Below are positions 1-51,794 of a DNA stretch of 51,794 nt, one piece after another. The first letter of the stretch is position 1; every line of letters begins with the position of its first letter. The translations under genes and the position numbers were made by a program. The stretch covers positions 1 through 51,794 of the IMG/VR virus record IMGVR_UViG_3300025000_002018. The stretch is one strand, 5' to 3'. Origin of the DNA: a virus. A model generated the notes under the pieces. The model made no database searches. It worked only from the letters and a program-made list of their open reading frames with translations, and had not been told where the DNA came from.

Positions 1-115
1 GATTCATATTTTCATATTTTTGTATCAACTCTTTAGTACCTTGTTCTACTTCTTCAAAGATACCTTCATCTTTAAGAAATTCATCAAAGTTTGAACCGAT
101 ATTTTCTTCATTCAT
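1..115 (-). CDS. hypothetical acidic protein, 3' end outside window
   Basis: Only the first 38 codons are inside the window, so the C-terminus is unknown. The start ATG has a good GGAG ribosome binding site eight bases upstream. The visible part is acidic, beginning MNEENIGSNFDEFLKDEG. This vaguely resembles the N-termini of HigA/XRE-type antitoxin proteins (a SxFDEFLKEEG pattern), but no helix-turn-helix is visible and I do not assign that function. It is the most downstream gene of the minus-strand block that includes dUTPase. Confidence 0.5.
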   Translation of the reverse strand, partial: MNEENIGSNFDEFLKDEGIFEEVEQGTKELIQKYENMN

Positions 116-126
116 TATTTTTCTCC

Positions 127-303
127 TTATATATTATCTTTTTCTATTAACTCTAACAATATATCATCTTCTAAATAAAACATAGGTATTGTACTTGGAT
201 AAATAGTATTATGTAATAATTGACAAAATCTTAAATCAGGATTCTTTTCCCATTTTTCTTTAAGTTTATCTAAAATAACAGGGATTCTATTTTTATCTCT
301 CAT
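127..303 (-). CDS. small DUF1040-like protein (58 aa)
   Basis: This 58-residue protein starts MRDKNRIPVILDKLKEKWEK and continues NPDLRFCQLL. That matches the pattern of small DUF1040-type proteins (MRDPxRIxxIxxxLxxxWxxxPDLRLxQL), a phage and bacterial family whose role is not established. The ATG overlaps the dUTPase stop codon as TAATG, so translation is probably coupled. No transmembrane segment or cysteine motif is visible. The family call rests on pattern memory only. Confidence 0.65.
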   Translation of the reverse strand: MRDKNRIPVILDKLKEKWEKNPDLRFCQLLHNTIYPSTIPMFYLEDDILLELIEKDNI

Positions 304-770
304 TAGAATTTACCTGAACTTCCAAGACCTTCGCCCCTTTCAGTTTCAGAAACATTATTAACTTCCACCATAACCATAGTAGGTACTGGTTTTATTTGAA
401 ACTGTGCTACTCTTTGCTGATGTTCTACAAACACAATTTTATCTGTCATATTTTGTAATGCTATTTTACAAGTTTCTCTATATTTAGAATCCAAAATACC
501 TGTTCCATTAGCAAGTCTTAATCCTTCTTTAATTCCAGTAGAACTTCTTGGATATATCTTCATTTCATGGTCAGGAGGTAATTCAAAAATAAGACAAGTA
601 TCGAATATTTTAATTTCATGTGGAGCTATTGAAACTTTATTTATTTGGCATCCTTCAAAATTATCATAAGGCAACATAATTCTTAAATCCATGCAAGCAT
701 CCCCATAATTAACATAAGATGGAATAATTGCATCTTCTCTTGTTTTTTTCACATTTACAAGTATAGTCAT
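303..770 (-). CDS. dut: dUTP diphosphatase (dUTPase), trimeric type
   Basis: Hydrolyses dUTP to dUMP and pyrophosphate, keeping uracil out of phage DNA and feeding dTMP synthesis. All five trimeric dUTPase motifs are visible in order: GDACMDL (near residue 24), PRSSTGIK (near 74), the LANGTGILDSKYR uridine-binding hairpin (near 86), QRVAQF (near 118) and a C-terminal RGEGLGSSG arm. At 155 residues it has the normal size. Its start overlaps the stop of the upstream 63-residue gene as TAATG. It pairs functionally with the thymidine kinase at 21.7 kb. Confidence 0.96.
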   Translation of the reverse strand: MTILVNVKKTREDAIIPSYVNYGDACMDLRIMLPYDNFEGCQINKVSIAPHEIKIFDTCLIFELPPDHEMKIYPRSSTGIKEGLRLANGTGILDSKYRETCKIALQNMTDKIVFVEHQQRVAQFQIKPVPTMVMVEVNNVSETERGEGLGSSGKF

Positions 771-961
771 TATTTTAATCCTTTTCTTAATTCTTCTGAA
801 AACTTATCTATTATTTCTTCTATTGTAATTTCATTATTTAATATAGCTTCTTCTATTTCATTCATAGGTAAATAACTGCATTCTTTTCTATCATAATATA
901 AAAAATCAGTTACAAGGTCATCTGTTACTGCCAATATACGTTCTCTTCTTGTTTTACTCAT
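770..961 (-). CDS. hypothetical protein (63 aa)
   Basis: A short, charged, mostly helical protein of unknown function, not recognised as any family. Its ATG overlaps the TGA stop of the sigma-factor gene in an ATGA junction, and its own stop overlaps the dUTPase start in TAATG. It is therefore a middle cistron of a tightly coupled operon. It has one cysteine, no signal peptide and no membrane segment. The conserved packing and good codon structure support a real gene. Confidence 0.7.
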   Translation of the reverse strand: MSKTRRERILAVTDDLVTDFLYYDRKECSYLPMNEIEEAILNNEITIEEIIDKFSEELRKGLK

Positions 962-1611
962 TTTAAATATCTCTCCGCTATATGTTTTAATTTTTTTATA
1001 CCTTTATAATATAAATTTTCTAAACTTCTTTGTTTTAAATCTAATTTAATTGATAATTCTTTAAATGTTGTAGGAGTATTGCCAAATAAACCTAACTTAA
1101 ATATTATAACATCTTTTTGGAATTGTTGCAACCTAAATCTTTTAGCAACTATTATATCGTCTGATAATTTAAATAAATTTTCTATTAATATATTTTTATC
1201 TAATCCTGTTTCTGAATCATCATAATGCATGCCATCATTAAATTCACAAGTTCCATCATAATCACAATATTCTGATTGATATGTTAAAGAAATATTTTTT
1301 TCATAAAAATTATCTTCTTTTGAGAATATCTTTAATAATCTTAAAAATAATCTATGTCTAAGATATGTTAGTAACGAACCTTTTTCTATATCAAATTTAT
1401 CTACACAAGTTTTAAAAACGATAAATGCTTCTTGTAATATTTCTTCTTTAATTAAATATTTATTTTTATTATGTATTTTTTTACATATTATATTAATAAA
1501 TGGCATATTCTTATCCCATAATTTTTTTAATATAATATTTTTATTTTTTTCATCTTGTGAACTTTGATACAATAGACATAAATCTTCATTTATCGTTCTT
1601 TTTATGGTCAT
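958..1611 (-). CDS. sigma-70-family RNA polymerase sigma factor (ECF-like)
   Basis: A 217-residue protein with the two-domain build of small sigma factors. A region-2-like segment around residues 50-95 has the pattern EEILQEAFIVFKTCVDKFD followed by LLTYLRHRLFLRLL, which in the family binds core polymerase and the -10 element. A C-terminal helix-turn-helix (about 165-215) contains FKELSIKLDLKQRSLENL and KGIKKLK, matching sigma region 4. An Asp-rich linker (about 115-140) replaces region 3. By family knowledge it would redirect host polymerase to a phage promoter class. It sits in the dUTPase operon, and its TGA overlaps the next start. Confidence 0.85.
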   Translation of the reverse strand: MTIKRTINEDLCLLYQSSQDEKNKNIILKKLWDKNMPFINIICKKIHNKNKYLIKEEILQEAFIVFKTCVDKFDIEKGSLLTYLRHRLFLRLLKIFSKEDNFYEKNISLTYQSEYCDYDGTCEFNDGMHYDDSETGLDKNILIENLFKLSDDIIVAKRFRLQQFQKDVIIFKLGLFGNTPTTFKELSIKLDLKQRSLENLYYKGIKKLKHIAERYLK

Positions 1612-1618
1612 AAAACCT

Positions 1619-1837
1619 TTAACTCCTGTTATAAGTTATTTTTCTATCATCTATTAAACATGGATATTTTAATATTTCTATTTTATTTCTTTCACAGAAA
1701 AGAAAAATATCTCTCATTGAACGAAAATCCATTTTATATTTAGAATTTATGTGCATTTTTAAATCAATGTCTCCTCCAACAAAACACATATCCCTTGTAT
1801 CATCGCCAACTATGCAAAATATATTAACTTTAGCCAT
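1619..1837 (-). CDS. hypothetical protein (72 aa)
   Basis: Unknown function. The frame is open upstream for eight more codons, but I place the start at the ATG of MAKVNIF because GGAGAG lies at the right distance before it and the upstream zinc-ribbon gene ends there. The protein is compact and hydrophobic/charged, with four cysteines (in FCIVG, MCFVGG, LFCERN and YPCLI) that are not arranged as a clear zinc ribbon. It overlaps the preceding gene by eight bases. Confidence 0.65.
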   Translation of the reverse strand: MAKVNIFCIVGDDTRDMCFVGGDIDLKMHINSKYKMDFRSMRDIFLFCERNKIEILKYPCLIDDRKITYNRS

Positions 1838-2132
1838 TATTACACTCTCCCTTTTTAACAAGAGTTATATCATAATTACCGTCAGGGATATTGTTAAAAT
1901 CTTTTAATTTAAAAGATTGAGTTTCACTATTATAATTTTCCATTAAAGGTTTAAAATATTCTTTAAAAAAATCTTCTGCTTCTTTAATATTTTTAGGGTC
2001 AAATTGCATTACAACAGGTTGTTTTTTATTGCTATTACAATAACAAAATGGCGTATTTGGAGCATTTACTCTTCCACATACAGGACATTGCCACCCTTTA
2101 GGGATATAATTATCATATGGATTATTTATCAT
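1830..2132 (-). CDS. zinc-ribbon protein (100 aa)
   Basis: An N-terminal RanBP2/zinc-ribbon-like knuckle is visible at about residues 15-35: W-x-C-P-x-C-G-R-V-N then N-T-P-F-C-Y-C. It is followed by a helical region and an acidic C-terminal half. Such ribbons bind one zinc and mediate nucleic acid or protein contact; the partner here is unknown. The start ATG follows the broken small frame at 2134-2269 directly, within the transcript expected from the promoter at 2305-2333. Confidence 0.75.
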   Translation of the reverse strand: MINNPYDNYIPKGWQCPVCGRVNAPNTPFCYCNSNKKQPVVMQFDPKNIKEAEDFFKEYFKPLMENYNSETQSFKLKDFNNIPDGNYDITLVKKGECNNG

Positions 2133-2133
2133 A

Positions 2134-2269
2134 TTATAATCCTTTCATAATTTTGAAAGTGTTATAAGCAGTTTCTATTTTTTCAACTACTTGATTTTTA
2201 CCCATATTAGGTTTACCTTTATCTATTAATTTAATTAATAGATTTTTAAAATCTTCTACATTCTGCATA
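2134..2269 (-). pseudogene. small gene (about 44 aa) broken by a one-base shift
   Basis: Starting at an ATG with a GGAG site 9-10 bases upstream, the frame encodes MQNVEDFKNLLIKLIDK, then hits a stop after the A4 run at 2218-2221. Removing one A lets the frame continue as GKPNMGKNQVVEKIETAY and end just before the ATG of the zinc-ribbon gene. The joined 44-residue product is coherent and fills the gap exactly, so I read this as one gene with a frameshift or sequence error. Its function is unknown. Confidence 0.5.
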
Positions 2270-2304
2270 ATTAATTCTCCAACTTTATTTCTTATTATAC
2301 TTAT

Positions 2305-2333
2305 AGTATATCATAATAATTAAATAATTGCAA
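2305..2333 (-). promoter_or_regulatory. sigma70-type promoter
   Basis: On the minus strand: -35 TTGCAA, 17-base spacer, -10 TATACT with an extended TGA just before it. The -35 is embedded in AACATCTTGCAA, a sequence shared with the promoters at 6616 and 21635. It would drive the small gene at 2134, the zinc-ribbon gene and the sigma/dUTPase operon. It lies in the gap after the homing endonuclease gene. Confidence 0.75.
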
Positions 2334-2345
2334 GATGTTATATTT

Positions 2346-2972
2346 TTATAAATATTTAAAAATCCAACCTTTATACTGCTTATGAATATTTTTTAAACAT
2401 TTCCAAATACTTGAAGCATGTAAATCATTCTCTCTAGCAAATTTAGTATAATTATTTTCTATATATTCTATTCCTTCTGGTGATATAGCCTTAAATTGTT
2501 TTTGAGATGGCAAAATTCTATTTATATTTTGTTGACTAAGAGTAGCCCATCTACAATTATCTTTATTATATCCTAAATTATTATTTTCTCTATCTATAGA
2601 AGTATTTGATTCTCCAAATTCTTTACAATGTTCTAAATATTCTTCATACATATCTTCTTTAAAATTTATAAAATCTAACCATCTATCACAAATATTTATA
2701 CCTCTTGCTCCATAATCTTTATAGCGACTATTATTTATATTTAAACATCTATTTTTCATACCATTCCATATATTATAAAATCTTGTATAATATAATCCAT
2801 GTTTATTATTATTAAAATTTTCTTTTTTTAGACATCCACAAGACATCGTTCCTCCTATTTTAACATTATATATTGATATTTCTTTTCTATTACCACAAAT
2901 ACACAAATATTCTGCATATTGTACCCCATTTATTTTTTTAGTATTTTTTATAAAGTTTAATCTATTTATCAT
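2346..2972 (-). CDS. HNH-like putative homing endonuclease, copy 1
   Basis: A 208-residue member of a family with four copies in this window. It has an N-terminal Cys region (LCICG then SCGCL, about residues 23-47), a central nuclease-like module (TRFYNIWNGMKNRC, KDYGARGINICDRW, SIDRENNNLGYNKDNCRWAT), and a C-terminal KAISPEGIEYIENN plus KFAREND module that resembles NUMOD/IENR DNA-binding repeats. By family knowledge such free-standing genes spread by cutting intact alleles. It sits just downstream of the DnaE gene, a typical insertion beside a conserved replication gene. The exact nuclease family is inferred. Confidence 0.75.
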   Translation of the reverse strand: MINRLNFIKNTKKINGVQYAEYLCICGNRKEISIYNVKIGGTMSCGCLKKENFNNNKHGLYYTRFYNIWNGMKNRCLNINNSRYKDYGARGINICDRWLDFINFKEDMYEEYLEHCKEFGESNTSIDRENNNLGYNKDNCRWATLSQQNINRILPSQKQFKAISPEGIEYIENNYTKFARENDLHASSIWKCLKNIHKQYKGWIFKYL

Positions 2973-2985
2973 TTATTTAATTATC

Positions 2986-5900
2986 CTATATTAAGTTATT
3001 ATGATATAATTCTGACATTAATTCTTTCTTATCAGAAAGCCAATATATAGATTTTAATATTTTTAATCTATTGTCTTTTTTAAAAATAGTAATATATTTT
3101 ATTTCCTTATTATCTGAAATATTAAGTCTTGATAAATCCTTTATAATATTTCTTATTTTAGCCATATCTTGATTTGTTTTATCATTAATATCTATTATAG
3201 CCATATTATCATCATTATTAATAAAAGTTAATTTACTTATATTTTTTAATCCAAATCTATAATCAGAAAAAGACTTATTATCGTTTTCTTCCATAGTTCC
3301 TTTTATTAAAACTAAATCACCTTTATTATATAATTCTTTATTTAATTTTTCCCAAATCCAAGGAGGACAACTAAATGATACTTTACTTCCTAAATATTGT
3401 ACTTCAACAAAACCCATTTTATTATTATTTCTAGTAGTAATTTCTTTTATATTTTCTATTAACGCTATTGTACTAAATTCTACGGCATAGCCATTATCAT
3501 CTAAACATAAATATTCATAATTAGATTCTTCGTCTAATAAATCTGGCATTGAAGTATAATCAAAATATTTATCGTATTTGGCAAATAAAATTAGGGGATG
3601 AAATGATATAGAATAACCCATCAATTCTTCTTCACTTGCCGAATATTCTGCTTTTGTAAAATCATCACATAATAAATCTTCTTCAATATTTTCATAAATA
3701 TTATTATATAATTTATCTATATCTATATCAATTAATTGCTTATCTTTCTTAGCTTGTTTTGAAGCCCCTTTAATTGATTTTTTATTTTCCATGAGCTGTT
3801 TATACTCATCACTATTTTTATGCTTCTTTTTAGCTATTATTTCCATCACAGAATACATTATATTTTGTTCTGTATTCTTTTTAGCATCAGAAATATATTC
3901 AGTTAAATTATAATAGAATTTTGCATTATAAGGTTTTTCTATTATAGAATTTAAAGCACCAACTCTACATAAACATTCAATAGCGGATTTATCTAATTTA
4001 GGAACTCTTTTTATTAAATCTTCAATTGATTTAAAATTACCATTCTTATTTCTTTCTTGCATTAAAGGTTTAATAACTGCTTCTCCTAATCCTTTTAAAG
4101 AACTAAAAGAAAATCTTATATTGTTATTTTCATCTATTTCAAATTTATCTGTAGAAATATTAATATCTGGAGGCAATATTTTAATGCCTGTTTGAAAACA
4201 ATTAGCGATACAACTACTTAATTTATCTGCATTATTACTTATTGCATTTAAATAAGATGTCATATATTCTACTCTATAATTGCATTTTAAATATGCTGTT
4301 ACATAAGATAAAGCAGAGTAAGCTATAGAGTGAGGTAAGGCAAACCCATAATTAGCAAATTTTTCAATATCTGAAAATACTCTTTCCGCAAATACTTGTT
4401 CATACCCATTATTAACACAACCATCTATAAATTTTTGCTTCTGTAAAGGCATATCTTTTATAACTTTTTTACCAATTACATAACGCATAGAATCTGCTTC
4501 TGCCATTGAAAAGTCAGCCAATTCTCTAACTACTTGCATTACATTTTCTTGATAAATCATAAGTCCTAAAGTATCTTTCATATAATTTTCTAAAGTAGGA
4601 CAAAGATAAGATATTTCTTCTTCTCCGTTTCTTCTTCTAATATAAGCCTCTGTAAGTTTAGAATCCAATGCTCCAGGTCTTGCAGCAGCATTAACAACAG
4701 AGAGTTCTTCAAGTGTTCTTGGTCTTATTTTTCTTAATAAGCTTTTCATTAACTTTGATTCAAATTGGAATACTCCAAAAGAATCACCATCACACAACAT
4801 ATCATAAGTTTTTTTATCTTTAAAATCTAACTTTTTAAAATCTATAAAAATATCATGCTGTTTTTTTATTGTTTCAATACATTCTCTAACTATTGATAAA
4901 TTACTTAAACCTAAAACATCTAATTTAAGTAATTTTAAATCTCCATCTACTTCTTTCATAGAAAATGCAGATGCTTTTACCTTATTGCCTTTTGTATCTT
5001 TAACAACTACAGCAGGGCAAATATTATCTAAAGGTTGATTACTTATTATTTGCCCACAAGCATGTAATCCTCTTTTATCTTTTATATTTTCTAATTTTCC
5101 TGCAACATCATAAATCTTTTTAAATAATTCATTATTATTATATAATTCCTGTAATATATTATTTTCTTGTAGATTTTGTGCTAATGTTTGTTTCGTATTT
5201 ATATAATTAGTTATTTTATTAGCATCCTGAAATGGCATTTCTAAGATAGATGCAACAGCTTTAAAACTTGCTTTTGATGTAAATGTTCCATAAGTAGAAA
5301 TATAAGCAACATAATCATCGCCATATTTTTTAGTTAAATAATCAATAACTTTATATCTATCATTATCATCTATATCACAGTCCACATCTGGAGCAGATAT
5401 TCTATGTATATTAATAAATCTTTCAAAATATAAGTTATATTCTATAGGGTCAATATGAGTAACATTTAAACAATATAAGACTAAACTGGCAGTAGCAGAA
5501 CCCCTACCAAATCCAGTATATATATCTTCTTTTTCGCAAAATTGATACATATCATATAATAAAATAAAATAATCAACAAATCCTATTTGATTAATAGTTT
5601 CTAATTCATATTTTAATCTATCTATATATATTTTAGTGTCAACAACTCTATCTTTAAATCTTTCAACATATCCTTGTTTTGTTAATTCTACAAGTTTTCT
5701 AAAACTTTCTTTTTTATCTTCTGAAAATACAGGATAATTATATCCATCTTGTTTTAAGATAACATTACAAGAATCAGCAATAATATTAGTATTTAAAATA
5801 CATTCTTCAAAAATATCATCTGGCAAATAATCAAATATTTCTTTTAATTCTGATTTATTTTTAAGATAAAATTCATTCGTATCAAATTTAAATCTTTTTT

Positions 5901-6576
5901 CAGAAGACATTTTAGAACCAGTATTTTTACATAATAAAACTTCATGGGCAAAAGCATCATCTTTTGAAGCGTAATGAGCATCATTCTGTATTATTAAAGG
6001 TAAGTTGTACTTCTTAGCCAATTCTATTAAAAACTCATTATATTCTCTTTGACCTTTTATTCCATGTTCTTGGAGTTCTAAATAAAATCTTCCTTCAAAA
6101 ATATCAATATATTGTTCAATTATAGGCTCTATATCTACATTATCAAAATATGGTTTAGCAAAAATACCGCCCATACAAGCAGTTGTAACTATTAAACCTT
6201 CATTAAATTCTTTTAATTTAGAAAAAGTTATTCTTGGTTTTCTGTAAAAGTTTTTCCAAGAATAATTATGTAGTTTAATTAAATTATTCCATCCATCATT
6301 ATTATATGCAATAACTACAATGTGCATATTATCATTTATATTTTCTTCTTCATTAGCTGTTAAATAAAATTCACAAGCAAGAATTGGTTTAATATCTGCT
6401 TTATTACATTTTTTATATAATTCTAAACATCCAGACAATTCGCCATGATTAGCTAAACCTATAGATTTAATATTATTATCTATAGCCCATTGTATATATT
6501 GGTCTGTTTGTAATATTCCATCTAATAAACTATAGACATTATGCGTATGAAACGGTATCATTTCTAAATTATTCAA
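2986..6576 (-). CDS. dnaE: DNA polymerase III alpha subunit (DnaE-type replicative polymerase)
   Basis: A 1196-residue family-C polymerase, the likely replicative enzyme of the phage. The N-terminal PHP domain starts with IPFHTHNVYSLLDG and contains GLANHGELSG. The catalytic palm has APDVDCDIDD (near residue 397), with the paired aspartates of DnaE, and LLKLDVLGL carries the probable third. RPRTLEELSVVNAAARPGAL and the Gly/Ala-rich FANYGFALPHSIAYSALSY segment are also typical. An OB-fold-like C-terminus ends the protein, and the size is normal for DnaE. The start is probably TTG at 6576, because AAGGAA lies ten bases upstream; the next ATG (6561) has no site. Confidence 0.95.
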   Translation of the reverse strand: MNNLEMIPFHTHNVYSLLDGILQTDQYIQWAIDNNIKSIGLANHGELSGCLELYKKCNKADIKPILACEFYLTANEEENINDNMHIVVIAYNNDGWNNLIKLHNYSWKNFYRKPRITFSKLKEFNEGLIVTTACMGGIFAKPYFDNVDIEPIIEQYIDIFEGRFYLELQEHGIKGQREYNEFLIELAKKYNLPLIIQNDAHYASKDDAFAHEVLLCKNTGSKMSSEKRFKFDTNEFYLKNKSELKEIFDYLPDDIFEECILNTNIIADSCNVILKQDGYNYPVFSEDKKESFRKLVELTKQGYVERFKDRVVDTKIYIDRLKYELETINQIGFVDYFILLYDMYQFCEKEDIYTGFGRGSATASLVLYCLNVTHIDPIEYNLYFERFINIHRISAPDVDCDIDDNDRYKVIDYLTKKYGDDYVAYISTYGTFTSKASFKAVASILEMPFQDANKITNYINTKQTLAQNLQENNILQELYNNNELFKKIYDVAGKLENIKDKRGLHACGQIISNQPLDNICPAVVVKDTKGNKVKASAFSMKEVDGDLKLLKLDVLGLSNLSIVRECIETIKKQHDIFIDFKKLDFKDKKTYDMLCDGDSFGVFQFESKLMKSLLRKIRPRTLEELSVVNAAARPGALDSKLTEAYIRRRNGEEEISYLCPTLENYMKDTLGLMIYQENVMQVVRELADFSMAEADSMRYVIGKKVIKDMPLQKQKFIDGCVNNGYEQVFAERVFSDIEKFANYGFALPHSIAYSALSYVTAYLKCNYRVEYMTSYLNAISNNADKLSSCIANCFQTGIKILPPDINISTDKFEIDENNNIRFSFSSLKGLGEAVIKPLMQERNKNGNFKSIEDLIKRVPKLDKSAIECLCRVGALNSIIEKPYNAKFYYNLTEYISDAKKNTEQNIMYSVMEIIAKKKHKNSDEYKQLMENKKSIKGASKQAKKDKQLIDIDIDKLYNNIYENIEEDLLCDDFTKAEYSASEEELMGYSISFHPLILFAKYDKYFDYTSMPDLLDEESNYEYLCLDDNGYAVEFSTIALIENIKEITTRNNNKMGFVEVQYLGSKVSFSCPPWIWEKLNKELYNKGDLVLIKGTMEENDNKSFSDYRFGLKNISKLTFINNDDNMAIIDINDKTNQDMAKIRNIIKDLSRLNISDNKEIKYITIFKKDNRLKILKSIYWLSDKKELMSELYHNNLI

Positions 6577-6615
6577 AATTATTTTCCTTATAAAAATATT
6601 CTATACATTACATAT

Positions 6616-6644
6616 AGAATATCATATTTTTAATAAAATTACAA
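6616..6644 (-). promoter_or_regulatory. sigma70-type promoter for dnaE
   Basis: On the minus strand: -35 TTGTAA, 17-base spacer, -10 TATTCT preceded by TGA (extended -10). It lies about 40 bases before the dnaE start, just after the stop of the 56-residue gene. It shares the AACATCTTG(T/C)AA block with the promoters at 2305 and 21635. Confidence 0.75.
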
Positions 6645-6648
6645 GATG

Positions 6649-6819
6649 TTATTTATTAAGTTCTTTTATCATTTTATCTATTTTATTTGAACCTGCAACC
6701 GCATTATTATAAACAGAAGAATTTTGAGATTCATAACTATTACGAATATCATCCATATAATTTTCGTATTCTATTATTTTATCAAAATATAATTGTAGTA
6801 TTTTTAAATCATTAATCAT
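6649..6819 (-). CDS. small hypothetical protein (56 aa)
   Basis: A 56-residue acidic helical protein starting MINDLKILQLYFDKIIEYEN, too short for usual gene calls. The ATG overlaps the last codons of the CCA-adding enzyme gene (ATGATTAATG junction), indicating translational coupling. Function unknown; no membrane segment or cysteine. Confidence 0.6.
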   Translation of the reverse strand: MINDLKILQLYFDKIIEYENYMDDIRNSYESQNSSVYNNAVAGSNKIDKMIKELNK

Positions 6820-8128
6820 ATTTCGCCTCTTTTATTTTATCTAATAATATTTCTCTTTTATTTTCTATTTCTTCATTTATTACCATATCAAATAAAATGT
6901 TTAAAATATCACCCACTTGTTTTGATGGAGGGATATTTAATATTTTCATAACATCAGTTCCATCAATTTCAAGCATTTTCGGACTCAATGGAGGTTTTTC
7001 ATTTATAACTTCCATAAATCTTCTATATAAACACCATTCGACAAAAAACTCACTATTATATAAAACATTACCTTTTTTATCAGCATATCTTAAATAAATA
7101 AAATCTTTTAAAGGTATATTTTTATCAGATAATTGAGCCAATGTTCTTCTCATGCTTTTTTTACCAATAACATGATTCATATGAAATAAACTTAAATATT
7201 TAACATAATCAACAATATCGTTAGGAAATTTTAAATGATTTTTTAAATCATCAACAATATTATCTAAGCCTAAAGTATTATGTCCACAGAAAGTATTAAA
7301 TCCTTTATCATTAATAATAGGCGAATGTTTTCCAGCATCATGATAAAGACAGGCTAATTTCAACTGCCAATTTTTATCTTCAACAGCTTTAACAGCACCT
7401 AAAGAATGAGTAAATACAGTTTCATTATGATAACCGCCACCATCTATTCCTTTTAATTTAAATATACTTGGAAATAATATTTCAAACATTTCCATTTCAT
7501 CTAACATTGTTAAGAATCTATGCGTATTATCTGTTTTAAAGGCTTTAATAATTTCTAACTGTAATCTTTCTTTAGGAACATCTTTTAATTTATTCCTACA
7601 CTCAATCATAGCAAAGTAAGTTTCTTTTTCGATAGTTAGATTATATTTAGATGCAAATCTAACACCTCTAAGTATTCTTATCGGGTCTTCTTCTATTCTT
7701 TGCCATGGATTGCCTATAAATCTAAGTATTCTATTATTAATATCATCAATACCGCCAACATAATCTAATATTTTTTTACATACAATTCCATAACCCATAC
7801 CATTTATGGTAAAATCTCTGCGTAAAATATCTTCTTCTAATGTTTCTACTGGAATTGCATTTTCTGCATTATCTTGTCTATATGTTGCAACTTCAATTCC
7901 ATCAATTAATGAAACTAAAAAACTATTTCCTGCTATTTTTGCTTGTGGGAATAATGTAATAATATTATCTGGAGTAGCAGATGTAACTAAATCAAAATCT
8001 ACAGGCTGTTTACCCATCATATAATCACGACAAGCACCGCCAACAATAAATACTTCATAATTATTAGCTTTTAATATTCTCATTATATTTTTTATATTAT
8101 CTGGTATTTTCATTTTATTATAACTCAT
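6812..8128 (-). CDS. cca: CCA-adding tRNA nucleotidyltransferase with HD domain
   Basis: A class II tRNA nucleotidyltransferase/poly(A) polymerase homologue (438 residues) that would add or repair the CCA end of tRNAs. Visible motifs are FIVGGACRDYMMG and DFDLVTSATP (nucleotidyltransferase core), EEDILRRDFTINGMGY, then IEEDPIRILRGVRFASK (neck). An HD phosphohydrolase domain with KLACLYHDAGKHSP lies near residue 265. The gene overlaps the macro-domain gene upstream by 11 bases. In phages this enzyme is expected to maintain or repair tRNAs, possibly ones damaged by host defence (inference). Confidence 0.93.
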   Translation of the reverse strand: MSYNKMKIPDNIKNIMRILKANNYEVFIVGGACRDYMMGKQPVDFDLVTSATPDNIITLFPQAKIAGNSFLVSLIDGIEVATYRQDNAENAIPVETLEEDILRRDFTINGMGYGIVCKKILDYVGGIDDINNRILRFIGNPWQRIEEDPIRILRGVRFASKYNLTIEKETYFAMIECRNKLKDVPKERLQLEIIKAFKTDNTHRFLTMLDEMEMFEILFPSIFKLKGIDGGGYHNETVFTHSLGAVKAVEDKNWQLKLACLYHDAGKHSPIINDKGFNTFCGHNTLGLDNIVDDLKNHLKFPNDIVDYVKYLSLFHMNHVIGKKSMRRTLAQLSDKNIPLKDFIYLRYADKKGNVLYNSEFFVEWCLYRRFMEVINEKPPLSPKMLEIDGTDVMKILNIPPSKQVGDILNILFDMVINEEIENKREILLDKIKEAKYD

Positions 8129-8594
8129 ATACTAATACTTCAAAATCTTTTAATTCTTCTTCTATAATTCTTTCTATAATATTCCAATCTCCACCGCCTA
8201 AACCAGCACCTATTTTTGGCATAGCGATTTGACTTATATTATTTGGTTCATTATACCAATCTTTATATTTTTTACAATATTTAGGAATATATTTAAAACA
8301 ACTTCTAAGAGCTGGATAACTTACATATTGTTTGCCATCTTTCCCATAATATTGTTGGGTTATTGCATTTAATATATGTATATTTTTATTATTTTCTCTT
8401 GTTCTTACTGGAATAACATTACCTAAATATAAAAGTCCACATTCATATTGTTCTCTATAATATTTATAAGCTAATGGGTATTTATTTTTAATAGTTAATG
8501 CGACTCCAGAACCCATTACTCCTTGAGCATTACACCCATGGACTATAATATTTACATCTGTTTGTAATAAATCACCTTTAATATATGTAATCAT
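8118..8594 (-). CDS. macro-domain protein (ADP-ribose binding or processing)
   Basis: A 158-residue stand-alone macro domain. Family signatures are YIKGDLLQTDVNIIVHGCNAQGVMGSGVA at the N-terminus (quoted here only for its GD, H-x-C-N and GSG residues) and IAMPKIGAGLGGGDW near the C-terminus. This resembles Appr-1''-phosphatase/TARG-like proteins that bind ADP-ribose, hydrolyse ADP-ribose-1''-phosphate or remove ADP-ribose from macromolecules. Its neighbour is the CCA enzyme, which hints at tRNA or NAD+ metabolism. It has its own promoter at 8629-8656. Confidence 0.92.
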   Translation of the reverse strand: MITYIKGDLLQTDVNIIVHGCNAQGVMGSGVALTIKNKYPLAYKYYREQYECGLLYLGNVIPVRTRENNKNIHILNAITQQYYGKDGKQYVSYPALRSCFKYIPKYCKKYKDWYNEPNNISQIAMPKIGAGLGGGDWNIIERIIEEELKDFEVLVYEL

Positions 8595-8628
8595 TTTAAT
8601 AAACCTTTAATAATATATTACATCTACT

Positions 8629-8656
8629 ATTTTATCATACTTTTTAGCTAAGTCAA
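8629..8656 (-). promoter_or_regulatory. sigma70-type promoter for macro-domain/cca genes
   Basis: On the minus strand: -35 TTGACT, 16-base spacer, -10 TAAAAT preceded by TGA. It is about 35 bases upstream of the macro-domain ATG. The stretch 8595-8687 also reads as a short frame with a stop (KHSIDLAKKYDK), but the promoter explains it better. Confidence 0.7.
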
Positions 8657-8687
8657 TACTATGTTTTAATACGAGTAGTTCTTCCCA

Positions 8688-8867
8688 TTATATAAAAATC
8701 TCATACCAATAACATGAAAATAATATCCAACATATAAATGTCATTACAAATGTAAATAATAATAACCAAGTTTGAGTATAATTTATCCAAGTTCTATTAG
8801 CAAAATAAAGTTCTACTTCAATATAATCTTTTATTTTTTGTATAAAATATTTTATTTCATTAATCAT
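8688..8867 (-). CDS. small single-pass membrane protein (59 aa)
   Basis: A 59-residue protein with an N-terminal amphipathic charged segment and one strong hydrophobic helix near residues 33-52 (TWLLLFTFVMTFICWILFSC). AAGG lies eight bases before the ATG, which overlaps the end of the homing endonuclease gene. Function unknown. It is a candidate small membrane effector of early phage genes, but nothing ties it to holins. Confidence 0.6.
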   Translation of the reverse strand: MINEIKYFIQKIKDYIEVELYFANRTWINYTQTWLLLFTFVMTFICWILFSCYWYEIFI

Positions 8868-9363
8868 ATTTATGCCTTCTTTGATTATAGTTTTGCTCTT
8901 CTGTTGTAGCCCACCTACAATTATTTAATTCATAATTCCCATCAACATCTATTCTATCTATACTTGTATCTTTTTCGCCAAAATCTTTACAATGTTCTAA
9001 ATATTTTTCATACATATCGTCTCTAAAATTTTCAAAAGATTCAAGCCATCTATCGCAAACTTTTATTCCACGTTCTCCATAATTCTTATAATCTTTATTA
9101 TTTATATTATTACATCTTTGAATAATATGAGAATATGTATTATAAAATCTTGTTTTAGACATATTATGTGTTATTTTATTCTTATTTATAATACATCCGC
9201 AAGATTTAATTGTTCCTCTTTTTATACAAGAAGATGATACTATAGTTTCTTTGCCACAATCACACAAGCATTTCCATAGCATTCTTCCTTGTTTTGTCTT
9301 ACCAACTATTTCTAAAGCGGTTAAATTATTATTTTTAAATCCAGTTAAATTTAAAATTCTCAT
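8860..9363 (-). CDS. HNH-like putative homing endonuclease, copy 2
   Basis: A 167-residue paralogue of the copies at 2346, 16205 and 25525. It has the full N-terminal Cys module (CLCDCGKE then SCGCI) and the nuclease-like core (TRFYNTYSHIIQRC, YKNYGERGIKVCDRW, SIDRIDVDGNYELNNCRWAT). It stops right after that core and lacks the C-terminal KAxSPEGIEYIE module of the other three. A 39-base stretch (about 9012-9050) is identical to the copy at 16205, showing recent common origin. It lies between two small genes and the membrane protein gene. Confidence 0.73.
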   Translation of the reverse strand: MRILNLTGFKNNNLTALEIVGKTKQGRMLWKCLCDCGKETIVSSSCIKRGTIKSCGCIINKNKITHNMSKTRFYNTYSHIIQRCNNINNKDYKNYGERGIKVCDRWLESFENFRDDMYEKYLEHCKDFGEKDTSIDRIDVDGNYELNNCRWATTEEQNYNQRRHKYD

Positions 9364-9554
9364 TATAATGCTTTATCTTCATCTGGTTCATCTCTTAAAT
9401 GAACAAATTTAGGATATAATATTATTTCATCTTTTGTTTCTTCTATTGTTAAAATATCATAAGCATTAAAGCCAAGTTCTATTAAAACTTCTTTATCTTG
9501 ACCTTTTTGCTGTAATATTTTTATTAAGTCTTTAACTAAAAATGGGCTGTGCAT
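9363..9554 (-). CDS. hypothetical protein (63 aa)
   Basis: Function unknown. The frame is open for 20 more codons upstream, but GGAG lies ten bases before the ATG of MHSPFLVKDLIKIL, so that start is chosen. The sequence looks like a compact alpha/beta protein (LVKDLIKILQQKGQDKEVLI, then ILTIEETKDEIILYP). It loosely resembles small phage proteins that begin with a helix and a hydrophobic strand pair. It overlaps the preceding gene by 23 bases. Confidence 0.62.
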   Translation of the reverse strand: MHSPFLVKDLIKILQQKGQDKEVLIELGFNAYDILTIEETKDEIILYPKFVHLRDEPDEDKAL

Positions 9555-9720
9555 TATTATTTTCTCCATTAAATAAGTGATAATATTCACAATCTTTACT
9601 ATCGCAAGATTCACAACTTATATCATATGTTTCAGAATAATTGCCAAAATCATCATATTCTTTGTAAACATTTACAATTTTAGGTTCACATTCTAAATTT
9701 GATTCATTTATTTGTTTCAT
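9532..9720 (-). CDS. small Cys-rich hypothetical protein (62 aa)
   Basis: The start at MKQINES is chosen because GAGGTG lies eight bases upstream. The C-terminal half has five cysteines spaced as C-x2-C-x4-C around DISCESCDSKDCEYYH, plus one N-terminal Cys, so it may bind a metal. It is not a recognised family. Its start lies two bases from the stop of the phosphoesterase gene. Confidence 0.62.
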   Translation of the reverse strand: MKQINESNLECEPKIVNVYKEYDDFGNYSETYDISCESCDSKDCEYYHLFNGENNNAQPIFS

Positions 9721-9721
9721 A

Positions 9722-10252
9722 TTACACCTCATAAAATTGTGTGTTAGTCCTATTTTCTAACTTTAATATGCAGTCATCAATATGAATTGGTGTGAAATTA
9801 ATACAATCTACAGAAACATCCATGCTTCTACCAAATACTTGTTTTAATGTACCATGTTCATGACCGAAAAAGTGGTAGCTACCATGAAAGCATCTATCCC
9901 AACGCAAATGTGGGAAATGCGATAAGAAAATAAAATTATTGTTGTATAAAAATCCTTTAGTTTCATAAAATCCACCTATTAATCCTTCATTCTTGGCGTA
10001 TGCCAATTCTTTTATTCTATCGTGATTACCTTTTATAACAATAATAAACCCATTTAATCTTTTTAAAATATTATAATCTCTAAATGAAATATCTCCTAAA
10101 TGATATATAGTATCATTTTTTTTAACAACACTATTCCAATTTTTAACTATTGTTTCATCTTGTTCTTGGTATGAATAAAAAGGTCTATTACAATGTTTAA
10201 TAATATTTGCATGAGAGAAATGAGTATCACTTATTAAAAATGTTTCTACCAT
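9722..10252 (-). CDS. calcineurin-like metallophosphoesterase
   Basis: A 176-residue member of the small metallophosphoesterase family. Metal-binding motifs occur in the normal order: SDTHFSH (residues 8-14), HLGDISF (about 51-57), KGNHDR (about 73-78), LSHFPH (about 111) and FGHEHG (about 129-134). Such phage enzymes hydrolyse phosphomono- or diesters; the substrate is not predictable here. The ATG lies inside the end of the frameshifted gene upstream and is preceded by AGGAG. Confidence 0.9.
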   Translation of the reverse strand: MVETFLISDTHFSHANIIKHCNRPFYSYQEQDETIVKNWNSVVKKNDTIYHLGDISFRDYNILKRLNGFIIVIKGNHDRIKELAYAKNEGLIGGFYETKGFLYNNNFIFLSHFPHLRWDRCFHGSYHFFGHEHGTLKQVFGRSMDVSVDCINFTPIHIDDCILKLENRTNTQFYEV

Positions 10253-10723
10253 CTTTCTCCTGCTCCTTTTAACTCTCTTAATAAGATGTTAGCTTTTTTT
10301 AATTTATTAAGAGTTTTATAAAATAAATTATCTGGAACAAAATCTCCATCTTGTATTGCTTCTACAATATTCATAAATCTAGCATATCTTCCATGATAAT
10401 CTTCTAAAATTGATTTTTTATATCCTTTAACGCAATGAATATAAGCATCTCTTTCTGATGCAGTAATTCTTCTATTTTTTTAAATTTTCTGCAATTTCTT
10501 CTAAATTTGTAGCCTCATCATCTCTTCTTCCTCTAATATGAGTAGGAGTAACTGTTACATTTTGTCCAACCCAAGGGCTAACATAAGATTCTCTTTCTCT
10601 CACTCTAACAAGGTCAGACATAGAAAGATGTCTCCAATCAGTATTATCAGATGCAGCCCATACGCCACTATCTAAGTTTGGCATTTGAATATTAATTGTT
10701 CTATCGTTTCTTGGTTCACTCAT
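10246..10723 (-). pseudogene. hypothetical protein gene (158 aa) interrupted by a one-base shift
   Basis: The ATG at 10723 opens an 83-codon frame that ends at TAG right after an A7 run (10475-10481, minus strand). The remaining 230 bases are an open frame without a usable start, reading NRRITASERDAYIHC and then KKSILEDYHGRYARF. With six As instead of seven the two join into a 158-residue protein ending seven bases inside the phosphoesterase gene. Neither half is recognised; the first contains RGRRDDEATNLEEIAENL and a Trp-rich stretch. The cause could be sequence error, mutation or slippage. Confidence 0.6.
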
Positions 10724-10953
10724 TTTTTTACTTTCACCTTATTATTTAATATAATCAACTGCTTATAAATATCGCTTTGTGTTTTTAATTGCATTGCTTG
10801 TACACAATTATAATCATTAAAAAAATCTGTTTTATCATTACAATAATAATTCATTGTTTCTTTTACTTTTTGCTCTTCTTCTTTTGTTAATGCAAAAGCA
10901 CTACCACTACATAATAAACAAATTAGAACTAAGGAACAGATTCTTTTAACCAT
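10720..10953 (-). CDS. small secreted protein with signal peptide (77 aa)
   Basis: The N-terminus MVKRICSLVLICLLCSGSAFA is a textbook signal peptide: basic start, hydrophobic core, likely cleavage after AFA. The mature part is about 56 residues, helical and charged, with two cysteines (YYCND and YNCVQ) that could form a disulphide in the periplasm or outside. AGGAG precedes the ATG. It is an exported phage protein of unknown role and overlaps the next gene by four bases. Confidence 0.75.
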   Translation of the reverse strand: MVKRICSLVLICLLCSGSAFALTKEEEQKVKETMNYYCNDKTDFFNDYNCVQAMQLKTQSDIYKQLIILNNKVKVKK

Positions 10954-10963
10954 AAATAATCTC

Positions 10964-11184
10964 CTACTTTGTCAAATAATTGCCACAAGATATTTTTAAA
11001 TTTTCAGAAACAAGTGTTATAAATAAATTTTCTAATTCTATTCTAGTCAATTCTTTTATAGTTCTATTTTTTCAGAAGGATATGATATATACATTTCTAC
11101 ATATTCACCTTCTTCAACATCTACTCTTATTCTTGCATTGCTCATTTCTGCAATTATAGTTTCTTTTATTGATATTGTTTTCAT
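10964..11184 (-). pseudogene. small gene (73 aa) interrupted by a one-base shift
   Basis: A strong site (AAAGGAG) precedes the ATG at 11184. The frame reads MKTISIKETIIAEMSNARIR and stops after 42 codons, just past an A6 run (11067-11072, minus strand). Adding one A extends it as KNRTIKELTRIELENLF to a TAG at 10964, directly before the site of the secreted-protein gene. The joined product has even spacing with its neighbours, so a frameshift is likely. If the break is real, the gene is a 42-residue protein (11056-11184). Function unknown. Confidence 0.55.
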
Positions 11185-11209
11185 ATCTTTCTCCTTTATT
11201 ATATATTTT

Positions 11210-11237
11210 ATTATAACATATTTTTAAATTAAGTCAA
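11210..11237 (-). promoter_or_regulatory. sigma70-type promoter
   Basis: On the minus strand: -35 TTGACT, 16-base spacer, -10 TATAAT preceded by ATGT (extended -10). It is placed just downstream of the terminator at 11243-11274 and about 25 bases before the small gene at 11184. It restarts transcription of the next minus-strand operon (secreted protein, phosphoesterase and others). Confidence 0.85.
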
Positions 11238-11242
11238 TATAT

Positions 11243-11274
11243 AATTAAAATAAAAACCCTGATGAAGCAGGGTT
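11243..11274 (-). terminator. Rho-independent terminator
   Basis: On the minus strand a perfect 7-bp stem AACCCTG/CAGGGTT with a 6-base loop (CTTCAT) is followed by a TTTTTATTTT tract. It ends the operon that finishes with the ferredoxin-fusion gene (stop at 11297) and is followed at once by a new promoter. Confidence 0.88.
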
Positions 11275-11296
11275 AAAAATGGAGGCAGGTTTTTTA

Positions 11297-11863
11297 TTAA
11301 TAATATTTTTTTTCTTCTTTTGATATATGAAATTCTATTAATACAAGTAAATTCCATATCATAGAACAAATATGTGGAACTCCACTCTCTTTATCTATCC
11401 ATTCTCCAGATAGCCATCTAAAGGTGTGACGAAGGAATGCTTTTCTATATCTTGGAATAGGATTTTTAACCTTACTCCAATTTTTTTCTTCTACTCCCTC
11501 TTTATATTTTTTAGCACCATAATTAGGGGCTTGTGCAACATATCCTAGCGCATTTGGAAAATGACACATTAATATTTCTAAATTAGGTTTCTCTTCATCA
11601 TCTTTTTTGCCCTCTTCTTCAAGTTCTTCTTTTATTTCTTTATCTTGTTCTATAGGCTCATTATCATAATCTACATTAATAGCATCAACTGGACAACATT
11701 CTAATGCTTCTTCAATTTCTCCCATATTATAAGGAATATTAGTTTCGTTTACTTCTGCTACATCTTCTACCGTAAATACTGCTTCACAAATAGATTGACA
11801 AGCACCGCATCCAATACATTGCATATTATCTATGTAAACTTTTGTTATTTTTATTTTATCCAT
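11297..11863 (-). CDS. ferredoxin-like domain fused to DUF5664/dNTP pyrophosphohydrolase-like domain
   Basis: A 188-residue two-domain protein. Residues 1-65 are a single-cluster [4Fe-4S] ferredoxin: C16-x2-C19-x2-C22 plus C57-P58. A Glu/Lys-rich linker (66-92) follows. Residues 93-185 match the DUF5664 pattern: GAKKY (116-120), NW (128-129), RH (145-146), GEWIDKESG (153-161) and H164. That family is annotated as dATP/dGTP diphosphohydrolase N-domain, MazG-like all-alpha NTP pyrophosphatases with acidic metal ligands. The fusion is unusual. It may link dNTP hydrolysis to redox state, or the cluster may be structural (inference). The gene is last in its operon. Confidence 0.8.
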   Translation of the reverse strand: MDKIKITKVYIDNMQCIGCGACQSICEAVFTVEDVAEVNETNIPYNMGEIEEALECCPVDAINVDYDNEPIEQDKEIKEELEEEGKKDDEEKPNLEILMCHFPNALGYVAQAPNYGAKKYKEGVEEKNWSKVKNPIPRYRKAFLRHTFRWLSGEWIDKESGVPHICSMIWNLLVLIEFHISKEEKKYY

Positions 11864-11874
11864 TTTATTCTCCT

Positions 11875-12750
11875 TTATAAAATATCTTCATCTTCTACTT
11901 TTTTATATTCTTGACACATTGCTATTAATACTGCTTCTGCTTCATTATCATTATTTGTTACATATCCTGTTAAATCATTACAAAATTTAATTGACTGTTT
12001 TTTATATTCATTTCTTCTTCTTAATAAATATTTTGAATTATTTTCATCTTTTTCTTTTTCTGGTAAATCATATAGTAGTTCATTCTGCCATATTTTAGGA
12101 CTTACTGAATAATAATTAATATTAAATAATTTTAATATACAGGTATTTATGCCATAAATTTCTCCAGATTTAATAAGGGTGTCAGCATCAATGCCCATAG
12201 CACTTTGTCTTATAGGTGCTTCAATTATAGCATAATCAATATAAATCCAAAATCTTGCAATAAAATTATATAATATACGAGTATTATATTCTTTTTTTAT
12301 TGATAAAGCTCTTCTTTTTGACCTTAATCCTTTTCTAATATTAAACAATCTTCTTAATTCTGATAATTCTTTTATAAAATCATTATACTTATTATATTCA
12401 GAATCTTTTTTATTAAAATTATCTCTTTTTTTTCTATATACAGTTATTTGTTTTGATAATTCATCATATTTTATTTTTGAACTTGGAATATCTTTATTCT
12501 TATTTACTTTTCTTATTTCTGATTCAAGCTCTTTAATTTCATCAATATATTTATTTGTACTTTCTGGGAATTGACAAGAATCAATTACTTTATTATTTTC
12601 ATCAACAATAGCCCAATATCCAAGTTCTCCATTATCAATACCTAATCTATATTTAGGAGGACATTTAACACCGCTATTTTTTATCATATTCTCCATAGCT
12701 TCTTTAATATCTTCAATAGGATTATTTTCTTTTTCATTATATTTCTTCAT
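11875..12750 (-). CDS. RuvC-like (RNase H fold) nuclease with long helical insertion
   Basis: A 291-residue protein with three RuvC-type active-site blocks: LGIDNGELGYWAIVD (D39), YAIIEAP (E177), and DNEAEAVLIA (D268/E270/E272). GEIYGI and SPKIWQNEL match phage Holliday-junction resolvases of this fold. Between the first strand pair and E177 lies a roughly 100-residue Lys/Arg-rich coiled-coil insertion ending in RKGLRSKRRALS. It recalls the Arg-rich helices of TnpB/IscB-type RuvC nucleases more than ordinary resolvases. It overlaps the upstream HNH gene in an ATGA junction. Most likely a recombination nuclease or resolvase; the alternative is discussed in the findings. Confidence 0.72.
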   Translation of the reverse strand: MKKYNEKENNPIEDIKEAMENMIKNSGVKCPPKYRLGIDNGELGYWAIVDENNKVIDSCQFPESTNKYIDEIKELESEIRKVNKNKDIPSSKIKYDELSKQITVYRKKRDNFNKKDSEYNKYNDFIKELSELRRLFNIRKGLRSKRRALSIKKEYNTRILYNFIARFWIYIDYAIIEAPIRQSAMGIDADTLIKSGEIYGINTCILKLFNINYYSVSPKIWQNELLYDLPEKEKDENNSKYLLRRRNEYKKQSIKFCNDLTGYVTNNDNEAEAVLIAMCQEYKKVEDEDIL

Positions 12751-13100
12751 AAATATTTTTCAATCCATCTTAATTCTTCATAATAATTTAATCCATTTGC
12801 TTCTATTTTTTTAATTTTATTTAAATATTTTTTTATAAAATATGTTGTTTTTGAATTTATAAAAATAAATTCTTCTAAACTTAAATTTCTTTTCTTTATA
12901 TTATTGCATATATTGCAGCAAAATATTATATTTTTTAATTCTATAATTCCACCTTTGCTTTTAGGAACAACATGGTCTATAGATACTTTTCTTTTTTTAT
13001 CATAAATTTTGCCACAATAAGCGCATTTAATATTAAATTTTTTTATATAATCTCCAACAATATATCTTATACTACGAACATATTTTTTTGGAGTCTGCAT
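12747..13100 (-). CDS. HNH endonuclease (McrA/Cas9-HNH-like fold)
   Basis: A 117-residue HNH protein. It has a zinc pair CAYCGK (about residue 26), the core SIDHVVPKSKGG (about 44-55) with the catalytic His after Asp, and a second pair CCNICNNIKK (about 64-73). The C-terminal half is basic and helical. The arrangement is that of classical HNH nucleases. It lies directly upstream of, and overlaps by four bases, the RuvC-like gene, so the two are co-translated. It could be a free-standing homing nuclease or a partner of the RuvC protein. Confidence 0.85.
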   Translation of the reverse strand: MQTPKKYVRSIRYIVGDYIKKFNIKCAYCGKIYDKKRKVSIDHVVPKSKGGIIELKNIIFCCNICNNIKKRNLSLEEFIFINSKTTYFIKKYLNKIKKIEANGLNYYEELRWIEKYL

Positions 13101-13110
13101 TTATTTTATC

Positions 13111-13332
13111 CTAACAAATATTTTCTATAAGTTTAAATTCAAGATAAGTTACATTTTCTCCGTCTATTTTTCTGGTAACTTTTTCTTGTTGTAAAACATA
13201 TCCTTCTGGTGGATTTGCTCTTATAGTACTTATTATTCTATCTGCATGAGCAGATTTAACAAGAACACATGCTTGATGATTGCTTAATTTTCTTTGTTTT
13301 AATGTTTGAAGTATTACTTGTTTTTTAGACAT
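13111..13332 (-). CDS. helix-turn-helix domain protein (73 aa)
   Basis: A small winged-helix-type DNA-binding protein resembling phage HTH proteins of the Pfam HTH_39 type. An N-terminal helix (KKQVILQTLKQ), a turn (KLSNHQACVLVKSAHADRI) and a wing-like strand pair (GYVLQQEKVTR) are visible. It may act as a small regulator or accessory factor of the neighbouring nuclease and ligase genes; the target is unknown. An AAGGAG site precedes the start. Confidence 0.6.
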   Translation of the reverse strand: MSKKQVILQTLKQRKLSNHQACVLVKSAHADRIISTIRANPPEGYVLQQEKVTRKIDGENVTYLEFKLIENIC

Positions 13333-13343
13333 TATTATTCTCC

Positions 13344-14753
13344 TTATTTAATGTTTTCTAAAATATCTGCAATATCTTTATCGTCTCTTATTTCTACCCA
13401 TACAGGATGATTTAAAGTATATATTACTTTATCTTGTCCTAATTTTTTTTCATTATATTCTACACATAATATTTTATTTAAAAATTCTTCTTTATGATTC
13501 CAAATATATTTACATAAATCTGGAGTTCTTGGTTTAACATTTACAAATAATTTATTGTCAGAAGATTTGCAATATACAGCTCCACAGGCATTTTCTAAAG
13601 CACCCTTACCTTCAATAAAATCTATTATTTGTAAATCACAATCTTCTTTAGCTTTAACTTTAAATGCAGAAGATTTTGTATCTTTCCAAATAGAATCATA
13701 ATTTTTAATTACAAGTCCTTCTTCTTTTCTTTTTATAACTTCATTAAAATATTCCATTATTTCTTCATAACTATTACATATTCTATGCTCTGGAATACTG
13801 ATATGTTCAAAATCATAATATTCTAATGTTTCAAGCAATAATTTAAATCTATCTACACAAGGTAATTTAAATTCTTTATTAATAAAATTATGCCAAGGTA
13901 TAAAATCCCAAATTTTATATACAATATATTCATTTAAATATATTGGTCTTTTTTCATCTCTTAATAGACCATTACCTATTTCTCTTGCCAAATATTCTTT
14001 ATTTAAAGATTGTTCATGTCTTAAAGCTTTAATTTCATCTTCATCTTTTGTTTTAGATAATAAATATCTAAATACTTTTTCTTCTGCTAATATTCTTATC
14101 TCGCCAGTAAATACTAATTTATCATAGCCAAATGTTATAGCAAAATTTACTAATTCTTCATCTAATATATTTCCTAATGCTAAAGGTTTACCTTGTCTTG
14201 ATATATATTGTACTTTAGCAGGAACTAAATCTATAATAGCATTACAAAATAATCCATCTTCTTTCATTTGCGCAAGACATGGATATTTAATTTTGTTTAT
14301 ATTTTTTTCACTTAATCCAGTTGCTCCAAGATAAGGATAATCAAAACTAAAATCATTCCAAACTTTATTAAAAGTAGAAATATCACAACCAAGATGAAGT
14401 GTTTTAAATAAAATGCCCTTGCAAAGTTCTTGTTCTGATTCGCTATTTAAAGATTTAATAAATAAAAATATTTTAATAACATCTTCGTTTTTTGCAGCTT
14501 TTAAACAACTTAATTTATCTAATAATTCTTTAAAATTTTCCCATATTAAATATTGTTTCTGAACAGAATATGCTTTCCCTTCTAAACATTTATTAAATTT
14601 AGCTTCTTTTATTCCATATTGAAAATTAGGATTATATGTATAAAATAATATTTCTTTAAGCAAATCATTATAGCTATTTGTTTTTAAAAATTCAATAGCA
14701 TCATTTCCAGAAGTTTCTCTTAAAATATTTAATATTTCAATTATATTATTCAT
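13344..14753 (-). CDS. ATP-dependent DNA ligase
   Basis: Seals nicks in DNA using ATP. The adenylation domain shows motif I as QMKEDG (nucleophile Lys near residue 164), then GEIRIL (motif III region), EGLVIKN (motif IV) and FKVKAKED (motif V); an OB-fold C-terminus follows. The N-terminal 150 residues are helical, as in T4-type ligases, and the length (469) fits. The start is the ATG at 14753, which has AGGTG upstream; a GTG four codons earlier is less likely. It overlaps the SpeD-like gene by eight bases. Confidence 0.92.
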   Translation of the reverse strand: MNNIIEILNILRETSGNDAIEFLKTNSYNDLLKEILFYTYNPNFQYGIKEAKFNKCLEGKAYSVQKQYLIWENFKELLDKLSCLKAAKNEDVIKIFLFIKSLNSESEQELCKGILFKTLHLGCDISTFNKVWNDFSFDYPYLGATGLSEKNINKIKYPCLAQMKEDGLFCNAIIDLVPAKVQYISRQGKPLALGNILDEELVNFAITFGYDKLVFTGEIRILAEEKVFRYLLSKTKDEDEIKALRHEQSLNKEYLAREIGNGLLRDEKRPIYLNEYIVYKIWDFIPWHNFINKEFKLPCVDRFKLLLETLEYYDFEHISIPEHRICNSYEEIMEYFNEVIKRKEEGLVIKNYDSIWKDTKSSAFKVKAKEDCDLQIIDFIEGKGALENACGAVYCKSSDNKLFVNVKPRTPDLCKYIWNHKEEFLNKILCVEYNEKKLGQDKVIYTLNHPVWVEIRDDKDIADILENIK

Positions 14754-15249
14754 ATAAATCTTCACCTACTATATTTTTATCAGTATATCTTTCTATAATT
14801 CTATAAACAATTGATTCTACATCCCAATATTTTTTAGTAAATTCTATAACATCTTTTATAGGAAAATCTTTACAAGAATATAAATCTATTGTTATAAAAT
14901 TTTCAAAAGCCCAACAATGAATAGCCGAATGAGATTCACACCAAGTAATAGTTCCAGTACAACCACTTATTTCATTTTCTCTGGCAACTATTCTATCTCT
15001 CATTTTTTTAACTATAGGATGTTCTTTTAATCCAGCATTTTCTAATTCATCTGTATATGAATCAATTTCATTAGCAAAAGGAAGATTAAAAACTCTTGGG
15101 GCTTCCATAGCAGTCATTTTTGCTACTTTAGTTACATCTCTTAAATATTTATCAGTATGTTTTATATTAGATAATAGATGTCTATTTTCTTCTTTAGTAT
15201 TAACTTGTATTATGATATGGTCGCCTGTATATAAACTTTCTTTTGCCAT
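14746..15249 (-). CDS. SpeD-like pyruvoyl-dependent decarboxylase (AdoMet decarboxylase family)
   Basis: A 167-residue protein with the self-processing signature of class 1B AdoMet decarboxylase. CESHSAIH carries E105-S106-H107 and H111, and IDLYSC carries C126. Spacing from the Ser to the His (5) and to the Cys (20) equals that known for bacterial SpeD (S63, H68, C83). The N-terminal part has GDHIIIQV, as in the family. An insertion of about 40 residues precedes the cleavage site. It would make a pyruvoyl enzyme acting on AdoMet, or, as reported for some phage SpeD homologues, on arginine or ornithine. No spermidine synthase is seen here. Confidence 0.83.
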   Translation of the reverse strand: MAKESLYTGDHIIIQVNTKEENRHLLSNIKHTDKYLRDVTKVAKMTAMEAPRVFNLPFANEIDSYTDELENAGLKEHPIVKKMRDRIVARENEISGCTGTITWCESHSAIHCWAFENFITIDLYSCKDFPIKDVIEFTKKYWDVESIVYRIIERYTDKNIVGEDLYE

Positions 15250-15266
15250 GATTACCTCTTATTCTA

Positions 15267-16138
15267 TTAAATACTCGTATCTGCGCTTAATAAGCGTTCT
15301 CTGCCTCTATAAATAGAATCTAAAAATTCTACTGGATTATTTATACCTCTATCATCTGGCATTCCTGCTAAAACACTATTTATTTCTGTTAATAAATCAG
15401 CAGATAAACCAATACATTGTTTTTTAAGGTCTCCTATAGTTCTTAATGGCAATCTATTTACAGTTAATGCTAATTTTAAAAACTCATAAGAATTTATTTC
15501 ATATCCTCTTGATAAATATTTTTAAGTCTTAATAAACTATTAATTGGAAATTTTGTTTTTGGATTAAATACTAAAGATTTAGACATAATATCTGATAAAA
15601 AATTAGGATGAAAAATAAAATTTCCAATATTATCATTTTCTTCTGTAATTTCAAAAGGCAAAGCAGCCATATTAATAGAATAATCAAAGAAATCAAATAT
15701 TTGTTCTGGAGTTCCAAATATTTTCATAGCTTGAAAAATTACACCACTTCTATTATATGTTACTGCTCTTTCAGTTTCTTTAATAACCGTAGCATAATTT
15801 TTCATTGTTTCATGAAAAGGTTTAAAATCTTCTTCTGTATAAAAATACATATCATAATCATTTATTGGTTGTTTTGTAAATACGCTTGTTATTGCTCCTC
15901 CTGCTATAAATCCTCTTAAAGAAGTTTTTCCATCAGGAAGTTTTTCAAATATAGTATCTGCTATAACATCTAATAAATCATTAAATTCAGATAATATTTC
16001 ATCTTTTTGTTGCTTAAATTCATATGGTCTTTCAGATTGAGAAAGATAAGATGAATATATTTCTTTCAATTCTTCTTCGCTTAATAATTCAAATGGTTTT
16101 GGTATTTCTCTTAAATCAGAAATATTAATTAATTCCAT
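15267..16138 (-). pseudogene. phage nucleotidyltransferase-like protein gene interrupted by a one-base shift
   Basis: The first 214 codons hold a nucleotidyltransferase-like domain (GFIAGGAITSVF then INDYDMYFYTEEDF, the G-G and D-x-D of the pol-beta fold) and FHPNFLSDIMSKSLVF. The frame ends after an A5 run (15519-15523, minus strand). One extra A continues it as RLKKYLSRGYEINSYEF and NRLPLRTIGDLKKQC to 15267, giving 290 residues. The continuation matches the usual C-terminus of this phage family (RLxKYxxRGYxI). The piece at 15267-15452 is therefore the gene's tail and not a separate gene. The biochemical role in phages is unknown. Confidence 0.75.
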
Positions 16139-16171
16139 TATCTACTTGCTCCTTATTTAATTCATAAAAAT

Positions 16172-16200
16172 ATTATAACATATTATATAATAAATTACAA
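16172..16200 (-). promoter_or_regulatory. sigma70-type promoter
   Basis: On the minus strand: -35 TTGTAA, 17-base spacer, -10 TATAAT preceded by ATGT. It sits between the stop of the homing endonuclease (16205) and the nucleotidyltransferase gene, about 34 bases before its ATG. It drives the operon through SpeD, ligase, HNH/RuvC and the ferredoxin fusion down to the terminator at 11243. Confidence 0.85.
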
Positions 16201-16204
16201 TATT

Positions 16205-16705
16205 TTATTTTTCTTCAACATAATTAAATCTATACCCTTTATGTTGTTTAATTTTATTTTGTAAACATCTAATTATACTTGTACTATCTAAGTCATGTTC
16301 TCTTGCAAATTTTCTCTGATTTATTTCAATATATTCTATATTTTCTGAACTTACAGCTTTAAATAACTTTTGCGTTGGTAAAACTCTTCTATTATTTGAC
16401 TGTTGAATTTTTGTAGCCCATTTACAATTTTTAGGATAATAATCTTTATTAACATCTATTCTATCAATACTTGTATCTTTTTCTCCATAATTATCTACAT
16501 GTTCTAAATAACTTTTATACATATCGTCTCTAAAATTTTCAAAAGATTCAAGCCATTCTTTGCAAATACTTATGCCTCTTGCTCCGTAATCACAATAATT
16601 TATAGCTTTTTTATTATAACATCTTATCTTCATACTTTGCCATATTTTATAAAATCTTGTATAAGACATATTATGAGTTACATTTATTTTATTATTTTTC
16701 ATCAA
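16205..16705 (-). CDS. HNH-like putative homing endonuclease, copy 3
   Basis: A 166-residue paralogue lacking the N-terminal Cys module: it starts almost at once with THNMSYTRFYKIWQSMKIRC. The core (DYGARGISICKEW, SIDRIDVNKDYYPKNCKWAT) and the C-terminal KAVSSENIEYIEINQRKFAREHDL module are intact. The start (TTG or the following ATG) is inside the last codons of the DnaB helicase gene, so the element is coupled to helicase translation. It shares a 39-base identical block with the copy at 8860. Confidence 0.73.
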   Translation of the reverse strand: MMKNNKINVTHNMSYTRFYKIWQSMKIRCYNKKAINYCDYGARGISICKEWLESFENFRDDMYKSYLEHVDNYGEKDTSIDRIDVNKDYYPKNCKWATKIQQSNNRRVLPTQKLFKAVSSENIEYIEINQRKFAREHDLDSTSIIRCLQNKIKQHKGYRFNYVEEK

Positions 16706-17708
16706 CTCTATTCCCTAAAAATAATAAATCAACAGGCTCTCTTTTTTTTCTGCCTCTTATTTTGCTAAAAGTAATGTCAAATATATCTTTAAAATCTGCT
16801 CTTTCTAAAATTAAATCGTCATATATTGCAGCTCTATATATTAATAGGACTACATCACAATTCTGTCTTATATCGCTTGCTCCTTTAAGAGAGAAAATAT
16901 TAGGTCTATAATCAGTATTATCTTGTATAGAATTTGAAAACTGGTGTAAGGCAAGTACACATATATTTAAGTCTTTAGCTAATTTTTTTAAACCCTTATA
17001 GATATTTTTAATTCTTAAGAAATCATTTCCTTTTGCATCAGCATATTCTAAAATATCAGTATGGTCTATAACAACAAGTGCTAAATTATTATTTTGCATT
17101 TGACATCTTTTTGATTTAATAATAACATCTATTAAATCTGCCCCTGCCGTATCATCTATTAATAGATTCATTTTATTTAAACGCATTAAGGCTTTATTTA
17201 ATCTATCACAATATTCTTTTTTAGCATTCTCATCTATTTTATCATTATGAATTAAATCTCTTTCTAAGAAATATAATCTTGGATTTTCTATATGTTCTGA
17301 ATCAATACCAGATAAAATAGATAACGCTCTTTGTCTTAATTCTTCTGTAGACATCTCTAAAGAATGATATAAAACACTTTTATCAGGGTATCTTTCGCAT
17401 ATATTTAAAGCCCATTGCAATGATATTAAAGATTTTCCTGCTCCAGAATCTCCAGTTAAATTAATTAATTGACCTTTTTGAAGTCCGTTTAATGCAAAAT
17501 CAATTCTACTAAATCCTGTTTCTAAACCAGTTATTTCATGATTTGTTTTATCAAATTTATTAAATAAATCAGTAAAGAAATCTTCTTTATTTATTTCTAT
17601 AACTTCATGCAATTTTTCAACTTCATATGTAAGTTTATCAATGAAATATTTAATATATTTATCATTTTTATTGATGAAATGATCATTCATAACTTTATAA
17701 TTATTCAA
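16692..17708 (-). CDS. dnaB: replicative helicase, DnaB C-terminal ATPase part
   Basis: The RecA-like motor of a DnaB-type helicase (338 residues): Walker A GDSGAGKS (86-93), SLEMSTEEL (H1a region), VVIDHTD (Walker B), ALHQFS (H3) and SLKGASDIRQNCDVVLLIYR (H4). The first 60 residues match the linker region. The N-terminal domain is a separate gene upstream (17701-18165). The frame opens at a TTG overlapping that gene's stop by eight bases, or at an ATG six codons later; neither has a clear binding site, suggesting coupled re-initiation. No long homopolymer lies at the junction. Confidence 0.9.
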   Translation of the reverse strand: MNNYKVMNDHFINKNDKYIKYFIDKLTYEVEKLHEVIEINKEDFFTDLFNKFDKTNHEITGLETGFSRIDFALNGLQKGQLINLTGDSGAGKSLISLQWALNICERYPDKSVLYHSLEMSTEELRQRALSILSGIDSEHIENPRLYFLERDLIHNDKIDENAKKEYCDRLNKALMRLNKMNLLIDDTAGADLIDVIIKSKRCQMQNNNLALVVIDHTDILEYADAKGNDFLRIKNIYKGLKKLAKDLNICVLALHQFSNSIQDNTDYRPNIFSLKGASDIRQNCDVVLLIYRAAIYDDLILERADFKDIFDITFSKIRGRKKREPVDLLFLGNRVDEK

Positions 17709-18165
17709 CTTCTAAATTATTTATTTTTAATACAGTATTATTAAATTCATCTAATAATTTTTCTGATGTTAAAGAATCTTTTTGGTCTATTATTTCTTGA
17801 CAAGATGTAATAACAGACCTTTTAATAAACCTTTTTTTAACCTCTTCCGCATAGAATTTAGCATCAATTGAGGACTTTGCTAACTTTTTATAACTATATA
17901 TATGTTCTTGAGGAGTAAAGGCATCCCATAGTTTATTTTCTAATAAATGTGCTAAAATTATATCTTCACTAAATTTTACTTTATTTTGAAATAATTCTAA
18001 CATTGCGTGATATATATTTCCAGTTAGTTTTGATTCAAACATATGTGGTTTTAGTATATCTGCAATATTTACAATTACATCTGGCTTATATAATATAGAA
18101 CCTATTGCTATAGCTTCTACTACATCTGTTGATTGATTTAAAATAAAATCTTCTCTTCTTGCCAC
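17701..18165 (-). CDS. replicative helicase, DnaB N-terminal domain as a separate protein
   Basis: A 154-residue match to the DnaB N-terminal helical domain: VEAIAIGSILYKPDVI, HMFESKLTGNIYHAMLELF, and KFYAEEVKKRFIKRSVI near the end. In ordinary DnaB this domain recruits primase and builds the hexamer collar, and it is joined to the motor by a linker. Here it is a stand-alone cistron that overlaps the motor gene. The start is GTG at 18165 with an AAGGAG site. A stable hairpin with an anti-Shine-Dalgarno loop lies in its leader. Confidence 0.88.
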   Translation of the reverse strand: MARREDFILNQSTDVVEAIAIGSILYKPDVIVNIADILKPHMFESKLTGNIYHAMLELFQNKVKFSEDIILAHLLENKLWDAFTPQEHIYSYKKLAKSSIDAKFYAEEVKKRFIKRSVITSCQEIIDQKDSLTSEKLLDEFNNTVLKINNLEVE

Positions 18166-18194
18166 TTAATATCTCCTTACTATAATAAATATCA

Positions 18195-18232
18195 GGACAG
18201 TATGACTCTAAGGAGCAAAAGCCATACCGCCC
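18195..18232 (-). promoter_or_regulatory. leader hairpin with anti-Shine-Dalgarno loop
   Basis: In minus-strand RNA, 18232-18220 pairs with 18207-18195 as a 13-bp stem with a 12-base loop containing GCUCCUUAG. Three of the pairs are G-U and form only in minus-strand RNA (A-C mismatches on the other strand), so the structure is strand-specific. The loop's CUCCUU is complementary to the AAGGAG site of the DnaB N-domain gene about 20 bases downstream. No U-tract follows, so it is not a classic terminator. Possible translational control or RNA stabilising element. Confidence 0.6.
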
Positions 18233-18249
18233 AATATTTATCTATTTAA

Positions 18250-19068
18250 CTATTCTTTTGCATCAACTATTGTAGCACCGCCACCAATAACTTTTGCTCC
18301 TAATGGATAATGTCCATCCCATTTATCTATTTCATTAAGTCTTAAAACTGATGGTGACTTAGCAATAGCTTGCGCTTTTATTGTTAATGCTCTTGCTTCT
18401 CCTTCTGCTTTTGCAATAGAAGATTGCGCATCTACTCTAGCTTGTTGTAAAACATATTCTGCTTTTTGAGCATTTTGTTGAGCAACTTGTTTTTCTTTTA
18501 TAGCTGTTTCATATTGGTCATCAAAATCTACATTTGTAATAGGAATATCAATTACTTTAATAGCAGGTTTTTTTGTTTGGTCATTAACTACCGCTAATTT
18601 TGCAGCTTCCACTACTTCTTTTCTAATTTTTTCTCTATTAGTAACAAATTCGCTTGCTGTATATTTTCCAGCTACAGCCTTAAAAGTGTCCATTATTTTA
18701 GATTGAGCAAAATTAGCATATGGTTGTGAATTATATGTTATTACAGTATTAGCAATATCATCTAAAGGATATGTAGCTATAACATTAAATTTTACATCAA
18801 TAGGCTGATTATCTTTTGTATATGCTAATGCTTCTTCATTGATAGTCCATGGCTTAACATCTACATTAATAACAGAATCAATAAATGGTGTTCTAAAGTG
18901 CATACCTTCATTAATAACTTCTTGTTTTACAACACCAAGGCTTTTAACTACAGCTTTTTCTCCAGATTGTACAAAATAAACAGGGTTTAATGTTATAGCT
19001 GCAACAACTATCGCTATTACTGCTATTATACCTACTACTTCTCCTTCGCCTTTTCTTTTTTTAAACAT
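18250..19068 (-). CDS. SPFH/prohibitin-family (HflC-like) membrane protein
   Basis: A 272-residue SPFH/Band-7 protein. After a basic start (MFKKRKGEGEV) comes one transmembrane helix (about 11-32), then the SPFH domain (YFVQSGEKAVVKSLGVV, GMHFRTPFIDSVINVDV, FNVIATYPL) and a C-terminal coiled coil (QVAQQNAQKAEYVLQQA, AKAEGEARALTIKAQA). Host HflK/HflC of this family restrain the FtsH protease and scaffold membrane domains; a phage copy could tune FtsH or protect the membrane (inference). The start is set by GAGGT before the ATG at 19068; upstream in-frame codons belong to the overlapping previous gene. Confidence 0.9.
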   Translation of the reverse strand: MFKKRKGEGEVVGIIAVIAIVVAAITLNPVYFVQSGEKAVVKSLGVVKQEVINEGMHFRTPFIDSVINVDVKPWTINEEALAYTKDNQPIDVKFNVIATYPLDDIANTVITYNSQPYANFAQSKIMDTFKAVAGKYTASEFVTNREKIRKEVVEAAKLAVVNDQTKKPAIKVIDIPITNVDFDDQYETAIKEKQVAQQNAQKAEYVLQQARVDAQSSIAKAEGEARALTIKAQAIAKSPSVLRLNEIDKWDGHYPLGAKVIGGGATIVDAKE

Positions 19069-19087
19069 AATTTTACCTCTTTCTAAT

Positions 19088-19477
19088 TTATTTATTATTA
19101 CAAACAACTTGTTTAAATTCTTCAACCGTTGCCATATCGCAATGACTTTTATTTTGCTTAAGAAATCCTGTTGCACCTGTGATTGTTCCATCTTCATTAA
19201 AATTATTACATAATCCTTTTAACTCTGATGTTGTTAAAAATACAAGTTCATGATTATCGTCTTCAATAAAAGCAGAATACCAATATGAACCACCTTCTTC
19301 ATTTTTTGTAGATACATCTTCAAGTTGAGTAGAACTTGAACCTTGTGTTACATAAACAATTCTTTCTGTTGATGAAGGAGTGTTTATATGTTCTTCTTTA
19401 TTTTTTGGTAGAAATATAATCAAACCTATAATTAAGGCTATTATTATTATTAAATAATCAGTTTTACTTATTTTCAT
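19088..19477 (-). CDS. membrane-anchored protein next to SPFH gene (129 aa)
   Basis: A single N-terminal transmembrane helix (about residues 8-24, YLIIIIALIIGLIIFLP) is followed by a Ser/Thr-rich spacer and a soluble domain with three cysteines (GLCNNF, HCDMA, VVCNN), probably outside the cytoplasm. Its last codons lie 19 bases before the SPFH start. The adjacent gene order suggests the two membrane proteins work together. The family is not recognised. Confidence 0.7.
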   Translation of the reverse strand: MKISKTDYLIIIIALIIGLIIFLPKNKEEHINTPSSTERIVYVTQGSSSTQLEDVSTKNEEGGSYWYSAFIEDDNHELVFLTTSELKGLCNNFNEDGTITGATGFLKQNKSHCDMATVEEFKQVVCNNK

Positions 19478-19488
19478 TTTAACCTCAT

Positions 19489-20088
19489 TTAAATATTAAC
19501 AAAATATTTTTTGTTAAATATTTTAATAAATTCTTTCGCTTTTAAAGCTATTACTGAAAATGGGTCAAGTGTTTGTTTTGATTTAACAACTTCCATTTGC
19601 TCTTTTATTAATTTAGAGAAATCAGAATTATCTTCTAAAAAGAATCTCATTGCTAAACCTGTAAAGAATACATCTGTTTTTAGATATTCATTTAATTGAC
19701 TTTGAGCTTCTTCTGGAGATACTTCAATCCTACTATCATCTTTTATATATTTCATTGTATTAAATATATTAGATAATATTTTAGATTGACTTGGTTTTGA
19801 TTCAGCAGCCATTTCTAATTTATACCAATCTCCTTGTTTAAATAAGATGACTGTATCTCCTACTGTTTTTGTAAAAAATAGGAATTTAAATTTATCTTCT
19901 CCATAAACTTCTATTGGCGTTAATCCATCCAACATATCTTCTGTTACAATTCTAACTACTGGATTACCATTAGATGTTAAATCAAAAACAATTGATTTAA
20001 TTGTTTTTTCATTAGGATTTACTACTACTTTTTCTTCAACTACTGTTGTTGTTTCTACAACTTCTTTATCTTTTTCTTTTTTCGACAT
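19489..20088 (-). CDS. hypothetical protein between ssDNA-binding-like and membrane genes (199 aa)
   Basis: Unrecognised. The first 25 residues are low-complexity Lys/Glu/Val/Thr (KEKDKEVVETTTVVEEKVVV); the rest looks like an alpha/beta domain with a helical C-terminus. There is no membrane segment. An AAGGAG site precedes the ATG, after a tandem hairpin/terminator that should reduce its expression relative to the gene at 20179. Position suggests a replication or early accessory factor, but nothing in the sequence proves it. Confidence 0.7.
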   Translation of the reverse strand: MSKKEKDKEVVETTTVVEEKVVVNPNEKTIKSIVFDLTSNGNPVVRIVTEDMLDGLTPIEVYGEDKFKFLFFTKTVGDTVILFKQGDWYKLEMAAESKPSQSKILSNIFNTMKYIKDDSRIEVSPEEAQSQLNEYLKTDVFFTGLAMRFFLEDNSDFSKLIKEQMEVVKSKQTLDPFSVIALKAKEFIKIFNKKYFVNI

Positions 20089-20110
20089 TATTTATATTAT
20101 CTCCTTAACT

Positions 20111-20164
20111 TAAAAAGTTGGTAGCTTACCTACCAGCACTTAGTTTTAAAGCTATGAAACTAAG
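20111..20164 (-). terminator. tandem hairpins, partial terminator or attenuator
   Basis: Minus-strand RNA forms CTTAGTTT/AAACTAAG (20164-20139, 8-bp stem, 10-base loop). Then comes TGGTAG/CTACCA (20135-20119, 5-base loop) followed by ACTTTTT. The second has the layout of a weak Rho-independent terminator. It lies between the abundant-looking first gene of the operon and the 199-residue gene, so it may set their relative levels. Confidence 0.65.
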
Positions 20165-20178
20165 AAAACTAATATTTA

Positions 20179-21243
20179 TTATTCTGTAAACTCTTCTTCG
20201 CTTTCTGCCAACATAGCATCAATATCAGAGAATACTGTTTCATCTACTACTGCTTCTTCTTTTTTAGTTTTAGCAGTTGATGTTTTTTTAGATTTTTTAT
20301 CAGAAGCTATTTCTTCTTTAACTTCTTCTTTTTTCTCTACTTCAACATCTGTATTAATTTCTGTTTTTTTAGATTTAGGTAATTCTTGAACATTACCTTT
20401 GAATTTAGAAAAATCTAATCCATCTCCATCATCTTCTATATCCAAACCAGAAATATCAATTGTTTTAGGCGGAGTATAATTAGAAGTTGATGTAAATTTC
20501 TTATTTCTATCTACAATTTCAACTCCCAAAAGTTTAAGTTTAAGATAAACTGTGTTTTTATTATTTACTCCTTGAGTTGGAATAATTTTAAAACTTATAT
20601 TTACTAAATCATTAAACGAAGCATATAGGGGTTTTTCTAAGCCGTCTTTTGAAGATGTAAATGTTGAAACATATTGACCATCTTTTTGTTCAACAATTGG
20701 AGGTAATACAAATTTTCTATCATCAAAATAAAATTGATTTGGAGTTAAACAATTTTCAATTAACTCATTTGCATCATCTTCTAATCCTAAATCTTTAAGA
20801 TGTTTAATTTCTTGCATTAAAGCTTTACTATGACCATTTTTTTGAACTAAAAGGTCTGTAATTTCTTCTGCTTTTTTAGAATCTCCTGCTTCTTCATATT
20901 TTTTAGCAATTTCTTCTAAAGCACTTACTGTTTTCTTTTCTGAAAGATTTTTAAACATAAATTCAAGTTCAGCATATCCTTTTGAATTTCCAGTTTTATC
21001 TTCTGGATATTTTAAAGGACTTGGAACAACAACTTTTCTTCTGTTTTCGCCTTTTGCAAAAGAAGCTACAACATATTCAGAAATAGTATCAAACTTATTA
21101 GTCAACATACTTTCTTGTTCTGAATCAAATTCAACTCTAAAAGAGGCTTTCCTTCCGAATCTAACATCTCTAAGTGGTCCTGTTGCATTGTAATTTACAA
21201 CTCTAACATTTTTTAATGTTACTTCATCTCTTTTTTCTGACAT
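20179..21243 (-). CDS. putative single-stranded DNA-binding protein
   Basis: A 354-residue protein, first gene behind a near-consensus promoter. The N-terminal VTLKNVRVVNYNATGPLRDV and later TVYLKLKLLGVEIVDRN look like OB-fold strands. The middle (about 120-180) is a TPR-like helical insertion (ALEEIAKKYEEAGDSKKAEE). The C-terminal third is Lys/Glu/Asp-rich and ends in an acidic tail (DIDAMLAESEEEFTE), the hallmark of SSB-type proteins that contact replication partners. This function is inferred from architecture, tail and position. The ATG at 21243 is preferred because GGAG lies just upstream. Confidence 0.6.
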   Translation of the reverse strand: MSEKRDEVTLKNVRVVNYNATGPLRDVRFGRKASFRVEFDSEQESMLTNKFDTISEYVVASFAKGENRRKVVVPSPLKYPEDKTGNSKGYAELEFMFKNLSEKKTVSALEEIAKKYEEAGDSKKAEEITDLLVQKNGHSKALMQEIKHLKDLGLEDDANELIENCLTPNQFYFDDRKFVLPPIVEQKDGQYVSTFTSSKDGLEKPLYASFNDLVNISFKIIPTQGVNNKNTVYLKLKLLGVEIVDRNKKFTSTSNYTPPKTIDISGLDIEDDGDGLDFSKFKGNVQELPKSKKTEINTDVEVEKKEEVKEEIASDKKSKKTSTAKTKKEEAVVDETVFSDIDAMLAESEEEFTE

Positions 21244-21272
21244 TTTCTTCTCCATACTTATTTTTTAAACAT

Positions 21273-21286
21273 CCGATTTTAATCGG
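21273..21286. promoter_or_regulatory. palindrome at transcription start of the minus-strand block (possible operator)
   Basis: CCGATT, two bases, AATCGG: a perfect 6-bp inverted repeat placed 7-21 bases downstream of the -10 of the promoter at 21294. It is the only GC-containing palindrome in this AT-rich region. It could be a repressor site or a small 5' hairpin in the mRNA leader. Confidence 0.5.
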
Positions 21287-21293
21287 TAATATT

Positions 21294-21321
21294 ATTATAA
21301 CATCTTATTAAAAAAAGTCAA
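21294..21321 (-). promoter_or_regulatory. strong sigma70-type promoter, leftward
   Basis: On the minus strand: -35 TTGACT, 16-base spacer, -10 TATAAT preceded by GATGT (extended -10). It starts the whole leftward early block (ssDNA-binding-like protein, SPFH, DnaB and beyond). It is the best promoter match in the window. Confidence 0.88.
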
Positions 21322-21364
21322 TATATTTTTTTATTTTATTCGTCAGCAACTAAATGTATTTATA

Positions 21365-21553
21365 CTTGTAATTTTATTATATAATATAATTTAAATCAAG
21401 TAAAGGTATATTTTGTATTTATTTAAAAAGTTCTATATTTTTAATATAAATATTTAGAACCTTGTAAATATTTTATTTCTTGTAGATATTTATTACTTGT
21501 ATTTATTTAAATAAATAGAACTTATATAAAATAATAGAACTTTTTAAATAAAT
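21365..21553. repeat. iteron-like repeats and 20-nt inverted repeat in the divergent control region
   Basis: CTTGTA occurs at 21365, 21461, 21479 and 21496; the last three are 18 and 17 bases apart and followed by A/T-rich (T)ATTTA. TAGAAC occurs at 21455, 21516 and 21535, and its complement GTTCTA at 21430. Segments 21417-21436 and 21534-21553 are perfect 20-base inverted repeats. The roughly 320-base stretch (21330-21650) has no gene. Such arrays are typical of initiator or repressor binding regions. A replication origin is a reasonable inference given the flanking replication genes. Confidence 0.55.
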
Positions 21554-21588
21554 CTATATTTTAAATTAATGAGTATTTTATTTTATAT

Positions 21589-21604
21589 CATATTTTAAAA
21601 TATG
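21589..21604. repeat. perfect 16-bp palindrome upstream of rightward promoter
   Basis: CATATTTTAAAATATG is a perfect 16-base palindrome ending 30 bases before the -35 of the rightward promoter. Possible activator or repressor site, though in DNA this AT-rich some palindromes arise by chance. Confidence 0.4.
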
Positions 21605-21634
21605 TCAACCCAATAATTAAAAAAAAATAACATC

Positions 21635-21663
21635 TTGTAAATTATATAAAATTATGGTATTAT
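21635..21663 (+). promoter_or_regulatory. sigma70-type promoter, rightward
   Basis: -35 TTGTAA, 17-base spacer, -10 TATTAT preceded by TGG. The -35 lies in AACATCTTGTAA, the block also found at the dnaE promoter (6616) and, with one change, at 2305. It drives thymidine kinase, primase and helicase. The tdk ATG follows about 30 bases later with an AAGGTG site. Confidence 0.75.
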
Positions 21664-21692
21664 ATTCCTATAACAGTTAAAAAGGTGAGAAA

Positions 21693-22280
21693 ATGATTAA
21701 AGTAATAGTTGGTTCAATGAGGTCAGGAAAATCAAAAGCAATAATTCGTATTATAAACGAAAAAATTGCAGAAGGAAAGAGTGTAAAAGTTTTTTATCCT
21801 ATCTGTGCTAGTAAAGAGGATAATTATATCGTTAGTAGGTCTGGATTAAAACATAAGGCAATTCCAGTTATTGACCCAATATCTATTTTTAGTCATATAG
21901 GAAATTCAGATTTAATTGTTATTGACGAGATAAGTTTTATAAATAATATGGATTCTTCTTTAGATGATGATTTTTTAAATCTTTTAGATTATTGTGTATC
22001 TAAGGATATTGATGTTGTTTTAGCAGGATTAGATTTAGATTATAGAGGACAATCTTTCCCATTAGTTAATAAAATTTTAGCATACGCAGATGAAGTAGAA
22101 AAACCATTATCTTTATGTGATAATTGTGGAAATAATAATGGTAGACGTACCATTAAAAAAGTTGATGATTTGTTAGCAGATATTAAATTAGAATGTGAGA
22201 ATGTTTTAGAATTAGAAGAAGGAGATGTTCAATATATGTCTGTTTGTGTTAAATGTTATAATAAAATGTATGGTCGTTAA
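21693..22280 (+). CDS. tdk: thymidine kinase, type II
   Basis: Phosphorylates thymidine to dTMP with ATP. The 195-residue protein has Walker A GSMRSGKS (7-14), DEISF (the family's DE-A/I-QF motif), AGLDLDYRG, and a zinc-binding lasso region with LCDNCG and VCVKC. All are standard for the tetrameric type II enzymes. It is the first gene of the rightward block and complements the dUTPase in building the dTTP pool. Confidence 0.95.
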   Translation: MIKVIVGSMRSGKSKAIIRIINEKIAEGKSVKVFYPICASKEDNYIVSRSGLKHKAIPVIDPISIFSHIGNSDLIVIDEISFINNMDSSLDDDFLNLLDYCVSKDIDVVLAGLDLDYRGQSFPLVNKILAYADEVEKPLSLCDNCGNNNGRRTIKKVDDLLADIKLECENVLELEEGDVQYMSVCVKCYNKMYGR

Positions 22281-22282
22281 TT

Positions 22283-22741
22283 ATGACGGATAAAGAAATA
22301 AATAAATTTAATCAGCATAATGAAGAAATATATAAAAAATTATTATATATTAATAAAGATAATCTTTATCTTGTTGAAAATCTTTGTAAATATGATTTCT
22401 TTTACGAATATAAAAAAAATAATTATATTTTAGATGCGAATGTTTCTTTTATGTCTATGAGTGATTTACAATTAACATTGGATGATTCTATCTATGTTTT
22501 ACAAGATTTAGAAGATATATATAATTATAATTTTATAAATTTTCAAGACTTGGAAGAAATAATTAGAAAAGATAGTTATTTTGAAACTTCAATGGTAGAT
22601 TCATTATTATATGCAAGTGTTGTTGAAGAGTATCATATTACTTGTAGTGTGAGTGAATTAGTTATAGAAATAATGGATATAGCAAGAGTATATCATAATA
22701 CAATTAATAAAATAATAGATGTTAGAAATAGATGTAAATAA
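22283..22741 (+). CDS. hypothetical protein (152 aa)
   Basis: Unrecognised, acidic and mainly helical, rich in Tyr, Asn and Asp, without signal peptide, membrane segment or metal motif. The ATG follows the tdk stop by two bases, and the gene ends 14 bases before the chosen primase start, so it is part of the tdk-primase operon. A role in replication is only suggested by position. Confidence 0.7.
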   Translation: MTDKEINKFNQHNEEIYKKLLYINKDNLYLVENLCKYDFFYEYKKNNYILDANVSFMSMSDLQLTLDDSIYVLQDLEDIYNYNFINFQDLEEIIRKDSYFETSMVDSLLYASVVEEYHITCSVSELVIEIMDIARVYHNTINKIIDVRNRCK

Positions 22742-22754
22742 ATGGAAGATAAAA

Positions 22755-25532
22755 ATGATAAGTAAAGAAGATGTTCTAAAATTAAAAAAAGCTATAGATA
22801 TAATTCCATTTTATGAAAGATATTTAAAATTAAAAAGAATAGGTTCATCTTATTTTGCAAGATGTCCATTTGGAAAACATACAGATTCGACACCAAGTTT
22901 TTCTATTTTACCAGAAAAAAATGGTATATTTAAATGCTTTGGATGTTTGCCAGAATATCAAGAAGTAAGAACGGAAAATGGAATTAAAAAAATAAAAGAT
23001 ATTGTTATTGGAGAAAACATCTATACTTTAGATGGAAATTTAACAAAAATAATAAATAAAAAAAATCATAAATCTGAATATAATATTATAAAAATTAAAA
23101 CAGCTAATTCTTATGAATATTCTTATTATACAGCCAATCATAACATGTTTTATATTTCAAAAGAACAAGCCGTAAATTCTTTACCTTTTTTAAGAAATGA
23201 AAATGATAGAGACAATTTAAAGTTTTATAAAAGAATGAAAAAAAGAGATGATAAATATAAATTAAATATTGAACAAGGATTTGCTGAAAATATTAAATAT
23301 GAAGACTATTTTATATACCCATCTACAAGAGAAGAATTAAAAAAAGATGGTATTTCTTTTAAAAATTTAAAAACAAAAGATATAAAAGAAATACCATTAA
23401 ATGAAGATATTATGTGGTTATTTGGGTTATATATTGCAGAAGGAAGCGTATATAGAGGTGGTGTTAAATGGTCTTTACATATAAAAGAGATTGACTATGC
23501 TCTTAGAATTAAAGATATATTAAAAAAATATTTAAATTTAGAAGCATCAATATATAAATATGACAATAAGCCTAATTCTTTAGAAATTGGATGCTCTAAA
23601 ACAGATTTAGAATTAATTTTCTCTAATTTATTCGGCAATGGCTCAATAAATAAAAAATATCCATATTATTTTAATTATTTATCTTTAAATCTAAGAGCAT
23701 CTTTATTTAAAGGAATGTTTGATGGAGATGGATGTTATTCTAATAATAAATATACTACTATTAGCCCAATATTAAAAGATTTATTTTTTGACTTAAGTAT
23801 AAGTTTAAATAAGATACCTAGTATTTATTCTTATACTAATGAGAATAAACAAACATCATATCTTATTTATATTAAAAATAGAGAATCAGTAAAATCATTT
23901 TTTTATTATATTAATGAAATAAAATATTTATTTTTACAAATAACCGATATTAATAAAATAGATAAATGTAATAATGATGTTTATGATATAACTGTATCTC
24001 ACTATTCTCATTCATTTTTATCAAAATATTTTATTGTTGGAAATTGTGGAACAAGCGGAGATGTAATATCTTTTTATCAAAGAATAGAAAATCTTTCATT
24101 CTTTGATGCAGTAATACAACTTGCAAAAGATTATAATGTTGAAATAAAAATAAATAAAGAATTAAAACAAGAATATGCTAAAAAGAATTTATTATATAAA
24201 TTTAATAAACATGTTTTAGATATTTACAGAAATAATTTAAGATATAATACTTCTGCGTTAAAATATCTCATAGAGGAGAGAAAAATATCTTTAGATATGA
24301 TTAAATCATTTAAGATAGGAACAACCCTTAATGACGACTTACATATCGTATTATTTAAATATAAAAGTATTCTTGAAGAATTAAAATTAATTACAGAAAA
24401 AAATAATGACCATTTTAGAAATAATAGAATTATGTTCCCTTATTTGGATGAAAAATTTAATATATCTGGATTTAATTCAAGAGCTATTAATGAAGATAAT
24501 ATAAAATATTTAACATCTAAAACATCACCTATATTTGATAAAAATAGGGCTTTATATGGCATACACTTAGCTTTAAAAGAAATAATGGAAAGAGCTGCTG
24601 TTATTTTAGTTGAAGGTCAATTTGATTGTATAAGATGTCATCAAGAAGGTATCAAAAATTGTGTTGCTGCATCTGGACTTGCTTTATCAGAAGAACAAGT
24701 AAAATTTTTAAATAAATATGTTAAAACATATTTTATTTGTTTTGATAATGATGAAGCAGGGAATGAACAATTAGAAGCAACATATATTCAAATAAATAAA
24801 ATTAATCCATATGCAAGGGTTAGAATTATAGAATTACCTAAGCCTATAGGTAAGAAAAAAATGGATTTGGATGAGTATTTATTAAATAATGATAAGTCTG
24901 AATTTCTTAAAATTGCATTAGCATCTAAAAATTATAATGAATATTTTATAGAGAAAGTATTAAAAGATGTTAATTATAAGACAATTGAAGAAAAGAAAAA
25001 ATATGTTTATATCTTAAAAGATAGATTACTTAGTATAAGTTCTATTATTGATAGAAATCAATATATCTCTATGGTAGCTAATAAGTTAGAAATACCAGAA
25101 ATTGATATACATAATATTTTAAAAAATAAAGAAAAATATGATAATAAACAGAAAAATTCTGATAAAATTAAAAAAATAGAAAAAAGAAATATATCTGCTC
25201 AAAAATATCTTATTTCTTTATTATTTTCAGAACATAATCCTTACGATATATTAAAAATATTTGAAGAATTAGATATATATAAGCATTTTGAACCAATGTA
25301 TTATAATATTTTTAAATATATTGAAAAACAATGGTTGCAATCTAATGGGATAGATGATATAATAGATAATGTAACAATGAATTTTAAATCAGATGAATCA
25401 AAACAAGCGGTTATAGATATTCTATTTAAATCAAATGAATTAAATTATTATGATAATGATGAAATAAAAATATTTATAGAAGACCAAATAAGTACATTAG
25501 AAGAGTCTGAAGAAGAGAAAGAACATGAGTAA
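22755..25532 (+). CDS. dnaG: DnaG-type primase with intein in the zinc finger
   Basis: Makes RNA primers. The N-terminus holds the zinc-binding domain (ARCPFG then FKCFGC), interrupted after FKCFG by a 367-residue intein (22944-24044) and resuming with CGTSGDVISFYQRIENLSF. The catalytic core has the RNA-polymerase domain and TOPRIM (ILVEGQFDCIRC, CFDNDEAGNEQ). The C-terminal roughly 150 residues resemble the helicase-interaction region. After splicing the protein would be about 558 residues, normal for DnaG. The start is the ATG at 22755 with GGAAG upstream. Without splicing the zinc finger cannot form. Confidence 0.95.
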   Translation: MISKEDVLKLKKAIDIIPFYERYLKLKRIGSSYFARCPFGKHTDSTPSFSILPEKNGIFKCFGCLPEYQEVRTENGIKKIKDIVIGENIYTLDGNLTKIINKKNHKSEYNIIKIKTANSYEYSYYTANHNMFYISKEQAVNSLPFLRNENDRDNLKFYKRMKKRDDKYKLNIEQGFAENIKYEDYFIYPSTREELKKDGISFKNLKTKDIKEIPLNEDIMWLFGLYIAEGSVYRGGVKWSLHIKEIDYALRIKDILKKYLNLEASIYKYDNKPNSLEIGCSKTDLELIFSNLFGNGSINKKYPYYFNYLSLNLRASLFKGMFDGDGCYSNNKYTTISPILKDLFFDLSISLNKIPSIYSYTNENKQTSYLIYIKNRESVKSFFYYINEIKYLFLQITDINKIDKCNNDVYDITVSHYSHSFLSKYFIVGNCGTSGDVISFYQRIENLSFFDAVIQLAKDYNVEIKINKELKQEYAKKNLLYKFNKHVLDIYRNNLRYNTSALKYLIEERKISLDMIKSFKIGTTLNDDLHIVLFKYKSILEELKLITEKNNDHFRNNRIMFPYLDEKFNISGFNSRAINEDNIKYLTSKTSPIFDKNRALYGIHLALKEIMERAAVILVEGQFDCIRCHQEGIKNCVAASGLALSEEQVKFLNKYVKTYFICFDNDEAGNEQLEATYIQINKINPYARVRIIELPKPIGKKKMDLDEYLLNNDKSEFLKIALASKNYNEYFIEKVLKDVNYKTIEEKKKYVYILKDRLLSISSIIDRNQYISMVANKLEIPEIDIHNILKNKEKYDNKQKNSDKIKKIEKRNISAQKYLISLLFSEHNPYDILKIFEELDIYKHFEPMYYNIFKYIEKQWLQSNGIDDIIDNVTMNFKSDESKQAVIDILFKSNELNYYDNDEIKIFIEDQISTLEESEEEKEHE
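22944..24044 (+). mobile_element. intein with LAGLIDADG endonuclease in dnaG
   Basis: In-frame insertion of 367 codons. It begins with Cys (CLPEYQEV, block A) and contains TANHNMF (block B-like). It carries two LAGLIDADG-type motifs, LFGLYIAEG and LFKGMFDGDG, of a homing endonuclease. It ends HSFLSKYFIVGN followed by extein Cys. The penultimate residue is Gly, not the usual His before the terminal Asn. The insertion site is the second cysteine pair of the primase zinc ribbon, between FKCFG and CGTSGD. Confidence 0.93.
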
Positions 25533-26241
25533 TATAATAGGACAAAAATTTGAAAGATTAGAAGTTTTATCTAAATCTTATAGAAATAAAAATAGCATTC
25601 AATATTATGAATGTAAGTGTGATTGTGGTAATATTATAAATACAAGAAAATATTGTTTAATATCTGGAAGTACAAAATCATGTGGATGTTTACATAAAGA
25701 AAAAGTATCAACTCACAATATAACAAAAACTAGATTTTATAGAATATGGCAAAATATTAAAACTAGATGTTTAAATAAAAATCATACATATTATAAAAAT
25801 TATGGAGAACGTGGTATAAATATTTGTGATAGATGGCTAAATTTTGATAAATTTAAAGAAGATATGTATGATAGTTATTTAGAATATGTAAAAGATTTTG
25901 GAGAAAAAGATACAAGTATTGATAGAGAAAATAATAATTTAGGATATTCAAAAGATAATTGTAAATGGTCTACTTGTGAAGAACAGGCAAGCAATAGAAG
26001 AGAAATAAATTGGGATAAAGCAAAATTTAAAAACCAAAAATTATTTAAAGCTATTTCTCCAGAAGGTATAGAATATATTGAAATAAATCAAAGAAAATTT
26101 GCAAGAGAATATGAATTAGATAGTAATAGGGTAAATAGTTGTTTAAATAATCATCAAAAAACTCATAATAATTGGAAATTTAAATATTTATCAGATGATG
26201 AAATAAATAATTTTTTGGTATTAAAACAAGATGAAGTGTGA
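25525..26241 (+). CDS. HNH-like putative homing endonuclease, copy 4 (longest)
   Basis: A 238-residue paralogue with all three modules: N-terminal IIGQKFERLEVLS with CKCDCG and SCGCL; nuclease-like core TRFYRIWQNIKTRC, KNYGERGINICDRW, SIDRENNNLGYSKDNCKW; and C-terminal KAISPEGIEYIEINQRKFAREYEL. It is inserted directly after primase, overlapping its stop by eight bases, while the primase itself carries an intein. Confidence 0.75.
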   Translation: MSNIIGQKFERLEVLSKSYRNKNSIQYYECKCDCGNIINTRKYCLISGSTKSCGCLHKEKVSTHNITKTRFYRIWQNIKTRCLNKNHTYYKNYGERGINICDRWLNFDKFKEDMYDSYLEYVKDFGEKDTSIDRENNNLGYSKDNCKWSTCEEQASNRREINWDKAKFKNQKLFKAISPEGIEYIEINQRKFAREYELDSNRVNSCLNNHQKTHNNWKFKYLSDDEINNFLVLKQDEV

Positions 26242-26404
26242 TTCTTGTAAAAAGAGAACTATTTTTGCTGGTGCTTCTTTAACACAATGGTCTTGTAAAA
26301 TATGTGGAAAAGAATATTGGGCTGGCAATAATAATCCTCCATCCATATGTAAGAAATGTAGTTATAAATATAAAAAATGTGAAAGATGCGAAAGCAAAAT
26401 TTAG
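26231..26404 (+). CDS. small four-CxxC zinc protein (57 aa)
   Basis: A 57-residue protein with four C-x2-C pairs (CDSC, CKIC, CKKC, CERC), enough to bind two zinc ions as a double ribbon. It overlaps the end of the homing endonuclease gene and ends nine bases before the helicase start. It stops at TAG, which supports a standard code. Possible nucleic acid-binding accessory of the replisome; the family is not recognised. Confidence 0.7.
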   Translation: MKCDSCKKRTIFAGASLTQWSCKICGKEYWAGNNNPPSICKKCSYKYKKCERCESKI

Positions 26405-26413
26405 GAGCAAATA

Positions 26414-28108
26414 ATGTCGATAAGACTTACAGAAGAACAAGAAAATATATTAGATACATTAGATAATGAACAAAAATATGTTATTATAAACGCATTATCT
26501 GGTACAGGTAAAACAAGTACAACAATAAAACTTATAGAAAAAATATTAGATGAAAATCCTGATGCTAAAATATTATATACTTGTTTTAATACTATCATTT
26601 TAAATGAAGGTAAAGAAAAGTTTAAAAAATTAGGATTAAAAGTAGAAAGTAGAACTGCGCATTCTTTAGCATTAGGAGAATTAAAGAAGATAAGAAATGT
26701 TGAAGTTATACAATATTTAGATTATGAATTTTTTAAGAAAAATAAAAAAGATAGAAAATCTACTTTTATTGGTGTAAAACATCTTATTGATGAATATTGT
26801 CATTCTAATTCAAATATGGAAAATTTTAAAAAAGAAGCATTTAATTCTTGGTACAATGATGAAGATAAAACTCCATATGTTGAAGAAGACATTGAAGATT
26901 TTGAAGTTATATATAATAAATTAATGGATGAAGATAAATTCTTACATGAAATGTATTTAAAAGAATATGCTTTATTGAGTATGGTAATAGATAGATTTGA
27001 TTATGTATTTATAGATGAAGCGCAAGACCTTGACCGTTCAATGTTATCTATTATAAGAAAACTTGATGTTAAAAAGATTTATTTATTTGGAGATGTTAAT
27101 CAAAATATATATTCAAGTTTTAGAAATACAGTAAATGCCTTAGATATTTTAAGAGAAAATCAAGGTGGTAATGTTTATCCTCTTACAAAATCTTTTAGGT
27201 TTCATGACGATATAGCCAAGATAGCAAATTCTATTTTAGTAGATAGAAAAGGTTCTACAGTATCTTTAAAAGGGAATGGACCAAGAAGAGATATTGCTAT
27301 TGATATGACTAAAAAGACAGTCTTATTTAGAAGTAATTTTGGTATTTTAACATGGGCTTGTGCTTTATTAAGAGTAGAAAGAAATGCAAAAATAAAATTT
27401 AATGGAATAGTAAATGGTAAATCTACAAAAACATTTGTTGAATTATTTTATGATTTTATTTCTTTATTAAAACTTATGGCTCAAGAAAAAAGAGATAGAT
27501 ACTTTGAATCTGAATTAGATACCCATTTTTATATAAGCGTTCCAAGTCCTAAAGTATTAAAAATGAAAAAAATAGCTAAAGAAGAAAAAGAATCTTTAAT
27601 AAGTTATTTAAGATTTCAATGTGATAAAAATGTTAGTTTAGACCAAGATTTAGTTAATTATTTTAAATTTGCAGATTCAAACTGGACTAATTTAATAAGT
27701 AATTTAATAATGCTTGAAAAAGCTCAATTTATAAAAGACCCTAGTAATATTTATGAATTATATACAACACATAAGTGCAAAGGAATGGAATATGATAATG
27801 TTATTATAGCACCTGATTGTTGGTATAATGAAGATTATGCAAGAACTGATGAAAAATATAAAAAAGAAGCATTAAATATAATTTATACTGCTTTAACAAG
27901 AGCAAAAGAAAATTTAACTATAGAATCTCCAATTGTTAGAGAATTATGTTGCATACATGAGATAGAAGTTAATTCTGTTATTAATTTTTCTGATTATATA
28001 GATGATGAAGATGAAGAAGATAATCCATCTATTATAAGTAATACAAATAAAAATAAATGGTTATTATATGAAGATTTCTGTAGAGATAAAGCAATAGGTA
28101 TATTATAA
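26414..28108 (+). CDS. UvrD/Fbh1-like superfamily 1 helicase
   Basis: A 564-residue SF1A helicase. Motifs: INALSGTGKTSTTIK (Walker A), TCFN and RTAHSLA (Ia/Ib), YVFIDEAQDLD (Walker B), LFGDVNQNIYSSF (III), LTKSFRFHDDIA (IV), TTHKCKGMEYDNVII (V) and IIYTALTRAKENL (VI). The shape (TAHSLA, SFRFHDDIA) is closest to Fbh1/UvrD-like helicases used in recombination or repair. GGAG lies eight bases before the ATG. The gene ends the replication block; the next promoter is at 28126. Confidence 0.92.
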   Translation: MSIRLTEEQENILDTLDNEQKYVIINALSGTGKTSTTIKLIEKILDENPDAKILYTCFNTIILNEGKEKFKKLGLKVESRTAHSLALGELKKIRNVEVIQYLDYEFFKKNKKDRKSTFIGVKHLIDEYCHSNSNMENFKKEAFNSWYNDEDKTPYVEEDIEDFEVIYNKLMDEDKFLHEMYLKEYALLSMVIDRFDYVFIDEAQDLDRSMLSIIRKLDVKKIYLFGDVNQNIYSSFRNTVNALDILRENQGGNVYPLTKSFRFHDDIAKIANSILVDRKGSTVSLKGNGPRRDIAIDMTKKTVLFRSNFGILTWACALLRVERNAKIKFNGIVNGKSTKTFVELFYDFISLLKLMAQEKRDRYFESELDTHFYISVPSPKVLKMKKIAKEEKESLISYLRFQCDKNVSLDQDLVNYFKFADSNWTNLISNLIMLEKAQFIKDPSNIYELYTTHKCKGMEYDNVIIAPDCWYNEDYARTDEKYKKEALNIIYTALTRAKENLTIESPIVRELCCIHEIEVNSVINFSDYIDDEDEEDNPSIISNTNKNKWLLYEDFCRDKAIGIL

Positions 28109-28125
28109 TGGAAAGCAAGAATGTA

Positions 28126-28154
28126 TTGATTTATATATTAAAATATGTTATAAT
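28126..28154 (+). promoter_or_regulatory. sigma70-type promoter for the glycan cassette
   Basis: -35 TTGATT, 17-base spacer, -10 TATAAT preceded by ATGT. It lies 30 bases before the epimerase ATG (site AAGG) and starts the roughly 9-kb surface-glycan cassette. Confidence 0.85.
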
Positions 28155-28183
28155 AATATAAATATTAAAAAAGGTAAACTTAT

Positions 28184-29155
28184 ATGAAATTTTTAAAACA
28201 TAATGATAAAATATTAATTACTGGAGGAGCTGGGTTTATAGGGTCTCATTTAGTAGATGTCCTTATAACTAATGGTTATAAAGTTGTTGTTGTAGATAAT
28301 TTATCTAATAGTAATATTAATAATATAAAACACAATTTAAATAATCCAAATTTTATGTTTTATAATGATGATATTACCAATTTAAACATATTAAATAAAA
28401 TTTTTAAAGAAGAAAATCCAAAAATTATATTTCATTTAGCTGCTAATTCAGATATTGCAAAAAGTCATTATAATCCAGGAATTGATTTTAAAGATACATT
28501 ATTAACTACTTATAATATTTTAAATGCCATGAAAAATAATAGTATTTATAAAATCGTATTTGCATCTACTTCAGCGGTTTATGGAGAATTAAAAGGCAAA
28601 CTGTCTGAAGATTCTGGTCCTCTTTTACCTACTTCTCATTATGGGGCTTCTAAATTAGCTTCCGAAGGTTTTATATCAAGTTTTGTTGAAAATTATAATA
28701 TCAAAGCTTGGATATTTAGATTTCCAAATGTTGTTGGTCCAAGAGCAACACATGGCGTAATATATGATTTTATTAATAAATTAAAATATATGCCTGAAAA
28801 TATAACAGTTTTAGGTGATGGAAATCAATATAAGCCATATTTATATGTTAGTGAATTAATAAAAGCTATATTATTTGTATTAAACAATACAAATGAAAAA
28901 ATAAATTTATATAATATAGGCAATACGACAAGAACTTATGTAAAAGATATTATAAAAATGACTATAAATGAAATGAATTTAAAACATATAACTAATATTA
29001 TTTATACTGGAGGAAGTAAAGGTTGGATTGGAGATGTATCAGAATTTGAATATTGCTTGGATAAGATACACAATCTGGGTTGGAGAGCAAGTATGACATC
29101 TGATGAAGCTGTAAGAAAAGCTATTATAGAAAATATTGGAGATTATTTAGTATGA
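28184..29155 (+). CDS. NAD-dependent sugar epimerase/dehydratase (extended SDR)
   Basis: A 323-residue extended short-chain dehydrogenase acting on nucleotide sugars. The Rossmann motif is ITGGAGFIGSHLVDVL, with VVVDNLSNS after the second strand. The catalytic STSAVYGE and HYGASKLASEG (Tyr-x3-Lys) are intact, as is RFPNVVGPR. It is closest in look to UDP-glucose 4-epimerases. Next to GDP-heptose genes it might instead act on the heptose nucleotide; the substrate cannot be read from the sequence. Confidence 0.88.
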   Translation: MKFLKHNDKILITGGAGFIGSHLVDVLITNGYKVVVVDNLSNSNINNIKHNLNNPNFMFYNDDITNLNILNKIFKEENPKIIFHLAANSDIAKSHYNPGIDFKDTLLTTYNILNAMKNNSIYKIVFASTSAVYGELKGKLSEDSGPLLPTSHYGASKLASEGFISSFVENYNIKAWIFRFPNVVGPRATHGVIYDFINKLKYMPENITVLGDGNQYKPYLYVSELIKAILFVLNNTNEKINLYNIGNTTRTYVKDIIKMTINEMNLKHITNIIYTGGSKGWIGDVSEFEYCLDKIHNLGWRASMTSDEAVRKAIIENIGDYLV

Positions 29156-29918
29156 ATTTAGAGGAGCTTAAAACCGTAGGGTTTGTTCCGCATAATTCTA
29201 TTATCAATGCAGATTGTCTTGAGGCAATGAAATATATTCAAGACAAAAGTATTGATATGATTTTATGTGATTTGCCTTATGGAACGACAGCTTGTAAATG
29301 GGATACAATCATTCCTTTTGAGCCACTTTGGGAACAATACAACAGGATTATAAAAGATAAAGGCGTAATTGTCCTAACATCACAAGGTATATTTACCGCA
29401 AAATTAATATTAAGTAATGAAAAATTTTTCAAATATAAAATTGTATGGGAAAAATCAAAATCTACTAATTTTTTAAATGCAAAAAACAACCTTTAAGAAA
29501 ACATGAAGATATTTGTGTTTTTTATAAAAATCAACCAAACTATTTTCCTCAAATGAAAGAAGGTTTGCCATATAACAAAGGAACAAGAAAAGCTCAACTA
29601 ACGGGAAGCTATGGAGATTTTAATCCAGTTCTTGTTAAAAGTGAAGGCAGTAGATACCCAACAGATATTATTTATTTTAAAACTGCTGAATCAGAAGGGG
29701 ATGTTTATCACCCCACTCAAAAACCAGTAGCCCTCTTTGAATATCTAATAAAAACATACACAAACGAAGGTGATTTGGTTCTTGATAATTGTGCAGGAAG
29801 TGGAACAACGGGTGTGGCATGCTTAAATACAAATAGAAATTATATTTTAATTGAAAAAGAAAAAGAATATATTGATATAATTAATAAAAGAATTGAGGAA
29901 AATAAATGCAACTTGTAA
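29152..29918 (+). pseudogene. DNA methyltransferase (N6-adenine/N4-cytosine, beta class) gene with a -1 frame break
   Basis: The first frame (29152-29496) has the catalytic DLPYG (DPPY-type) and CKWD. The second (to 29918) has HPTQKPVALFEYLI and NCAGSGTTG, the AdoMet-binding loop. They join in the -1 frame at A6C (29481-29487) to give 255 residues, a normal size, with QPLRKHEDICVFY at the junction. The break lies on a perfect A AAA AAC slippery heptamer followed by a zero-frame stop three codons on. GC content is visibly higher than in the neighbours, suggesting recent acquisition. It may protect phage DNA from restriction. Confidence 0.8.
29481..29487 (+). promoter_or_regulatory. slippery heptamer A AAA AAC (possible -1 frameshift site)
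   Basis: In the methyltransferase zero frame the codons are GCA AAA AAC AAC CTT TAA. A -1 slip after AAA AAC continues with CAA CCT TTA into the second half of the enzyme. No obvious stimulatory stem-loop was seen just downstream, so a missing base in the assembly is an equal explanation. Confidence 0.5.
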
Positions 29919-30610
29919 TTATAGCTGGTGGCAAAGGCACAAGACTTGGCTTAAAAGATATTCCAAAACCTATGGTGTTATTGGGTGATAAGCCTATTAT
30001 ACATCATCAAATAGACTTGGCTATAAGACATGGTATAAAAGATATAGTTATTATAGGAGGTTATTTATCCGAAGTTATTGTTGATTATTTTAAAGAGGAT
30101 ATGCCAAATGGTATAGATTTAACTATCATACAAGAATTAAAACCAATGGGAACAGCAGGAGCTTTACATTCTGCTAAATCAATATTACAAGATAGATTTA
30201 TGGTATTTTACGGTGATTTATATTTAGATTTTGATATTAATAAATTTATTGAGTTTTATGAACACATTAGAGCGTCTGCTACAATAATTGTTCAGCCAAA
30301 TGCCTATCCAGATGAAGCAGACTTATTAGAGGTGGATAATATGGTTGTAAAGAATATTTATCCAAAACCAAGAGGCAAAGATAAAGAATATAAAAATATA
30401 TCAAATGCTGCGGTTTATATATTTGATAGAGCAATACTTCATTTTATAGATTCTACAGAGCCACAAGATTTTGGCAAAGATGTGTTTCCAAGAATGTTGA
30501 ATAATGGTGTTTCAATTATAGCTTATGAGACAGATGAGATATTAAAAGATTTAGGAACTTTAGAAAAATTAGAAGGTGTTAGAAATGATTATTTCAAGAA
30601 CTCCATTTAG
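29906..30610 (+). CDS. hddC: HddC-like sugar-1-phosphate nucleotidyltransferase
   Basis: A 234-residue nucleotidyltransferase starting with the signature IIAGGKGTRLGLKDIPKPMV; GTAGALHSAKSIL and FYGDLYLDFD (metal-binding Asp) follow. In this context (GmhA and HddA next door) the likely reaction is GTP + D-glycero-alpha-D-manno-heptose 1-phosphate to GDP-heptose. Other sugars cannot be excluded. It overlaps the methyltransferase end by 13 bases and the kinase start by about 26 bases. Confidence 0.83.
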   Translation: MQLVIIAGGKGTRLGLKDIPKPMVLLGDKPIIHHQIDLAIRHGIKDIVIIGGYLSEVIVDYFKEDMPNGIDLTIIQELKPMGTAGALHSAKSILQDRFMVFYGDLYLDFDINKFIEFYEHIRASATIIVQPNAYPDEADLLEVDNMVVKNIYPKPRGKDKEYKNISNAAVYIFDRAILHFIDSTEPQDFGKDVFPRMLNNGVSIIAYETDEILKDLGTLEKLEGVRNDYFKNSI

Positions 30611-31550
30611 AATAAGTTTTGCTGGTGGCGGTAGTGATTTAAAAGAACACTATAAAAAATATGGTGGTGCTGTTTTGTCTGTCACAATAAATAAATATAT
30701 ATATCTTTCAATGCATCCTTATTTTGAAAAAGATAAATATATTCTTAAATATTCAGAAATTGAAAAAACTAATTCAGTTAATAATATTCAACATAGAATT
30801 ATTAAACAAGTTTTTAAAAATTATAATATAAAGGGAGTAGATTTTAATTCAAGTGCAGACATTCCATCTGGAACTGGATTGGGTTCTTCGTCTGCATTTA
30901 CAGCAGGATTAATAAACTTATGTAATTCATATAACAATGAAAAAATAAGCAAAGAAGATATTGCCAATGAAGCTTGCGATGTTGAGATAAACCAATTAAA
31001 TTGCCCGATAGGAAAACAAGACCAATATGCTTCAACTTATGGAGGATTAAACTTTATATTATTTAATCAAGATTGTTCTGTTACAGTTAAAAAGACTAAT
31101 ATGATTGAATGGAAAAAAGATAAATTGGAAAATAATTTATTGTTATTCTATCTTGGCAAAACAAGGTCAGCAGACAAGGTTTTAAATACATATAATAGTA
31201 ATAATAATAATTTAATAAAAATGGTTGACTTAGCATATAGTTTAAATTCATCACTAAGTAAGAATAATATAGATTCAGTTGGAGATATTCTACATACAGG
31301 ATGGATGTATAAGAAAGAGTTATCATCTGAAATAAGCAATACAGATATAGATTATTATTATAATTTAGCCATTAAAAATGGGGCAGAAGGTGGGAAACTA
31401 TTAGGTGCTGGTGGGGGAGGATTTTTATTATTTTATGTCAAAGAGGAAAATCAAGAGCGATTAAGAAATGTTTTAAGCGTTCTGAAAGAAGTAAGTTTTA
31501 AGTTTGAAGACAAAGGAGCAAGTATAATATATGATGATGACGATAGATAA
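30585..31550 (+). CDS. hddA: HddA-like D-glycero-D-manno-heptose-7-phosphate kinase (GHMP)
   Basis: A GHMP-superfamily kinase of 321 residues. The N-terminus IISRTPFRISFAGGGSDL is the HddA signature. The ATP loop is DIPSGTGLGSSSAFTAGL and the third motif is KLLGAGGGGFLLFY. CPIGKQDQYASTYGGLN is also typical. It would phosphorylate heptose 7-phosphate to the 1,7-bisphosphate. The ATG at 30585 has AAGGTG upstream. A heptose bisphosphate phosphatase (GmhB) is not in the window and would have to come from the host or elsewhere. Confidence 0.9.
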   Translation: MIISRTPFRISFAGGGSDLKEHYKKYGGAVLSVTINKYIYLSMHPYFEKDKYILKYSEIEKTNSVNNIQHRIIKQVFKNYNIKGVDFNSSADIPSGTGLGSSSAFTAGLINLCNSYNNEKISKEDIANEACDVEINQLNCPIGKQDQYASTYGGLNFILFNQDCSVTVKKTNMIEWKKDKLENNLLLFYLGKTRSADKVLNTYNSNNNNLIKMVDLAYSLNSSLSKNNIDSVGDILHTGWMYKKELSSEISNTDIDYYYNLAIKNGAEGGKLLGAGGGGFLLFYVKEENQERLRNVLSVLKEVSFKFEDKGASIIYDDDDR

Positions 31551-32091
31551 TTATTTTGACAGATTAAAAAAGACTATTGATAATATTGATAAAGAAGAGA
31601 TAAAAAATGTTGTAAATATACTTTTAAAAGCAAGGGCTAATGAAAAGCAAATATTTATAATGGGTAATGGAGGAAGTGCATCTACGGCTTCTCATTTTGC
31701 TTGTGATATAAATAAAGGTACAAAACAAAAAGATAAAAAACCGTTTAGGGTAATATGTTTAAATGATAATATACCTACAATGTTGGCTTATGCAAACGAC
31801 AGTAATTATGATAATATTTTTATAGAGCAGTTAGAAAATCTATTAAAACCAGGAGATGTCGTAATCGGAATATCTGGAAGTGGAAATTCTAATAATATTA
31901 TAAATGCAATTGGATTTTCAAATTTTTTAAAAATAACAACTGTGGGAATAACAGGCTTCGATGGGGGAATGTTAAAACAAATGAGTAAGCATTCTATTAA
32001 TACAAATATAGATGATATGCAGATTTCTGAAGACATACATATGATATTGGTTCATGTAATAATGAAAGCTATATTGAATGAAAAATTATAA
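31531..32091 (+). CDS. gmhA: GmhA-like sedoheptulose-7-phosphate isomerase (SIS domain)
   Basis: A 186-residue SIS-domain protein: IFIMGNGGSASTASHFACD, GISGSGNSNNIINAI and SEDIHMILVHVI are the GmhA motifs. It converts sedoheptulose 7-phosphate to D-glycero-D-manno-heptose 7-phosphate, the first step of nucleotide-heptose synthesis. It overlaps the kinase gene by 20 bases and the next gene by 14. Three ATGs in a row leave the exact start uncertain. Confidence 0.9.
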   Translation: MMMTIDNYFDRLKKTIDNIDKEEIKNVVNILLKARANEKQIFIMGNGGSASTASHFACDINKGTKQKDKKPFRVICLNDNIPTMLAYANDSNYDNIFIEQLENLLKPGDVVIGISGSGNSNNIINAIGFSNFLKITTVGITGFDGGMLKQMSKHSINTNIDDMQISEDIHMILVHVIMKAILNEKL

Positions 32092-32833
32092 ATTAGTTGT
32101 TTTATTTGCACAATATGGTAATGAACAATATCCTGATGCACATAAAGATTTAGATAATTTTTTAAAAGATATTAATTGTAGTAAACAAAAAATTATAATA
32201 GATAATAAAACTGCATGTGATTATGATTATGTTTTTCCAAATGGAAATATTTATATACAAGGAGATAATTCAGCATGGGAATTTAGTGCTTGGGATAAGG
32301 GATTAAAATATGTTAAAGATTTAAATGTAGAATATGATGCAATATTATTTGTAAACAGTTCTTTTATGAACAGCAGAATAAAAGGAATTGGTGGAAATCC
32401 AAAAACAGTTATAAATAATGAGTCAATAAGACTTTGCATTGAAGATAATAAAGCTATATTCCCTTGGCTCACAACAGGGGATAAATATTTTAAATTAGAT
32501 AATAATGATGTAAGTTCTTGGTATAGAACAAATTGTTTCTTGTTAAATAAAAATCATATTAACGTCTTGCAATTTATTCAAACATATGATATAATATATT
32601 TAGATAAATTCATTAATAAAGAAATATCAGACAATTATTTTAAAGCTGACGCTCCAATGAACAAGATATTAAAAGATTTTATAATATGGAGATTAACAGA
32701 AAGTTGGCATAATCCAATAGATATAAAAGAATCTTGGTCATTATTTAAAATGAAAACATTGGGATATTTTAATGAGTTTGGTTTAACGGCACGATTAAGG
32801 AATTGCAAAATAAATGTTATTTCAGAACAATAA
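32078..32833 (+). CDS. RgpF-like glycosyltransferase-type protein (251 aa)
   Basis: Homologous to the N-terminal two thirds of the product of 35547. Shared features are KLVVLFxQY at the start, a GDNxxWEFSxWDKGL block (about residues 60-80), YDAILFVNxSF (about 88-98) and a later WH-WxLFxMK block. The GDN/EFS/WD/NDS pattern resembles rhamnan-synthesis F (RgpF)-type proteins of cell-wall glycan clusters. It is probably a transferase of the surface-glycan pathway; donor and acceptor are unknown. Confidence 0.65.
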   Translation: MKNYKLVVLFAQYGNEQYPDAHKDLDNFLKDINCSKQKIIIDNKTACDYDYVFPNGNIYIQGDNSAWEFSAWDKGLKYVKDLNVEYDAILFVNSSFMNSRIKGIGGNPKTVINNESIRLCIEDNKAIFPWLTTGDKYFKLDNNDVSSWYRTNCFLLNKNHINVLQFIQTYDIIYLDKFINKEISDNYFKADAPMNKILKDFIIWRLTESWHNPIDIKESWSLFKMKTLGYFNEFGLTARLRNCKINVISEQ

Positions 32834-33995
32834 AAAAATAAAAATTGTTTTTTTATTTCAAGTTGCTTCGTTCTGGGCATCATGGGATTCATTCTATAAT
32901 GAGTGTATAAAAGATGATAGACTTGAAATAAAAATGGTTTTATTTGATGAAGAAATTTGCGAAAAAAGTCAAATGAAAACTGCAAGGGTGTTTTTAGAAA
33001 AAAATAATATTTCATTTATAGAATATAAGGATTATAATATAGATAAAGATTGTCCTGATATTTGGGTGATGCAAACGCCTTATGATGAAGGGCATAGACC
33101 ACTAGAGTTAAGGTCTGACTATATAAAAAACAAAGGAATAAAGATTGTTTATATAACTTATGGAATAGAAATATCTAATACTGTTGAATCAATAAATGCT
33201 CACTTCTTAAAAGGTGTTCCACAGAATGCATGGAAAATATATACTTTTTCTCTATTAATTAAAAAAGATTATGATAAATATATATCTCCAGAAATAACAA
33301 GAGCATTAGGGCATCCAAAGTTTGATGGATTGTACAATAAAAATAATTTTCCATTGCCAGAAAATATTAAACAAAAAGCAAATGGAAGAAAAATTATATT
33401 ATGGAAAGTTCATTTTCCAAAGATATTTTCAATACCAAATACAGATAAAATTCATTATGTTACACCAGACTTTGAAGAATATAAAAAATTTTTAAATGAA
33501 ATAAAAAAACATAAAGATTTATATTTTATATTTATGCCTCATCCAAAGTTTTTTGAAATGATTTTAGAATACAATATTTTAAATGAACAAGAAATTAAAG
33601 ACTTACAGAATGAATTAAACAGTTATGATAACTTATATATGTATTTAGAAGATGATTATAGACCTATAATTTTGAATGCAGATTGTATAATTACTGATAG
33701 GTCTGCAATAATGGTAGAGGCATCGGTAGCAGAAAAGCCAATATTATATATGTATAATAATAAAAATATAGAGGCTATGACAGATGCTATATCTGAATTA
33801 ATAAATACATATTATACTGGTGACACTTGTGAAGATATGATAAATTTTATAGAAATGTTTAAAAGAGGTGAAGATATAAAAAAACAAGAAAGATTAAGTG
33901 CAATAAAGAAATATATTCCATTTTTTGATGGAAATGCAGGTAAAAGAATTAAAGAAGATATTATATCTTCTTTTGAAAATGAAGCGATGGAGTAA
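32814..33995 (+). CDS. CDP-glycerol glycerophosphotransferase/GT-B-like protein
   Basis: A 393-residue protein with two Rossmann-like halves. The N-terminal half has FLFQVASFWASWDSFY and YITYGIEISN; the C-terminal half has ALGHPKFDGLY, FIFMPHPKFFE, DCIITDRSAIMVEASVAEKPILYMY. The last block (D-R-S-x4-E) matches the TagF/CDP-glycerol glycerophosphotransferase family, which adds polyol phosphate or sugar units to wall or capsule polymers. It overlaps the previous gene by 20 bases. Confidence 0.75.
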   Translation: MLFQNNKKIKIVFLFQVASFWASWDSFYNECIKDDRLEIKMVLFDEEICEKSQMKTARVFLEKNNISFIEYKDYNIDKDCPDIWVMQTPYDEGHRPLELRSDYIKNKGIKIVYITYGIEISNTVESINAHFLKGVPQNAWKIYTFSLLIKKDYDKYISPEITRALGHPKFDGLYNKNNFPLPENIKQKANGRKIILWKVHFPKIFSIPNTDKIHYVTPDFEEYKKFLNEIKKHKDLYFIFMPHPKFFEMILEYNILNEQEIKDLQNELNSYDNLYMYLEDDYRPIILNADCIITDRSAIMVEASVAEKPILYMYNNKNIEAMTDAISELINTYYTGDTCEDMINFIEMFKRGEDIKKQERLSAIKKYIPFFDGNAGKRIKEDIISSFENEAME

Positions 33996-33998
33996 ATA

Positions 33999-34574
33999 AT
34001 GGATTTAAATTTTACAGGTGAAAGACAGGTAAGTAAAACACTAGAGGGTATTGAAAAAAAACATTTAGATAGATATTGTTTTGCTAAAAATAAGGTAAGA
34101 GAGTTATTATCAAAAGATAATATAAAAATATCTGATATTGGTTGTGGTATTGGATATGGTTCATCTATATTATCTGAACTTAATTGCTCTATTGATTCAT
34201 ACGACATATCAAAAGAAGCAATTGATTTTGCTAACAAATATTATAAGAAAGACAATATAAATTATTTTACAAAAGACTGTTCTGATTCTGATTTTTTAAC
34301 AAAACATTATGATGTAATTGTGTCTTTTGAATTTTTAGAACATATTAATATTGATAAATCTAAAAAAATATTACATAGAATTATTGAAAAAAGCGATTTA
34401 TCAATTATATCTATCCCTATAAATAAGCCTTCGCCTTTTCATAAAATAGTATTAAAAAAAGAAGAAGTTAAACAATACTATGACGAGGCGTTGAAAAGTT
34501 TTTCAAATAAACATATAATAGAAGAATGGATTCAAGATACTATATTTTACATAGTAGTAATAGGATTAAAATAA
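33999..34574 (+). CDS. class I SAM-dependent methyltransferase
   Basis: A 191-residue methyltransferase of the small-molecule/sugar type. The N-terminus MDLNFTGERQV resembles methyltransferases in glycan clusters. Motif I is ISDIGCGIGYGSSIL, motif II IDSYDISKEAI, and post-II VIVSFEFLEHI. It probably methylates a sugar or lipid-linked glycan. Its TAA overlaps the ATG of the next glycosyltransferase (TAATG). Confidence 0.82.
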   Translation: MDLNFTGERQVSKTLEGIEKKHLDRYCFAKNKVRELLSKDNIKISDIGCGIGYGSSILSELNCSIDSYDISKEAIDFANKYYKKDNINYFTKDCSDSDFLTKHYDVIVSFEFLEHINIDKSKKILHRIIEKSDLSIISIPINKPSPFHKIVLKKEEVKQYYDEALKSFSNKHIIEEWIQDTIFYIVVIGLK

Positions 34575-35557
34575 TGACAATATATTTTAGAACACCCGAA
34601 AACCCAAACCCTTGTGGTGGCATAAAAAAGTTATATGACCAAACAGATATTCTTAATAAAAATGGTATTGAGGCATATGTAATTCACTTTGATAAAACAG
34701 AAACTTTTAGATGCGATTGGTTTGAAAATGATACAAAAATAGTTTATAATAAAACACTTATTCAAGAAGATGATATAGTTGTTATCCCAGAAATATATGA
34801 TTACCATATGTTTAATTTATTCCCTAAAGGCAAAAAGGTTATATTCAATCAAAATGCTTATAATACATTCAGACCATATGGAACAATAAATGATAATAGT
34901 ATATTAAATTATAACAATCCCGACTTGCTTGGAGTTATGGTTGTTTCTGAAGATAATAAAAAATATTTAGAACTTGCTTTTCCAAATAATAAAATTTACA
35001 GGATTCATATATCAATCGACACAGATAAATTCTTTCCAAAAGAAAATAAGAAAAAACAAATATGTTATATGCCGAGAAAAAATAAACAGGATGTTGACCA
35101 AGTAATAAGTATTTTAAAATTAAGAGGTTACTTAAAAGATTATAATTTTGTGGCTATTGAAAATATGACAGAAGAAGAATTAATAAAAACTTATCAAGAA
35201 TCTGAAATATTTTTAAGTTTTGGTTATCCAGAAGGTTGTGCAGCTCCTCCACTTGAAGCAATGGCTTGTGGATGTATAGTTATTGGATATACAGGAATGG
35301 GATGTAGAGAATATATGAATACAGATTATTCTTTCCCAATTGAACATGGGGATATAGTCTCTTTTGTAAAAACAATAGAAGAAAAGATTTATTCATTTAA
35401 TGCAATTAACAACTGCCCTTATTATAATGAATTTGAAAATTTAAACAACAAAGCTATTAAATTTATAAAAGAAAATTATACAAAAGAAAGAGAAAAATCA
35501 GATATATTAAATTTTTGGAACGAAATATTAAATAAAGGAAATAATAATGTATTATAA
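34574..35557 (+). CDS. glycosyltransferase, GT-B fold (GT4-like)
   Basis: A 327-residue glycosyltransferase. The start MTIYFRTPENPNPCGGIKKL has the Gly-rich acceptor-side loop. The C-terminal half has FLSFGYPEGCAAPPLEAMACGCIVIGY, the E-x7-E nucleotide-sugar binding block of retaining GT4 enzymes, then GMGCREYM. The frame is open upstream for 16 codons, but the ATG at 34574 has AGGATT upstream and a TAATG overlap with the methyltransferase gene. Confidence 0.85.
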   Translation: MTIYFRTPENPNPCGGIKKLYDQTDILNKNGIEAYVIHFDKTETFRCDWFENDTKIVYNKTLIQEDDIVVIPEIYDYHMFNLFPKGKKVIFNQNAYNTFRPYGTINDNSILNYNNPDLLGVMVVSEDNKKYLELAFPNNKIYRIHISIDTDKFFPKENKKKQICYMPRKNKQDVDQVISILKLRGYLKDYNFVAIENMTEEELIKTYQESEIFLSFGYPEGCAAPPLEAMACGCIVIGYTGMGCREYMNTDYSFPIEHGDIVSFVKTIEEKIYSFNAINNCPYYNEFENLNNKAIKFIKENYTKEREKSDILNFWNEILNKGNNNVL

Positions 35558-36590
35558 ATTAGTTGTACTTTTTCTACAATATGATTCAGATAAGTATCCA
35601 AATTCTTTATTTTATTTACAAAAATATTTAAGCAGAATAAGTCAAAATGATGTTCAAATAATAGTTATAGATAATAAGCAAAAAGTAAATTATAAAGAAA
35701 GAATCGAAGATTATTATTATGGCGAACCAATTACAATATCAGGAGACAATACTATTTGGGAGTTTTCAGGATGGGATAAAGGATTAGAGTATCTTAAAGA
35801 AAATAATATTGATTATGATGCAATACTTTTTGTAAATGATTCATTTTTAGCTCCATCAGGTTATGATTCTCCAATAACAATAATAAATGATGAAAATATA
35901 TTTGATTGTATAAAAAACAACAACATTATCGGAAATATATGTAATGTAGGAAATGGATTTAAAATAGATAAATATAATGTAAAAAAATATATAAGGACTC
36001 ATTGCTTTATGCTATCTAAAGACTCTGTTGAAAAGATAAAGACTCTTGTGACTTTGGATATTAATTTTATTAACAGATGTATAAATAATATTTCAACTAA
36101 GTTCTATTTCTTAGGTAAGGCTCCAATTTGTATAGACACAATGAAGAATATTGTCGTTAATTTAACTCAAAATTGGCATAGCAAATTCAATATTCATGAT
36201 AATTGGGGATTATTTAGAATGAAATCCTTAGTAATGCTTAATGAATTAACATTATATACAAGAATATCCAGTATAATAGGAGATAATAAAGTACAAATGA
36301 ATATAAAAGAGCTTATAAACAATATTCCAAATGATAAAAAAATAGTATGTGTGGGAGCTGCAACAAATGCTCACAAGATGATGAAGGAAAGTGACTTACC
36401 AAAGAAGAATGTGGTTGCATTTCTGGATAACTACATTAAGGGAGATATTAATGGAATACCAATATATACACCCGAAGAGTTCGTTAATAAAAAGATAAAT
36501 TATGACTTTGCAATTTTTTGTATGTTCCAACCAGAAACGATTAAAAATCAATTAGATAGCTTAGGAATTATAACAAAAGATGAATATTGA
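35547..36590 (+). CDS. RgpF-like transferase with C-terminal nucleotide-binding-like domain (347 aa)
   Basis: Paralogue of 32078: KLVVLFLQY, SGDNTIWEFSGWDKGL, YDAILFVNDSF and WHSKFN are shared. An extra C-terminal domain (about 245-347) starts with KKIVCVGAATNAHKMM and contains VVAFLDNYIKG and IPIYTPEEF. It resembles the C-terminal domains of sugar C-methyltransferases and similar Rossmann modules. Likely a bifunctional glycan-modifying protein; its substrate is unknown. It overlaps the genes on both sides by about 11 bases. Confidence 0.65.
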   Translation: MYYKLVVLFLQYDSDKYPNSLFYLQKYLSRISQNDVQIIVIDNKQKVNYKERIEDYYYGEPITISGDNTIWEFSGWDKGLEYLKENNIDYDAILFVNDSFLAPSGYDSPITIINDENIFDCIKNNNIIGNICNVGNGFKIDKYNVKKYIRTHCFMLSKDSVEKIKTLVTLDINFINRCINNISTKFYFLGKAPICIDTMKNIVVNLTQNWHSKFNIHDNWGLFRMKSLVMLNELTLYTRISSIIGDNKVQMNIKELINNIPNDKKIVCVGAATNAHKMMKESDLPKKNVVAFLDNYIKGDINGIPIYTPEEFVNKKINYDFAIFCMFQPETIKNQLDSLGIITKDEY

Positions 36591-37200
36591 TAAAAATAAT
36601 ACCCTCATTATATTTAGTACAGGCGATTCTAATTATAATGAATTAAAAGAACATATTATCCCTTTACAGCAAAGTTATGATACGTTGGGTCTTAATATGT
36701 TTAATTGTTTCCATTATGGCTGTACATATTGGAATTGGAATGATAGATTTTTATTTAGAGATTGTTTATATGAACATTATATAGAAATAGAAGACAATAA
36801 AAAGCCTTTATTAGTTACTACAGACGAAGTAACTAAAAGAGAATTTATTAATAATAATATAAAACCATATTATACTTATGAAGCAACAACAAAATATATA
36901 CCTACAAATAAAGAGGATAATAAATTATATATATTTAAAGCCAGTTTGCATACAGCCATTAATACAGCCATTGTTGAGGGTTATAAGAATTGCATTATAT
37001 TATTTGCTGATTTATCTTATGATAAGCATGCCCATTTTTATGATTCAGAAGAAACAAAAAATAAGATGCAACCAAGACCAACTAAAAGATTAAATATAAT
37101 GAGAGAATCTTTATATAATTTTAAACAATATGCAAATATTTATAAAACAAATCATAATGATTTAGATTTAGAATATATTGATATAAAAGAAATTATATAA
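36580..37200 (+). CDS. putative glycan-cassette protein (206 aa), full-length copy of a duplicated gene
   Basis: Not a family I can name. It has a Rossmann-like start (NTLIIFSTGDSNYNEL), a Trp/Tyr-rich segment (CFHYGCTYWNWNDRF), LVTTDEVTK, and a middle part with HTAINTAIVEGYKNCIILFADLSYD. The layout suggests a small glycosyltransferase-like protein that closes the glycan cassette. A shortened copy lies at 42534. The two share 51 identical bases (36694-36744 with 42651-42701) and 53 identical bases at the 3' end (37141-37193 with 42885-42937). Confidence 0.65.
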   Translation: MNIDKNNTLIIFSTGDSNYNELKEHIIPLQQSYDTLGLNMFNCFHYGCTYWNWNDRFLFRDCLYEHYIEIEDNKKPLLVTTDEVTKREFINNNIKPYYTYEATTKYIPTNKEDNKLYIFKASLHTAINTAIVEGYKNCIILFADLSYDKHAHFYDSEETKNKMQPRPTKRLNIMRESLYNFKQYANIYKTNHNDLDLEYIDIKEII

Positions 37201-37215
37201 AAAGGAGAATATTAA

Positions 37216-38130
37216 ATGTATCTAATACATAATAGTAACATAAATTCATATTTTACAATTAATAAAAAAGATAAAATGGCATTTTTATCTTTAATTGATA
37301 ATTTTTTTGAAGATGATGATAACGTATTTAGAATAATTTATGATAAAGACGAATTAAATAAAATATTAAATGATAGATTTTTATCAAAAAACAGGGGAGA
37401 AAAATATAATGAAGAATATACATCTGTAACAAAAATAGTTGGAGATTTATTCCCTATGGATTTGGATAAGTCCAGAGGATTAATTTATTGGGCTAAAAAT
37501 ATATCTAAAGAAGATTATGCTTTACAACAAGAAATAAATGAAGAATGTCAAAATAAAGGAACATATCTTCATGCTGTAATTGAACATATTTTAAAAGATA
37601 AGAAACATTATTCTTTAAGAGATATTCAAAGTCATATAAATAATCAAGCTGTAGAACAGAATCAATTATGCTCTAAGGCATTATTTGAATATCCGAAGTA
37701 CAAAGACAAGGGAAAAAATAATTGGCTCAATAACGAGCTTCCATATATTGATACTATTTATTCTGAATTATTTATAAAAGATGATGAGCTTGGATTACAG
37801 GGAACTTTGGATGGTTTATTAATTTATAATAAAATTTTAACATTATGGGATTTAAAATCAACATCTAAAATTGATAAAAAAACACAAAAAGGTGTTCATA
37901 AAACTCCAAGTACAATGAATAATTATCATAGACAATTAGCAATGTATTCTTATTTATTAGAAAAACATGGATATATTACTAAAAAAGAATTTCAAGATTT
38001 GGCTTTTAAAATAGATTGTTTCCATTGGATAAGAGAAGATTATAGGCAATATGATTTTGAAAACGCATATATATTAAGTTTAATTGAAGATATTTTAAAA
38101 GTTACTGAATGGTTTAATAATAGTAAATAG
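37216..38130 (+). CDS. RecB/Cas4-like PD-(D/E)XK nuclease
   Basis: A 304-residue protein with the RecB-type active site. GLQGTLDGLLIYN supplies the Asp, TLWDLKSTSK the D-x-K block, and YHRQLAMYSYLLE is the Q-x3-Y motif IV. An upstream His (TYLHAVIEH, about residue 120) fits the family's motif I. Such phage enzymes process DNA ends in recombination or degrade host DNA. AAGGAG precedes the ATG. No cysteine cluster for an Fe-S centre was seen, unlike true Cas4. Confidence 0.85.
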   Translation: MYLIHNSNINSYFTINKKDKMAFLSLIDNFFEDDDNVFRIIYDKDELNKILNDRFLSKNRGEKYNEEYTSVTKIVGDLFPMDLDKSRGLIYWAKNISKEDYALQQEINEECQNKGTYLHAVIEHILKDKKHYSLRDIQSHINNQAVEQNQLCSKALFEYPKYKDKGKNNWLNNELPYIDTIYSELFIKDDELGLQGTLDGLLIYNKILTLWDLKSTSKIDKKTQKGVHKTPSTMNNYHRQLAMYSYLLEKHGYITKKEFQDLAFKIDCFHWIREDYRQYDFENAYILSLIEDILKVTEWFNNSK

Positions 38131-38136
38131 GTAAAT

Positions 38137-38670
38137 ATGGCAATATTTAAAAAGAAAAAAAAGGTCTATAAAAAGACTTTTAATTCTCAAGATATAAAAA
38201 GAATACTATTGAATGAATTTAGATACAACAAAAACTATACCTATGCATGTACAGAATGCGGTAGGTATAGTGCTGATGTTTTATTATATAATATATTTTT
38301 AATAGAGATAGAAGTAAAATGTTCGTTATCTGATTTTTATGCTGATTTTCGTAAAAAGAAACATTTATTATATTTAAGAGAAAGAAGTAATGCTGGTAGT
38401 TATTCTAAAAATATGATTCCTAATAAATTTTATTTTGCTGTTTCAGATAAATTATATGAACCTGTTAATAATTTTTTAAAAGATAATCCACAATTTAATA
38501 AATATGGAATAATAGTAGTTTATCCAAGTGAAAAAATATCAATAAAAAAATCTGCTAAACTTTTGCATTCAGAATCTCCATCTCAAATGATGTTGGATAT
38601 TATGATTAGAAGAATGTCATCAGAAATTTGTGTATTATATAATAAATTGAATGAAGAAACATCTACTTGA
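38137..38670 (+). CDS. MmcB-like putative PD-(D/E)XK nuclease
   Basis: A 177-residue protein. The key blocks are CTECGRYSADVLLYN, LIEIEVKCSLSDFYADF (E-x-K type active site), KKKHLLYL, and PNKFYFAVSDKL followed by YGIIVVYP. This is the pattern of MmcB/DUF-type PD-(D/E)XK proteins linked to DNA repair. Only the family-level fold is inferred. The gene ends at TGA, which is overlapped by the -35 of the next promoter. Confidence 0.7.
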   Translation: MAIFKKKKKVYKKTFNSQDIKRILLNEFRYNKNYTYACTECGRYSADVLLYNIFLIEIEVKCSLSDFYADFRKKKHLLYLRERSNAGSYSKNMIPNKFYFAVSDKLYEPVNNFLKDNPQFNKYGIIVVYPSEKISIKKSAKLLHSESPSQMMLDIMIRRMSSEICVLYNKLNEETST

Positions 38671-38694
38671 TTTTCTTTTATAATATGTTATAAT
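38667..38694 (+). promoter_or_regulatory. sigma70-type promoter for the NAD+/amidohydrolase operon
   Basis: -35 TTGATT (overlapping the stop of the preceding gene), 16-base spacer, -10 TATAAT preceded by ATGT. An AAGGAG site and the ATG at 38718 follow closely. It gives the operon 38718-42.5 kb independent expression. Confidence 0.87.
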
Positions 38695-38717
38695 ATTATA
38701 AAAGGAGATAAAAAATA

Positions 38718-39569
38718 ATGTTAGATTTACATAAAGATTTTGAAATATTTAACTTTCCAGGTGGAGAAGTTAATGTAAGATTAAAAAATTTTCCAACAGA
38801 TGATTGTTTTATTGTAACATTAATAGCAAGATTAAAAAATTCTAACGATATAATGTCATTATTATTAGCTGTGGATGTATTAAAAAGAGAAAATGTTTTT
38901 ATTAATGAATTAATAATACCATATTTTCCATATGCAAGACAAGATAGAGTTTGTAATAAAGGCGAAGCATTATCTGTTAAAGTTATAGCAGATTTAATTA
39001 ATAGTTTAAATATACCAAAAGTAACAATATTAGACCCACATTCAGATGTAACTCCTGCATTAATTAATAATGTAAATATTATTAGTCAAGTAGAATGTTT
39101 TACTAAATCAATGTGGAATTTTGGTAAATCTAATTTAGAAATTAGAAATGATTATTATATTATTTGTCCTGATGCTGGAGCAAGAAAAAGGATTGATACT
39201 ATAGCTAAAGAAGTGCAAACAGATAAGGTTATATATTTTAATAAAAAAAGAGATTTATTAACTGGAAATATTTTAGGGATAGATTCTGAATATCAAAATT
39301 TTAAAAATAAAAAATGTATTATTATTGATGATATTTGTGATGGTGGTCGTACATTTATAGAAATAGCTAAATATTTAAAATCATATGATGCTGATGAAAT
39401 TATTTTATATATTACTCATGGTATTTTTAGTAAAGGTCTTGAATGCTTAAAAGAAGCAGGAATAGATAAAATATTTACTACCAATAGTTATCAAGAAATT
39501 GATGATAGATATTTGAATAAAGGTACGGTTCCTCAAGTTTTACAATATGATATATTTCAAGGAATTTAA
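38718..39569 (+). CDS. prs: ribose-phosphate pyrophosphokinase homologue (NARP1 Adps candidate)
   Basis: A 283-residue PRPP-synthetase homologue, shorter than the usual 310 or so. Motifs: NFPGGEVNVRL, IPYFPYARQDRV (catalytic flexible region), LDPHSDVT (metal binding), CPDAGARKR and the PRPP loop IIIDDICDGGRTF. By itself it would make PRPP. In phages a Prs homologue paired with a nicotinamide phosphoribosyltransferase homologue is the NARP1 layout. There the enzyme (Adps) pyrophosphorylates ADP-ribose so NAD+ can be rebuilt after NADase defence. The assignment is by gene pairing. Confidence 0.88.
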   Translation: MLDLHKDFEIFNFPGGEVNVRLKNFPTDDCFIVTLIARLKNSNDIMSLLLAVDVLKRENVFINELIIPYFPYARQDRVCNKGEALSVKVIADLINSLNIPKVTILDPHSDVTPALINNVNIISQVECFTKSMWNFGKSNLEIRNDYYIICPDAGARKRIDTIAKEVQTDKVIYFNKKRDLLTGNILGIDSEYQNFKNKKCIIIDDICDGGRTFIEIAKYLKSYDADEIILYITHGIFSKGLECLKEAGIDKIFTTNSYQEIDDRYLNKGTVPQVLQYDIFQGI

Positions 39570-39570
39570 T

Positions 39571-39846
39571 ATGATTGGGTATAAAGCTTTTTCTAAAAAT
39601 ATGACAAATAGAAAAGGATATATTTTTAATATAGATAAAGAACTTATTTATCATATTAATAAGCCTATAAAATTAAGAGGAACAGGATTTCATTTTTGTA
39701 AAAATATTTTATCTTGCCTTATATGGTATCAAAATATTTTTAATATTACAATATATAAAATAGAAATTTTAGGAGATGTAATAGATAGTAAATTTACACC
39801 TAAGTCAGTAACTAATAAATTTAGATTTATAGAAAAAGTATTTTAA
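39571..39846 (+). CDS. small DUF7666-like protein (91 aa)
   Basis: MIGYKAFSKNMTNRKGYIF, then GTGFHFCKNIL and VTNKFRF, match a common phage protein pattern (YKxFxxxMxxRxxxY, GxGFHxCxN, SKxxxIxE) annotated only as a domain of unknown function. The start at 39571 is preferred, with AAGGAA upstream and one base after the prs stop. It sits between the two NAD+ genes, so it may be part of that pathway or simply carried along. Confidence 0.6.
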   Translation: MIGYKAFSKNMTNRKGYIFNIDKELIYHINKPIKLRGTGFHFCKNILSCLIWYQNIFNITIYKIEILGDVIDSKFTPKSVTNKFRFIEKVF

Positions 39847-39863
39847 TAAATAAGGAGAAAAAT

Positions 39864-41375
39864 ATGAAAAAATTACCAGCAACATTACTTTGTGATTTTT
39901 ATAAAATAAGTCATAGAGAACAATATGATGAAGACACAGAACAAATTTATTCTACTTGGACTGCAAGAGGTTCAAGAATAGAAGGAATTAATAAAGTTGT
40001 TGTTTTTGGACTTCAAGGATTTATTAAAAAATATCTTATTGATTATTTTAATGAGAATTTCTTTAATCGTTCTTGGCAAGAAGTTGTTTCTGAATATAAA
40101 AGAGTTATTAAATATACATTAAATATTGATAATCCAAGCATACAACATATATGGGATTTGCATGAATTAGGATATTTACCATTATTAATTGAAGCAGTAC
40201 CAGAAGGAACAAAATTACCAATAAGAGTTCCATCAGCAACAGTAAGAAATACACATCCTAAATTTTTCTGGCTAACAAATTTTATTGAAACATTACTTTC
40301 ATGTGAAACTTGGCAACCAACAACATCTGCTACAATAGCGAATAGTTATAAAAATATATTAAAAAAATGGTCAGATAAAACTTGCGATAATGATTACCAT
40401 GTTCCATTTCAAGGTCATGATTTTTCAATGAGAGGTATGCCTTGTTTAGAAGCAGCATGCACATCTGGAGCAGGACATCTTTTAAGTTTTGTTGGAACAG
40501 ATACAATTCCTGCAATATTATATCTTGAAAATTACTATAATGCGGATATTGAAAAAGAACTTGTAGGTACTTCTATACCAGCTACAGAACATTCTGTAAT
40601 GTGTTGCAATGGAAGAGACGAATATAGTTCTATTAAAAGATTAATAACTGAAGTTTATCCAAATGGATTTGTTTCTATAGTTTCTGATACTTGGAATTTA
40701 TGGGATATATTAACAAAAACATTACCAAAATTAAAAGATGAAATAATGAATCGTGATGGTAGAGTCGTTATAAGACCAGATAGCGGTAATCCTGTAGATA
40801 TTATTTGTGGAACAAGAAGAGAAATAGAAACAAGAGAACTTTCAAATATTAATGAAATTAGAAAAGGTGTTATTGAGTCACTTTGGGATGTATTTGGTGG
40901 TACAATAAATTCAAAAGGATATAAAGTATTAGATTCTCATATAGGGGCTATATATGGTGATGCTATCACTATGGAGAGAGCAGAAGAAATATGTAGTAGA
41001 CTTGAAGAAAAAGGATTTGCAAGTAGCAATATTGTTTTTGGCATTGGTTCATTTACTTATACTTATAATACAAGAGATACATTTGGATTCGCTCAAAAAT
41101 CAACATATGCTGTAAAAGGCGGTCAAGAAGTCTTCCTATATAAAGACCCTATAACAGATGATGGTCTTAAAAAATCACAAAAAGGCTTAGTTTATGTTTT
41201 GGATTTAGAAGGGAATATTACATATAAAGATGAATTTAATATACAAGAGCATGAAAAATTACAACCATTTGGACTATTAAGACCTATATTTAAAAATGGA
41301 GAATTATTAGTAGATGAAAATCTTGCAGAAATAAGAAAAAGGGTAGAAGATAATGAATTATTACGATATTCGTAG
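39864..41375 (+). CDS. nadV: nicotinamide phosphoribosyltransferase homologue (NadV/NARP1 Namat candidate)
   Basis: A 503-residue NAMPT-family protein. Signatures: LLCDFYKISHREQY at the N-terminus, TARGSR, VFGLQGFIK, GHDFSMRGM (core), SDTWNLWD, VIRPDSGNPVDI, and YGDAITMERA. Classical members join nicotinamide and PRPP to form NMN. The NARP1 homologue (Namat) joins nicotinamide to ADP-ribose pyrophosphate, giving NAD+ directly. No NMN adenylyltransferase gene is seen here, which fits the NARP1 option. The gene overlaps the amidohydrolase start by 23 bases. Confidence 0.92.
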   Translation: MKKLPATLLCDFYKISHREQYDEDTEQIYSTWTARGSRIEGINKVVVFGLQGFIKKYLIDYFNENFFNRSWQEVVSEYKRVIKYTLNIDNPSIQHIWDLHELGYLPLLIEAVPEGTKLPIRVPSATVRNTHPKFFWLTNFIETLLSCETWQPTTSATIANSYKNILKKWSDKTCDNDYHVPFQGHDFSMRGMPCLEAACTSGAGHLLSFVGTDTIPAILYLENYYNADIEKELVGTSIPATEHSVMCCNGRDEYSSIKRLITEVYPNGFVSIVSDTWNLWDILTKTLPKLKDEIMNRDGRVVIRPDSGNPVDIICGTRREIETRELSNINEIRKGVIESLWDVFGGTINSKGYKVLDSHIGAIYGDAITMERAEEICSRLEEKGFASSNIVFGIGSFTYTYNTRDTFGFAQKSTYAVKGGQEVFLYKDPITDDGLKKSQKGLVYVLDLEGNITYKDEFNIQEHEKLQPFGLLRPIFKNGELLVDENLAEIRKRVEDNELLRYS

Positions 41376-42336
41376 AGAGATTAAAGATTTAGTAAGACAA
41401 AAAGGAGGATTCTGTAATGCTCATTCTCATCTTGATAAATCTTATACTTTAACGAAAGATAATAAAGATATTTGTAATAAACATTTAAAAAATAAATGGA
41501 ATTTAATAGATAGTATAAAAAGAAATAGTACAATATATGATATAAAAGATAGAATAGAATATTCTCTTATAAAACAAACATTATATAATACTCATAATAT
41601 TTTAACATTTATAGATGTTGATAGCGTTGCTAAAAGTACAGGTCTTGAGGCTTTAGAATTAGCTAAAGAAAATTATTTAGCAACGCAAATATATTCTGCT
41701 AATCAAACAATTAAAGGAATATTAAATAAAAAAGAATACGAATGGTTTTTAAAAGGAGCAGAACAATGTGATTTTATAGGAAGTTTACCTAAAGTAGATG
41801 ATAATATAGAATTACATTTAGATATACTATTTGATACTGCTAAAAATTTTAATAAACACATACAAATTCATTGTGACCAATTTTCTTTAATAGAAGAAAA
41901 AGAAACAGAATTAATATTAAAATATATAGATAAATATAATTGGCAAGGCAAAGTATCATTAATACATTGTCTTTCTTTAGCTTCTCAAGAAAAGTCTTAT
42001 AGGTATAAAATATATGAAAAATTAGAAGAAACAAGAACAAATATAATTATAGCTCCATTAATTTGGATTGATACACCAAGAAATGAAGAATTACAACCTC
42101 GTCATAATTGTTTAACTCCAGTAGATGAAATGTTAGAATTTAACATTAATATAGCTATGGGAACAGATAATATTTCTGATTTAAATGGTATGTTGTCAAA
42201 TGGAGATATGATGGAAGAATTAATCTTTTTAATTCGAGCATGTAGATTATATAATAAAATAGAAGAATGTATTAATATAGCCACAATAAATGGTAATAAG
42301 ATTATAAATAATAGATTAAATAATAATATAATTTAA
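41353..42336 (+). CDS. amidohydrolase-family deaminase-like enzyme
   Basis: A 327-residue metal-dependent amidohydrolase of the cytosine-deaminase/TRZ branch. Metal ligands are visible: NAHSHLDKS (H-x-H), HIQIHCDQF, SLIHCLSLAS and MGTDNISD (Asp). Members deaminate or hydrolyse heterocycles such as cytosine, isocytosine or pterins. It is coupled by overlap to the NAMPT homologue. A role in nucleobase or nicotinamide-type metabolism is possible, but the substrate is unknown. Confidence 0.85.
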   Translation: MNYYDIRREIKDLVRQKGGFCNAHSHLDKSYTLTKDNKDICNKHLKNKWNLIDSIKRNSTIYDIKDRIEYSLIKQTLYNTHNILTFIDVDSVAKSTGLEALELAKENYLATQIYSANQTIKGILNKKEYEWFLKGAEQCDFIGSLPKVDDNIELHLDILFDTAKNFNKHIQIHCDQFSLIEEKETELILKYIDKYNWQGKVSLIHCLSLASQEKSYRYKIYEKLEETRTNIIIAPLIWIDTPRNEELQPRHNCLTPVDEMLEFNINIAMGTDNISDLNGMLSNGDMMEELIFLIRACRLYNKIEECINIATINGNKIINNRLNNNII

Positions 42337-42368
42337 AAAGCAAGTTTTAAATATATAAGGAGCTTAAA

Positions 42369-42521
42369 ATGCAAAAGGAAGTCTTTGAAAAAATAAAAGT
42401 GGCTCTTAAACGTATTAACTTTAATGAAGATACATATATTATTTTCCCTGATTCTGATTTTAAAAGATATAAGGAATCAAGTATTGAAGTTTCTCACAAA
42501 AAACTATTTGGATTATTTTAA
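42369..42521 (+). CDS. small hypothetical protein (50 aa)
   Basis: A 50-residue protein starting MQKEVFEKIKVALKRINF, with a perfect AAGGAG site seven bases upstream and normal spacing to both neighbours. Unrecognised; helical N-terminus, basic C-terminus, no cysteine. Part of the NAD+/amidohydrolase transcript. Confidence 0.62.
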   Translation: MQKEVFEKIKVALKRINFNEDTYIIFPDSDFKRYKESSIEVSHKKLFGLF

Positions 42522-42533
42522 TATGGGGGAATC

Positions 42534-42944
42534 ATGCATAATATAACTCCAGATAATACATTATTTATTTTTGGATGCGGAGAATCAAATTATAATGAAT
42601 TGCTACCATATATAGCACATATACAAGCAAATTGGAAAACATTAGGCATGAATATGTTTAATTGTTTCCATTATGGCTGTACATATTGGAATTGGAATGA
42701 TTTATATGTTTGGAGTAGATTTCTTCAAGATAAATATTTAGAAATAGAAGACATAAAAAAACCTCGTCTTGTGACTACAGACGAGGTTAATAAAAAAGAG
42801 GTATTAACATCAAGTATAAAACCATATTATACTTATGATATTATTAGAGAATCTTTATATAATTTTAAAAAACATATTAATATATATAAAACAAATCATA
42901 ATGATTTAGATTTAGAATATATTGATATAAAAGAAATAATTTAA
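42534..42944 (+). CDS. internally deleted copy of the 36580 gene (136 aa)
   Basis: Paralogue of the 206-residue protein at 36580 with an in-frame loss of about 75 residues: KPYYTYD runs directly into IIRESLYNF. N- and C-terminal parts are highly similar, with blocks of 51 and 53 identical bases. The missing part is the segment with HTAINTAIVEGY, so the product is probably inactive. Its coding DNA contains a perfect 10-bp hairpin that fits a terminator for the opposite strand. Its stop overlaps the convergent gene by four bases. Confidence 0.7.
   Translation: MHNITPDNTLFIFGCGESNYNELLPYIAHIQANWKTLGMNMFNCFHYGCTYWNWNDLYVWSRFLQDKYLEIEDIKKPRLVTTDEVNKKEVLTSSIKPYYTYDIIRESLYNFKKHINIYKTNHNDLDLEYIDIKEII
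42754..42788 (-). terminator. Rho-independent terminator for the leftward tail operon, inside a coding sequence
   Basis: A perfect 10-bp stem AACCTCGTCT/AGACGAGGTT (42760-42769 with 42779-42788) has a 9-base loop. On the minus strand it is followed by a T-tract (complement of 42755-42759). It would stop transcripts of the tail genes, whose last gene ends at 42941. In the intact paralogue (36580) the same codons form no such stem. Confidence 0.75.
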
Positions 42945-43081
42945 GTAGAAGTTGTTTTTAATTTTCCATTTTCATCAAATTGTAATTTTTCTAATATAAC
43001 TAATATTGCATCTAAAGTTACTTTTGACGAAACAGATTCATCATATATTTTTTTTAACCATTCATTTGAACCTTGAGCCAT
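42941..43081 (-). CDS. small hypothetical protein of the tail operon (46 aa)
   Basis: A 46-residue protein starting MAQGSNEWLKKIYDESVSSK; acidic, helical, no recognised family. GAGAG lies upstream of the ATG. It is the last gene of the leftward adhesin block and overlaps the convergent gene by four bases. Small proteins in this place can be tail chaperones, but nothing proves it here. Confidence 0.55.
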   Translation of the reverse strand: MAQGSNEWLKKIYDESVSSKVTLDAILVILEKLQFDENGKLKTTST

Positions 43082-43111
43082 TTTTAATCTCTCTTTCTTT
43101 TTTTTAAATAA

Positions 43112-45091
43112 CTAACCTAATATTCCAGGTAAATTATTGATTGTCATATTCTCATCCTGAATTAATTTTCCAAAAGTTCCTGCCCCTGTAATTTGAGAAG
43201 ATTGAGTATTCCAAATATCTAAAGCTCCTAAACCAGTTGATAATATTAGTGGTACTGGTTGCCCTTGATACCAAAAATCAAAAGTTCCTGTATTTAAAGC
43301 TGTTCCTGCAATTATAAAGTCATCAAAATATATTGCTCCTGCTGCTGATTGTCCAGATATAGTTAATAAAGCTTGCGTGTTCTCTGTTGGAGTTCCTATA
43401 ACAACAAACTGAATCCATTCATCGTGTGTATCTGGCATAGTCCAAACATTAGTCGTCATTCCTGCGCCAGACAAAGCAACTGTTGGATTCGCAACATCTG
43501 TATAATCAGAAGTTTTCTTAATGTAACCTGTTACAGCAATTGGAGTTCCAGCTACCGCCATCACATTAAATTTTTGTGTTACAGCTATTGAATTGCTTAT
43601 AAAATTCATTCCAACACAAATTGAACCTGTTCTATAGTTTGTTATATCTTTTTCAATATACCCACTTACTTGATAAACACGATTTATTACAGAGGCATCT
43701 TTCATTTCACAGTTATCAAACGCAATTGCTGAATTTTGAAGTATAGATGAAAGATTAGTTATAAAGTTTGTGGAATTAAATGAGCAATTTTGAAAATAAT
43801 GTTGAGTTAAGTTAGTAGAGCACACTAAATCATAAGTATTATACTGGTTTACTGATGCGCCTACTCCAAAATTGCTACTATAAAAACTTATATCGCTTGT
43901 TAAGCCATTTGCTAAAAATACTCCTTGATAACAAGCATAAGCATTTAAGTTTGTATAAACGTCATTTGCCCCTCCGTTAAAGTATGTCCCGCTATAACAG
44001 CCTACAGAATTTATATTAGTCATGGCATTAGCGTTACTGTAGTTATGAAATATTGATGTCCTTCCGCTAAAAACATTAAAATTACTAATGCTTGAATTAG
44101 TGGACTGGTATAAATAAACAGGGTATCCACTTTGAGCGTTTGGATTGTAGAAAACTAAATTATTAATAGTAATTTCTGCTCTTGCTGTATAAAGAACTAT
44201 TCCAGAATAGTTTGCAGTATTGTCTTTGGGATTATAAATAACAACATCATTAAAGGTTGCTCTACTGTAACCATTTTGAGCATATAAACAATAAGAGGCA
44301 TTTGAAGCCGTTGCAGATGACGGAGCAAAAGAAGTACCAAGATAACTTAAAGAAACATTATCAAGAACATGTTTGCTGGCATCTTGTAATTGAGTAGTAG
44401 CTCCCCAATAATAAGATGTATTAAAAGCAGTTAATATAATATTTTTAGTAATATTAGAAATATCTGTATTTGCAAGATGTGTATAACTTAAATTTGTTGT
44501 TAAAGTTACGGCAACATCAGCACCCGAAGAATCTATGGATTGAACTATTTTATTTTCAATATGTAAATAATTAGTATCGGGGGTTGCAATAACTAAATTA
44601 TCACCTTCATAAACTAAAGTTCCTGAAGGAAGATGTATAACTGCTTGTCCTAAGTCAGCTTGAGCAGTTAATAAAGTGTTAGTTGTTCTTTCTGCTCCAT
44701 ATAGTAAAATACTACTTGTTGCACTCGAATCTGTTATAATTCCGTATTTGTTGTTTGCTGGACTTCCATTATATCCATTAAATTTATATGTAACAGTACT
44801 TGCTACAGGAACTCTTGACCCCGAAGAGCCAACCAACCATGAGCAACCACTTTTTAAATTTAAATTTCCTTTAAAAATTGCAGTCCTTGAAGCTGTTGTA
44901 TCTGGTGTGAATGTTCCGTAAAGAGTTAAAGCAGAAGTTGAAGAATCTGCACCGATTGTTATATCTTGGTCTTGGGTTACAATATGTCCTGCTGCAATAG
45001 TAACTGTGTCACCATCAATAGGAATTATTCCTCCAGTCCATGTTGAGGTATCTGACCAAGCTCCTGTTTGTGCTGAAGTTATTGCTGTCAT
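43112..45091 (-). CDS. beta-helical tail adhesin with G8-like N-terminus (659 aa)
   Basis: Likely receptor-binding tail protein. The N-terminus (WSDTSTWTGGIIPIDGDTVTI, about 12-32, quoted in outline) follows the G8-domain pattern W-x-G-x3-P-x2-GD-x-V-x-I-x2-G. The bulk is rich in Ser, Thr, Asn and Gly with repeated short strands (NSSISNFNVFSG, FYSSNFGVG), as in right-handed beta-helices. Residues about 510-610 look like a carbohydrate-binding jelly roll (WIQFVVIGTP, AIYFDDFII). The C-terminus ITGAGTFGKLIQDENMTI is of tail-protein type. GC is clearly above the neighbours. Confidence 0.7.
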   Translation of the reverse strand: MTAITSAQTGAWSDTSTWTGGIIPIDGDTVTIAAGHIVTQDQDITIGADSSTSALTLYGTFTPDTTASRTAIFKGNLNLKSGCSWLVGSSGSRVPVASTVTYKFNGYNGSPANNKYGIITDSSATSSILLYGAERTTNTLLTAQADLGQAVIHLPSGTLVYEGDNLVIATPDTNYLHIENKIVQSIDSSGADVAVTLTTNLSYTHLANTDISNITKNIILTAFNTSYYWGATTQLQDASKHVLDNVSLSYLGTSFAPSSATASNASYCLYAQNGYSRATFNDVVIYNPKDNTANYSGIVLYTARAEITINNLVFYNPNAQSGYPVYLYQSTNSSISNFNVFSGRTSIFHNYSNANAMTNINSVGCYSGTYFNGGANDVYTNLNAYACYQGVFLANGLTSDISFYSSNFGVGASVNQYNTYDLVCSTNLTQHYFQNCSFNSTNFITNLSSILQNSAIAFDNCEMKDASVINRVYQVSGYIEKDITNYRTGSICVGMNFISNSIAVTQKFNVMAVAGTPIAVTGYIKKTSDYTDVANPTVALSGAGMTTNVWTMPDTHDEWIQFVVIGTPTENTQALLTISGQSAAGAIYFDDFIIAGTALNTGTFDFWYQGQPVPLILSTGLGALDIWNTQSSQITGAGTFGKLIQDENMTINNLPGILG

Positions 45092-45094
45092 ATA

Positions 45095-45475
45095 TTATAC
45101 CCATCCTATAAATAAATTGTTATTATATTGTGCTGTTTGAGTTAAAACCAATGTATCATCTGATAAATAACTTTTCTTTTGATTTATACTATTATCTTCA
45201 TTATAAGAAAATACTATATAGTTGTTATTTGTATATGTTTTTTGTATTACTTGGTTGTTGTCATTATAACCAAGAGAGAAATTACCAGAAAAAACATCTA
45301 TATCTGCTTTTAGATTTAAAGCAGCAGACAAACCATTTATAGTGGAAATATCCTGTGTATGTGATATCGGAGTTCTTGCATCTGAAAGTCTGAAATCATT
45401 TGTATCAACTTTGTTTAACAAGTCATTTGTCAAGCCTTTTATTTGATTTTGCTTTATTCTTTCTCTACCAGTCAT
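45095..45475 (-). CDS. tail-fibre-like protein (126 aa)
   Basis: Contains the tail-fibre repeat type FRLSDARTPISHTQDISTING with LSAALNLKAD following (about residues 27-57), known from phage fibre proteins. The C-terminal half is a beta-rich YNDNNQVIQKTY, SYNEDNSINQKKSY pair of related repeats. It lies between the glycoside-hydrolase tailspike and the beta-helical adhesin and may connect or trimerise them. Function beyond fibre component is unknown. Confidence 0.65.
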   Translation of the reverse strand: MTGRERIKQNQIKGLTNDLLNKVDTNDFRLSDARTPISHTQDISTINGLSAALNLKADIDVFSGNFSLGYNDNNQVIQKTYTNNNYIVFSYNEDNSINQKKSYLSDDTLVLTQTAQYNNNLFIGWV

Positions 45476-45478
45476 AAC

Positions 45479-47758
45479 TTATGTCCTTTTAAAGAGTAAA
45501 ATATTAATAGTATTGGCTTTTAGCTCTACCGAATTGTTAATAATACTAAGATTATTAAAATTATAAGAAATTTTTCTTATTTCAGAAGGATTAGCCTCGC
45601 TGTCATTAATATTTAAAACATTATAATCTAGCGGTAATCCTTCGCCAATAACAATACTTTTCTTGAACTCACAATTAGAAGGTAAATCCAAATTAATAGT
45701 CCTATCAGAACCTATGTTTACAATAATTACAGACATCTTGCCTGTATCATAAGTTGCTGCAATTTCTACATTATGATTATTGGATTCAGTCTTTAGAACA
45801 TTTTTATAAATATATTTATTAAATAGCTTTATGATGTGAGCTGTCGGTAAAAGGATAAAGGATTTTAGTTTATCTGTCTCAAAAGTTCTAAGCAGAACCC
45901 CAAAAGAATCAGATAAAAATTTAGAACTTGAAGTTGTATAAACGTCTAGTAATTCAAAATGACAGAGTTCCATAAAACCTAATGTATTGACTGCCGACAA
46001 TATAGTTCTAGCATTAGCCAAAGCTCCTAAGTATGATGACATATTTCTATCCGACAAATTAAAAGCGTTAAATTCTCCAACTATTATTTTTGGGTTAGTT
46101 ACACCGCCATTAATTAAAGTTCTATAACAGTTATCTCTGATTATTATATTATGTCCATTTAATGTTTGGTCAATACAATTTTCAAAAGTATTAAAAGTTG
46201 GGTTGTCGGAAGCTTTTTGATTTAAACTTTTTTCATACGCAACAGAGTAATAATAATGTGGTGCATAATAAATATTTCCATCGTTTTTATAATTATCTAA
46301 ATGTCCAGAAGCAAGCATGTCTTCGCCAAAAACATGTCCCATTACATAATAAGCCCAATAATCTGAATCTCCTTCCGTAAAAGTAAGCATTACTTTTAAA
46401 TTAGAATCGACTTCACGCATTTTTTCGATAAAAACAGAAGCAAGCTGTGCATATTCAGAAGCTAAAAAATAATTGCTATAAGCCCCAATAGCGTAATCTT
46501 CATTACCTATTTCCCAATAAGCAATTAAATCTGCATTTCCTGAATCATAAATATATTGAACTAATTCTTTGGCTGATGCAGCCATCTTATCAACTAATTC
46601 CCAATCTACATTACCACCGTTGCCTGTCGGATAATCAGTATTTGTTAATAAATGAGTTCCATCTTTTGTAAAACTAATTGTTTTTGTTTCTTTGTCAAAA
46701 TAAGCATGATTATTAACTTGCATTATTATTTTTAAATTATGCTCTCGGCAATAAGCCAGTATATCGTCGACAAACCACATATTTTCACGACTAATGTTTT
46801 TGAGATAAGAAGCTCTCCAAAAAGTCCAATTATTAAATCCTTCGATTAAATCGTTGTAAGGTATATCCCAAAAAAATGAAGCAACATATACACCTGAAGG
46901 AAACCTAAGCGTCTTTATTCCTAAAAATTTTGTAAAGTCTGCAAGAGTTTTTAATTGATTATTTTGTGTCATCAAATTGGTTGTTCCTGCTGAATTATTA
47001 GCATTAAGCCAATTTGAACTTATAAAGCTTGATTGAGGTAAAGTTTTTATTGTTTCGTTTTCAATAGTTACTATATTTTCAGTTATCTGACTGTCTTTAA
47101 AAGCTATTTCATAGTTGTCGCAAATGTCTTTCATGGTTAAAACATCGTCATATAAGCGATAACTATATATTTTTACTGGCTTATTTTCAAAAGAAATAAG
47201 CTCAAAATCATAAGTATTTACATTATTTATCTTATTTGAATTTATTTCCCACCCTGCTTGTATTTTATTGCTATACCCTACTAAATTATAGTTCTCGTCA
47301 TAAGTTACAACAATATGATGAATTTTATCTCTCCTTAAGCAAGCCCTTGCACCTGTCATACAGTTTTTAAACCAGCCTACTCCTGTGAAGACAGCTTTTA
47401 TCCAAAAATACCACACGTTGGCATAAGAATTGTAATGTTCTACCATATCTTCCTCAATAGAACATGTTATTTCGATTGAAAACTTAGTACTTAACATTAA
47501 TTTTTCAGAGTGCGGTATTCTTATTTTACTTAGTCCGTCACCTAAAAGCCTGACGTAAAAAGGTATATTGTCTCCATCTCCCAAAATTGCTTGACTTAAA
47601 TTTTCAATTACTGCATTATCGGCAGCCTTATCAGGATTATAAATTTTTGCAAGGTTATACATACAAAAATTATCGACATCAAGACCGCTATCAGTATTAT
47701 GATAGGCTCTTAAATCAATTATGCAGTTGTTTGGTTTTGCAGGAAGTATAAAAGACAT
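45479..47758 (-). CDS. tailspike with LamG-like domain and GH-A clan glycoside hydrolase domain (759 aa)
   Basis: Residues 1-225 look like a concanavalin/LamG fold (IHHIVVTYDENYNLVGYSN and KIYSYRLYDDVLT are typical). Residues about 250-650 form a TIM barrel of arabinofuranosidase/GH51-GH79-like type: LRFPSGVYVASFFW, YWEIGNEDY (acid/base E420) and IVGEFNAF (nucleophile E562). A C-terminal beta domain ends the protein, as in these hydrolases. It would cleave a host surface polysaccharide during adsorption. Assignment to an exact GH family needs a profile search. Confidence 0.8.
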   Translation of the reverse strand: MSFILPAKPNNCIIDLRAYHNTDSGLDVDNFCMYNLAKIYNPDKAADNAVIENLSQAILGDGDNIPFYVRLLGDGLSKIRIPHSEKLMLSTKFSIEITCSIEEDMVEHYNSYANVWYFWIKAVFTGVGWFKNCMTGARACLRRDKIHHIVVTYDENYNLVGYSNKIQAGWEINSNKINNVNTYDFELISFENKPVKIYSYRLYDDVLTMKDICDNYEIAFKDSQITENIVTIENETIKTLPQSSFISSNWLNANNSAGTTNLMTQNNQLKTLADFTKFLGIKTLRFPSGVYVASFFWDIPYNDLIEGFNNWTFWRASYLKNISRENMWFVDDILAYCREHNLKIIMQVNNHAYFDKETKTISFTKDGTHLLTNTDYPTGNGGNVDWELVDKMAASAKELVQYIYDSGNADLIAYWEIGNEDYAIGAYSNYFLASEYAQLASVFIEKMREVDSNLKVMLTFTEGDSDYWAYYVMGHVFGEDMLASGHLDNYKNDGNIYYAPHYYYSVAYEKSLNQKASDNPTFNTFENCIDQTLNGHNIIIRDNCYRTLINGGVTNPKIIVGEFNAFNLSDRNMSSYLGALANARTILSAVNTLGFMELCHFELLDVYTTSSSKFLSDSFGVLLRTFETDKLKSFILLPTAHIIKLFNKYIYKNVLKTESNNHNVEIAATYDTGKMSVIIVNIGSDRTINLDLPSNCEFKKSIVIGEGLPLDYNVLNINDSEANPSEIRKISYNFNNLSIINNSVELKANTINILLFKRT

Positions 47759-47767
47759 TATAACCTC

Positions 47768-48951
47768 TTAAAATACATAACTTATAATACCTAACGAATC
47801 TTTATATGCTAATTGATTTTGGTCTGTTGAATAAAAAAAAGAATTTATTGGAGCGTTTACCTCCGCTGAAGCTTTTGGTCGAAAAAATCCATCTCCAATA
47901 TTAGGTTCTGCTGTAACAGCGTATATTTCTAATTCATCATCAGCTTCAAGTGCATCATCAAAAGTTAAAATATCTAAAATATAGCTTCCTAAATCATCTG
48001 CTGAATAATCTACACTATTAAGCTTAATTCTAATATTTGGATAAGCCTCATCAGTTACGAAAACTTTATTGCTGCCGTCAATATCTCCTGTAAAATTTAC
48101 AGGTTGCGCTCCTGCTAGAAGATTTTGAGCTGATGTTCCATTTATTACACTTACATTAAATTCGTTTGCGCTAAAATTTTGTGAAAAATTTCCATTAATA
48201 TCTGCTTTTAAATTAATAGCTGTTTGCTGTGCTGTTGAAATAGGTTTATTAACATCTGATGTATTGTCAACGTTTGATAACCCTACTTGTGTTTTTGTAA
48301 CAGAATGTGGATTAGATGTTGAACTTATATGATTTTGAATATTTGTACTTTTTGGCTCATAAACATTTGAATAATCTGGATTTACTTGTGCTCCATATTC
48401 TATTCCATCTAATTTATTTTTTTCTATTGTTGTATAATCATTAGTAGATAATTGTTTCCCTGTAATTTTATCCACTTTATTATCAAGTAATGTTTCTATA
48501 TTTTCAGAAGTAAAATAAGCATGACCGTTATAAGTTAATGCCCCATCCACATCTGTTAGTAGGTCAAGAACAGATAGATTATCGTGAATGTGGCTTAGAA
48601 AAAATTTCCTTTTATCTGCTCATCTAAATTACTTATAGAATCAATTATAGAGTCAACATCTATTTTTATAGGGTCTTCTTTATCTAATTCATCTGGAGTC
48701 GTATATCTTTCATAAAGAAATAATGTCTTATAATTCTTTGGAATTATTAATTTATATTTATATATACCAGTAGAAGTTTTCGTTACATCTGATACCTTAA
48801 TTTCTTGTATCTGGTTGCCATTAACATCTTTTAATTCAGCACAGAAATTTATAACATCAAAATAATTATCAAGAGTTAATTCATTTGTTCCTGTATAAAA
48901 TTTTCTTGTTCTCCAATATTCATTACCTTGAATAATACTATGTCTTGACAT
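47768..48951 (-). CDS. tail-fibre/baseplate protein, two frames joined by -1 shift (394 aa)
   Basis: The first frame (48951-48595) is a BppU-like domain (WRTRKFYTGTNELTLDNYF, ELKDVNGNQI, YKYKLIIPKNY) ending at TAA directly after AAT TTT TTC. The second frame (to 47768) is a tail fibre with HISSTSNPHSVTKTQVGLSN (about residue 75 of that part) and NLKADINGNF. It has no ATG or ribosome site, but it is open up to the junction, reading LSHIHDNLSVLDLLTDVDG. A -1 slip at T TTT TTC (48598-48604) joins both into 394 residues. If not joined, the distal part would have to start at GTG 48550. Confidence 0.65.
48598..48604 (-). promoter_or_regulatory. slippery heptamer T TTT TTC next to stop (possible -1 frameshift site)
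   Basis: Minus-strand codons are GGA AAT TTT TTC TAA. The heptamer T TTT TTC is in the exact phase for -1 slippage, and a stop codon follows at once, an arrangement known to favour shifting. Slippage would fuse the BppU-like protein to the fibre. A lost T in a T7 run is the alternative. Confidence 0.55.
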
Positions 48952-48963
48952 ATCTTAAATACC

Positions 48964-49338
48964 TTATTTTTTTTCTAATAATTTCTCTGTTAAACTATCA
49001 AATTTAGAATGTAAATTATCTATTTTAATATCAGTTTTATTTGAATTATTTATTACTAATTCTAAAAGTTTATCATAATGCCAATGTTTGCTTTCGCATA
49101 AATCTTTTTTTTGAAATATACATTCATTAGAATCTTTTAAGTCTTCAATTTTTTTATTTAGTTCTTCATAATTATTATCTAATACTTCAGTCATTTCGGT
49201 CTTTAAATCCCCAATGCTTTTTGTAATATCTTCTTTTCTTGCAAAACCTACTTTTATTAAAACTAAACTAATAACAGTTATTACGCCTATTAATATAAAT
49301 GCTTCTATATTTGGTGCTGTTAAAATTTGTTCTATCAT
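48964..49338 (-). CDS. membrane-anchored coiled-coil protein (124 aa)
   Basis: An N-terminal transmembrane helix (about residues 12-31, IEAFILIGVITVISLVLIKV) is followed by a long charged coiled coil (KTEMTEVLDNNYEELNKKIE, SKFDSLTEKLLEK). The layout recalls small XhlA/holin-associated or spanin-like phage proteins, and it lies between a phospholipase gene and the tail fibre. A lysis role is possible but not shown. Two cysteines occur in the middle. Confidence 0.65.
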   Translation of the reverse strand: MIEQILTAPNIEAFILIGVITVISLVLIKVGFARKEDITKSIGDLKTEMTEVLDNNYEELNKKIEDLKDSNECIFQKKDLCESKHWHYDKLLELVINNSNKTDIKIDNLHSKFDSLTEKLLEKK

Positions 49339-49406
49339 TTTATATAACTTTCTTTGTTAAAATGCATGCCGTATATATACTATATCTAATATATTTAAAA
49401 TATTTG

Positions 49407-50294
49407 TTACTGTTTTAAATAAGTAATAATTTTATTTATATCTTTTATCCAAATTGTTGAAATATATGAGTCTGCTAAATCCTTTAGCCCTCGTAGGTTT
49501 TTATCGCTAACATTATCCATACTTTCAAATTCTGTAGGACAATCAAATTGAAATCTAAAATATTTTTCATTATCTAATAATTCAGATAAAATATCATGTG
49601 TTTTTGAAGTTATTCTATCCATAGTTTCAGGAATTAAATGTTTTGCAAAATCATCCCACCAAAACTTTGCAATATCTTTTTGAGACATTTTATCTACTAA
49701 AGTGCCAGTTCCTAAACTAACTACAAATAAATCTTCAAGTTTAGCATCAGTATGTTTTATAGTTTTTACTATCGCTAAGTCAGTTGGGTTTGAGGCATAT
49801 AGACCGCCATCAAAGCATCCTTCAGAAGCACTAAAAAATGTTTCTGCTGCGGATGATTTTCTTGTTGCTTGCCATAATTTTATTGATTTTGTTTCAAATG
49901 TTGAAAATATAACTCCTTGTCTATTTGACCAATCATCCGTAGGAATTAAAAGGTCAATTAAACAATCCCCAAAAGTTTTATCCCCAAAGGTATCTTTTAA
50001 AACATTCTCAATATTATTTGAATCATATTTTGGACAATGTGTTCCAATAGAATGAAACAAATCTTTTGAAAATATTTTTTTTATTTTATCGCCTATATAA
50101 AAACTTATAATATTTTCTACAGGTTCTCCTATTGAAAGTAATGCTGCTATTATTGCTCCTGTTGAAGTTCCAGCTATTACATCGAACATCTGATATATTT
50201 GTTTACCAGTTCTTTTTTCTAAAACATATAAAATACATAAAGGAATAAGACCTCTGCATCCTCCGCCATCAATAGATAATATTTTAGTAGTCAT
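49407..50294 (-). CDS. patatin-like phospholipase (CapV-like)
   Basis: A 295-residue patatin-family lipid acyl hydrolase. Oxyanion motif SIDGGGCRGLIPL (residues 7-19), nucleophile motif AGTSTG (Ser44) and catalytic DGG (Asp162) in SEGCFDGGLYASNP form the Ser-Asp dyad. Length and FFSASE match plant-type/CapV patatins that cleave membrane phospholipids. No signal peptide is seen. Its place among tail and membrane-protein genes suggests a role in lysis or in virion/membrane interaction (inference). Confidence 0.93.
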   Translation of the reverse strand: MTTKILSIDGGGCRGLIPLCILYVLEKRTGKQIYQMFDVIAGTSTGAIIAALLSIGEPVENIISFYIGDKIKKIFSKDLFHSIGTHCPKYDSNNIENVLKDTFGDKTFGDCLIDLLIPTDDWSNRQGVIFSTFETKSIKLWQATRKSSAAETFFSASEGCFDGGLYASNPTDLAIVKTIKHTDAKLEDLFVVSLGTGTLVDKMSQKDIAKFWWDDFAKHLIPETMDRITSKTHDILSELLDNEKYFRFQFDCPTEFESMDNVSDKNLRGLKDLADSYISTIWIKDINKIITYLKQ

Positions 50295-50307
50295 TTAATT
50301 TTCCTTA

Positions 50308-50949
50308 TTATATCTGTGGAGTATATTGTTCTATAATTGATTGAGCATACGCATCTTTTTCTTCTGGAGTCATATTAAATACTTGAATTACAAGTTCATC
50401 TGGAGCTGTTTTAATCATATTAGATATATTAACAATAGTTTGAGTTAAATTATTTACCGTATTAGTTAAGAAGGTATTTAATCTTAATAGTTCTTCTTCT
50501 GTTATAGGAACAAATTCATCTAAATAAGGCTCTTCAGCATGTGTTAAATGAACAAATCTTACATTAGTGACAATAATATTATTTTCATTATCTTTTAAAT
50601 CTTGAGGGATTGTATTTTTTACTACAATCCATTGATTTAAAGTAGAATCTTGTAAATCTGTTTCAATATTTATTGAACCATCTCCAGCTTTATTTATACT
50701 AACTATAAATTTTTCTTTTTTCTTTTCAAGTATTTTAGATGTTAGAAAATCTATTCCTTGAAGTTTTATTGCAGAAATGTCAAGTGGTTTTTCAACTACC
50801 ACTCCGTCAACAACAATTACTTCTTTGTCATATAACTCGATAGGAACTTCAATATAATCAGGATAGTAATTGTAAGCTATAAGATTTCCTTTTGTTGGTT
50901 GGAAATCAATGTTTATCTTTTGGTTTGTATTTATATTTATTATTTGCAT
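50308..50949 (-). CDS. putative tail protein (213 aa)
   Basis: Unrecognised. An N-terminal beta-rich part (IININTNQKINIDF, EVIVVDGVVVEKPLD) is followed by a helical C-terminal part with a Leu/Thr/Asn heptad-like stretch (LNTFLTNTVNNLTQTIVNIS) that could trimerise. The start follows the upstream adhesin stop by only a base, indicating co-expression with the tail genes. A role as a fibre connector or chaperone is possible. Confidence 0.6.
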   Translation of the reverse strand: MQIININTNQKINIDFQPTKGNLIAYNYYPDYIEVPIELYDKEVIVVDGVVVEKPLDISAIKLQGIDFLTSKILEKKKEKFIVSINKAGDGSINIETDLQDSTLNQWIVVKNTIPQDLKDNENNIIVTNVRFVHLTHAEEPYLDEFVPITEEELLRLNTFLTNTVNNLTQTIVNISNMIKTAPDELVIQVFNMTPEEKDAYAQSIIEQYTPQI

Positions 50950-51794
50950 CTAAAAACCCCTCTTTGCATTGACTTGTAAATCCCATTTGCTTTCAACTAA
51001 AGCCCCTAATGCTCCAGTAGATTTTGCAAATGCCACCAACCCAGTGGCATTACAGGCATATAATATGGTATTATCTGATGCAGAACCAATTCCTAGCTGT
51101 GATGTAGATGTTGCGTAAGATTGGGGATTGTACAAAACATCACCAACTGACCAACCTTGGTCAGCATCTTTACAGGTGCATATAGTTGAAAATTGTTGCA
51201 AAGTCTTTTCAGTTCCTAAGTTATGTATAATTGAAGTTATTGATGCTGCTGAAGGATGTGTAATTTTAGAAGTAATTACCTCACCATTAAAAGCATAACT
51301 GATTGGTGTTCCAAGAGTTGTTGACTTTGTAACTTCACCGATTTTAACAAACTGTTTGTCTGTCCATTCAGAGCCATTAAACAATTGAGGTATTAGTGGA
51401 TTTTGATTTATAAGTAAATTTAAATCACCATTGGCTGAAGTTGTGGGTAAAACATATTCTTCTGTTATATTTCCACCTTCATAAGTCACAGGATACCAAA
51501 ATTTAACTTCGTTCATTATAGCATATCCCTGCGAATATCCACCAACAAGGTTCGCTTGAGGACGAATAGAATAGTAAGAATACGCAGTCGTATTTGGAAT
51601 AATAATAACAGGATTAGTTCTAAAATCTGCACTATAGCTAGATAATAAAACTGTCCATGTTGTTCCATCATTAGAGCCAGACACAGTAACTCTGCTCATA
51701 CCACAATAAACAGTAGGATTTGAATTTGAATATATTTGTACTTTATTTAAAATTATTGGTGTAGAGCAAGATATTCGCATATAGTTTGCAATAG
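50950..51794 (-). CDS. tail adhesin with discoidin (F5/8 C)-like domain, 5' end outside window
   Basis: At least 281 residues; the frame is open to the window edge, so the true start lies to the right. The visible N-terminal part (KVQIYSNSNPTVYCGMSRVT then SGSNDGTTWTVLLS) is the pattern of F5/8 type C carbohydrate-binding domains. Later parts (GSEWTDKQFVKIGEV, WSVGDVLYNPQ, WDLQVNAKRGF) resemble phage tail proteins. It probably contributes to surface-sugar binding. Composition is richer in GC than the replication genes. Confidence 0.72.
   Translation of the reverse strand, partial: IANYMRISCSTPIILNKVQIYSNSNPTVYCGMSRVTVSGSNDGTTWTVLLSSYSADFRTNPVIIIPNTTAYSYYSIRPQANLVGGYSQGYAIMNEVKFWYPVTYEGGNITEEYVLPTTSANGDLNLLINQNPLIPQLFNGSEWTDKQFVKIGEVTKSTTLGTPISYAFNGEVITSKITHPSAASITSIIHNLGTEKTLQQFSTICTCKDADQGWSVGDVLYNPQSYATSTSQLGIGSASDNTILYACNATGLVAFAKSTGALGALVESKWDLQVNAKRGF

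Follow-up and report, generated by a model that had tools for sequence, protein, structure and literature searches.

A probable phage NARP1 operon with a stand-alone DUF7666 gene and an overlapping amidohydrolase-like gene

The 51.8-kb fragment of an unclassified virus analysed here (25.5% G + C; hereafter the window, meaning the whole stretch) harbors a locus that we read, with a probability of roughly 85%, as a phage NARP1 operon carrying two accessory genes. Five plus-strand ORFs follow each other in tight succession at 38718-42521 (Table 1). The four main genes proposed in the initial annotation, namely a PRPP-synthetase homologue (Adps), a DUF7666-like gene, a NAMPT-family gene (Namat) and an overlapping amidohydrolase gene, are all confirmed as ORFs and by family matches. 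Judged by its sequences, the Adps/Namat pair is a further example of an already known kind, given the identity, motif and contact residues of Namat and the placement of Adps in its tree. The four-gene arrangement including DUF7666 and the amidohydrolase is new and has no second example.

Table 1. Features of the NARP1 locus and its borders (positions in the window)
Feature	Position	Strand	Length and basis
Duplicate gene, left-hand copy	36580-37200		206 aa; DNA comparison
Candidate sigma-70-type promoter	38667-38694	+	TTGATT-16-TATAAT, TG before the -10; 10/12 matches
Adps-like (predicted ADP-ribose pyrophosphokinase of NARP1)	38718-39569	+	283 aa; family matches, tree, PHSxV motif
Stand-alone DUF7666 protein, possibly ADP-ribosyltransferase-like fold	39571-39846	+	91 aa from ATG 39571; PF24703
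Namat (predicted nicotinamide ADP-ribose transferase), NAMPT-family	39864-41375	+	503 aa; identity, motif, contacts, tree
PRK06886-like metal-dependent amidohydrolase (predicted)	41353-42336	+	327 aa; Pfam/NCBIfam matches, alignments
Small ORF	42369-42521	+	50 aa; no family match in Pfam/PHROGs
Duplicate gene, right-hand copy (shortened)	42534-42944		136 aa; DNA comparison

Organization of the locus

The DUF7666 gene begins one base past the Adps stop; its open frame extends upstream to 39547, the protein length being counted from the first ATG of Table 1. It occupies the 294 nt that separate Adps from Namat; spacings of about 390-2017 nt are among those present in other phage loci. The ATG of the amidohydrolase gene sits 23 nt inside the end of the Namat gene. 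A bacterial homologue (L184) of equal length, 34% identical and with the same start, aligns Met1 to Met1 with no gap, which supports 41353 as the start. The small ORF that follows is probably part of the same transcript.

The operon had been described as separately promoted. A promoter-like site is indeed present and well placed inside the 47-nt gap preceding Adps, but sites of equal quality occur at chance level in the region (70 vs 66.1 +/- 8.2 in shuffled sequence), so separate promotion is without support. The block 37201-42533, which contains NARP1, is flanked by two copies of one gene, which agree at the DNA level by 70% over 260 nt (5' end) and by 89% over 114 nt (3' end). This bracketing fits a putative site of gene exchange.

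The Adps and Namat genes

The product of the first gene matches PF13793/PF00156 and phrog_619 (2e-86). In the phylogeny it groups with Namat-linked Adps, and the five housekeeping Prs included, which come from the genomes of bacteria carrying Namat, split off with 100% support; the Adps of SPbetaL1 and the assayed one of Paenibacillus foliorum lie on the side of the window protein. Of the 154 Adps-like proteins, 132 have the pattern PHSxV (PHSDVT in the window), which none of the five Prs shows, and the Prs motif HAxQIQGF is missing from the window protein. Identity to the Adps of SPbetaL1, KKP_3916, FADO and KLEB27-3 is only 28-37%, and no Adps structure was present among the PDB sequence matches.

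Namat, which matches phrog_448 (2.1e-199) and NF006629, is 62% identical to the characterised enzyme of SPbetaL1, and its best PDB matches, 9w5x and 9w5w, align like SPbetaL1 Namat. The published Namat signature, or SCH motif, is GSX-phi-X-phi-X-phi-TRD with aromatics at positions 3 and 7 (PMC12774641). It is satisfied by GSFTYTYNTRD in the window, these aromatics included. Almost all linked homologues at 165 loci of phages and bacteria follow the pattern; at position 6 the window has Thr and nearly all relatives have Gln. The stacking residue of the SCL loop (Arg, Lys or Tyr) is present as R38, aligned with R40 of SPbetaL1. All 20 NAD+-contact residues in the crystal structure of SPbetaL1 Namat are identical in the window protein and the adenine clamp R40/F392/Y396/T398/D400 is fully kept; by residue mapping, the NMN-type phage enzymes deviate at this clamp. 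Five NAMPT-like phage proteins are separated from all Namat in the tree with 100% support, two of them (phiN3 and BUCT-ZZ01) adjoining an annotated NMN adenylyltransferase gene. The NARP1-like identity that the initial annotation had proposed for the pair is therefore strengthened by the tree splits, the Namat motif and the NAD+ contacts.

Compared with the NARP1 of the Bacillus phage SPbetaL1, the locus has the same Adps-then-Namat order, an Adps-type first gene and a closely similar Namat with the same NAD+ contacts. In SPbetaL1, however, Adps and Namat overlap with nothing between them and no amidohydrolase is present, whereas the window has DUF7666 between the two and an amidohydrolase gene overlapping the second.

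The trees also hint at a mosaic pair, with an Adps of Bacteroidota type and a Namat of Firmicutes type, but this was not retained (AU p = 0.33, the Namat tree being compatible).

Genes associated with other NARP1 loci

No relatives of the amidohydrolase were found in the flanks examined of 85 phage and 80 bacterial NARP1 loci, and none of DUF7666 in the same set; recurrence of the amidohydrolase beside the pair, which had been set beforehand as a test, was thus not seen. Since neither added gene recurs, the earlier suggestion that they extend the pathway rests on gene order, the overlap and the precedent of RyDEP, macro and NADAR genes, and finds nothing in co-occurrence.

Other third genes do recur. 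Within 1.5 kb of Namat in the 85 phage loci, our survey lists macro (14), HAD-like (10), NADAR (6) and Nuc_deoxyri_tr2 (6) genes, the HAD label deriving from a weak Pfam match together with the sequence, and several contigs being near-copies. Macro or macro-like genes lie between Adps and Namat in four loci (L016, L042, L055 and L074) and directly 3' of Namat in three (L032, L045 and L066), several of these viral contigs being unrelated. A short HAD-like phosphatase gene is found between Adps and Namat in seven viral contigs (L007, L008, L012, L064, L069, L076 and L081), and NADAR genes directly 3' of Namat in three, assigned by PF08719 in L035 and by similarity to it in L019 and L052. In Bacteroidota genomes (L121-L171) Adps-like and Namat-like genes share one neighbourhood, often with 1-7 kb of genes between them, and bacterial Namat is commonly surrounded by ORFs resembling the Nudix and ADP-ribosylglycohydrolase-like seeds from Paenibacillaceae.

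An insertion into a NARP1 operon has been described in mycobacteriophage DyoEdafos, where RyDEP breaks 2'/3'cADPR down to ADP-ribose, from which the pair then makes NAD+ (2026 preprint, PMC13232231). The window resembles it in having a third gene inside the operon. RyDEP, however, is a RyR-domain cADPR glycosidase, whereas the insert here is a predicted DUF7666 gene accompanied by a coupled predicted amidohydrolase.

The DUF7666 protein

DUF7666 is a common viral domain. In a sample of 88 viral loci (8 plus 80 retrieved, some on the same contigs) it mostly makes up the N-terminal 90 residues of larger proteins (median length 293 aa), in which NSG-type repeats often follow it. The window protein matches PF24703 at 6.9e-16 (59 bits, above the 27-bit Pfam gathering score). 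It keeps Y4, K5, F7, G39, H41, C43 and Y53, of which Y4, K5, F7, G39, H41 and Y53 are invariant, and lacks two Cys that are otherwise near-invariant (columns 13 and 36). AlphaFold gave a usable model (pLDDT 82), whose matches among viral structures are DUF7666 proteins, pentapeptide proteins, RIIB and repeat proteins of giant viruses. The protein thus shares the predicted fold and the invariant residues of the N-terminal domains of viral repeat proteins and RIIB matches but, unlike those of the repeat proteins, stands alone, with no repeats and with both Cys columns lost; it is a divergent, free-standing version of a domain common at the N-termini of viral proteins. In the 88 DUF7666 loci, no Adps, Namat or amidohydrolase was found.

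Against the PDB, the plausible Foldseek matches of the model are the ADP-ribosyltransferase Arr (probability 0.60-0.63, TMq 0.47-0.48, E about 0.4) and Tpt1 (TMq 0.47), both with non-significant E-values, and profile comparison with Arr (hhalign) gave no significant match. An ADP-ribosyltransferase-like fold is thus weakly suggested by the model, as a lead only.

Two paralogous small proteins with a CYKxL...GLH pattern are encoded between Adps and Namat in another locus (L082, 2297-2659 and 3129-3497). They resemble DUF7666 by eye, but profile comparison gave no support and they were not retained as relatives.

The amidohydrolase

The fourth protein matches PF01979 (Amidohydro_1, 1.1e-7) and scores 290 bits with NF005365/PRK06886, below the cut-off of 340 bits, and is therefore a relative of this family and not a filed member. 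By sequence it belongs within or near PRK06886, an unstudied family for which a literature search found no paper. With members such as the L184 homologue it shares the HxH, HxDQ and GxDN motifs and the lack of flanking beta-sandwich segments; it differs in its sub-threshold score and in its neighbours, the L184 homologue adjoining an ArgG-like gene and not NAD genes. There (L184, 20-2445), the amidohydrolase gene lies directly 3' of the ArgG-like ORF, which by eye has a C-terminal MGS-like domain.

The nearest solved relatives are CodA and AtzC (E about 1e-15, only 23-24% identity), from which the window protein differs in missing their flanking domains; residue roles in the comparison follow PMC4577212. 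The metal ligands H24, H26, H173 and D272 and the catalytic H205 (His246/His249 in CodA/AtzC), a set of the CodA-like superfamily, are kept, and the protein is probably an active metal enzyme. The substrate residues differ from those of CodA: in place of Glu217, Asp314 (both catalytic) and Thr66 it has Gln176, Asn273 and Lys29. K29 and N273 are common to AtzC, and the Gln that CodA (position 156) and AtzC (position 160) have in common is unaligned. The AlphaFold model of the amidohydrolase alone reached pLDDT 41 and is no basis for any result.

PRK06886 is rare in the sampled genomes: in one phylum a single genome of 369 exceeds the cut-off, its member being the L184 homologue, and the 399 genomes from the phylum of genome G001 contain no member. 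An alignment query, run without a positive control, gave no match at E <= 1e-30 in 297 genomes from the phylum of G002, and a scan of genome contigs with the amidohydrolase as query found none. Viral contigs searched with the protein, an alignment and a DNA motif also yielded no relative, these pattern scans being prone to miss divergent copies, and among annotated phages six records gave distant matches only (21-25% identity).

Possible functions and alternative explanations

NARP1 shows that phages are able to undo NAD+ depletion. Once host NADase defences have cleaved NAD+ to ADP-ribose and nicotinamide, Adps would add pyrophosphate to ADP-ribose, yielding ADPR-PP, which Namat would join with nicotinamide; NAD+ would thus be remade with no need of an NMN adenylyltransferase. 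Accessory cargo of the operon, presumably co-transcribed, would be the DUF7666 protein and the coupled amidohydrolase. Whenever the pair is made, the amidohydrolase would most likely hydrolyse a small N-containing molecule, either a base or a metabolite or signal derived from a base or from ADP-ribose, and might thereby act as RyDEP does in adding cADPR cleavage to another NARP1 operon.

The pair could instead serve ordinary NAD salvage, gene 1 producing PRPP, gene 3 producing NMN, and an NMN adenylyltransferase of the host or an unseen one of the phage finishing the pathway. Consistent with this, gene 1 exceeds the cut-off of the general PRPP-synthetase model (157 bits vs 113) and Namat also forms NMN from PRPP in vitro (PMC12774641). 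Both trees, however, separate the pair from PrsA and from NMN-making NadV with 100% support, the adenine clamp is complete, and scans of window ORFs against Pfam or PHROGs, which covered a fragment record and only part of the short ORFs, showed no NMN adenylyltransferase; this agrees with the absence reported earlier. Trees and residues led us to reject PrsA/NadV salvage, which we regard as highly improbable. A role of the amidohydrolase as a cytosine- or triazine-type deaminase that supplies base salvage is also unlikely, if less so. No solved protein is closer to it than CodA and AtzC, and two residues are shared with AtzC (PMC4577212), but identity is low, the Gln common to both enzymes is unaligned, Thr66 of CodA is replaced by Lys29, and the replacement of Glu217 and Asp314 by Gln176 and Asn273 argues by residues against a cytosine deaminase.

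Within the NARP1 reading of the pair, the amidohydrolase has about even odds of being functionally linked to it or a passenger. That both DUF7666 and the amidohydrolase are unrelated genes acquired at this place, acting in nucleotide or nitrogen metabolism or without any counter-defence role, has in our view slightly less than an even chance. It agrees with the lack of recurrence in 165 NARP1 loci, with the position between duplicate genes, as expected of a gene-exchange site, with the other nucleotide genes of the phage (thymidine kinase and dUTPase) and with the ArgG-like neighbour, seen by eye, of the L184 homologue in place of NAD genes. It is countered by the 23-nt overlap that couples the amidohydrolase to Namat, by the recurrence of third enzymes with ADP-ribose-related folds at NARP1 loci and by the RyDEP precedent (PMC13232231). 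An extension of NARP1 by the amidohydrolase is plausible, if undemonstrated and unprecedented.

Overlapping genes are frequent in phages, which counts against reading the overlap as a functional link. A more specific proposal, that the amidohydrolase, perhaps with DUF7666, acts on an immune signal derived from ADP-ribose or a base, or on an NAD+ breakdown product, is a long shot, and this type of enzyme is not known from any anti-defence pathway. If true, NARP1 would here be extended to four genes and, besides rebuilding NAD+, would neutralize a defence signal. Genes in or beside NARP1 pairs are good search ground for anti-defence enzymes, as RyDEP destroys a defence signal (PMC13232231), and the locus offers two candidates small enough for expression and screening, the PRK06886-like amidohydrolase and the stand-alone DUF7666 protein.

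Other genes in the window

PADLOC gave no informative match. A macro-domain protein (PF01661, 1.4e-9) is encoded at 8118-8594 on the opposite strand, about 30 kb from NARP1, where its gene adjoins that of a tRNA nucleotidyltransferase. An S-adenosylmethionine decarboxylase-like protein and an SPFH/Band 7 protein are encoded at 14746-15249 and 18250-19197, respectively.
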